A stretch of 35,329 nt of DNA from an uncultured candidate division Zixibacteria bacterium. Lineage in GTDB: Bacteria; Zixibacteria; MSB-5A5; GN15; PGXB01. The translations under genes were made by a program, and so were the position numbers. The DNA is taken from assembly GCA_937867135.1 (NCBI GenBank), contig CALMKK010000370.1, positions 1 to 35,329 on the forward strand, written 5' to 3'. This document shows positions 1-35,329 of the stretch, one piece after another; position 1 is the first letter of the stretch; each line of letters starts with the position of its first letter. The notes below the pieces were generated by a model. That model did no database searches, had not been told where the DNA came from, and was given only the letters and a program-made list of their open reading frames with translations.

Positions 1-620
1 CCGGAACCGGGAAGAATAAAAATTTCGTTGGAGGCCGCCACGCCGCAAATCATTACTTTGGCCCCGCGCACTACGATTCCGTCCGGGCGCTTTTCGACGA
101 TACGAAGACACATATCCGGATTGTCCTGCGCAACCGGCGATTTGGTGCGATCCCCTTTCGGATCGGTGAGAGCTCCGGAGATAGTAATATCCCGCATTTG
201 AGCTTCACGAAGCCAGTTGAGTAACCGGACGTGATAATCAGTTCCCAATTTTTGATCCATCTCGTACGTGGTTATAAACATCGAATTAAGGGCGGTCCAG
301 CCGACACAGCGCCCGCCGGTGCAGGTCCCGGTTTTCTGAAACATATGTCGTTTCAGCCGGGAGTTGGCATACATATCTTCGGGTGCTCGAATAATCGATA
401 AATAGCGGCTAATTGGTTCGCCGGTAAGGGATGAAGTAGTGGTTAAAATGTCACGCTCGGCCGGATCCTCCAGCAATTTATAGGATTGACCGTGCCCTTC
501 GATCGTATTTCGCGTGGCCGGATGGGTGGTGACATCGTTAATCAATTCGTCAAATTTATAGATATTCGGCCGCATCCTGCGAAGAGATTCGAGATAATCG
601 GAATAAGTTCTTAAGGCCAT
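1..620 (-). CDS. 4-hydroxybutyryl-CoA dehydratase / 4-hydroxyphenylacetate 3-hydroxylase (HpaB/AbfD) family, N-terminal part
   Basis: Only the first 206 codons are in the window; the 3' end runs off the left edge. The protein starts MALRTYSDYLESLRRMRPNI and contains YEMDQKLGTDYH, GALTDPKGDR and LRIVEKRPDGIVVRGAK. These match my recollection of the N-terminal half of clostridial 4-hydroxybutyryl-CoA dehydratase (AbfD), an FAD and [4Fe-4S] enzyme that makes crotonyl-CoA. AbfD carries its first two cluster cysteines in a CxxxC stretch. Here the same place reads GTCTGGRCVG (CxxxxC), so both cysteines are kept with one extra residue between them. That favours the dehydratase/isomerase side over a plain HpaB monooxygenase. 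The other ligands (a His and a Cys further on) are outside the window, so the exact reaction is open. The ATG is preceded by AGGAG at 627-631. Confidence 0.85.
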   Translation of the reverse strand, partial: MALRTYSDYLESLRRMRPNIYKFDELINDVTTHPATRNTIEGHGQSYKLLEDPAERDILTTTSSLTGEPISRYLSIIRAPEDMYANSRLKRHMFQKTGTCTGGRCVGWTALNSMFITTYEMDQKLGTDYHVRLLNWLREAQMRDITISGALTDPKGDRTKSPVAQDNPDMCLRIVEKRPDGIVVRGAKVMICGVAASNEIFILPGS

Positions 621-664
621 TTGGGACTCCTGACGGTTATTTGGGAAGATTTAATACATGTTTA

Positions 665-693
665 AATATAAGCGGCCGGGGGTCTATTCGCAA
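665..693 (-). promoter_or_regulatory. Sigma70-type promoter for the HpaB/AbfD-family gene
   Basis: Read on the minus strand, TTGCGA (688-693) and TATATT (665-670) are separated by exactly 17 nt. The -10 matches 5 of 6 consensus bases and the -35 matches 4 of 6. Transcription would begin near 658, about 38 nt before the ATG at 620. Prediction by eye only. Confidence 0.5.
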
Positions 694-723
694 GCGAAGA
701 GACTTTCCTGCATTTGAAATCAC

Positions 724-751
724 TTGTCAGATATGGGACGAGTGCTATATT
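724..751 (+). promoter_or_regulatory. Sigma70-type promoter for the GT-C glycosyltransferase gene
   Basis: TTGTCA (724-729) and TATATT (746-751) are separated by 16 nt; each box has 5 of 6 consensus bases. The predicted start of transcription near 758 lies downstream of the in-frame TTG at 714. This supports the ATG at 774 as the real start codon. The promoter is divergent from the one at 665-693. Confidence 0.45.
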
Positions 752-773
752 AATACTATCCAGGTCGGCTTTT

Positions 774-2546
774 ATGCAGATTAGACAAGTCCTTTTTATT
801 CTTATATCGGTTTTAATTCTGGCCGTTTTAATAATCCATATAAGCCAGTATATATTTCTCTGTGACGACGCCTTTATTTCTTTCCGCTATGCCAAGAATT
901 TTGCTTCGGGAATGGGACTCGTCTTTAATTCGGGCGAGAGAGTCGAGGGGTATACCAATTTTCTCTGGACGATGATTTTGTCAATTATATCTTTTCTCGG
1001 GCCGGCCCCGGATCAGATGGCCAATATTTTGAGTGTCTTCTTTTCGTTGGGACTACTCGGCGTTTATTTCTACTTCAATCGGAAGTTTTTTTCAAAAGGG
1101 AGCAATGACTTTTTCATTCTTTTAGGGCCGCTATTCCTGGCGACAAATCGAACATATGCGGTCTGGTCCACCGGCGGACTGGAGACGGCGCTTTTTTCGA
1201 TTCTCCTATTCACGGCGATAATGATGCTGGTGGAAGCCAGGCAAAATAATCGGCGGCTTTATTGGTCGGCCCTGCTATTTTCACTTGCAGCCTTGACCCG
1301 TCCCGAGGGGATTCTGCTGTTCGCATCATTTTTCGGCTACTATCTGCTTACTATTATCAAGGATAAGTCACAAATAATTATATTAATTAAGGCCGCCGGG
1401 ATATTTGTGATTCTGGTCGGTTCTCATTTTATTTTTCGGTTAATTTATTACGGCTATCCCTTTCCCAATACTTTTTATGCCAAGGTGACCGGCGACTGGT
1501 TCGATGTCGGATTCATTTATCTCTGGCTTTTCATTCATGAATACGGACTCTATTTCATTATAATTATGGCGGCGCTGATTTTCGGCCGCCGCAAAATGCG
1601 GAAGGGACGGGGATATTTTTCGCTTATGTTGATTCCGTTTTTGCCATATGTGCTATATCTGGCTTATATCGGAGGCGACCATTTCGAATTTCGACCGTTG
1701 ATGCCCCTTATACCGTTCCTTGCACTTGTTGTTCAAGAGACAATTCGCGCTCTGTACGACCTGATAGCCGGATATAAAAAGACTATAGCCGGATTAGTAA
1801 TAACAGGCACGGCAGCCATTCTGCTTTTTTTCTGGACAGTTCCGTCACTTCTGTCGCATCTAAATTTCCCGGACAAATATGATTCCGCAATTGCGGTGCA
1901 GAGCGCCAAACCGGGAACATTGATGGCAAAAATTCCGGTGCTCAATCTTTATCTCAAGGCATTTGACTCTCTTCATGCCGTCGTAGCACTGCAATTTTCC
2001 GGGATACGCCAGGAGGAGCATAAAATGGCCCTGGAGCAAGTATTCGAGCCGCAGGCCATGATGATGAAGAAGATGGTGGAAAATAAATATATTCAGCCCG
2101 ATGAGATCATTTCTCTCTGGTGTGTCGGGGCGATTCCCTATTATTCGGGTTTGACAACCATAGATTTTCTGGGCCTGACCGATGAACATGTGGCGCATCG
2201 GGCGACCCTATGTCTGGCGGATATGGTTCGCCGTTCCAATCGGCTTATGGCCCATGAAAAGCGGGCCGACTGGAATTATTTGGCGCAGCGCAAGGTGCAA
2301 TTTATTTCCACCCATCCCTCCAGATTCTTTTTTCCTCAGGAGCAGTTTTTAACAAACGGGCAGTTGGATGCGAGCAAGATTCCGGAAAAAGCATTTCTGG
2401 CGCCGGTCGGCGAGGGGCAGATGTTTGTCTGGCGCTCCACTTTTCCTCCGGAATACTTTCGAACCACATTCAATAATCGCGGCTTGGATTTTTATTTAAA
2501 ATCGCCGCAGGGAACCATTATCTACTCTCCCGCATCGCAACATTAA
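774..2546 (+). CDS. GT-C fold membrane glycosyltransferase (AftB / GT39-like)
   Basis: This 590-aa polytopic inner-membrane protein begins with a TM helix and then DDAFISFRYAKNFASGMGLV and GERVEGYTNFLW. The DD pair after TM1 and this second stretch mark the GT-C family that includes the arabinofuranosyltransferase AftB and GT39-like mannosyltransferases, which use polyprenyl-phosphate sugars on the periplasmic side. About ten further hydrophobic helices follow, with YYGYPFPNTFYAKVTG near residue 240. The roughly 200-residue C-terminal part is soluble and probably periplasmic. Sugar and acceptor cannot be told. The reading frame extends upstream to a TTG at 714, but the first 20 residues look unlike a membrane N-terminus and overlap the likely promoter. 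AGG at 762-764 is a weak ribosome binding site. This is the only plus-strand gene in the window. Confidence 0.82.
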   Translation: MQIRQVLFILISVLILAVLIIHISQYIFLCDDAFISFRYAKNFASGMGLVFNSGERVEGYTNFLWTMILSIISFLGPAPDQMANILSVFFSLGLLGVYFYFNRKFFSKGSNDFFILLGPLFLATNRTYAVWSTGGLETALFSILLFTAIMMLVEARQNNRRLYWSALLFSLAALTRPEGILLFASFFGYYLLTIIKDKSQIIILIKAAGIFVILVGSHFIFRLIYYGYPFPNTFYAKVTGDWFDVGFIYLWLFIHEYGLYFIIIMAALIFGRRKMRKGRGYFSLMLIPFLPYVLYLAYIGGDHFEFRPLMPLIPFLALVVQETIRALYDLIAGYKKTIAGLVITGTAAILLFFWTVPSLLSHLNFPDKYDSAIAVQSAKPGTLMAKIPVLNLYLKAFDSLHAVVALQFSGIRQEEHKMALEQVFEPQAMMMKKMVENKYIQPDEIISLWCVGAIPYYSGLTTIDFLGLTDEHVAHRATLCLADMVRRSNRLMAHEKRADWNYLAQRKVQFISTHPSRFFFPQEQFLTNGQLDASKIPEKAFLAPVGEGQMFVWRSTFPPEYFRTTFNNRGLDFYLKSPQGTIIYSPASQH

Positions 2547-2571
2547 AAAATGGCCGGCGGATAGCCGGCCA
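2545..2571 (-). terminator. Rho-independent terminator of the haem-domain lipoprotein gene
   Basis: TGGCCGGC (2551-2558) and GCCGGCCA (2564-2571) form a perfect 8-bp stem with a 5-nt loop. On the minus strand it is followed by six T. It lies 25 nt after the stop of the minus-strand gene. It may also slow transcription arriving from the convergent glycosyltransferase gene, although there is no U-tract in that direction. Confidence 0.8.
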
Positions 2572-2595
2572 TAAATTCGAATCGATGAATATTCC

Positions 2596-3633
2596 CTAAC
2601 GTTTCAAAATCAGGTAAAGCGGCTTGGAGCCCGAATGCTGCCAGGAGGCATTGACCGGGTCGGCCGAATGAGCATTGGCGGCCGCGATGGTCACCTGTAC
2701 CGAATCAAGCCCGGCCAGGGCCAGATTAACATCATCGGCATGACCGGTATTAAGCGCCCGAGCCAGAACAATGGTCCAAGTGTGCGGCGTGGAAGTGGAA
2801 TCATATTGGGAGATTGCGGCGACATCCCAACGGCTGTAGCTGGAGCGGGTCGGCGAGTCATATATGGTCGAATCAATTCTGTATCCCGGCATTTTGTAGT
2901 CGGTCGGCCAGGTGATAGTGGCGTAATCCATAGTTACGGTATCGGTGAGATATAAATATGGCCCATGAAATTCGGTCGTGTCTTTGTGCATGTAATATGG
3001 GGTGTTGTTTTGAGCATTCCAGTTGTCTCGGTAAACATAGGCGTTTATGGTATTATCAAAGGCCCGGCCGGAGACATTATTCCACCATTCATCATCGGCC
3101 AGAAAACCGGGCGCCGTGGAGGTGGCGCTCCAATTTATAACATCGGCATGACCGGTGGTCGGCCTCATATTAGTGGCATGACACATTTTGGAGCAATCGG
3201 CCTTTTCGGTTCCATTATCGCCGGCATCGAACATGACAAAGAATCTGTCATCACCGGCCGAAGATACCTGTTCCCAGTCGATTACCTGTGTTAAGGGGCG
3301 CATATAATTCCCCCAGATATTGGCGTTGGCATCCTGCCATTTCGCCCGCAGGTAAAGGGTGTCGTTCTTCTTTATGGCCTTAAGAATGACATTAATTTTC
3401 CCTAAATCGGCATCGAACCCATAATCACTGCTTCCGCCTATTTCTATTGTGGCGGAATCGACCGCGCTCCAAATGGCGGCATTTACGTTGCTCATACCGG
3501 GAGCCGCCGTAGTATCGACCACCAATCTGATGAGCGGAACCGGCGGAGGAGGAGGATTGGAGCCTTTATCACCGCCGCAGCCGGCTATATAAATAATCGG
3601 GATAAACATAATAAGGATGGATAATTTTTTCAT
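2596..3633 (-). CDS. Lipoprotein with ethylbenzene-dehydrogenase-type (cytochrome c-552/DMSO reductase-like) haem-binding domain
   Basis: The 345-aa product starts with a lipoprotein signal peptide, lipobox IAGC with the lipidated Cys at residue 19, then a Pro-rich linker. The rest resembles the EB_dh domain (haem-b binding subunit fold of ethylbenzene dehydrogenase and related proteins). Supporting stretches are LYLRAKWQDAN near 93, DDRFFVMFDAGDNG near 130, CSKMCHATNM at 147-156, HADVINWSA near 162 and a TITWPTDYKMPGYR-type stretch. The spacing at 147-152 is CxxxCH, not the CxxCH of ordinary c-type cytochromes; I recall similar single CH motifs in stand-alone EB_dh proteins. It is probably an outer-membrane or periplasmic redox or ligand-binding protein, partner unknown. 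GGAGG precedes the ATG. It forms its own unit with a terminator at 2545-2571. Confidence 0.75.
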   Translation of the reverse strand: MKKLSILIMFIPIIYIAGCGGDKGSNPPPPPVPLIRLVVDTTAAPGMSNVNAAIWSAVDSATIEIGGSSDYGFDADLGKINVILKAIKKNDTLYLRAKWQDANANIWGNYMRPLTQVIDWEQVSSAGDDRFFVMFDAGDNGTEKADCSKMCHATNMRPTTGHADVINWSATSTAPGFLADDEWWNNVSGRAFDNTINAYVYRDNWNAQNNTPYYMHKDTTEFHGPYLYLTDTVTMDYATITWPTDYKMPGYRIDSTIYDSPTRSSYSRWDVAAISQYDSTSTPHTWTIVLARALNTGHADDVNLALAGLDSVQVTIAAANAHSADPVNASWQHSGSKPLYLILKR

Positions 3634-3666
3634 ATTTCCTCCGGGGTTCGATGAATCTTTACAAAT

Positions 3667-3695
3667 AACTTAAACTATTGCGGCATTTCTGTCAA
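3667..3695 (-). promoter_or_regulatory. Possible promoter for the haem-domain lipoprotein gene
   Basis: A perfect TTGACA (3690-3695, minus strand) is followed after 17 nt by TAAGTT (3667-3672). The -10 is poor (3 of 6). It lies in the 90-nt gap behind the GAF-PP2C gene, so the lipoprotein gene can have its own transcript. Confidence 0.4.
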
Positions 3696-3723
3696 TGTAT
3701 TATTTGGCGGACAAATGGGGCAT

Positions 3724-5463
3724 TCAGACTTTTTTCACTATCACCATCGTCAAATCATCGAAGACATGCGATTCCGCGGCAAAATCTCTGACGGCCTGAT
3801 AGATTTTTTGAAGTACTTCGGAAGCCCGTGCAGTCTGATTCCGTTTGAGGACCTCCACCAACCGCTCAATTCCAAAATCCTCTCCCTTACCATTTTTGGC
3901 CTCCGAGACGCCATCGGTATAGAACAGAATCAAATCTCCGGATTGAATAAAAATGGGACGTTCTTCATAATCGGTTTCGGGAATCACGCCCAGCGCCAGG
4001 CCGCCTTCTTTCAGAAATTCCATTCGTTTGTTGCGCCGCAGTAAAATCGGGTGATTATGTCCGCAATTTGAAAAGGTAAAAATGTCATTCTTGGAATCAA
4101 GGACCCCGTAAACGGCGGTAACATAATTCTCCCGTTCCACCGATTCATAAATGAGGGAATTGACTTTGCGGCAAATCATCCGAATGGCATAGTTATTCCG
4201 GATTTCGGCGATCAGCGAGGCCCTAAAGGCGGCCATAATCAGGGACGCCGGAATACCTTTTCCGGCCACATCGGCGATGGCGATTCCGGTTTGATGTTCA
4301 ATTATTTTAATGAAATCAAAATAATCGCCGCCGACTTCGCCCGACGGGATATTCACGCCGGAAATATCGTAGCCTGCAATTTGCGGATCATGTTTGGGCA
4401 GAAAGGTCAGCTGAATTTCGCGGGCAATGGCCAATTGCTCTTCGAGACGTTTGTTTTCCAGCATTTTTTTATGGAGCATCGCCCGCTCGATGGAAATGGC
4501 GGCATGACTGGCAAAAGCCAAAATAAGTTCCAGGCTCTTTCGATTGAAAAATGACAGATGATCCGATTCCAGATTTAAGACACCGATGATGCGGCCGTCG
4601 ATGCGAATCGGGGTCACAATTTCCGATTTGGTCTGTTGCCGGGCGCCGATATATCGTTCATCTTTGGTAACATCGGAAACAATTACAGCCTCGCCGTTTT
4701 TCGCAACCCATCCGACCAGGCCCTGACCTATTTTCAATTGGACATATTCCTGTCGGGAAGGGTCATAGCCATTGGCAAAAACGGTGGCAACCTCGCCTCT
4801 CTCTTCATTAATCAGGAATACTCCGCCGGCGTCGAAGCCGACAACTTTTTGAAGAGAATCGAGAATCAGTTGCAGGACTTCGTCGATATTCAGAGTACTG
4901 CTCAGTTTTTTCCCGACATCATAAAGCAATTGCCGTTCCATGGCCTCTTGTTTCGCTTCGCGGTAAAGTCTGGCGTTATCGATAGCGACCGCCATCTGGT
5001 TGGCCAAACCGACCATAGTATCCAGATCCTCGCTGCTGTATTCACCGTTGATTTTATTGATGGCTTCAATCACGCCGATCATTTGTCCCCGGCCGATCAG
5101 GGGAATGGCAAGAACCGATTTGAAGGAAAAGTCACCGATCGCATCAGCCTGCTGATGGTATCTCGGATCGGATAGAACATCGTTGATAATCACCGGTTCC
5201 TGGTGTTCCGCCACCCAGCCGATTATCCCCTGTCCTTTTGGCAGAGAGAGAGATTTGACCGAATAATCGCGCCCGTCGAAGAAACGGACTTTCATTACAT
5301 CCAGATTTTTATCCAAACGATAAGCCAGGGCGGCTTCGGAGCCGGTGGCGTCAACCGTCAGTTCCAATACCTGGCGCATTAATTCTTCATATTCCAGCGT
5401 GGAATTGAGCGTACGCGCCGCATGCAGGAATAATTTCTCTAATTTCGATTGATGTGTTGTCAT
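3724..5463 (-). CDS. Two-GAF SpoIIE-type (PP2C) serine phosphatase, RsbU-like
   Basis: This 579-aa soluble protein has GAF1 (about 20-165), GAF2 (about 180-328), a short helical linker (330-355) and a PPM/SpoIIE phosphatase domain (about 365-579). The metal-binding acidic residues are all present: GGDYFD with D380, IADVAGKG with D398, FYTDGVSEAKNG with D517, and FDDLTMVI with D569/D570. The family removes phosphate from Ser/Thr, classically of anti-anti-sigma factors in partner-switching pathways. GAF domains usually sense small molecules or redox state. No STAS or RsbW-like gene is beside it, so the substrate is encoded elsewhere. No TM helix, so cytoplasmic. The ATG at 5463 has a weak ribosome binding site. 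Confidence 0.9.
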   Translation of the reverse strand: MTTHQSKLEKLFLHAARTLNSTLEYEELMRQVLELTVDATGSEAALAYRLDKNLDVMKVRFFDGRDYSVKSLSLPKGQGIIGWVAEHQEPVIINDVLSDPRYHQQADAIGDFSFKSVLAIPLIGRGQMIGVIEAINKINGEYSSEDLDTMVGLANQMAVAIDNARLYREAKQEAMERQLLYDVGKKLSSTLNIDEVLQLILDSLQKVVGFDAGGVFLINEERGEVATVFANGYDPSRQEYVQLKIGQGLVGWVAKNGEAVIVSDVTKDERYIGARQQTKSEIVTPIRIDGRIIGVLNLESDHLSFFNRKSLELILAFASHAAISIERAMLHKKMLENKRLEEQLAIAREIQLTFLPKHDPQIAGYDISGVNIPSGEVGGDYFDFIKIIEHQTGIAIADVAGKGIPASLIMAAFRASLIAEIRNNYAIRMICRKVNSLIYESVERENYVTAVYGVLDSKNDIFTFSNCGHNHPILLRRNKRMEFLKEGGLALGVIPETDYEERPIFIQSGDLILFYTDGVSEAKNGKGEDFGIERLVEVLKRNQTARASEVLQKIYQAVRDFAAESHVFDDLTMVIVKKV

Positions 5464-5545
5464 ATCTTAATATAAGACCTGCGGGTTAAAGCCCGAAATA
5501 AAAAGTATATCATAACAGAATTCCGGAAATGTTAGGGTCATATTA

Positions 5546-5574
5546 AAAATAGAGACGGTCTTTCAAATTATCAA
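5546..5574 (-). promoter_or_regulatory. Possible promoter of the GAF-PP2C phosphatase gene
   Basis: TTGATA (5569-5574) and TATTTT (5546-5551) on the minus strand have a 17-nt spacer. The -35 matches 5 of 6 and the -10 matches 4 of 6. It would give a leader of about 76 nt before the ATG at 5463. The remaining intergenic DNA (5464-5713) shows only this and the weak terminator at 5659-5684. Confidence 0.4.
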
Positions 5575-5658
5575 AATCATTATACGACATCTAATTGGAG
5601 AAGGCCATAATATATATACGTGGCACAACATAAGGTATTGTAATGACTTATACCGCGC

Positions 5659-5684
5659 AAAAAGAGGAGGAAAGCATATCCTCT
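5659..5684 (-). terminator. Weak terminator after comM
   Basis: On the minus strand AGAGGA and TCCTCT pair (6 bp, 10-nt loop) and the stem is followed by a run of five T. It lies about 30 nt past the comM stop. The stem is short and only moderately GC-rich. Confidence 0.45.
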
Positions 5685-5713
5685 CCCAAAAACCATTTGG
5701 CGGCTTTTAATTC

Positions 5714-7255
5714 TCACATAAGCCAGAGATTCCTGTCCAGGGAGCGATAATGAATGGCCTCGGCAATATGAACGGCGTCAATTTGTTCGGCTCCTTCAAG
5801 ATCGGCGATTGTCCGCGCCACTTTAAGAATGCGGTCATACGCCCGTGCCGATAGCCCCTGGCGGTTGATCGCCAGATTCAATAAGGATTTCGATTTTTCA
5901 TCAATCGGGCAATAATTCCGAATGTCTTTGGACTGCATATGGGCGTTGCAGAAAATCTTTTTTTCATTATGGAACCGCTCCAGTTGCCGTTTGCGGGCGG
6001 TGTTGACCCGCGTCCGGATTATCTCCGATTTTTCGCCGGAAGCCTCGGACGACAGTTCTTTGAATTTGACCGAAGGAACCGTGATATGAATATCAATTCT
6101 GTCCAAAAGCGGCCCTGAAATGTGGGACATATAGCGCTGAATGGCCCCGGCGGTGCAATTACATTCATGACTGCTGTCACCAAAATAGCCGCAGGGACAG
6201 GGATTCATCGCCGCGGCCAGCATGAAAGCGGCCGGGTATGTCAGAGAGGTGGCGGCTCGCGACAGTGTGACATGGCCGTCTTCCATCGGTTGCCGAAGAA
6301 CCTCCAGCACATCCTTATGAAATTCGGCGATTTCATCGAGGAACAAGACGCCATGATGCGCCAGCGACACCTCGCCCGGTTTGGGAATGCGCCCGCCGCC
6401 GATCAGGCCGGCATCGGATACGGTATGATGCGGAGAGCGAAAGGGCCGGGTCGCAATTAGGGCGGTATTACCCGGCATCAGGCCCGCCACGGAATGTATT
6501 TTGGTTGTTTCTAAGGCTTCCGCCACGGTCATATCAGGGAGAATAGTGGGGAGCCGTCGGGCCAACATGGTTTTTCCGGAGCCGGGGGGGCCAATCATGA
6601 TTATATTATGCCCCCCCGCCGCGGCCACTTCCAGAGCCCGTTTGGCCGATTCCTGACCTTTTACGTCACAGAAATCGACATCGTATTTTCGTGACAGCGA
6701 AAAGACGGAATTTATATCAAGCTCGAAGCGGCTGATGGTGCTGGTATCCTCCAAAAAGGCCACCGCTTCTTTTAGCGAGTTGACCGGGTAAACCGGGAGA
6801 TTTTGCGCCATGGCCGCCTCGGAGGCGTTTTCTTTCGGCACCAATATTCCTTTTATTCCCTTGCTATCCTGAACATGCATGGCCATGGGAAGGACCCCGG
6901 GCACCGGACGCACCGCGCCATCGAGCGATAATTCGCCCAAAATAACATAGTCATCGAAGGAATCGCGTAAAATCTGACCGGTGGCGGCCAGGATACCGAC
7001 CGCCATCGGCAGATCGAAAGCCGAGCCCTCTTTGCGGATATCAGCGGGAGCCAGATTGATCGTGACCTTTTTATTGGGAAAAATGTAGTCGGAATTTTTG
7101 ATGGCGGCGGTAACTCGTTCTTTTGATTCCCGCACCGCCCCATCGGGCAACCCGACCGTAATGAAAAGGGGTAATTGTTGCTGTAAGTCGGCCTCGACTT
7201 CGACCAGATATGCATTTACCCCCAATGTTGCCGATGAATAAACTTTTGACAGCAT
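5714..7255 (-). CDS. comM: YifB/ComM-family Mg-chelatase-like AAA+ ATPase
   Basis: The 513-aa protein shows the full family layout: an N-terminal Lon-protease-like S5/ChlI domain (about 1-175; begins MLSKVYSSATLG), a central AAA+ module with Walker A GPPGSGKTMLARRLP, Walker B LFLDEIAEF and the ME/RQPMEDG segment, a CPCGYFGDSSHECNC zinc-type cysteine cluster, and the C-terminal Mg_chelatase_C domain (ARAYDRILKVARTIADLEG). ComM is a hexameric helicase that promotes branch migration during natural transformation; many non-competent bacteria carry it too. The frame continues upstream to a GTG at 7261, but GAGAGG sits 5 nt before the ATG at 7255 and directly against the GTG, so I take the ATG. Confidence 0.93.
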   Translation of the reverse strand: MLSKVYSSATLGVNAYLVEVEADLQQQLPLFITVGLPDGAVRESKERVTAAIKNSDYIFPNKKVTINLAPADIRKEGSAFDLPMAVGILAATGQILRDSFDDYVILGELSLDGAVRPVPGVLPMAMHVQDSKGIKGILVPKENASEAAMAQNLPVYPVNSLKEAVAFLEDTSTISRFELDINSVFSLSRKYDVDFCDVKGQESAKRALEVAAAGGHNIIMIGPPGSGKTMLARRLPTILPDMTVAEALETTKIHSVAGLMPGNTALIATRPFRSPHHTVSDAGLIGGGRIPKPGEVSLAHHGVLFLDEIAEFHKDVLEVLRQPMEDGHVTLSRAATSLTYPAAFMLAAAMNPCPCGYFGDSSHECNCTAGAIQRYMSHISGPLLDRIDIHITVPSVKFKELSSEASGEKSEIIRTRVNTARKRQLERFHNEKKIFCNAHMQSKDIRNYCPIDEKSKSLLNLAINRQGLSARAYDRILKVARTIADLEGAEQIDAVHIAEAIHYRSLDRNLWLM

Positions 7256-7324
7256 AAGCACCTCTCTAATGACGGCCGGATCTGCCGGTTTTTTCAGGTT
7301 TGTGGCTTTTGCCGGCTCGATAGT

Positions 7325-7357
7325 ATTATAGGAATGGGCGCTGACAGATGCTGTCAG
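7325..7357 (-). promoter_or_regulatory. comM promoter -10 with an upstream palindromic operator-like site
   Basis: A perfect TATAAT (7325-7330, minus strand) lies about 70 nt before comM. A perfect palindrome, CTGACAG-ATG-CTGTCAG (7341-7357), occupies the place where the -35 would be; no good -35 hexamer is visible. A dimeric regulator binding there would overlap RNA polymerase. The factor is unknown. There is no T-run beside the palindrome, so it is not a terminator for the gene at 7393. Confidence 0.4.
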
Positions 7358-7392
7358 TGAAAATTAGATAAATCTATAATAATCAGGAAATA

Positions 7393-7854
7393 TTAGAGTT
7401 TGTTCCAGAGCTCTATGCGGCGATAGAGGGCGGTATCGGAGGTTTTAAAAACAATCGTGCCATGATCCACCAGATAAAGATATTCCGCCTGAGGTTTTTC
7501 ATCGATGACACATTTTTGCGAACTATTTAAACCAATATTTTGAAGTTTCAATGAATCGCGGCCGAAAAGGAATTTCCCCGCTATGACATCGCAAAACAAC
7601 CAATCCTGATCCGCATCATTATGATACATGCGGAAGGTATCTGGCTCGACGAAATAGAAATTCATAGTATCGATTTTAATTAATTGATCCGGCGACTGCC
7701 AGTGTTGAATCACCTCATAAATACCTTTATAGGTCCCCGGCATGAATTGCACCGGGCTGGAGGTGCTATTTTTGCCGCAGCCGCCGCTTGTCACAAGAAG
7801 AGTCGAGGCGGCGGAAATAAAGAGGATTAAAAATATTATAAATAGGCGTCGCAT
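7393..7854 (-). CDS. Small lipoprotein, paralogue of the upstream one
   Basis: The 153-aa protein begins MRRLFIIFLILFIS and reaches a lipobox-like SGGC, so it is probably lipidated although the box is not ideal. The mature part starts GTYKGIYEVI and has FRMYHNDADQDWLFCDVIAG. Its neighbour has GNYHGMITVI, FWMYAEKTDLLPKVFCDITG and a later conserved Cys. The two are clearly related in length and motif order, suggesting a lipocalin-like or beta-rich fold. I recognise no family. An in-frame TTG three codons upstream is a possible start, but the ATG gives a cleaner signal peptide. It follows its paralogue after 70 nt that carries a hairpin (7876-7902). Confidence 0.65.
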   Translation of the reverse strand: MRRLFIIFLILFISAASTLLVTSGGCGKNSTSSPVQFMPGTYKGIYEVIQHWQSPDQLIKIDTMNFYFVEPDTFRMYHNDADQDWLFCDVIAGKFLFGRDSLKLQNIGLNSSQKCVIDEKPQAEYLYLVDHGTIVFKTSDTALYRRIELWNKL

Positions 7855-7875
7855 AGGATTCAAATTTTCTCTAGA

Positions 7876-7902
7876 AAACGGCCTTGTTTCAACGGGCCGT
7901 TT
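7876..7902 (-). terminator. Intergenic hairpin between the two lipoprotein genes
   Basis: AAACGGCC and GGCCGTTT form a perfect 8-bp stem with an 11-nt loop. On the minus strand the second arm ends in TTTT then CTAG, so it could be a weak terminator or an mRNA-processing hairpin that reduces expression of the second lipoprotein. There is no separate promoter visible between the genes. Confidence 0.4.
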
Positions 7903-7924
7903 GCAGGTAATACTTCACCTGATT

Positions 7925-8368
7925 CTATTCCTTCTTAATGGCGATTTCAACCCAGCGACTGCCATCTCTCATAGTGCCGGAAATCTTGACGCTGTCGGAT
8001 TCTCGGACGATGGAAAAGGTTCCGACCGGGATATCGTCATGAATGCAGGTGAAAACATCGATTACACTAGTATCGGATAAGGTTAATTTATCAGTCGTGA
8101 CGTAATTTCCGGTAATATCACAAAAAACCTTGGGCAGAAGATCGGTTTTTTCGGCATACATCCAAAATTTATAATCGCTGAAGGTCCACATAATCCATTC
8201 CTGCACGGTGGTCGGAGTGGAAGTATCATAGCCGCGTATAACCGTAATCATTCCATGATAATTGCCAACCAGCGTGCTCGGGGGCTTGACAACAATATCT
8301 TTCGCGCAACCAAACATCAAAGCCAATACGAAAATGGCGATAACCATAAACATGAAGAATCGTGCCAT
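7925..8368 (-). CDS. Small lipoprotein, first of a paralogous pair
   Basis: The 147-aa product starts MARFFMFMVIAIFVLALMFG with the lipidated Cys directly after (LMFGC). The mature part is about 126 aa. GNYHGMITVIRGYD, EWIMWTFSDYKFWMY, KVFCDITGNY and FTCIHDDIPVGTF line up with the next gene, so the pair arose by tandem duplication. Two cysteines in the mature part (in VFCDI and FTCIH) may form a disulphide; the neighbour keeps equivalents (LFCDV, KCVIDE). Function unknown; likely anchored to the outer membrane. GGAGGAGAG lies upstream of the ATG, and a good promoter is at 8413-8441. Confidence 0.7.
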   Translation of the reverse strand: MARFFMFMVIAIFVLALMFGCAKDIVVKPPSTLVGNYHGMITVIRGYDTSTPTTVQEWIMWTFSDYKFWMYAEKTDLLPKVFCDITGNYVTTDKLTLSDTSVIDVFTCIHDDIPVGTFSIVRESDSVKISGTMRDGSRWVEIAIKKE

Positions 8369-8412
8369 CTCTATCTCTCCTCCAATTCTGATTTTTCTTT
8401 CAAAACTTTATA

Positions 8413-8441
8413 ATTATATGTAAAATCGAGCGCAATTTCAA
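8413..8441 (-). promoter_or_regulatory. Sigma70-type promoter of the lipoprotein pair
   Basis: On the minus strand TTGAAA (8436-8441) is followed after 17 nt by a perfect TATAAT (8413-8418). This puts transcription start near 8406, a 38-nt leader before the ATG at 8368. Confidence 0.7.
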
Positions 8442-8554
8442 CCTATTATTTATTTCCCCATTAATATTGACCGCGAGAAGGCCGGTTTTGTTTAAATAAA
8501 TTATGTCTTTAAAATCAATTAAAGATAAATGGAAGTCAGCTCTCGTGTCGCCTT

Positions 8555-9256
8555 TTAATCAGCGTGCTTTAACTTGTTGGAAATAAATGGAATATGCAAA
8601 AGCCCGGACAGTGATGAGATAGTATAATCAGGCTCTTCGCGGGGATAGCGGACAATCTGGTTTCGGTGGGGTCCCACCTGCAATCTGATGGCGTTCATCC
8701 CCAGTAACTTGGCCGGGACAATATCATTGTCCTGCCTGTCTCCGACCATGGCGGATTCCTCGGGTCGGGAACCGAGAACCTGAAGCACGGTAAGAAAAAT
8801 GCGAACATCCGGCTTGGCGAGCCGCAACTCCTCCGACATTAATCTGGACCCAAAATATTGCAATATCCCCCACTCTTCAAGAAGTTTCACCATGGCCGAC
8901 CTCTGATTGGCAACAAGCCCCAATTTGAAACGACCCTGCAGTTGCTTGAGGGTATCAATGACTCCGGGAACTGGCTCCATATACTTTTCAAAGGGAAAGA
9001 GGTCGCATTCACGCCGCAATTCAGAGAATAGGTTTTTATCCGGCTTAACCATATGCCAAATGACATAAGAAATAAATGACGGAGCGCAGCAGGCGACCGC
9101 CTCTTCTACCATTTTGTCGACATTTAATTCGGTGAAAATATGTCCGGTCTTTTCGCGCACTAATTGCATCAGGTGGCTGTGCCAAGCGGCGATGGCGGGG
9201 TCATCATTGACGAGCGGGCCGCCGACATCAAAAAGAATCGTGGAAATTTTATCCAT
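8555..9256 (-). CDS. HAD-superfamily hydrolase
   Basis: The 233-aa soluble protein has HAD motifs: I, LFDVGGPLVND with nucleophile D10; II, GLVANQRS; III, LAKPDVRIF with the Lys; IV, MVGDRQDNDIVPAK. A helical cap lies between motifs I and II, as in subfamily IA. The second Asp of motif I (normally DxD) is Gly here, as in several FDVGG-type HADs, so it may be a phosphatase using another general acid or a non-phosphatase. Substrate unknown. The frame stays open upstream to 9484 inside the PPDK gene, but AGGG sits 7 nt before the ATG at 9256, and the family homology begins there. It is 35 nt behind the PPDK terminator, so readthrough or an unseen promoter must drive it. Confidence 0.85.
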   Translation of the reverse strand: MDKISTILFDVGGPLVNDDPAIAAWHSHLMQLVREKTGHIFTELNVDKMVEEAVACCAPSFISYVIWHMVKPDKNLFSELRRECDLFPFEKYMEPVPGVIDTLKQLQGRFKLGLVANQRSAMVKLLEEWGILQYFGSRLMSEELRLAKPDVRIFLTVLQVLGSRPEESAMVGDRQDNDIVPAKLLGMNAIRLQVGPHRNQIVRYPREEPDYTISSLSGLLHIPFISNKLKHAD

Positions 9257-9290
9257 AATCATACCCTGACTTGTCAATTTGCGAGAAGAT

Positions 9291-9318
9291 AATAAAAAGG
9301 GCCCGGTCATGCGGGCCC
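9291..9318 (-). terminator. Rho-independent terminator after ppdK
   Basis: GGGCCCG (9299-9305) and CGGGCCC (9312-9318) form a perfect 7-bp GC stem with a 6-nt loop. It is followed on the minus strand by TTTTTATT. It lies 18 nt after the ppdK stop. Confidence 0.8.
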
Positions 9319-9335
9319 AATTATTTCGGAAATTG

Positions 9336-12194
9336 CTATTTATCGCGTTCGGCGGTTTTCTTCTTTTCCTTAATGGTCGCCTGAGCGGCCGCCAGACGGG
9401 CAATCGGCACCCGGAACGGCGAACAGGAGACATAATCAAGGCCCATACGATTGCAGAATTCAATCGAATCGGGATCGCCGCCATGCTCGCCGCAGATACC
9501 GATCTTCAAATCCGGCTTTACGGAGCGGCCTCTTTTGGTCCCCATCTCCACCAGTTGTCCGACCCCGGTCTGATCGATGGAGACAAAGGGGTCTTTCGGT
9601 AGAATCCCCTTTTCGACATAGAAACGCAAGAATTTCCCGGCGTCATCGCGCGAGAATCCCATCGTCATCTGGGTCAGGTCATTGGTTCCGAAACTGAAAA
9701 ATTCCGCTTCGGCCGCGATTTCCTCGGCGGTCAGGGCGGCCCGCGGGATTTCAATCATCGTTCCGATAAGATATTCGATTTTGGTCTTGTGCTTGCCGAT
9801 TATTTCATCGGCAATCCGCTTGACGACCTCTTTTTGATTTTTGAATTCATTGATATGCCCCACCAGCGGAATCATTATTTCCGGGACAATATTCTTCTTA
9901 TCCTTGGCGACATGGCAGGCCGCTTCAATTATGGCCCGCACCTGCATTTCCGTTATTTCCGGATAGACAATACCGAGACGGCACCCGCGATGTCCCAGCA
10001 TGGGATTGATTTCTTTCAACTCATCGATTCTCTGCAAGATTTTTCGTTTCCTCGCCAGAATCTCGTCGTAATGTTCATCGGTTTTATCGAGCTCCGAGAT
10101 TTCTTCTTCGACGACTTTTTTGTTGGGCAGGAATTCATGCAACGGCGGGTCGAGAGTCCTTATAGTTACCGGGAGACCGTCCATTACCTCGAACAATCCT
10201 TTAAAGTCACTCTTTTGAAACGGGAGAAGTTTATCCAGGGCCTGCTGACGATCTTCGGTAGTATCCGCCAGAATCATCTCCTGCACGATCGGGAGACGAT
10301 CTTCGGCAAAGAACATATGTTCGGTACGGCAGAGGCCGATTCCCTGAGCTCCGAATTTGCGGGCCTGAATGGCATCGCGCGGGGTATCGGCGTTGGCCCG
10401 GACTTTCAGGCGACGGATTTCATCGGCCCAGCTCATAAACTCGGCGAATTCGCCTGATAGTTCCGGTTCGATGGTCGCCACGGAACCGATCATAACTTCG
10501 CCGGTCGAGCCGTTAATAGTAATTACGTCCTTTTCCTTGAGAATGAGTTTGCCGATCTGCAACTGCTTTTTGGCTTCATTGACCCGCGCCGCTTCGCAAC
10601 CGGCGACACAGCATTTTCCCATACCGCGAGCCACGACCGCGGCATGCGAAGTCATCCCGCCGCGCGATGTAAGAATTCCGGCGGCGGCATGCATCCCCTC
10701 GATATCATCGGGATTGGTTTCCTGTCGGACAAGAATGACCGGGTCTTTGCCCTTGGCGGCCTTCACGGCGGCATCGGCGGTAAAATAAATCGCCCCCGAA
10801 GCGGCTCCCGGCGACGCCGGCAAACCGCGCGCGACCACCTCGAATTCCGCATTCGGATCCAGTCTGGGGTGCAGTAATTGATCCAGTTGCACCGGCTCCA
10901 GACGCATCAGGGCCTCTTCTTTGGTTACCAGCTTCTCCTTCACCATATCGACCGCAATTTTCAGGGCCGCCTGAACGGTGCGTTTGCCGGTGCGCGTTTG
11001 AAGCATGAACAGCTTGCCTTCCTGAATGGTGAATTCGAAATCCTGCACATCGCGATAATGCTTTTCGAGGCGGGTTGTAATATCTTTCAATTGCTTATAA
11101 ACATCAGGCATTTCATCGCCCAGTTGTGTTATCGGCTGCGGTGTCCGAATTCCGGCGACGACATCTTCGCCCTGCGCATTCAATAAATATTCCCCGTAAA
11201 ATTCCTTTTCGCCGGTGGCGGGATTGCGGGTAAAGCCGACGCCGGTGCCCGAGGTATTGCCCATATTGCCATAGACCATCGCCTGGATATTGACCGCCGT
11301 CCCCAGATCGCCGGGAATATTATTCATTCGGCGGTAACTGATGGCCCGGGGGTTATTCCAGGAACGGAATACGGCATCACGGGCCATTCGCAATTGAACC
11401 ATGGGATCATCGGGGAAAGACTCGCCGGTTTTTCTTTTTATAATCGCTTTGTATTTTTTGACAATGTCATTAAGATCTTCGACCTGTAACGAGGAATCCT
11501 GCTTTATTTTTCGTTCTTTCTTCTTCTGTTCGATAATCTCTTCAAATTTCTCCTTATCGATGCCCAACACAACACTGCCGAACATCTGGACAAAGCGGCG
11601 GTAGTTGTCATAGGCAAAACGCTCGTCGCCGGTTTTTTTAATCAAACCGTCAAGCGTTTGCTTGTTAAGGCCCAGATTGAGAATGGTGTCCATCATGCCG
11701 GGCATGGAAAATTTGGCGCCGGAGCGGACCGATACCAGAAGAGGATCATTCGGATCGCCGAATTTGGCTCCGACCAAATCTCCGATTCTATCCACCTGTT
11801 TTTCCAGATCCCGGTCAATATCTTTCGGAATCTGCATTCCGCTCTGATAAAAAATCTTGCAGATTTCGGTTGTCATCGTGAATCCCGGAGGAACCGGTAT
11901 TCCGGCCCGGGTCATTTCGGCCAATCCGGCTCCTTTGCCGCCCAATAAATCGCGCATGGTTCCGTCACCGTCGGCCTTGCCGCCACCGAAAAAATAGTAC
12001 GGCTGATGTTCAATTGAATATGCTCCGGACGGTTTTTCTTTCGCCGCTTTGGATTTTCCGGGGATTTTCGCGTCTTTACTCTTTTTTATCGTCTTGGGTT
12101 CAACTTTTTTAGGCATGCTTTTTTCCTTCGAAACTTTTTTCGGGCCCTTGGCTTTGGCAGATTTTTTTGGGTTATCTTTTTTTGCCGCAATCAT
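9336..12194 (-). CDS. ppdK: Pyruvate, phosphate dikinase with a lysine-rich N-terminal tail
   Basis: This 952-aa enzyme interconverts pyruvate + ATP + Pi and PEP + AMP + PPi. The N-terminal ATP-grasp domain has LLGGKGAGLAEMTRAGIPVP, SVRSGAKFSMPGMMDTILN and TGEKEFYGEYL. The swivelling domain has GGMTSHAAVVARGMG with the phosphorylated His at 517. The C-terminal PEP/pyruvate barrel has GLCRTEHMF, FSFGTNDLTQMTMGFSRDD and ICGEHGGDP with the catalytic Cys at 901. The family is usually near 880 aa; the excess is a tail of about 58 residues rich in Lys, Ala and Pro before the family start near YYFFGGGKADG. No PDRP-type regulatory gene is adjacent. TGGAGG precedes the ATG. It lies behind the terminator of the small basic protein gene; I found no convincing promoter in the 64-nt gap. 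Confidence 0.96.
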   Translation of the reverse strand: MIAAKKDNPKKSAKAKGPKKVSKEKSMPKKVEPKTIKKSKDAKIPGKSKAAKEKPSGAYSIEHQPYYFFGGGKADGDGTMRDLLGGKGAGLAEMTRAGIPVPPGFTMTTEICKIFYQSGMQIPKDIDRDLEKQVDRIGDLVGAKFGDPNDPLLVSVRSGAKFSMPGMMDTILNLGLNKQTLDGLIKKTGDERFAYDNYRRFVQMFGSVVLGIDKEKFEEIIEQKKKERKIKQDSSLQVEDLNDIVKKYKAIIKRKTGESFPDDPMVQLRMARDAVFRSWNNPRAISYRRMNNIPGDLGTAVNIQAMVYGNMGNTSGTGVGFTRNPATGEKEFYGEYLLNAQGEDVVAGIRTPQPITQLGDEMPDVYKQLKDITTRLEKHYRDVQDFEFTIQEGKLFMLQTRTGKRTVQAALKIAVDMVKEKLVTKEEALMRLEPVQLDQLLHPRLDPNAEFEVVARGLPASPGAASGAIYFTADAAVKAAKGKDPVILVRQETNPDDIEGMHAAAGILTSRGGMTSHAAVVARGMGKCCVAGCEAARVNEAKKQLQIGKLILKEKDVITINGSTGEVMIGSVATIEPELSGEFAEFMSWADEIRRLKVRANADTPRDAIQARKFGAQGIGLCRTEHMFFAEDRLPIVQEMILADTTEDRQQALDKLLPFQKSDFKGLFEVMDGLPVTIRTLDPPLHEFLPNKKVVEEEISELDKTDEHYDEILARKRKILQRIDELKEINPMLGHRGCRLGIVYPEITEMQVRAIIEAACHVAKDKKNIVPEIMIPLVGHINEFKNQKEVVKRIADEIIGKHKTKIEYLIGTMIEIPRAALTAEEIAAEAEFFSFGTNDLTQMTMGFSRDDAGKFLRFYVEKGILPKDPFVSIDQTGVGQLVEMGTKRGRSVKPDLKIGICGEHGGDPDSIEFCNRMGLDYVSCSPFRVPIARLAAAQATIKEKKKTAERDK

Positions 12195-12258
12195 TTTAGC
12201 CTCCAGACCAATATTTTTTTATCGGAAATGAATACGATATTTTATACCGATACGCAAT

Positions 12259-12299
12259 AAAAAAGGCGGCCGAAATATTCGTTGAAATAACCGGCCGCC
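12259..12299 (-). terminator. Rho-independent terminator of the small basic protein gene
   Basis: GGCGGCCG (12265-12272) and CGGCCGCC (12292-12299) are perfect 8-bp arms with a 19-nt AT-rich loop. They are followed on the minus strand by TTTTTTATT. It lies 20 nt after the stop. Confidence 0.75.
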
Positions 12300-12319
12300 G
12301 TCTAATTCGGGGATTGATT

Positions 12320-12643
12320 TTACATGGTAAACAGACGTTCACCATTAATGATTTTTTCCAGAATTTTAAGGGTTTTCTCGACCGGAGAATGCATAATATC
12401 GGAAGTATTAAAAGTGGATCTAATCACTTCGCGAGGGCAATTAAAGTTGGCTCTCCCCCGCCCCCCACGGGCCTTTTTCTTGTGTGTCAAATTATACTGC
12501 CTTTGATATTCCTTGGCCTTTTCTTTGTGGAGTTGATAATAACGCCTCTGATACTCCCGGCGGGCCTCCGGCGTTGAAAGTTTGCCTTTCCTTTTTTTTC
12601 TGGTTCTTGGCTTGGCTCCAGCGGATTCGTCCGTTATAGCCAT
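12320..12643 (-). CDS. Small, very basic protein with an internal Tyr/Lys/Arg repeat
   Basis: This 107-aa protein starts MAITDESAGAKPRTRKKRKG. It then has two similar units, EYQRRYYQLHKEKAKEY and EYQRQYNLTHKKKARG, then GGRGRANF, and a C-terminal predicted helix (SPVEKTLKILEKIINGER). The strong positive charge in the first 70 residues suggests nucleic-acid binding. Similar Y-x3-HKEK repeats occur, as far as I recall, in phage and HNH-associated small proteins, but there is no nuclease motif. I cannot name a family. Translation is supported by GAGAGGTGGGGGG directly before the ATG. A consensus promoter and a strong terminator bracket it as a single-gene unit. The overlapping plus-strand frames have no such signals. 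Confidence 0.7.
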   Translation of the reverse strand: MAITDESAGAKPRTRKKRKGKLSTPEARREYQRRYYQLHKEKAKEYQRQYNLTHKKKARGGRGRANFNCPREVIRSTFNTSDIMHSPVEKTLKILEKIINGERLFTM

Positions 12644-12722
12644 CCCCCCACCTCTCTTTCGGGAATGAGTTTAGTTACCCAAAATGCAATACTTACCACT
12701 CGGCCCACGTATTACTTTATAA

Positions 12723-12751
12723 ATTATACCGATCGCGGTTCCATTTGTCAA
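12723..12751 (-). promoter_or_regulatory. Perfect consensus sigma70 promoter of the small basic protein gene
   Basis: On the minus strand TTGACA (12746-12751), a 17-nt spacer and TATAAT (12723-12728) match the consensus at all 12 positions. The DNA just upstream (12752-12790) is A/T-rich in the manner of an UP element. Transcription would start near 12716, a leader of about 72 nt. The intergenic stretch 12644-12948 otherwise holds only the terminator at 12893-12920; I see no gene in it. Confidence 0.85.
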
Positions 12752-12892
12752 GAAAATTCTGCACTTTTATAAAAAATTCTTGCGCAATATTTTTATCCCA
12801 TTGCACTTAACAGAAGAAATAAAATGAGTTTATTTTAATCGTTTGATTCCATTTTAATTACGAGCAATTAAAAATTGACTCCCGTCTGAAAG

Positions 12893-12920
12893 AAAAAAGC
12901 CCCGCTTCCAAAGGCGGGGC
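12893..12920 (-). terminator. Rho-independent terminator of the twelve-gene membrane-cassette operon
   Basis: GCCCCGC (12899-12905) and GCGGGGC (12914-12920) form a perfect 7-bp stem with an 8-nt loop. They are followed on the minus strand by TTTTTTCTTT. It begins 29 nt after the last gene of the third cassette, marking the operon end. Confidence 0.85.
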
Positions 12921-12948
12921 TTTGACAATTGACACCGGCAGAAATCTG

Positions 12949-13743
12949 TTATGAACCGGATTGAGCGGCGCCTCTCCTATTCATATATTGAATAAACTCA
13001 TAAATGGAAAGAACAACGAAAATTCCAATTATGAGTATCCAAATAATTAGATAAGAGGACGTGGCGTGCCATGAGGTGGCTGTCCAGTTACCGATGGCCT
13101 GAATCCTTTGCACAAACAGAGAAATACGACCCATAACGGTGTATCCAAAAGAAGCTCCGAATCCAATCATCAGGATACCAATCCCGAATTTGGCCACTCC
13201 GTTGAATAATCCGGTGTGTTCCTTGGAAAAGAAGAAATAGAACAGGGCCGCGATCACCCCGACGAAAATCAACGCCTGAGAATATCCGGCGGTCGAATCA
13301 AGGTAGCCGCTTCCGAAAAAGTTGCCCCAATCGATGGCTTTTCTGATAGAGGCATAAAGCTGCAGGTTAATGCTGGTGCGCATGACCAGAGGAATGGTGA
13401 TGCCGGTACCGATACCGATATAAATGGCAATCGGCCAGCGGCTGATCCAGGCCCATTTGCGTGAAAACCGGGTCCACATCATCACGCCCAATACGGCCGG
13501 GAATATATACCACCAGCTCTTGGCGTCCAGCCAGAGAAAATAGAAATGGCCGTCGCTTAAGAAACTGAATAGATTCGGCACCAGCCCGTTGTGCCAGAGC
13601 AGAATCACGAAATATCCGGCCGAGACTCCGACCATGAGATGCTCGGCAAACTTGTATAGCGGATTATCGCGGTAAAGAAATGAGAAAATGCAGAGCGTCA
13701 AAAAGGCTCCCAGAGTTGTCCAAAGAAATGTACCCATTGGCAT
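12949..13743 (-). CDS. Cassette subunit D3, 6-TM membrane protein (uncharacterised)
   Basis: The 264-aa protein is almost entirely hydrophobic helices. Shared D-family motifs are SFLYRDNPLYKFAEHLMVGV in the first 40 residues, a WISRWPIAIYIG segment in the middle, FFFSKEHTGLFNGVAK and GASFGYTVMGRISLFVQR near the C-terminal third. It then has an extra TM (SSYLIIWILIIGIFVVLSIY) and a basic tail absent from D1 and D2. AGGAGGTGG precedes the ATG. It is the last gene of the operon, 29 nt before a strong terminator. No catalytic motif is recognised. It is presumably an integral core subunit of the same complex as A3-B3-C3. Confidence 0.8.
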   Translation of the reverse strand: MPMGTFLWTTLGAFLTLCIFSFLYRDNPLYKFAEHLMVGVSAGYFVILLWHNGLVPNLFSFLSDGHFYFLWLDAKSWWYIFPAVLGVMMWTRFSRKWAWISRWPIAIYIGIGTGITIPLVMRTSINLQLYASIRKAIDWGNFFGSGYLDSTAGYSQALIFVGVIAALFYFFFSKEHTGLFNGVAKFGIGILMIGFGASFGYTVMGRISLFVQRIQAIGNWTATSWHATSSYLIIWILIIGIFVVLSIYEFIQYMNRRGAAQSGS

Positions 13744-13757
13744 ATTATCCCACCTCC

Positions 13758-14627
13758 TTAACCTTTTCTCGCCTTGCGACGAGCCAGAATGAAACCGATA
13801 TTACCCATGATGATAAAAATAATGATTACCAGATGGGCATAAACCTGAATCCTCATGCCGTCAAGAGCCTCGCCGGGATTGTCGGCCAAGGCTTCGTACT
13901 GGGCCGCCCCCAGCAGACCGCCCATAATCCCGAAAACCTGCCCGGAATTAAGATAGGGATAATAATCGGCCGACATAACGCCGGTCAGACCCAGGGCCAG
14001 CGGGAAATTATAACGGCTCTGACCGTAGGTTATCCACATATCGCTGGAACTTCCCGATGATAATTCCACGACGCATTTGACTTGATCGTAGTTTCTAATG
14101 TTTCTCATCATCGGCAGAGAATCAAGCGGCTTGCCATAATAGTCGGTCGGGAACGGTATCCTGAAATCCTGACCCATGGCCAGAATAATCAGCGCCGGGT
14201 ACGGTTTGTAACCGAGAAAAGTATAATCGACGCCGTCTTCAATTTGTCTTCCTTTATAGAAGACGCCGTTATATGTCCCATCCTGTTTCACCGAATCTGC
14301 GACAGCCTTTATTACCTGATCCACCATGGCCGGCCCGTTTTGCGAGAGGGCCGAGAAAATGACTTTCAGGTGTTTCCGGAAAGCCTGCTCGACAATGGCG
14401 TAGAACATCGGGTGCAATTCTGCCAGAGACGAGGGATCATAATCGACTGCGACAAAAATGACATCATTCGGTTTTAAGGTATCAATAAAATTATAGACCG
14501 CCTTAACCTCCGGTGATTTATTAAGTTTAATCGTAAAAGGTATGGCATAGGTTATTACGCAGACCAGGGCCACAAAGAGGAAAACCCAACGGCGATCCAA
14601 GGTCATTAATCGATCAAATATATTCAT
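13758..14627 (-). CDS. Cassette subunit C3, membrane-anchored protein with extracytoplasmic DYDP domain (uncharacterised)
   Basis: The 289-aa protein has one N-terminal TM (after LDRRW), a globular domain of about 210 residues and one C-terminal TM (HLVIIIFIIMGNIGFIL) followed by ARRKARKG. Positive-inside bias puts the domain outside the cytoplasm. C-family signatures are VAVDYDPSSLAELHPM near 60, GVDYTFLGYK, LDSLPMMRNIRNYD, and YPYLNSGQVFGIMGGLLGAA near 240. The start of the domain (strand, DYDP, helix, strand) looks Rossmann-like but no ligand motif is clear. The ATG at 14627 has GAGGAGGAAG just upstream, overlapping the B3 stop, so translation is coupled; the frame opens further upstream but without a ribosome site. 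Confidence 0.8.
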   Translation of the reverse strand: MNIFDRLMTLDRRWVFLFVALVCVITYAIPFTIKLNKSPEVKAVYNFIDTLKPNDVIFVAVDYDPSSLAELHPMFYAIVEQAFRKHLKVIFSALSQNGPAMVDQVIKAVADSVKQDGTYNGVFYKGRQIEDGVDYTFLGYKPYPALIILAMGQDFRIPFPTDYYGKPLDSLPMMRNIRNYDQVKCVVELSSGSSSDMWITYGQSRYNFPLALGLTGVMSADYYPYLNSGQVFGIMGGLLGAAQYEALADNPGEALDGMRIQVYAHLVIIIFIIMGNIGFILARRKARKG

Positions 14628-14637
14628 AGCTTCCTCC

Positions 14638-15279
14638 TCAATCCCGGCCCAAGTAGGCGCGTTCAATTCCCAACATGACTTTCAAAGCGGTGGCAACCGC
14701 CCCGAGACCCAGGCCGATGATAATGGCCCGCTTGGCCGCCAGATTGGGGACGTTAAGAAGCCATGAAGTTGTCTTCTCAAGGTACACTCCGAAGGTGCCC
14801 AGATAAGGATTGAAACGGAGCATCACGATGAGCGCCGCCAGAAGCAGGACGGTGGCCAGCACGGATCGGGCGCGGAAGGCGCGATAAGCGGCCGATGCAA
14901 TATAGAACGCCAGGAGGGAGAACATGGTGGCCTGAATCGGAATTATGATGTACTGGAACAGGTGAATGAACATATAATTCTCGAGGCCCTCCTGCGTATA
15001 AAAATGCCGTCCGTAGTCAAAGCCAAAGACTATCATGGCCGCCAAACCGAGCAAAGTCGCAATAGGATATTGCCATCCCGGGACGCGCCGACGAATTTTC
15101 TCATATGATACTCTTATCAGCGACCAGATTCCCAGCGCCATCGCGAAGATACCGATGATAATAATCCATTTTAATAGGAATTCATTGGTATCCAGCGAAA
15201 AATCATTTGGAACAAAATACTGGACAATCATCACCAGCGCCAGGGTGAAAACCAGCATTAACGGAACTTGTCTTTTCAT
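14638..15279 (-). CDS. Cassette subunit B3, 6-TM membrane protein (uncharacterised)
   Basis: This 213-aa protein begins MKRQVPLMLVF, like its paralogues B1 (MRREVPLIIT) and B2 (MKRQVPVIIT). About six TM helices are visible. The family core is LLAFYIASAAYRAFRARS after TM4 and the C-terminus NLAAKRAIIIGLGLG followed by MLGIERAYLGRD. The conserved YRAFRA sits at a cytoplasmic TM end and may be a contact site for another subunit. GGGAGG lies 9 nt before the ATG and directly after the A3 stop, indicating coupled translation with A3. Upstream in-frame codons to 15321 overlap A3 and are unsupported. Of the three B proteins this is the most diverged (AAKRAI for AGQRAI). Confidence 0.8.
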   Translation of the reverse strand: MKRQVPLMLVFTLALVMIVQYFVPNDFSLDTNEFLLKWIIIIGIFAMALGIWSLIRVSYEKIRRRVPGWQYPIATLLGLAAMIVFGFDYGRHFYTQEGLENYMFIHLFQYIIIPIQATMFSLLAFYIASAAYRAFRARSVLATVLLLAALIVMLRFNPYLGTFGVYLEKTTSWLLNVPNLAAKRAIIIGLGLGAVATALKVMLGIERAYLGRD

Positions 15280-15295
15280 GAATGGTTTCCTCCCT

Positions 15296-16525
15296 TTAAT
15301 TGCCGGCTTTAAAAAGTTCAAGGAACCAGTTCCAGCGGAATTGCGAGGCGATAATTCCCAGGATGGAAATAACGATAATCGCCGCTTTGCCGTAATCCTG
15401 CGCTTTCAGAGAACCGAGCAAAATCGGTTCGCGGCTCAGATAAGCCGAGGCGGCGTACAGCTCCTCGCCTATGAGAGTATAATCGCAGGCGACCACAAAA
15501 AACGGAATCTGCGCTACCTGATCAGTACCGGAAATCTGCACCGATCCGGCCAGGGCGCCGGTTTCGGCCAGCAGAAGCGATTCGGCGTAAAACGTTCCCA
15601 TATAGATATTGGTCGCCGGCAACTGACGGAGCATAGTGCCGTTTACGGCCGCGACATAGGCAAATTGATTGGAGGTTACATAGTAGACCATGTCGTCGTT
15701 ATAGGCGTCGGGACGTCCGGCATCGAGATAGGCCGTTCGAACCGTCTCCTGTGCGACCGTCATCACGATAGCATCATAGCAGGGAACAATCAGGCCGGTT
15801 TGATATTCCGCCACTTTCTTGGCCACCCGTCCGAGAATGGTGAAGGATGCAATAGTGGCGATATCGGCGGCTGTTCCCAGACCAAGGACATAGAGAATCG
15901 GCTTACCCATTTCGGTGGCACGGCCAATGGCTTCATCAACCGCTTCAATTCCGGCCAAGCGGCGCACAAACAGCTTGGCACCTTTTCGGGCCCTTCGTAT
16001 GAAGAAAATAGTTATGGCGGCAAAACAGAGCACAAAAACCAGGACCAGGGTTCGGCCAACATTATATAATTGTCCGACAGCCTTAACCGGTCCGATCACC
16101 GGAGAATCGGAATAGACATTGCTATCGGCAGTTATGGCCCGGACGATATAATAATAATCGGTGTCGTTCGGCATGAAATCCCGATCATCCGGCTTTCGTC
16201 CGCCCATATCCACATATTCACTGCTGCCGGAGGGAGCCATCCCTTCCCTGAGAACAAAGCCGCTATCGGGGAAGAAAGATCGAAGGAATTTGTATCCCAG
16301 GACCGTTTTTTGCCCGGCACCGTCATCAGCCGAAAGTGTCCATCGCAAAGTTAAGGAATGACCATTATCGTTCGGCGAATCCATGGCGGTAACATTGGTT
16401 GCCGGAGCCGGAGGCGAAATGGCCGGGATGGCGGATGCCTCCACTGTTTTGACACTATCCTGCGCCAATGCCGGGAGAGCCAAAGCCAGCAAGAGACATC
16501 CGAGAATCATTATTTTAAATTTCAT
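15296..16525 (-). CDS. Cassette subunit A3: signal peptide, FnIII domain, TM, conserved cytoplasmic domain (DUF6754-like), TM
   Basis: The 409-aa product starts MKFKIMILGCLLLALALPAL with cleavage likely after LAQ. A fibronectin type III-like domain follows (about 35-145; LRWTLSADDGAGQ, GYKFLRSF, YYYIVRAIT). A TM near 165-185 comes next, then KGAKLFVRRLAG, which marks the cytoplasmic side. The roughly 200-residue core carries DEAIGRATEMGKPILYVLG, DAGRPDAYNDD and ACDYTLIGEELYAASAYLS, then LGSLKAQDYGK and a C-terminal TM. I recall a Pfam entry called DUF6754 for such cores, unverified here. A3 differs from A1 and A2 in the middle of the core (GLGTAADIATIASF for GxxDMDxVQTIAGI). GAGGTG precedes the ATG at 16525; the longer open frame to 16768 runs through D2 and has no ribosome site. 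Confidence 0.82.
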   Translation of the reverse strand: MKFKIMILGCLLLALALPALAQDSVKTVEASAIPAISPPAPATNVTAMDSPNDNGHSLTLRWTLSADDGAGQKTVLGYKFLRSFFPDSGFVLREGMAPSGSSEYVDMGGRKPDDRDFMPNDTDYYYIVRAITADSNVYSDSPVIGPVKAVGQLYNVGRTLVLVFVLCFAAITIFFIRRARKGAKLFVRRLAGIEAVDEAIGRATEMGKPILYVLGLGTAADIATIASFTILGRVAKKVAEYQTGLIVPCYDAIVMTVAQETVRTAYLDAGRPDAYNDDMVYYVTSNQFAYVAAVNGTMLRQLPATNIYMGTFYAESLLLAETGALAGSVQISGTDQVAQIPFFVVACDYTLIGEELYAASAYLSREPILLGSLKAQDYGKAAIIVISILGIIASQFRWNWFLELFKAGN

Positions 16526-16554
16526 ACACACCTCGCAAAGTTGTATATGTGCAC

Positions 16555-17358
16555 TTATTTGACCAGTCCCAGCCAGTCGTGGAAAAGGAAAGTTAACCTT
16601 CCCACCAATAACGAAACACGCCCCATGACGGTGTAACCGAAGGAGGCGCCGAAAGTAATCATCAAAACCCAAATGCCCATCCGGGAGGCATAACCGAAAG
16701 CCCCTTTGTGTTCTTTGGAAAAGAAAAAATAAATCAGGCCGCAAAAGACACCGACAAAAATCACCCAATTGGAAAGGCTCATTGCGAATTGTCCGGTTAT
16801 CGACAACGAAAAATCGGAGAAAAACGGCCCAATCCCTCTCCAGTCGGTTACCAGAGGCACGAAAGTATTGCTCACCTGACTTATAAAATCGGAGCGAAGA
16901 TAACGAATCAAATTAAGCCCGGCGGTGGTCCCGACAATAAAAGCCAGCGACCAGCGCGACAACCAGCCCATCTTGGATGATAATCTCATAAGAAGAAAGA
17001 CGCCGAGAATAAGAGGAATAAAGAAAAAGATATCAAAACCTTTGTACGGAACGCCGAAATAGGTGCATAGGGACGGTGAAATCCGCGGCAAAAGATTTCC
17101 GACGAAGGTTGACCAGAATCCGACCGACATCCAGTAGGCGGCGGAAACTCCCACGAACAGGTGCTCGGCAAATTTGTAATAGGGATTGTCTTTATATAGA
17201 AAGGATAAAATCGAAAGAGTAAGAAAGGCGGCAACCGTTACCAGAAAAGCATCGGTCAAATTATGGCCCGCTTGCGATCCAATAATAATCCAGCTCAGGC
17301 CGAATATCAGGACCGCGGCGGCAAATATTACGATCGACCATATTCTGGAGTTATTCAT
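16555..17358 (-). CDS. Cassette subunit D2, 7-TM membrane protein (uncharacterised)
   Basis: The 267-aa protein has the D-family signatures SILSFLYKDNPYYKFAEHLF, LSRWSLAFIVGTTAG, FFFSKEHKGAFGYASRMGIW and GASFGYTVMGRVSLLVGR. Compared with D1 it has an additional N-terminal TM (SIVIFAAAVLIFGLSWII), giving about seven helices. It ends LFHDWLGLVK, resembling the D1 C-terminus (FIFGDWLRLIR). The ATG is 1 nt past the C2 stop, with GGGGAGAATGAG as the ribosome site inside C2. The next cassette begins 29 nt after its stop, the longest gap inside the array; I see no promoter there. Confidence 0.8.
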   Translation of the reverse strand: MNNSRIWSIVIFAAAVLIFGLSWIIIGSQAGHNLTDAFLVTVAAFLTLSILSFLYKDNPYYKFAEHLFVGVSAAYWMSVGFWSTFVGNLLPRISPSLCTYFGVPYKGFDIFFFIPLILGVFLLMRLSSKMGWLSRWSLAFIVGTTAGLNLIRYLRSDFISQVSNTFVPLVTDWRGIGPFFSDFSLSITGQFAMSLSNWVIFVGVFCGLIYFFFSKEHKGAFGYASRMGIWVLMITFGASFGYTVMGRVSLLVGRLTFLFHDWLGLVK

Positions 17359-17359
17359 C

Positions 17360-18271
17360 TCATTCTCCCCTCGATTTCAAAACGAAGTAAGAAATATTGC
17401 CGAAAATAATAAAAGCCATGATTACCAGATGCGCCATGGTCTGCGGTCCCATCATTTTTATTCCCGGCTGGGGGGTTTCGGCAAAACGGGGATATTTCCG
17501 TTTCAACTCCGATTCGTATTCGGCGGCTCCCTTAATTCCACCCAAAAGACCCATTAATTGATTGGGGTAATAGGGATAAAGCAGCGGGGCGGAAACGGCG
17601 GCGCAACCTCCCACTACCGGAATATGTCCCGGATCTCCGGCAAAAAGGACCCATTCTTTGACACCGGGCAGTCCACCGCCGACCGAAATCAAAAGATCCA
17701 TATCGCGCAGAGAACGGATGCCATTCATAATCGGCAGGGAATCGAGATTGATGCCATTGACATCGGTCAGATACATTTTTCGGATATCGGTAATAATGAC
17801 ATTGAGAACGCCGGTCCCGCCTGCTTTGTACCCCAAATTGACATAATCGACCCCGTTTTTCTTTTCAGGAAATTCCGTTTTTATTATTCGATCAATGGCC
17901 GTCGCCACCATCGGTTGTCCGGTCGCCCACAGGTTCATAAAATAGACGCGGTGTCCCTTGGCCATGGCGTGGCGCACGAAAGCATCGGTCATGGGGTTAA
18001 CTTCGGGAGCCATAGCCGGGTCGTAGTCAAAGGAAATCAAAATTTTCGAGCCGGGCGGAAGATTCTCAATTTTATCGAAAGCGGCTTTGACGATCGGGGT
18101 GGCTTTTTCGGAGAAGGAAATATTGAACAATATCGGGACCGCCACCGCCAAACCCATAAAGAGAAAAATGAAGCGCCGCTCCACATCGCGACCCCTGATA
18201 GATTTGATAAATAGGTACAATAATCCGGCGGCAATTATGGTGAGCGAAATGATAAGGCCCCATTTATTCAT
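17360..18271 (-). CDS. Cassette subunit C2, membrane-anchored protein with extracytoplasmic DYDP domain (uncharacterised)
   Basis: The 303-aa protein has two N-terminal TMs (about 5-23 and 34-50) separated by a basic loop (SIRGRDVERR), then the extracytoplasmic domain and a C-terminal TM (LVIMAFIIFGNISYFVL). Domain motifs are LISFDYDPAMAPEVNPM near 80, GVDYVNLGYKAGGTG, LDSLPIMNGIRSLRDMD, and YPYYPNQLMGLLGGIKGAAE near 240. The ATG at 18271 overlaps the B2 stop by 8 nt and is preceded by GGGGGTGG, which decides the start over the upstream in-frame codons (to 18301). No known fold can be assigned with confidence. Confidence 0.8.
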   Translation of the reverse strand: MNKWGLIISLTIIAAGLLYLFIKSIRGRDVERRFIFLFMGLAVAVPILFNISFSEKATPIVKAAFDKIENLPPGSKILISFDYDPAMAPEVNPMTDAFVRHAMAKGHRVYFMNLWATGQPMVATAIDRIIKTEFPEKKNGVDYVNLGYKAGGTGVLNVIITDIRKMYLTDVNGINLDSLPIMNGIRSLRDMDLLISVGGGLPGVKEWVLFAGDPGHIPVVGGCAAVSAPLLYPYYPNQLMGLLGGIKGAAEYESELKRKYPRFAETPQPGIKMMGPQTMAHLVIMAFIIFGNISYFVLKSRGE

Positions 18272-18941
18272 TATCCACCCCCAGATAGGTCCGCTCGACA
18301 CCGAGAATCAGTCTTAAGGACATGGAAATAACACCGAGGGCGATACCGATCATAATGGCGCGCTGACCGGCCAGATTGGGGGATGACATAATCCAGATGG
18401 CCAGATTGGGAATCTGAAGCAATGAAAAAGATTCGGGAACCCAACCGGTGGCATAGACCCCGAGGGGGGTCCGTCCGAGAAGGATTATGAATGCCGCAAT
18501 CAGCAGGATGGTGGCTTCTTTATTTTTGGCTCGGAAAGCTCGATAGGAGGCCGAGGCCACATAAAATGCCAAAAGAGCATACATGGTCGAGCCGAGCGGA
18601 TAGAAAATATTATAATATAAAGTCTGGAATAATGAGCCGGTCGCGGCGACATCGCCGGTGATACCGTTCGGGTTGGCAATCTTAAACAGCCCCGCCGCCA
18701 GCATGACAATAAATCCGGTCAGAGTGACGGCGGAAAAGGCCCAATCCTTTTGGCGACGATAAATTTTGTTGCCATGGATGCGAATCAGATTGCCACCGCC
18801 CAGGAAGAAAGCAAAGACGGCAATAATATCGAAAAAGACGGAAAAATTCTCGCCGAGCCTCTCGGCCGGCGGGAAGAAGACCGAGACAATCAATACCGCG
18901 CCGACAATGAAGGTTATAATGACCGGGACCTGGCGTTTCAC
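18264..18941 (-). CDS. Cassette subunit B2, 6-TM membrane protein (uncharacterised)
   Basis: This 225-aa protein begins MKRQVPVIITFIVGAVLIVS from a GTG codon with AAGGA 10 nt upstream. About six TMs are visible. The family core is LLAFYVASASYRAFRAKNKE and the C-terminal half has NLAGQRAIMIGIALGV and LILGVERTYLGVDNE. A conserved arginine-bearing segment after TM2 (NLIRIHGNKIYRRQKDW) matches NLMRISADKIYRRRSGW in B1. The gene lies 16 nt behind A2 and overlaps C2. Confidence 0.8.
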   Translation of the reverse strand: MKRQVPVIITFIVGAVLIVSVFFPPAERLGENFSVFFDIIAVFAFFLGGGNLIRIHGNKIYRRQKDWAFSAVTLTGFIVMLAAGLFKIANPNGITGDVAATGSLFQTLYYNIFYPLGSTMYALLAFYVASASYRAFRAKNKEATILLIAAFIILLGRTPLGVYATGWVPESFSLLQIPNLAIWIMSSPNLAGQRAIMIGIALGVISMSLRLILGVERTYLGVDNE

Positions 18942-18957
18942 GATATTTTATTCCTTT

Positions 18958-20157
18958 TCAATTTTGTACCGTAAAAATGTTGGAGAGAAATTGATGAATA
19001 TCCGTAAAGAACTGCCCGCCGCCCATCTGAGAAACGGTGGCGGCCAGTACGCCCAGGATTATGACAATCATGGCCAGAAGCTTTCCCATATCCTGGCCTT
19101 TGAGTGAACCCAATTGCTTCGGTTCATTCGAAAGGTACGCCGAGGCGGCAAAAAGCTCTTCCCCGATCAGGGTATAGTCACAGGCGGCGACAAAAAACGG
19201 CAACTGAGCCGGTTGAGCGGTTCCGGCGATCTGAATAGCCCCGATGGAATTTCCGGTCTCGGCCAAAATCAATGATTCGGCAAAGAAGGCTCCCAGATAG
19301 AAGCAGGTGGCCGGTTTTTGCCGCACCATGATACCATCGACCGCCGCCACATACCCGAACTGCTCGTCCGTAATATAATTTACCATATCATCGCTATAAG
19401 CATCGGGCCGTCCCGCGCCCATATAGGCTTCCCGAATAGTCTCGCGGGCGGTGGTCATCACCAACGAACGGGATACCGGCATATTTATGCGAATATCATA
19501 ATCGGCCACGACCTTAGCCACCCGGCCCAGAAGCGTGATTCCGGCGATGGTTTGTACATCATCCATATCATTAATGCCGGGAACGAAAAGAATGGGGCGT
19601 CCCATTTCGGTGGCGCGACCAATGGCCTCATCAATCGCCTCCAGTCCGGCAATTTTGCGGATAAATAATTTTTTCCCTCGCGTGGCGTGTGAAATGAAAA
19701 AGATGACCGAGCCGCAAAGGAAAAGACCGATAATGAAAAGATTGAGAAGATTCCAGTTAATCAGTTCCATGCGCGGTACAACGGCCGCCGAAATTTCGGA
19801 AAAATAGAGATGGCCGTCCGAGCTAGTCGCCACCTGATAGCGATAGCTTTGACCCTTATAGACTGATTTATCGCGATATGATGAGGTCCCGGCGCTGACA
19901 AAACCGATTGAGATAAAACTGTCAAGAGGATCTTCGGCGCGATAGATTTCGTACCCGCTGATGCTGCCATTTCCTTTATCGTCGGGCGATAACTGCCATG
20001 ACAGTTCAACCGCCTCGCCGCGGTCATATTTAAAATCATAGGCGACAACTTTCGAGGGAGGCGCAATTGACTCCTGTCCGCATAAATAAGCAGGCAGGAG
20101 CAATATTATAAAAAAGGATAATCCGAAACGGCAAAATGGTCGATTGGCTCCGCGCAT
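18958..20157 (-). CDS. Cassette subunit A2: signal peptide, FnIII domain, TM, conserved cytoplasmic domain (DUF6754-like), TM
   Basis: The 399-aa protein has a signal peptide ending near YLCGQ, an FnIII-like domain (about 33-130; VELSWQLSPDDKG, GYEIYRAEDP, YRYQVATSSD) and a TM near 143-163. RGKKLFIRKIAGLEAIDEAI then opens the cytoplasmic core. Core motifs are DMDDVQTIAGITLLGRVAK, GAGRPDAYSDDMV, GAIQIAGTAQPAQLPFFVA and ACDYTLIGEELFAASAYLS, then LGSLKGQDMGK and a C-terminal TM. It is nearest to A1. Start is uncertain: a GTG at 20163 overlaps the D1 stop and has GAGG 8 nt upstream, the ATG at 20157 has AGG 5 nt upstream; either way it is coupled to D1. Confidence 0.82.
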   Translation of the reverse strand: MRGANRPFCRFGLSFFIILLLPAYLCGQESIAPPSKVVAYDFKYDRGEAVELSWQLSPDDKGNGSISGYEIYRAEDPLDSFISIGFVSAGTSSYRDKSVYKGQSYRYQVATSSDGHLYFSEISAAVVPRMELINWNLLNLFIIGLFLCGSVIFFISHATRGKKLFIRKIAGLEAIDEAIGRATEMGRPILFVPGINDMDDVQTIAGITLLGRVAKVVADYDIRINMPVSRSLVMTTARETIREAYMGAGRPDAYSDDMVNYITDEQFGYVAAVDGIMVRQKPATCFYLGAFFAESLILAETGNSIGAIQIAGTAQPAQLPFFVAACDYTLIGEELFAASAYLSNEPKQLGSLKGQDMGKLLAMIVIILGVLAATVSQMGGGQFFTDIHQFLSNIFTVQN

Positions 20158-20159
20158 TG

Positions 20160-20807
20160 TCACCTGATCAGCCTCAGCCAGTCCCCGAAGATGAATTCCA
20201 TGCGGCCGATCAGAAGCGACATTCGGCTCATGACGGTATATCCAAAAGAGGCTCCGAAGGTAATCATAATGGTCCAGATGCCAATTCGGGCCGCCCCACC
20301 AAAAACGCCTTTATGTTCTTTGCTGAAAAAGAAATATACCAATCCCGTAAAGGTTCCGCCGGCGATGACCAGATTGCCGATAGTATCATATAAAGAGGCT
20401 TCAAATATCGGCTGGCCGAATTTAGTGCTGAAAAGAGGCGCCAGAGTGCTTTGGACCTGAAGCATGACGTTGGAGGAAAAATAATTTATGATATAAAGAC
20501 CGGCTGTCGCCCCGACCACAAAAGCCAGCGGCCAGCGGGAGATCCAACCGATCGGCGGAACCAGCCTCAGGAGCATCATAAATCCGAGAACGGCTCCGAC
20601 TAACAGCATGTAGTGGGGATCCGGGCTGGTTACCCCCCTCCAGAAAAGACCGAGTATATTATCATAAAATAGGGTGACAAACCAGTACCCCGCCGAGATT
20701 CCGACAAAAATCGATTCACAGACTTTATACCAGGGATTATCTCTATAAAGGAAGGAGATAATTCCCAAAGTGAGAAAGGCGGCAACCCAGATTCCAAACG
20801 TATCCAT
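20160..20807 (-). CDS. Cassette subunit D1, 6-TM membrane protein (uncharacterised)
   Basis: The 215-aa protein is the shortest D member, with about six TMs and almost no loops. Motifs are ISFLYRDNPWYKVCESIFVG, WISRWPLAFVVGATAGLY, FFFSKEHKGVFGGAAR and GASFGYTVMSRMSLLIGR. The ATG at 20807 lies 1 nt past the C1 stop; AAAGGAGC is 10 nt upstream, inside C1. In-frame codons further upstream (to 20861) overlap C1 and encode a basic, non-homologous stretch, so I reject them. The invariant EH in FSKEH and the GASFGYT glycines are the best candidates for functional residues. Function unknown. Confidence 0.8.
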   Translation of the reverse strand: MDTFGIWVAAFLTLGIISFLYRDNPWYKVCESIFVGISAGYWFVTLFYDNILGLFWRGVTSPDPHYMLLVGAVLGFMMLLRLVPPIGWISRWPLAFVVGATAGLYIINYFSSNVMLQVQSTLAPLFSTKFGQPIFEASLYDTIGNLVIAGGTFTGLVYFFFSKEHKGVFGGAARIGIWTIMITFGASFGYTVMSRMSLLIGRMEFIFGDWLRLIR

Positions 20808-20808
20808 G

Positions 20809-21804
20809 TTATTTCTGCTCCTTTCTCGCTTTATTCTTTTCACCAAGGAAAAAGGCGGCATTTCCGATCAGGATAAAAGCGATTACAATGACATGCGAGA
20901 ATGACTGGGGCAGCATGTAGAAGGTCGCGGTTCCTTCTTTGCCGGTGGCCCGTTCAAATTCGGCAGCGCCGCTCAAACCACCTAAAAGCCCCTTCAATTG
21001 ACCGGCGCGAAGGTACGGGTACATGCCGGTAGCCTGAACGCCGGTGTTTCCCGCGCCCAATTTTAAGCCGTAGCGATCGACGGCCACCTGAATCCATTCC
21101 ACCGTTCCCGGATAGCCGGCCGAAAGATTAAAGGAATAATCGATATTGGAAAAATTCCGGACATCGCGCAGAAGCGGAATCGAATCATATGGAATCCCTC
21201 TGGTATCGCGGGGAAACATCGTCCGAAAATCGGTTCCCATGCGTTGGATGACAAATTCATTTCCGGTTTGAAAGCCGAGATCCACGTAATCTATTCCCCG
21301 CTCCAGTTTTTTCTTCACAATCGAGGAGTCGGCCAGAGCAATCTGAAGGGCCAATTCCGCTTGTTGCGGGCCCTGAGGCCAAAGTCCCATAATAATTATC
21401 TTCAAATCGTGTTCCAGGCAAAGGCGGAAGTATGATTCCGCCATCGGCTGTAGTTCCGGAGCCGAGGCCGGGTCGTAGTCAAATGAAACCAGAACCTTTG
21501 AGCCGGGTTTCAATTGCGCCGTGGAATCATATACGGTTTGCACTTCCGGTGAAACGCGGATCGGCTGATGGATTTTCATGAAAAACGGCAGAACCACCGC
21601 AATGCCGACAAAGAGAAACACAATGCGTCGTCCCACGAAATGGCCGTTAATGGTACGAATAAATATAAATATAAGAGCCAGTAAAATCAGTCCGATAATC
21701 AGGTAAGAAACGGTCGTGGAAAAAACAATCGGTTTAGGCACCAGCAGGAAAATCATCGCCACAATGACAATCAAGGCGCCAAAGAGAAGGAGATCCTGTT
21801 TCAT
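20809..21804 (-). CDS. Cassette subunit C1, membrane-anchored protein with extracytoplasmic DYDP domain (uncharacterised)
   Basis: The 331-aa protein has three N-terminal TMs (about 6-23, 34-53, 66-82), the extracytoplasmic domain (about 85-300) and a C-terminal TM followed by KNKARKEQK. Motifs are VLVSFDYDPASAPELQPM, GIDYVDLGFQTGNE, YDSIPLLRDVRNFSNID and YPYLRAGQLKGLLGGLSGAA. The TM count falls from three in C1 to two in C2 and one in C3, always odd or even in a way that keeps the domain outside if the N-terminus shifts side. The ATG at 21804 has GGGGGTGA a few bases upstream, spanning the B1 end; a TTG two codons earlier is possible. Confidence 0.8.
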   Translation of the reverse strand: MKQDLLLFGALIVIVAMIFLLVPKPIVFSTTVSYLIIGLILLALIFIFIRTINGHFVGRRIVFLFVGIAVVLPFFMKIHQPIRVSPEVQTVYDSTAQLKPGSKVLVSFDYDPASAPELQPMAESYFRLCLEHDLKIIIMGLWPQGPQQAELALQIALADSSIVKKKLERGIDYVDLGFQTGNEFVIQRMGTDFRTMFPRDTRGIPYDSIPLLRDVRNFSNIDYSFNLSAGYPGTVEWIQVAVDRYGLKLGAGNTGVQATGMYPYLRAGQLKGLLGGLSGAAEFERATGKEGTATFYMLPQSFSHVIVIAFILIGNAAFFLGEKNKARKEQK

Positions 21805-21806
21805 AA

Positions 21807-22460
21807 TCAATCACCCCCCAGATAGGACCGTTCAATGCCGAGGATAATGCGCAGGGAGGTCGAGACAATGCCCAGAGCGATGCCAATCATGATGGCCCGC
21901 TGTCCAGCAGAGTTGATAAAACCCATTATCCAGATGGTAATCTTGGAAGGCATCAGGCTCTCGGGCAGATGAATAAAAGAACCGATGGCATCCCCCACCG
22001 GGACCCGTCCAATCATAACGAAGAAAGCGGCCAGAAGAAGCAAAGTGGCTTCCAGATTTCTGGCGCGGAAGGCGCGATAAGACGCCGACGCGACGAAAAA
22101 TGCCAGAAGCGCAAACATCGTCGCCGAAAGAGGGGAATAGACCCAAGTATACAGCCAATCAAAACCGGTTCCCGGATCGCGGAACTGAGAACCGCCGGCA
22201 AAACCGATTGTTGCGATTAATAGAAAAGAAGCGATAATGATTGCGGCGTAGCCCCAACCGGAGCGACGGCGATAAATCTTATCGGCGGAAATGCGCATCA
22301 AGTTCAACGCTCCGAGCCAGATGGCACAGGCTCCAATAATGGCGAACCAATCGGAAAACCACGAATTGAATTGATTGAACGGCGCATGGGGAATAAAATA
22401 TTGAATGACAAAAATTACTCCCACAACGGCCGTAATGATTAAAGGAACTTCTCGTCTCAT
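21807..22460 (-). CDS. Cassette subunit B1, 6-TM membrane protein (uncharacterised)
   Basis: This 217-aa protein starts MRREVPLIITAVVGVIFVIQ. It has about six TMs, the core motif LLAFFVASASYRAFRARNLE, and the C-terminus NSAGQRAIMIGIALGIVSTS followed by ILGIERSYLGGD. GGGAGG overlaps the A1 stop (TAGGGAGG) and lies 8 nt before the ATG at 22460, so A1 and B1 are translationally coupled; the codons upstream to 22481 are not needed. Loops are short, with basic residues after TM2 (KIYRRRSGW) and after TM4. Confidence 0.8.
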   Translation of the reverse strand: MRREVPLIITAVVGVIFVIQYFIPHAPFNQFNSWFSDWFAIIGACAIWLGALNLMRISADKIYRRRSGWGYAAIIIASFLLIATIGFAGGSQFRDPGTGFDWLYTWVYSPLSATMFALLAFFVASASYRAFRARNLEATLLLLAAFFVMIGRVPVGDAIGSFIHLPESLMPSKITIWIMGFINSAGQRAIMIGIALGIVSTSLRIILGIERSYLGGD

Positions 22461-22473
22461 ATTTTTATCCTCC

Positions 22474-23703
22474 CTACCCAATCACCTTGAAATAGTTCGA
22501 CAGCTGGAAAAGATTGAAAGATTCCAGCAGGATACCGACGATAATCGCCACCAGAATAATCGCCTTGCCAATATCCTGTCCTTTTAGAGAACCGAGCAAT
22601 TTCGGTTCACGGGATAAATAGGCCGAGGCGGCAAAAAGCTCTTCGCCGATGAGAGTATAATCGCAGGCGGCCACAAAAAAGGGCAACTGGGAAGGTTGAC
22701 CGGTTCCGGCAATCTGAATGGCGCCGATCGAATTTCCGGTTTCCGACAAAATCAACGACTCGGCGTAAAAATTACCCATAAAAAATATGGTGGCCGGCTT
22801 TTCACGCACGACCATACCATCAATACCGGCCGCATATCCGAATTGATCGTCAGTCAGGTAATGAACCTGCTCATCCCGGAAGGAATCGGGACGGCCGGCC
22901 TTGGTATAAGCCTCTTTGACAATTTCCTTGGCCGTGACCATAACCAGCGAACGACTGACCGGGACTTCAATCCAGGTTTCGTATTCGGCCGCCAATTGTG
23001 CCACCCGGCCCAAAATAGTGATGCCCGCAATAGTTTGGACATTATCCATATCGGAAGTGCCGGGGATAAAGAAAATCTTTTTGCCCATTTCCGTGGCTCG
23101 GCCGACCGCCTCATCGACGGCGTCAAGACCGGCAATTTTACGAATAAACAATTTCTTCCCTGATTTGGCCTGGTTGATATAAAAAATAATAAGACCGCAT
23201 AAGATTATCATGCCGATAAAGACATTGAGGCGACGCATGTCGAACCATTGCGGTTTTGATTCGACCGGCCCGAATATATCTGTTTCGCTGGAAACCTGCC
23301 AGAGCAGTTGCCCGGCTTGACGGGAAGAATTGACGGCCATTATCTTATAATAATACGGAATATTGTCGGCGGCATCATTATCGATATATTGTTGTGAGCC
23401 GGCCGGGACCTCAGCCACTTTCGCAAAACCGCTCTCTTTATTTTGAGAGCGTAAAATCTTATAGGCCGTAACCTTGCCGCCGGGGTGATCATCGATGGAT
23501 GAATCCCAAGTAATTATAACGGCATGGCCGGCATCATTGGGATTATCCATAACAACCAAATTCCTGGGCGCGACCGGCGTAACATCGGGCGGAGGGGTGT
23601 TAAATAGGCCGGCCGTTGAGGAATCAACGGGGGGTTGTGCGGCGGAAAGGGAAGCCCAAAGAAGCAGGGTGAGGCTGAACAGAATCGTGCGGTTTGTAAT
23701 CAC
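22474..23703 (-). CDS. Cassette subunit A1: signal peptide, FnIII domain, TM, conserved cytoplasmic domain (DUF6754-like), TM; first gene of the operon
   Basis: From the GTG at 23703 the product is 409 aa: signal peptide (TILFSLTLLLWASLSAAQ), FnIII-like domain (about 40-140; VIITWDSSIDDHPGG, YKILRSQNKESG, YYYKIMAVN) and a TM near 160-180. KSGKKLFIRKIAGLDAVDEA then opens the cytoplasmic core, with GRATEMGKKIFFIPGTSDMD, KAGRPDSFRDEQ, GAIQIAGTGQPSQLPFFVA and ACDYTLIGEELFAASAYLS, followed by LGSLKGQDIGK and a C-terminal TM. The frame also has an ATG at 23748, but its first 15 codons run through a terminator-like hairpin with eight U, have no ribosome site and would give an overlong signal-peptide N-region. 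The GTG has only a weak GGGA upstream, so the start is not settled. Confidence 0.82.
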   Translation of the reverse strand: MITNRTILFSLTLLLWASLSAAQPPVDSSTAGLFNTPPPDVTPVAPRNLVVMDNPNDAGHAVIITWDSSIDDHPGGKVTAYKILRSQNKESGFAKVAEVPAGSQQYIDNDAADNIPYYYKIMAVNSSRQAGQLLWQVSSETDIFGPVESKPQWFDMRRLNVFIGMIILCGLIIFYINQAKSGKKLFIRKIAGLDAVDEAVGRATEMGKKIFFIPGTSDMDNVQTIAGITILGRVAQLAAEYETWIEVPVSRSLVMVTAKEIVKEAYTKAGRPDSFRDEQVHYLTDDQFGYAAGIDGMVVREKPATIFFMGNFYAESLILSETGNSIGAIQIAGTGQPSQLPFFVAACDYTLIGEELFAASAYLSREPKLLGSLKGQDIGKAIILVAIIVGILLESFNLFQLSNYFKVIG

Positions 23704-23716
23704 GCTTCCCACTTTC

Positions 23717-23755
23717 AAAAAAAATCTCACAGACGAATTGAACGTCATCTGTGAG
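23717..23755 (-). terminator. Terminator/attenuator-like hairpin across the 5' end of the cassette operon
   Basis: On the minus strand CTCACAGA (23755-23748) and TCTGTGAG (23733-23726) are perfect 8-bp arms with a 14-nt loop, followed by A and eight T (23724-23717). It lies about 100 nt downstream of the predicted promoter and only 14 nt before the GTG start of A1. The alternative ATG at 23748 begins on the last base of the first arm. It could stop transcription leaking from the motility operon or act as an attenuator of the cassette operon. Confidence 0.65.
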
Positions 23756-23860
23756 GTTGGTTCAAAATATCCTGTTTTCGCGATATGTATATTTCATATT
23801 TTCATATATTGATGGCGATTAATAAAAAGCCTGCCGCCACCTCATATAAATCGGTTGTGA

Positions 23861-23889
23861 AATTTAACGAGATGTTCCTCAAGTGTCAA
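23861..23889 (-). promoter_or_regulatory. Candidate promoter of the membrane-cassette operon
   Basis: A perfect TTGACA (23884-23889, minus strand) is followed after 17 nt by TAAATT (23861-23866; 4 of 6). Start of transcription would be near 23854, giving a leader of 106 nt to the upstream ATG or about 151 nt to the GTG of A1. It lies in the 245-nt gap after the last response-regulator gene. That gap also has a weak hairpin at about 23903-23930 (minus strand CGGCAG with CTGTCCG, then four T) that could end the upstream operon. Confidence 0.55.
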
Positions 23890-23993
23890 GTCCAAAATGC
23901 CGGACAGCATTCGACTGCCGATTGGCAAATAAATCAGGAGCCGCGGATTTACCGCTATTTAGATTTAACGCAGAAGGGAAATAGGCGGTTGAT

Positions 23994-24416
23994 TTAACGA
24001 GAATCGGCTTTGGATTGAACCATTTGAAAGCTTTTTTGACTGGATAAGAAACGCCAATAGGCCCGTTCGATAATCAGGGAGACTTCCGGGCCCTTGAAAG
24101 GTTTGGTGATATACTCATCGGCCCCGAGACTCAGCGCTTCTTTCACGGAACCGGCGTCGCCGTAACCGGTCATCATAATTACGCCGACATCGGGGAACGA
24201 TTTTTTCACGACCTGAAGTAATTCAAAACCGTCCATTTCCGGCATTCTTATATCGGAAACAACCAGATCGACATGACTGGATTTCAAATATTCCAGCGCC
24301 TCGCGTCCGCTTCCGACCGCTTTTATGCTGTATCCCTTGCGTTGGAGGAGCTGTTCGAGAACGCTCCGCACCAGAGGCTCATCGTCGACTATCAGAATTG
24401 TTACGCTGGTTTTCAT
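23994..24416 (-). CDS. Single-domain response regulator (CheY-like receiver) 3
   Basis: This 140-aa protein is one receiver domain with a short C-terminal helix. The acidic pocket is D11/D12 (ILIVDDEP), phosphoacceptor D55 (LVVSDIRMPEMDG), T83 (IMMTGYGD) and K105 (YITKPF). All phosphotransfer residues are present. There is no output domain, so it acts as a phosphate sink, relay intermediate or protein-binding switch. Its start overlaps the preceding receiver gene by 4 nt, and GGTGGA precedes the ATG. It is the last gene of the motility operon. Confidence 0.9.
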   Translation of the reverse strand: MKTSVTILIVDDEPLVRSVLEQLLQRKGYSIKAVGSGREALEYLKSSHVDLVVSDIRMPEMDGFELLQVVKKSFPDVGVIMMTGYGDAGSVKEALSLGADEYITKPFKGPEVSLIIERAYWRFLSSQKSFQMVQSKADSR

Positions 24417-24844
24417 CTGGTTCCACCGGTGGTACTTTTTTGCAGTGCTAATGTCACCTCATCCACAAAATCTTCAAGCAGGACCGGCTTGTAAAGCAAT
24501 GAGGCGGCCCCTCTGATTCCGGCCTGATTAATCAGGCGCTCGGTGGCGTTACCGGTAATGATAATAACCGGCAGATGCGGCTTGATTTCCTTTATTTTGG
24601 CGACCGCTTCCACCCCGGCCATTTCCGGCATGATTAAATCCATCGTAACCAGATCGTAATTATTGGCTCTTACCTTATTAATGGCGTCCAAACCATTGGC
24701 GGCCAAATCCACTTCGACCGACGGCGTGATGGTACAGAATTCTTTGAAGACATCCTGAACCCTGGGTTCATCGTCGACTATCAAGATGCGAAAGGAGCGC
24801 CCCCGTTGTCGGGCCATTTCTTCTATTTTATTCAATTTTATCAT
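24413..24844 (-). CDS. Single-domain response regulator (CheY-like receiver) 2
   Basis: From the ATG at 24844 (AGGA 7 nt upstream) this is 143 aa: a basic N-terminal helix (KLNKIEEMARQRGRS), then a complete receiver with D24/D25 (ILIVDDEPRVQD), D69 (LVTMDLIMPEMAG), T97 (IIITGNA) and K119 (LLYKPV). No DNA-binding or enzymatic output. The open frame upstream to 24877 begins at a TTG and is unsupported. It follows the chemoreceptor-tip-like gene by 41 nt. Confidence 0.9.
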   Translation of the reverse strand: MIKLNKIEEMARQRGRSFRILIVDDEPRVQDVFKEFCTITPSVEVDLAANGLDAINKVRANNYDLVTMDLIMPEMAGVEAVAKIKEIKPHLPVIIITGNATERLINQAGIRGAASLLYKPVLLEDFVDEVTLALQKSTTGGTR

Positions 24845-24885
24845 TATCAATCCTAACCCTTTTCCGCCGGGTCGCAAAACGGCGG

Positions 24886-25272
24886 CTATTTATAGTTATC
24901 GACCTTTCCCTTCCTTTTTTTAATATCGGCCACAGTTTTTAAAATACTGCGGCTGAGGCTCAAAATCTCGTTGAGCGAGGTTTCAATACGATCCAGCTTG
25001 TCGCTTTCCGAGGGGGGTGAATAGACCAATTTATCTTCATTCCGGAAGGAACGCATAATCGACGCCACTTCCCGGATTACCTCCACCGATCCGTTGATCA
25101 GCCGGGTAAATTCCGGCTCCAGGTGGGCCAATTCGGCCGCCTGGCTCTTATTGCGGGCGAGGCTGATGGCCAGATTAAGGGCCAGCATCTTTACCTGATT
25201 GGCCAAATCATCAACCTGAATCGACCAATCGTCGACGCTTATTTCCGGTTTTTTATCATCCGGTTGGGTCAT
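24886..25272 (-). CDS. Small all-helical protein resembling a chemoreceptor signalling tip
   Basis: This 128-aa protein has no TM and looks like two long helices plus a C-terminal coiled coil. Residues about 20-75 read VDDLANQVKMLALNLAISLA followed by RNKSQAAELAHLEPEFTRLI. This parallels the methyl-accepting chemotaxis protein tip, whose hallmark is IxxIAxQTNLLALNAAIEAARAGE. The kept elements are Q-x-x-x-LALN-x-AI-x-x-AR; the charged Glu contacts for CheA/CheW (EAARAGE) are changed. It could scaffold kinase-receiver assemblies or be a CheW-independent relic. Its ATG overlaps the receiver gene stop (ATGA). No family name is known to me. The MCP resemblance is my reading and needs an HMM check. 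Confidence 0.7.
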   Translation of the reverse strand: MTQPDDKKPEISVDDWSIQVDDLANQVKMLALNLAISLARNKSQAAELAHLEPEFTRLINGSVEVIREVASIMRSFRNEDKLVYSPPSESDKLDRIETSLNEILSLSRSILKTVADIKKRKGKVDNYK

Positions 25273-25622
25273 ACTTTCACCAATTCTTTGATTTTTTCTT
25301 TCAGCGGAACAATATCGGAGGACTTCACAACGTAAGCATCGGCTACCCAGGTATGGAAATCGGATTTATAAGTCGAATAAGCGGAGTTGAGGATAACAGG
25401 AAGAGCCGGGTATTGTTCTTTTATCTTCTTAAGGACTTCCAGTCCGGTTGTTTCCTCCAATTCGATATCAAGCACCACCAAATCCAGGCCGATTTCCGCC
25501 GCAATCTTGAGGGCCTCATCGGCCGATGCCGCTGTAACCACCTCATATCCTTCGCGGCTCAGGTAGTCCTTGTATAATTTTCGGATATGGTCTTCATCAT
25601 CGACAATCAGCAATCTATGCAT
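25269..25622 (-). CDS. Single-domain response regulator (CheY-like receiver) 1
   Basis: The 117-aa protein is a receiver domain: D8/D9 (LLIVDDEDH), phosphoacceptor D52 (LVVLDIELEE), S80 in place of Thr (VILNSAYST) and K100 (YVVKSSD). The usual KP is KS, and the region after D52 is acidic (DIELEETTG instead of DIxMPxMDG), so its output face differs from the other two receivers. AAGGAGGGCAGG precedes the ATG, overlapping the stop of the upstream kinase-like gene by 8 nt, so stoichiometry with it is probably fixed. Confidence 0.88.
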   Translation of the reverse strand: MHRLLIVDDEDHIRKLYKDYLSREGYEVVTAASADEALKIAAEIGLDLVVLDIELEETTGLEVLKKIKEQYPALPVILNSAYSTYKSDFHTWVADAYVVKSSDIVPLKEKIKELVKV

Positions 25623-27387
25623 CCTGCCCTCCTTTATATTGAGGCAACTCTATATATATTCTCGGCAATCCTTCCTCGGAACTTTCCAATCCATAATTAC
25701 CGCCGTGATAACGAAGGGTTTCGCCGGCCACAATGATTGACAGTTTCTGCGTGCCTGTTGAATTGCCAAAGACTTGTTTCATCGTTTTTAAAACCTTGGC
25801 GCGCGACTCTTCGGTCCCGTTAAACCCGATGGTAAATTTTATCATCCCTTCGTGGATGCCGGTGGACAATTCCATCAGACATTCATCGGTCATCTCATCC
25901 AGGGCCGCCAGCAGAAATTGCAGAAGGGCATGTTGTAGTTGATCGGGGTTACCCCAGACCGCCAGTTTTTCGCTGGCCAGCCTCATAAACGGCGTCCGAT
26001 GGCGGTTACGGGTTTTGGAGGCCAACAGGCCGCTGGTTTGGACCACCAAACGGTTGAAGTCTATTTCCTGGGTTTTGGTCCGGCTGGCTTTCGAGAAATC
26101 AAGGACATGATGCAATACCGTTTCGGCCCGTTTGGTTTCGGAAATAATGATATTGAGGTATTCGGTATTGCTGTCATTTCCCCCCGATGAAAGCATGAGA
26201 TTGGCAAAGCCCCCGATAACGGTCAGGGGATTCCGCAATTCATGAGCAATTGATGAAGTCAATTCGCCGATGACGGACATTTTTTCGACTCGGATAATCT
26301 GCTCCTGCGATTCGGCCAATTGTTTATTCATTTCCTCCAATTCCTCAGTATGCTCGAGGAGATTATCGTAAAGCCGGGAGCGTTCAATGGCGACGGCCGT
26401 ATGGTTGGCGAAAATCTGAAGCAATTCCACTTCGGAGGAAATGATCCTTTTGCCGGTGATGCGGTTGTCGGCGGCGATGATGCCTAATATCTTGCCTTTC
26501 CCCACGATTGGAACCACGGCCAGATTTTCGGAATTCAGGCGGGTCATAATATCCCGTGAAGTCGAGGAAAGATCATCTTTGCCATGAATATTAATACCGC
26601 ATCGTTCTCGGGCCGCCCGGCTGAAAAAGGAGTCATCGGTTAAGGATACTCTCCACCCGGCTATGAATGAACTGAGAGTGTAATTTGAGGAATTCTCCCG
26701 CTCGCTGTAGTCGTCGAGCAATTCTTTCAAGGTTTTTTTCTGGCTGTCGAGACGCGACCAAATTTGTCCGGCCTCATCGGGATTTCTTGGCCCGACCGCC
26801 AGTTGCCCTTCGGCATATTCCCCGGATTCATTGGCGAGAAACAGGAAGGCGCGATTGAACCCGAGCCCCTGATTGGCGGTCACCCCGGTTAATATTATTT
26901 TTAAAACTTCATCCAAATCGGCCGTTGAAGACAAAGCCTCCGATACCTGCGACAAAATTGACAATTCCAGAATCGCTTCTTCGAGGTCGGCCTTTCGTTT
27001 GGAAATATCGGTCACATCCTGGACGATTCCCAGGACGCCGGCAATTTCGCCGGTGGGCATTCGATAAGGACTGCCGAAGACATTGAGGATGGCAAAATGC
27101 CCCAGGCGATTGGTGCAGCGATGTTCTTTTTTCTGGAAGGTCTGACCGTTTAGTATGGCATTGAAGCAGTCGCTGAGATCGCAATTAATGACGGACTCGA
27201 TATCCTGTACGGGCGCCCCGCACGCCTCATCGGCTCTTCCGAACCCGATGATGGCGGCGGCCGAAGCGTTGAAATATTCGATCACGCCGCACCGGTTAAT
27301 CATAAAGAATCCCAGCGGGGAATTGTCAAAATGGCTTTTCAAAAAAGTAACATCGATTTCCGTCGACGGAGTCCTGACATATTCCAT
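25615..27387 (-). CDS. PAS-GAF-DHp histidine-kinase homologue with a degenerate ATPase domain
   Basis: The 590-aa protein has a PAS domain (about 15-130), a GAF domain (about 145-335), a coiled linker, a DHp with SSIAHELRNPLTVIGGF (H382) and a C-terminal HATPase-like region (about 475-583). The last has lost its nucleotide-binding boxes: the N-box region LLQFLLAALDEM has no Asn (A494 where the Mg-binding Asn belongs), the DxGxG G1 place reads FNGTE (522-526), and the G2 place reads GTQKLS instead of GTGLGL. The end, YHGGNYGLESSEEG and RIYIELP, still shows the fold. It probably cannot autophosphorylate with ATP in the normal way but may be phosphorylated, dephosphorylate receivers, or act as a scaffold. 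No TM helix. It lies 4 nt behind the GAF-DHp gene, and GGGAG precedes the ATG. Confidence 0.88.
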   Translation of the reverse strand: MEYVRTPSTEIDVTFLKSHFDNSPLGFFMINRCGVIEYFNASAAAIIGFGRADEACGAPVQDIESVINCDLSDCFNAILNGQTFQKKEHRCTNRLGHFAILNVFGSPYRMPTGEIAGVLGIVQDVTDISKRKADLEEAILELSILSQVSEALSSTADLDEVLKIILTGVTANQGLGFNRAFLFLANESGEYAEGQLAVGPRNPDEAGQIWSRLDSQKKTLKELLDDYSERENSSNYTLSSFIAGWRVSLTDDSFFSRAARERCGINIHGKDDLSSTSRDIMTRLNSENLAVVPIVGKGKILGIIAADNRITGKRIISSEVELLQIFANHTAVAIERSRLYDNLLEHTEELEEMNKQLAESQEQIIRVEKMSVIGELTSSIAHELRNPLTVIGGFANLMLSSGGNDSNTEYLNIIISETKRAETVLHHVLDFSKASRTKTQEIDFNRLVVQTSGLLASKTRNRHRTPFMRLASEKLAVWGNPDQLQHALLQFLLAALDEMTDECLMELSTGIHEGMIKFTIGFNGTEESRAKVLKTMKQVFGNSTGTQKLSIIVAGETLRYHGGNYGLESSEEGLPRIYIELPQYKGGQDA

Positions 27388-27391
27388 GGTT

Positions 27392-28267
27392 TTAAACTCC
27401 CGCCGAAGACTTTTGCAGATTTATCATTTTTATCTTGTTGCCGCTGCCGATATATGTTTCCGATACCAGGTCCTCGATTTTCAACAGTCGGCGATTGATT
27501 TGGGCGATTTTCAGCGATTCCTCTTCCACTGTTTTCAGGCGTTCCACTACTTTTTTATCCAAATCCTTATTCGTAAACAGCAGACATTGAATATTGCCGA
27601 CTATTACCGAAAGCGGATTATTGATTTCATGGTTTATTGAAACGGCCAATTGGCGGACCGCTTCCAGTTTTTCGCTGTCAATCCGGCTTTTCTGAACGGC
27701 CTTTAACTCCTTTTGCATTTTCAGCAAAATTTGATTTTTCCTCTCCAGTTCCCTCTGATAAAGAAGGCGTTCAATGGAGACGGCCAATTGGTCGCCGACC
27801 ACAAGCAGCAATTTCTGATCCTTATCTTGGAAAAAACCGGGCCGGCTGTGGGCGTAACTGACCGTCCCGATAATTTTATCTTCCACCAGAAGCGGAATTA
27901 TAAGAAAGGAGCTTTTGGCCTCTTCCGGCGGTCGATCCTGATTTTTCAGATTGGATAGAAGAATCGGCTTCTTCTGCTGGGCGGCCCAGGCGTTTAGGCC
28001 GCTGCCGGCATCGAACTGCACAAAATTAATCGGATCGATCTTCGGACCAAGGGTGACAACTTCCTCCAATTCCTTTTTCTTCCGGTTGAAAAGGTAAAGG
28101 GTTGATGATTCAAACGGAATGACGGTCTGAATTACTTCCAGAATCCGCTGAAAGGTTGCCTTAAGCGGCGGCTCCTTGCGTAATATCGCCGCAATTTCAT
28201 TGACGAGATTGATTTTGGTCCAGAACCGACTGACCGGCTCATCGTTCTTGTCATTCTTGCGAGTCAA
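27392..28267 (-). CDS. GAF-DHp protein lacking the kinase ATPase domain
   Basis: This 291-aa soluble protein has a GAF domain (about 20-165; GSGLNAWAAQQKKPILLSNL, IGTVSYAHSRPG), a coiled-coil (170-200) and a dimerisation/histidine phosphotransfer module with VSINHEINNPLSVIVGN (H213). It stops about 25 residues after the second DHp helix, so no catalytic domain is encoded. The next gene starts 4 nt later with a complete PAS, so this is not a frameshifted half of one kinase. It may serve as an Hpt-like phosphotransfer protein. The start is a TTG with AGAGGAA 6 nt upstream, overlapping the secreted-protein gene by 17 nt; no other start codon fits the GAF boundary. Confidence 0.87.
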   Translation of the reverse strand: MTRKNDKNDEPVSRFWTKINLVNEIAAILRKEPPLKATFQRILEVIQTVIPFESSTLYLFNRKKKELEEVVTLGPKIDPINFVQFDAGSGLNAWAAQQKKPILLSNLKNQDRPPEEAKSSFLIIPLLVEDKIIGTVSYAHSRPGFFQDKDQKLLLVVGDQLAVSIERLLYQRELERKNQILLKMQKELKAVQKSRIDSEKLEAVRQLAVSINHEINNPLSVIVGNIQCLLFTNKDLDKKVVERLKTVEEESLKIAQINRRLLKIEDLVSETYIGSGNKIKMINLQKSSAGV

Positions 28268-28856
28268 AATGATTTCCTCTGGTTGCGGCTTTTATATCTT
28301 CAAATAAAGCCACCGCGGCCTTTTCTTCGAGCGCATCAAAAAGTGAAATTTTCTCATCGGCCGGGAGTTTCAGGGCCGGATCGGTCGGCTCATCATCGAT
28401 CAACTGCCATTGATCCGATCCCTTCATTTCCCAGTAAAATCGGTCCATCTTAGCCACCCGCCTTTTAGCCACATCGACAATGCGCAATTGCCCGGTAATA
28501 ATTCCATAAACCTGGTAGCGGTAGACCGCCAGCGGAACAACGGTTATTTTTTTCTGGATCAAATCAAGTTTTTCAACCGTGATATCGATCAGGAAGCGGG
28601 CCTTCTGAGCCTTCCCGCGCGTTATAACCTGTTCCAGATTTTCGAATTTTGCAGGTTTGGCGGCCTGAATATTAACGGCGAGGGGCTGATGATTAAGCGT
28701 CGAGAGTTTGTATTCCAATCTCTCGGCTAAATGGGAATCGGCGTAGGGACAAGCGGCCGGGCTAATATTGACGATGACCGAATCCTGAGCCCGGACGGCT
28801 AATCCGCCGACCAGCAACATGCTGGACAATATAATTGTTTTCACGCGATGATTCAT
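28251..28856 (-). CDS. Secreted/periplasmic protein of unknown function
   Basis: The 201-aa product has a Sec signal peptide (MNHRVKTIILSSMLLVGGLA, cleavage near VRAQ). The mature part of about 178 aa reads as alternating strands and helices: RLEYKLSTLNHQPLAV, LEQVITRGKAQKARFLIDIT, VYRYQVYGIITGQLRIVDVA and WEMKGSDQWQLIDDEP. It shows the pattern of TolB/CsgG/FlgT-like assembly proteins (a residue-level ligand domain with VxxRGxxxxARFLIxITV), but I cannot place it firmly. It is the only exported product in the downstream half of the motility operon, and may be a flagellar-basal-body-associated factor by context. The ATG directly follows the PilZ3 stop with GGGGAAGA as the ribosome site. Confidence 0.7.
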   Translation of the reverse strand: MNHRVKTIILSSMLLVGGLAVRAQDSVIVNISPAACPYADSHLAERLEYKLSTLNHQPLAVNIQAAKPAKFENLEQVITRGKAQKARFLIDITVEKLDLIQKKITVVPLAVYRYQVYGIITGQLRIVDVAKRRVAKMDRFYWEMKGSDQWQLIDDEPTDPALKLPADEKISLFDALEEKAAVALFEDIKAATRGNHFDSQE

Positions 28857-29378
28857 CTATCGATCTTCCCCGGTTACTCTTTTGCGATAGACATACTTAT
28901 TCAGCATTTTCTTTATTCCTTCATCGAAAGAGGTCAGATTGCGCGGCAAAACTTCCATTTCAGCCGCGCTGAAAATATCGCGAAGATATTCTTTCGAGAC
29001 AAATTCAACGCCGACCAGCCATTCCTTGTCGTCGGCATCGACCCTTTTGACCATACCCACCACATTATCTATAACCTCGATATCCTGGAGGGAAAATCGA
29101 AGCAAAATTACGGCGCCTTCTTCGACCGGTTCGGCGGCGGCAATCAGCACGCCTCCGGCGGATATGTTGAGCACGGCGCCGTTATAGGATTGGCCGTCGC
29201 CGTCGGGCCAGAAGCCGCCGGCTGAGTTCTTTAGCAGCGCGAAGCGGACCGGTTCGGCAACCTGCAGACGAACGTACCGTCGCTGCTTATCGCTATGCAC
29301 ATTAAAAGGCGGTTTTAAATTAATGACATCCTTGTCAGTCGCCATCTCGGAAATTACTTTTACGCGGGACGGGTTCAT
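28857..29378 (-). CDS. PilZ-domain protein 3
   Basis: This 173-aa cytoplasmic protein is a single PilZ domain with an extra helical C-terminus. The c-di-GMP binding elements are RRYVR (R33/R34/R37) and NISAGG (71-76), both canonical. The C-terminal helix (about 125-165; LTSFDEGIKKMLNKYVYRKR) resembles the ones in the two upstream PilZ proteins (IQNKIVKFIFEQQIK, LTEYLIEKYNK), so all three are paralogues. It lacks the N-terminal YcgR-like domain the other two have. Start and the stop of PilZ2 overlap (ATGA). Confidence 0.88.
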   Translation of the reverse strand: MNPSRVKVISEMATDKDVINLKPPFNVHSDKQRRYVRLQVAEPVRFALLKNSAGGFWPDGDGQSYNGAVLNISAGGVLIAAAEPVEEGAVILLRFSLQDIEVIDNVVGMVKRVDADDKEWLVGVEFVSKEYLRDIFSAAEMEVLPRNLTSFDEGIKKMLNKYVYRKRVTGEDR

Positions 29379-30133
29379 ACAATTTTCCCTTCTATGGAAA
29401 CAATTTTATTATATTTTTCTATTAAATATTCGGTCAGAACGGAGCGGCCGGTTTCATCGAAGTCGAACATCTTAAGCGGCAAATTGCGAATAAGATTTTT
29501 GGGGAGTTTTTCCGCGCAATTTTCTCTTATGACAAATTCCACGCCGACTCGATTTAGATTATCTTCGTGGCGCTGGCGGTGGCGGATCCGTCCCACGAGA
29601 AGGCCCGGCAGATCAATTTCGGATAAGCCCAGATGGAGGACCACAAATCCCTCCGGGCCGATAAAGGTCGGAATTTTGACCAGCATACCGCCGCCGCCGA
29701 TATTAATGGTCGATGTTTCCAGCCATTTGAGTTTATTGAGGCGGATAAATCCGATATTAGTTTCATCGAAAAAGGTCAGTCGGACCTGATGTTCCAGATC
29801 AAGGCGCAGGAATTGCCGCTGCAATTCGGGACATACTTCGCCCGCTATAGGTATTTGCAGGCGACCGATTCGAGGAATCGCCAGCACCGATCTGAATTTA
29901 ACAGGTTCCCCTTTATAGTCGAATATCACTTCGATCCTTTGACCGGCAACCAGTTGATCGATACGGCCGCAGGAACCGGATCGATCTATGATTAATCGAT
30001 TATCGGTCAGGGCCGTAACGCGTGTCGTCAGTAAGTTCGACGGGAATTGTTCGGTGCGGAGATGAATTTCCCGACCCACCAGCCGGGAATAATCGATTTG
30101 GGCGCTGCTGATGACAACGGTTTCGCTGTTCAT
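29375..30133 (-). CDS. YcgR-like two-domain PilZ protein 2
   Basis: The 252-aa protein has an N-terminal YcgR/flagellar-brake-like beta domain (about 15-95) and a PilZ domain (about 100-215). The c-di-GMP motifs are RQFLR (R106/R110) and NIGGGG at 144-149. In the second motif the Ser of (D/N)xSxxG is Gly, which may weaken binding. A FDETG helix region closes the protein (EYLIEKYNKIVSIEG). YcgR-type proteins slow flagellar rotation by binding the motor; here the partner is inferred only from the fliA-flhG-flhF context. The stop and start at 30133 share one base (TAATG). Confidence 0.86.
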   Translation of the reverse strand: MNSETVVISSAQIDYSRLVGREIHLRTEQFPSNLLTTRVTALTDNRLIIDRSGSCGRIDQLVAGQRIEVIFDYKGEPVKFRSVLAIPRIGRLQIPIAGEVCPELQRQFLRLDLEHQVRLTFFDETNIGFIRLNKLKWLETSTINIGGGGMLVKIPTFIGPEGFVVLHLGLSEIDLPGLLVGRIRHRQRHEDNLNRVGVEFVIRENCAEKLPKNLIRNLPLKMFDFDETGRSVLTEYLIEKYNKIVSIEGKIV

Positions 30134-30882
30134 TATATCAGCCCTTTCCGGCGATCTTTTATCTGCTGCTCGAAAATAAATTTCACGATTTTGTTCTGAA
30201 TACTGTAATTGAAGGACTTCACCTGACTGGGCAAAAGATCAATTTCATTTTGACTGAAATATTTAAGCAAATTGCGATCGAGAATGAATTCCACCCCGGC
30301 AAATTTGTCTTCATCCATGCGCACGATGCGGCAACAGATAGCCGCCACCAGGCGCGGAATTCCCAGAATTTCGTATTTTGAAACCTTTATAAGAATAAGT
30401 TCACTCTTGGACAAATCATTTCCGGCTTTCATCAACAGGCCGCCCGCCGAAACATTGGCGGTGTGGGAATCTTTCCAAATAAGAGTGCTCATACCGCTCT
30501 CCAAAGACACACTTTTGAGCGGTGCATATTTCAAATCCAGACGCATATCAAGCCGCACGAATTGCCGCCTCTGGACGCGTTCCACGCCGCCGATATTGTA
30601 GAGTTGAATCATTTTGTCGTTCGAATTGGGAATCGGCCGCAATCGGGCCGAGAAACGATAAAGAGCGTCGGGCCGCATGAAATGCACATAGACAAAGGCA
30701 TTGGCCGTCAATAGCTTGTTACCGCCGATAAAATCCGGTTTGGTTATGAGCACGCCCTCGCTGTTGATATCCTCAACCCGTGAGACATATACTCCCTGCT
30801 CGCTCCCTTCACCGACCACTACCTCAATTCTCTCCCAGGGCTTGAGGAGAAAAGTATCAGTGCTTTGTTTAGTGCTCACCAT
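30133..30882 (-). CDS. YcgR-like two-domain PilZ protein 1
   Basis: The 249-aa protein has an N-terminal YcgR-like domain (about 12-98) and PilZ (about 100-210). The motifs are complete: RRQFVR (R105/R106/R110) and NVSAGG (143-148). A C-terminal helix (about 225-246) is shared with the other two PilZ proteins. It is probably the c-di-GMP receptor that acts on the flagellum in this organism, by context. The ribosome binding site is weak. It starts 8 nt after the DUF2225 gene. Confidence 0.88.
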   Translation of the reverse strand: MVSTKQSTDTFLLKPWERIEVVVGEGSEQGVYVSRVEDINSEGVLITKPDFIGGNKLLTANAFVYVHFMRPDALYRFSARLRPIPNSNDKMIQLYNIGGVERVQRRQFVRLDMRLDLKYAPLKSVSLESGMSTLIWKDSHTANVSAGGLLMKAGNDLSKSELILIKVSKYEILGIPRLVAAICCRIVRMDEDKFAGVEFILDRNLLKYFSQNEIDLLPSQVKSFNYSIQNKIVKFIFEQQIKDRRKGLI

Positions 30883-30890
30883 AATCGTCT

Positions 30891-32075
30891 TTAAACCGTC
30901 TTGGATGCCGCCAGATTGCTCCGCCCCTGCTCAATCGCCAATTCCAGAATTTTCCGGGCCATGGCGGTCCGACTCTGGTCGCCTTTATGTTTATAAATAA
31001 ATTCCTGACCGTTCCTGATGGTGGTATTGAAATATTCCCGCGCCAAATCAAAATTGCCGATTCGCCGTGAGAGTTCGGCAATCAGATACGAGGCCTGTAT
31101 CTGCTGATTTCCCTCGCCGATATCCCGGCCGTCTTCATAGGCACTTTTATAGTATTTCACCGCCAGTTCCAGGGCCTCTCGTTCGTTGCGCGGAATGCCG
31201 CTCCATTTTTCGGCCAGATGGCCCAAAAAATCATGGAAGGTCGGGAATTCATGAAATCCGAGCGGAACATCGCCATCAGCCGAGCCGACGGCCAGGCATT
31301 TGTGTTCCCGAAAGATGTCTTGCACGGCATCGATTTTCGAATCGGACAGCGATAATAATTCCCGAAGTGCGTTCAGCTCGGCTTCGTACTTATCGCGGAT
31401 TGGGTAAAGAGACGACTTTATTTCAGCCGAGATTTTTTCATCCTCGAATTGGGAAGCGGCGCATTTCTCAAAATCAAAAGATTTTACTTTAAGGTTGTAT
31501 ACGGATTGGCGCAAATTCTCGAGAATATCGCCCATTTCGGTAAGATGTCCCTTTAAGGCCTGCTGATTGGTGTTCTCTCCGGATGTCATCTCCCGGAAGA
31601 TCCATGCAATCCGCAGGTAGAAGCGCCCCAGATCAAGATCGACCTGTTTATCGTTGAGAGTCTCATCGACAACGGCCAGAATGATTTTCAATATGGCCGT
31701 CTCATTGGGATAGCGATGCGGGGCAAGTCGATCGCCGATAATTTTTAAAATAGAATCGGGCTGGGCCAGCATATCCAAATGCTTTTCCTTAACCGTCTTA
31801 AGGCGATAGGTCTTGAAATACTGATCCTCTTTCCATTCCTTGAAGCTGTTGGTGAATTCCCGGGTATAATGGCAACTGGTACAGGAAGCGGTAAAGAACA
31901 GAAGCGGATTATAGGCTTGATATCTGGGATTGCGCCATTTTCGTCCGGTGGGACAGAAATCGGTGTCCCGATCGGATTCCGTATAGGCGCCCATTCTGAG
32001 CGTTTCATATTCGTTTATGGTCTTGCAGATTGGACACTCGACCTTGGTTAGAAATACGGGTGTTTCCGATGCCAT
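30891..32075 (-). CDS. DUF2225-family protein with N-terminal zinc-ribbon-like cysteines
   Basis: The 394-aa protein begins with an N-terminal metal-site-like region: CPIC (C14/C17), DFCPTG (C41) and CTSC (C65/C68), with the R-DTDF-P...YNPLLF spacing typical of DUF2225. The rest is a helical array with TPR-like units (AVKYYKSAYEDGRDIGEGNQ, AELSRRIGNFDLAREYFNTT). I recall DUF2225 proteins near flagellar and chemotaxis genes in several phyla, though no function is established. The ATG overlaps the last base of the preceding gene's stop; GAGGAACAG is the ribosome site. Confidence 0.85.
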   Translation of the reverse strand: MASETPVFLTKVECPICKTINEYETLRMGAYTESDRDTDFCPTGRKWRNPRYQAYNPLLFFTASCTSCHYTREFTNSFKEWKEDQYFKTYRLKTVKEKHLDMLAQPDSILKIIGDRLAPHRYPNETAILKIILAVVDETLNDKQVDLDLGRFYLRIAWIFREMTSGENTNQQALKGHLTEMGDILENLRQSVYNLKVKSFDFEKCAASQFEDEKISAEIKSSLYPIRDKYEAELNALRELLSLSDSKIDAVQDIFREHKCLAVGSADGDVPLGFHEFPTFHDFLGHLAEKWSGIPRNEREALELAVKYYKSAYEDGRDIGEGNQQIQASYLIAELSRRIGNFDLAREYFNTTIRNGQEFIYKHKGDQSRTAMARKILELAIEQGRSNLAASKTV

Positions 32076-32515
32076 TAGCTGTTCCTCGCTATTCCTTGAA
32101 GATTCATATTTTGTTTAAGAAAGGAGAGTTCTCCGTCGGTAACTTTCAGCGTTTTCCGAATTTCGGCGCTGGTTTTCCGCTCCGCCAGCATCTCTTTGGC
32201 CAGGCGGATAATCTCCTGGCGATCACGGGTTTTGTGACCGTCGGCTGGGGCGCTTGCCGTGGAGCGATGGCTCCGACGCGGCCTGGTTGCATTCTCTTTT
32301 AAATTAATAAACTCGACATCCGGTTTCTTCTCCGGCGTTGGGCCGTTAGCCGGCATTTTGGGCAGGTTCAAAGGCGCGGTTCGGGACAGGGCGGCGCGCG
32401 TTGCCTGACGGCGTTCCGTCCAGAGTGAATAAATTACCGCCGTCAACAAGCCGGCTGTCACAAAACCGGCAAAATTCAATCCTATTTGCACTATCTGATC
32501 CGATGAAAATCCCAT
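32075..32515 (-). CDS. Single-TM protein with C-terminal HTH-like segment, YlxL/SwrB-like
   Basis: The 146-aa protein has an N-terminal TM (about 8-30; VQIGLNFAGFVTAGLLTAVI), a basic, Pro-rich linker and a C-terminal segment, RQEIIRLAKEMLAERKTSAE, then IRKTLKVTDGELSFLKQ. That is a small helix-turn-helix-like motif. The same layout (TM, linker, terminal HTH-like motif) directly behind fliA is seen in the Bacillus YlxL/SwrB-type proteins and other flagellar-operon DUF families. Homology is inferred from position and pattern, not from close sequence match. Confidence 0.65.
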   Translation of the reverse strand: MGFSSDQIVQIGLNFAGFVTAGLLTAVIYSLWTERRQATRAALSRTAPLNLPKMPANGPTPEKKPDVEFINLKENATRPRRSHRSTASAPADGHKTRDRQEIIRLAKEMLAERKTSAEIRKTLKVTDGELSFLKQNMNLQGIARNS

Positions 32516-32533
32516 TTTATGTTTATCCTTTCC

Positions 32534-32836
32534 TCAGGCAGTTATGTCAAGATGCTCCTGCGGCGGGCCCTCTTCCTCATTGTCTTCATTGCCTGATTCT
32601 TCCTCTTTCTCATTATCTTTCTGCTTCTCTTCTTGTTGCTGTTTATCTTTGCTTATAATTACCGAATCGGTCTTTTCCGTTTCATGCGTCCTTTCGGCAT
32701 CGACACTGATCTTCTCCTTCAGGGCGGCGGCGAACTGCCGCTGCTCCATCTCGGAATGAGCCTTCTGCATTTGATTCAGTTTCCCCGCCACTTCCGCTTT
32801 GGAAAGGGCATCGGAAAGCTCCACCGGCCGAATCAT
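32534..32836 (-). CDS. Small acidic protein of flagellar operons (hypothetical)
   Basis: The 100-aa protein starts MIRPVELSDALSKAEVAGKL, followed by NQMQKAHSEMEQRQFAAALK. I recall this N-terminus from small proteins encoded just downstream of fliA in several phyla. The second half is a disordered, highly charged tail (Glu, Lys and Gln rich, then Glu/Asp). No enzyme or binding motif. Spacing is 15 nt from fliA and 18 nt to the next gene, so co-expression is certain in practice. Confidence 0.7.
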   Translation of the reverse strand: MIRPVELSDALSKAEVAGKLNQMQKAHSEMEQRQFAAALKEKISVDAERTHETEKTDSVIISKDKQQQEEKQKDNEKEEESGNEDNEEEGPPQEHLDITA

Positions 32837-32851
32837 GACGCTGTTCCTTTT

Positions 32852-33733
32852 TTAACCGCTCAAAGCAAATCTCTCGCGAATCATTCCCCGGAGTTTCAGG
32901 ACAGCCTTGGTGTGTATCTGGGACACCCGCGATTCCGAAATCGACATGACTTCGCCGATTTCCTTGAGCGTCAGTTCTTCAAAATAGTACAGGGCGATGA
33001 CCAGTTTTTCCTGTTCGGTCAGACGGTCGATGGCCGTCACCAAAAACGCCCGCAATTCATCTTTTTCCAATTCTCCCAGGGCAGTGGCCCGATGTTCGTC
33101 GCGCACCGTTTCGATTCGCGGCACCTGATGATTATCGTCTTCGCGATAAATGGTTTCGTCAAGCGACAAAAGCGACGAGCCGGTGACATCGCCAATGGCC
33201 AGCATTAATTCCTCCACGGTACACCCCAGCCTTTCGGCCAGTTCGGCGTCGGTCGGGGGACGACCATAGTCATTTTCCAGAGACAAAAGGGCCCGCTCGA
33301 TTTCGCGGGATCGCGCCCGGGTCGAACGCGGCACCCAGTCCAGAGCCCGCAATTCATCCAGAATGGCACCCCGGATTCTGGGGACAGCGTAGGTCTCGAA
33401 CTTGACGCCCCGATCCGGATCGAAATTACGAAAGGCTTCGACCAGACCGATAACGCCGGTATTGATCAAATCCGACAATTCCACCGAACGGGGAAAGCCG
33501 ATCGCCATTCGTCCCGCAACGTTGCGAACTAACGGTAGGTACCGTCGGAGCAGCCGTGCCCGCACATCGGGATTGGCATCACGCTGATAGCGAAGCCAGT
33601 CGATGGTCATTTCAGTCACCTTCTTTTCGACTTTGACTTCCTCTTCGGGAGCCTTATAGACAGAAATCCGATGGGGCCTGTTCGCTTTAAGCTCAGCCCG
33701 TTTTACTTTTGGTTTTCGCGTCGTACTAATCAT
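32852..33733 (-). CDS. fliA: Flagellar RNA polymerase sigma factor FliA/SigD (sigma-28)
   Basis: The 293-aa protein has sigma70 region 2 (RRYLPLVRNVAGRMAIGFPR, NTGVIGLVEAFRNFDPDRGV, FETYAVPRIRGAILDELRAL), region 3 (RALLSLENDYGRPPTDAELA) and region 4 (LTEQEKLVIALYYFEELTLK, SISESRVSQIHTKAVLKLRG). DWVPRSTRARSREIERA between them is typical of FliA/WhiG. The roughly 45-residue N-terminal extension, Lys-rich, is longer than in enterobacterial FliA. It should direct late flagellar and chemotaxis promoters. No FlgM anti-sigma gene is in the window. FlhG ends 7 nt upstream. Confidence 0.95.
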   Translation of the reverse strand: MISTTRKPKVKRAELKANRPHRISVYKAPEEEVKVEKKVTEMTIDWLRYQRDANPDVRARLLRRYLPLVRNVAGRMAIGFPRSVELSDLINTGVIGLVEAFRNFDPDRGVKFETYAVPRIRGAILDELRALDWVPRSTRARSREIERALLSLENDYGRPPTDAELAERLGCTVEELMLAIGDVTGSSLLSLDETIYREDDNHQVPRIETVRDEHRATALGELEKDELRAFLVTAIDRLTEQEKLVIALYYFEELTLKEIGEVMSISESRVSQIHTKAVLKLRGMIRERFALSG

Positions 33734-33740
33734 AAAAACG

Positions 33741-34616
33741 CTATTCCTCTTTTATATCGGCTAAAACCTTGGGAGTATTTATTTTCGTGGCCTGTTTTGT
33801 TGCTTCCGGCTCTTCATAGCCGGTTTTCTCTTTCCAGAGACGATTCCGTAAATACAAAAACCGTTCCGTACCGGGACCTTTCGGATCAATTTCGAAAAGA
33901 GATTTTTGCCCTGCGATTGATTCGATAATCGATTTGTCCTCAAGCAGATAGCCGGCATCAAAAGGAAGCCGCCCCAGAAAGGTCTCCGAGAGTGCGGTCA
34001 GTTTCTGATAAATGAAGGCCGCCTCACTGTAGTTTTGAACACGATTGATCAAAAGATGAACAGAGATTTTCCGGTTGGAACGAACAAGATATTTGAATAA
34101 TCCATAGGCGTCGGCGATCGACGTCAGCTCAGGATTTAAAACAATCAGATTGAGATCGGCCGCATTGGCCGCCAACGTAATCAGGTTTACCAATCCCGAC
34201 GGAGTGTCTATAAATATAAAATCATACGAGGCAAATATTTCGGGAATATCAGCCAGCAATCGGGCGAATGACGATTCGTCAAAAGCATTTTCTTGCGCGC
34301 CGACCGACGGAGAAGCAATGAATGAGAGGTGCGGCTGTACCATAACCGCCGCCGAAGCCACTATATTGCGATCGGCGATAATATCGGCCAGAGTGAATCG
34401 GGGAATAAAATTCCCCAAGATATGCTGATTGCCGAAATACCAATCGGCATCGATGACGAGGCATTCCGCACCGGTTTGAGCCGTCACAACGGCCAGGTTA
34501 TAAGCTGAGATCGATTTGCCGACCCCCCCTTTGCCCGAAAGGAAAGACACCACCAACGGCTTTCTATTGCTTTCGGAAAACAGACCGGGAAAATCGGTCA
34601 GACGATTATTAGGCAT
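33741..34616 (-). CDS. flhG: Flagellar number regulator FlhG (MinD/ParA-like ATPase)
   Basis: The 291-aa protein has the deviant Walker A SGKGGVGKS (27-35), the A' DADWYFGNQHILG segment, Walker B FIFIDTPSG, and IVLNPELTSIADAYGLFKYL. FlhG/YlxH/FleN is the ATPase that controls the number and place of flagella and restrains FlhF. The N-terminal DQA-like segment is short (FPGLFSESNRKP). The C-terminal 30 residues are a low-complexity tail rather than a clear MinD amphipathic helix. The ATG overlaps the flhF stop by 8 nt, GAGGTG upstream. Confidence 0.92.
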   Translation of the reverse strand: MPNNRLTDFPGLFSESNRKPLVVSFLSGKGGVGKSISAYNLAVVTAQTGAECLVIDADWYFGNQHILGNFIPRFTLADIIADRNIVASAAVMVQPHLSFIASPSVGAQENAFDESSFARLLADIPEIFASYDFIFIDTPSGLVNLITLAANAADLNLIVLNPELTSIADAYGLFKYLVRSNRKISVHLLINRVQNYSEAAFIYQKLTALSETFLGRLPFDAGYLLEDKSIIESIAGQKSLFEIDPKGPGTERFLYLRNRLWKEKTGYEEPEATKQATKINTPKVLADIKEE

Positions 34617-35329
34617 GAGGCACCTCTTCGATTCTCATGACCTTGCGAGCTATGGCCGTGGCGTCCGGCAAATCCAGTTTTCCATTTCCGCCGGAAGAGG
34701 AACTGGTATAGGCCAGCGGGATTTCGAGATATTCGGCCATGGTCAGGATGGCGCCCCATCGTCTGGTTTCATCACAATGTCCGGCAATCAAGTATTTGGG
34801 CAGCAGGGCTTCAAAATGCACCATGGCGTCGATTAAATCGCGCGATTTGGAACAGACCGAATAAACCAGGAAGACAATATCGGGCTTCAATTGCATCAAT
34901 CGCTTGGCCAGAGCGGCTCCCTCTTTGCCATGGCAGGAAAGGGAGGGAGTATCTATCAGTAGAATGGTATCGCCGGCAAGTTTTCTTTTCAAATTCGCGG
35001 AGTTTTCAAGGGGTATGTTGAGCATCTCGGCATAACTGCCAATTTCCTCATAGGCCGCGACCTTGAGATTATCGAGCGAGGCCAGGGTTACTTTCTTCTT
35101 TTCATCGACCGTCAAACGGGCCGCCAGCTTGGCCAGCGCCGATGTTTTACCGGCGCCGCTTGGCCCCACAAATGCCATTTTCATCCCCGGCTCAATTTTG
35201 ATTTCGGGTGCGATTGCTCCTGATAATTTTTCTTGCAGGACGCCAAAGGCGACATCTTCGATATTGTCATTACCGCCGATTTTATCTTCAATCGCCTTGG
35301 TGATGTGGCGCGCCACTTCGACCGGGATA
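34609..35329 (-). CDS. flhF: Flagellar GTPase FlhF, C-terminal part
   Basis: About 239 residues are visible; the frame continues past the right edge. The NG domain has G1 FVGPSGAGKTSALAKLAA, then ASLDNLKVAAYEEIGSYAEM, LIDTPSLS and AGHCDETRRWGAIL. FlhF belongs to the SRP-GTPase group and recruits the first flagellar components to the pole. Three places depart from the family: DTYRxAA reads DNLKVAA, the G3 DTAGR reads DTPSL, and TKxDE of G4 reads GHCDE. The residues of the Walker A loop are intact. The family identity rests on these plus the adjoining flhG and fliA. Confidence 0.88.
   Translation of the reverse strand, partial: IPVEVARHITKAIEDKIGGNDNIEDVAFGVLQEKLSGAIAPEIKIEPGMKMAFVGPSGAGKTSALAKLAARLTVDEKKKVTLASLDNLKVAAYEEIGSYAEMLNIPLENSANLKRKLAGDTILLIDTPSLSCHGKEGAALAKRLMQLKPDIVFLVYSVCSKSRDLIDAMVHFEALLPKYLIAGHCDETRRWGAILTMAEYLEIPLAYTSSSSGGNGKLDLPDATAIARKVMRIEEVPHA

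Follow-up and report, generated by a model that had tools for sequence, protein, structure and literature searches.

The pyrBI attenuator of Escherichia coli encodes a longer leader peptide than the leader described here and has UTP-sensitive pause sites that set the distance between ribosome and polymerase; in the ampC attenuator of the same species, the leader is shorter and its frame is a minimal start-stop one. According to the pyrBI passages of PMC5021804 (after Roland et al. 1988), the pyrBI leader ORF, pyrL, extends as far as, or into, an intrinsic terminator, and a closely following ribosome blocks the hairpin, an antiterminator fold being unneeded. The ampC attenuator comprises its own promoter, a short leader, and a terminator hairpin directly before the gene, and its likely switch is ribosome occupancy, not special codons; for this attenuator, PMC9241650 cites Jaurin et al. 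(1981). The leader of an operon that begins with the gene A1, found in a 35,329-nt stretch of DNA (the window) from an uncultured candidate division Zixibacteria bacterium, appears to be built along the same lines. Unlike at pyrBI, however, neither a conserved U-rich pause run nor a link to pyrimidines was seen; unlike ampC, the A1 leader has a frame of 5-26 codons in family members and precedes an unrelated operon. The likeness to both is presented as resemblance, not membership.

More distantly, attenuators of the trp/his kind and antibiotic-inducible ones (vmlR, msrD, and bmrCD) also place a leader and a terminator before an operon, most of them with a leader ORF, but they work through alternative folds together with regulatory codons or stalling peptides, and the A1 leader showed neither. 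Conserved premature terminators, as treated in the portions of Naville and Gautheret (2010; PMC2965389) consulted, are Rho-independent, lie in the 5′ UTRs of orthologous genes, and have a fast-evolving sensing part, all of which resembles the present case, whereas those portions make no mention of a DUF6754 operon and the present element is limited to one Zixibacteria family. Attenuators as such are already known, and the A1 leader is a new case: a clear comparative example of a leader terminator that would gate an uncharacterized DUF6754 operon. The candidate phylum is represented here solely by metagenome-assembled genomes, and its regulation is not easily studied.

As listed in Table 1, the operon consists of 12 genes on the minus strand (12949-23703) arranged as three repeats of a four-gene cassette. 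The A genes carry DUF6754, for which a text search returned no paper within the library searched; the B, C, and D genes have no confident Pfam family, D3 having a PTS EIIC-like match below threshold. The three spacings of the DUF6754 genes in the sister genome G001 are nearly identical, and the relatives are metagenome-assembled genomes labelled Candidatus Zixiibacteriota. On the minus strand, the order is promoter, 105 nt, hairpin, one A, eight T, 13 nt, and the GTG of A1 at 23703. The A1 start may alternatively be TTG 23718, which overlaps the U-run, since TTG starts are common among A1 orthologues. As a separate observation, a Shine-Dalgarno sequence is mostly missing from A1 in the window's own family, where the gene starts directly after the U-run (23703-23718 in the window), and orthologues elsewhere often have a TTG start preceded by a purine-rich site.

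Table 1. Features of the A1 operon and its leader (positions in the window)
Feature	Position	Strand	Remarks
Response regulator (motility/chemotaxis)	24416-23994	minus	104 nt before promoter
-35 hexamer TTGACA of the A1 operon promoter	23884-23889	minus	(G)CTTGAC(A/T) in orthologue leaders
-10 hexamer TAAATT	23861-23866	minus	spacer 17 nt; TA(G/A/C)ATT order-wide
Predicted transcript start	about 23854	minus	inferred from spacing alone
First leader hairpin, GGTGGCG ... CGCCATC	23811-23841	minus	predicted
Candidate leader ORF	23762-23797	minus	ATG AAA TAT ... TTT TGA; MKYTYRENRIF
Terminator hairpin (predicted), 11 bp, loop of 8	23726-23755	minus	arms 23755-23745 and 23736-23726
U-run of eight, completing the predicted intrinsic terminator	23717-23724	minus	5-9 T in all 11 own-family hairpins
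A1, first gene, signal-peptide protein with DUF6754 (PF20539)	22474-23703	minus	GTG 23703 start shown
Remaining operon, cassettes B1-C1-D1, A2-B2-C2-D2, A3-B3-C3-D3	12949-22481	minus	
A2, DUF6754	18958-20163	minus	
A3, DUF6754	15296-16768	minus	
Ordinary terminator closing the operon	12896-12923	minus	26 nt past last stop codon, in contrast to the leader terminator

The sequence-only reading of this stretch had proposed a TTGACA promoter candidate at 23861-23889 and a perfect 8-bp hairpin with eight U about 100 nt downstream, just before the GTG, and both are present. Promoter-type sites in the scan, at 37 against 22.9 expected in 20 kb, were alone not clearly beyond chance. The A1 promoter is taken as real because of its conservation: among leaders taken from 68 orthologues of A1 within the order, 13 from the window's own family (f1, 13 genomes, several of them incomplete) and 55 from elsewhere, a promoter of the TTGAC(A/T)-16/18-TAnnTT type precedes A1 in 60 (13/13 and 47/55, respectively). 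The hairpin arms, CTCACAGATGA...TCGTCTGTGAG (23755-23726), form eight Watson-Crick pairs and extend by U-G, G-C, and A-U to 11 pairs, folding at -16.8 kcal/mol (z = -5.6; none of 200 shuffles folded as well). With a stable GC-containing stem and a U run directly after it, the hairpin has the sequence features of an intrinsic (Rho-independent) terminator and is predicted to terminate transcription. It is oriented to A1 only, no T-run following it on the opposite strand, and a search for the exact hairpin across G000 and G001 returned a single occurrence per genome, the A1 leader site. A GC hairpin of varying sequence occupies the position of the first leader hairpin in most own-family leaders.

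Comparison of the leader in related genomes, which had been suggested as a check, found stem and U-run kept with the operon in 11/13 f1 leaders and, by scan, in 0/55 leaders outside the family. Eight of the f1 hairpins came from a strict terminator scan (shuffles expect 0.03), and the other three (G010, G013, and G005), with bulges or long loops, were picked by eye in aligned leader folds, making 11 a looser figure than eight. In all 11 leaders the stem begins 95-110 nt from the -10 element and the U-run ends 0-21 nt before the A1 start. When the 11 hairpins were aligned, 89.5% of cells were paired, compared with 26-46% when the partners were slid. Three stem pairs vary on both sides, for example A-U/G-U/G-C at one and C-G/A-U at another, and the covariation score was equalled in 2/500 shuffles, which serve as a guide only, the sequences being related. 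In the A1 protein tree, f1 forms one clade (support 0.999) with the hairpin in both main branches; the hairpin is therefore ancestral to the family. It is absent from genus g5 (G006 and G007), which is most simply accounted for by loss, and from the remainder of the order, indicating that the operon can do without it. Outside f1, 27/47 leaders carry a second promoter-like element, (T/G)GA(C/T)(A/G) - 15 to 17 nt - CGT(T/C), against 2.9 expected from shuffles. This element sits between the main promoter and A1, e.g., in L057 (G029), L060 (G032), L062 (G016), and L082 (G031), resembles a promoter of the ECF-sigma type, and is missing from nearly all leaders of the hairpin-bearing family.

The conserved 3′ arm, GUGAGG, holds a Shine-Dalgarno-like GAGG with its complement in the 5′ arm, and other Shine-Dalgarno signals of A1 are weak in most own-family members, as would be expected if there were no terminator in vivo and the hairpin affected A1 translation, by hiding that GAGG, or RNA stability. 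However, G002 and G009 have lost GAGG and keep both stem and U-run, in most members GAGG is too distant from where A1 likely starts, and the U-run, needed by termination only, directly follows the stem in all 11. Hiding of the Shine-Dalgarno sequence was rejected on the first of these grounds, and we regard the broader explanation through translation or stability as quite improbable.

To which operon the predicted terminator belongs was judged from its surroundings. The response regulator before the promoter in the window runs in the same direction as A1 and ends at 23994; nearer to it, no strong terminator with a U-run was observed, and the hairpin would also stop readthrough from that gene. 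The sequence-only reading had offered, as the simpler view, a plain terminator of the upstream motility operon with a promoter in front of it by accident. Across the hairpin-bearing genomes, however, the upstream neighbor is mostly different or divergent: a response regulator in G000/G001, a cold-shock-like protein in G003/G004/G011, and, in divergent orientation, a HutI-like gene in G002 and an RRM protein, nearest to A1, in G005, G009, G013, and G014 (names assigned by reading the translations instead of by a family search). Where the neighbor is divergent, as in five genomes, no gene of annotated size reads toward the hairpin from close upstream, leaving the A1 promoter as the only evident source of polymerase. 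Furthermore, in 400 kb of the sister genome G001, used as the background for ordinary terminators, intrinsic terminators mostly begin 20-40 nt past stop codons, whereas the window hairpin begins about 238 nt past the response-regulator stop codon, and the A1 promoter is conserved order-wide. A plain terminator with an accidental promoter thus fails as the main explanation and is very improbable; as the sole function, it is refuted by the divergent neighbors. The hairpin may still have a side role as terminator of the upstream operon in the window's own genus, much as the ampC attenuator overlaps the neighboring frd operon.

Because the upstream gene is divergent in five genomes, the hairpin is assigned to the A1 operon and not merely to the motility genes. 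Its place is downstream of the operon's own promoter and upstream of the first gene, and, within f1, it is kept with the operon regardless of the upstream gene. These data argue strongly that it is a leader terminator, i.e., an attenuator, of the A1 operon. The attenuator layout put forward in the sequence-only reading is therefore upheld in that promoter and hairpin travel with A1 across the family while the upstream gene changes, but the opening device suggested with it is not. That device was an in-frame ATG at the base of the first arm, from which a starting ribosome would open the hairpin. ATG 23748 is indeed in frame with A1; its first letter, however, is the final base of the 8-bp arm, on the loop side, and it is unconserved, reading ATA in sister G001 and other letters elsewhere, and it was rejected as an opener.

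A better candidate is an ATG at a conserved position 32-43 nt upstream of the hairpin. The word ATGA occurs 43-32 nt before the stem in 8/8 hairpin-bearing genera (shuffle mean 3.3; 0/200 reach 8), and it stood out in a scan of all short leader words, the best four-letter word in shuffles averaging 4.8 and never reaching 8. An ATG lies 50-80 nt after the -10 element in 11/11 hairpin-bearing leaders, in 0/2 hairpin-less f1 leaders (G006/G007), and in 20/47 others. The context of the leader ATG resembles that of real G001 starts in 9/11 cases, also when set against AT-matched ATGs (mean rank 0.14), and A follows it directly in all 11; a Shine-Dalgarno sequence precedes it in 1/11, compared with 43% of G001 genes. 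The window's leader ORF has 11 codons, with its stop codon 6 nt ahead of the stem. Read from the conserved ATG, the frame comes within 6 nt of the hairpin or enters it in 9/11 leaders, which is not beyond chance by itself, and ends 16-18 nt short of it in G009 and G005; some ATG frame reaches the hairpin in 11/11, against 8.7 expected by chance. No conservation of the leader peptide was found, G000/G001 differing by four amino-acid changes and one silent change and G003/G004 being similar. What is shared with pyrBI and ampC is a putative leader start codon at a conserved position upstream of the hairpin, although the conserved ATGA could serve something other than translation.

Comparison across the orthologues establishes, as features of the sequence, the promoter, the hairpin, their spacing, the ATGA position, and the independence from the upstream gene. 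For the way these parts would work together, we favor a premature terminator opened by a ribosome on the leader ORF, in the manner of E. coli pyrBI or ampC, with a probability of roughly 0.45. Polymerase from the A1 promoter would synthesize some 137 nt of leader and by default stop at the U-run before A1. The short ORF would open about 40 nt before the hairpin, and a ribosome translating it would reach or overlap the hairpin, in the window sitting on the stop codon 6 nt before the stem. By keeping the stem unfolded, the ribosome would let polymerase continue into the 12-gene operon; prompt translation would thereby allow transcription to pass, and failed leader translation would cut it off. 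Such a gate would require neither an alternative RNA fold nor a specific peptide. Ribosome occlusion was chosen because of the ATGA position, the start-like context, the window stop codon 6 nt from the stem, and a precedent in E. coli, where bringing a translated stop codon closer to a terminator, from a distance of 28 bp to one of 5 bp, lowered termination from about 90% to <10%, an effect that depends on translation and is gone beyond about 27 nt (PMC4824070). Conditional readthrough, termination, translation of the leader ORF, and the ribosome as switch are all inferred here from sequence comparison.

If the ribosome reading is true, the small pyrBI/ampC group of attenuators would extend beyond Proteobacteria. 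Because attenuators of this type do not require an RNA switch, their signature in the sequence is slight, and conservation of start-codon position could then reveal them. One might go further and suppose that the start-codon position alone is selected, not the peptide, regulatory codons, or an RNA switch, making the leader a peptide-independent gauge of translation initiation; this is a speculative proposal, and rather unlikely. Equally tentative is its extension, that the gauge gates a long operon of uncharacterized membrane proteins and was gained once in one family, replacing the second promoter-like element of the sister families.

Other ways of controlling the terminator were weighed against ribosome occlusion. 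Pairing of arm 1 with the leader, sought in the 11 hairpin-bearing leaders as an antiterminator, gave no shared element and did not exceed shuffles in most members; in the window alone there is a TGAGGT/ACCTCA match (duplex -8.7 kcal/mol, 1% of shuffles as good), which the relatives do not share. Curated and permissive Rfam searches returned chance matches only. A riboswitch or a trp-type attenuator was rejected, there being no antiterminator fold, no Rfam match above threshold, and no regulatory codon run. Processive antitermination of the RfaH/LoaP type was likewise rejected: each of the 22 genomes with a match has one NusG and no NusG paralogue was found among them.

These results also weigh on two further explanations. 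A dedicated regulator, either an RNA-binding protein or a metabolite, might act on the leader or on the conserved CCUCAC/GUGAGG stem, whose outer letters are kept (CUC and GA invariant) more than pairing alone requires, and the first hairpin is present in the leader of most members. Nevertheless, the Rfam, arm-pairing, and NusG results run counter to it, no RfaH/LoaP-type factor being detectable, and the leader sequence from promoter to hairpin is poorly conserved; such a regulator is distinctly unlikely. Alternatively, the attenuator may be fixed, stopping a constant fraction of transcripts and so setting the operon level with no regulated opening, possibly with release of an approximately 137-nt leader RNA. 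This would agree with a terminator that is conserved with promoter and operon yet has no conserved alternative fold or peptide, but a fixed gate has no need of the ATGA, whose fixed distance is conserved more than chance would give and which is absent along with the hairpin. We consider a fixed attenuator unlikely, though deserving of some weight beside ribosome occlusion.

Elsewhere in the window, a perfect 12/12 promoter, TTGACA-17-TATAAT, lies at 12723-12751 on the minus strand, upstream of a PEP-synthase/PPDK-like gene (9336-12194).
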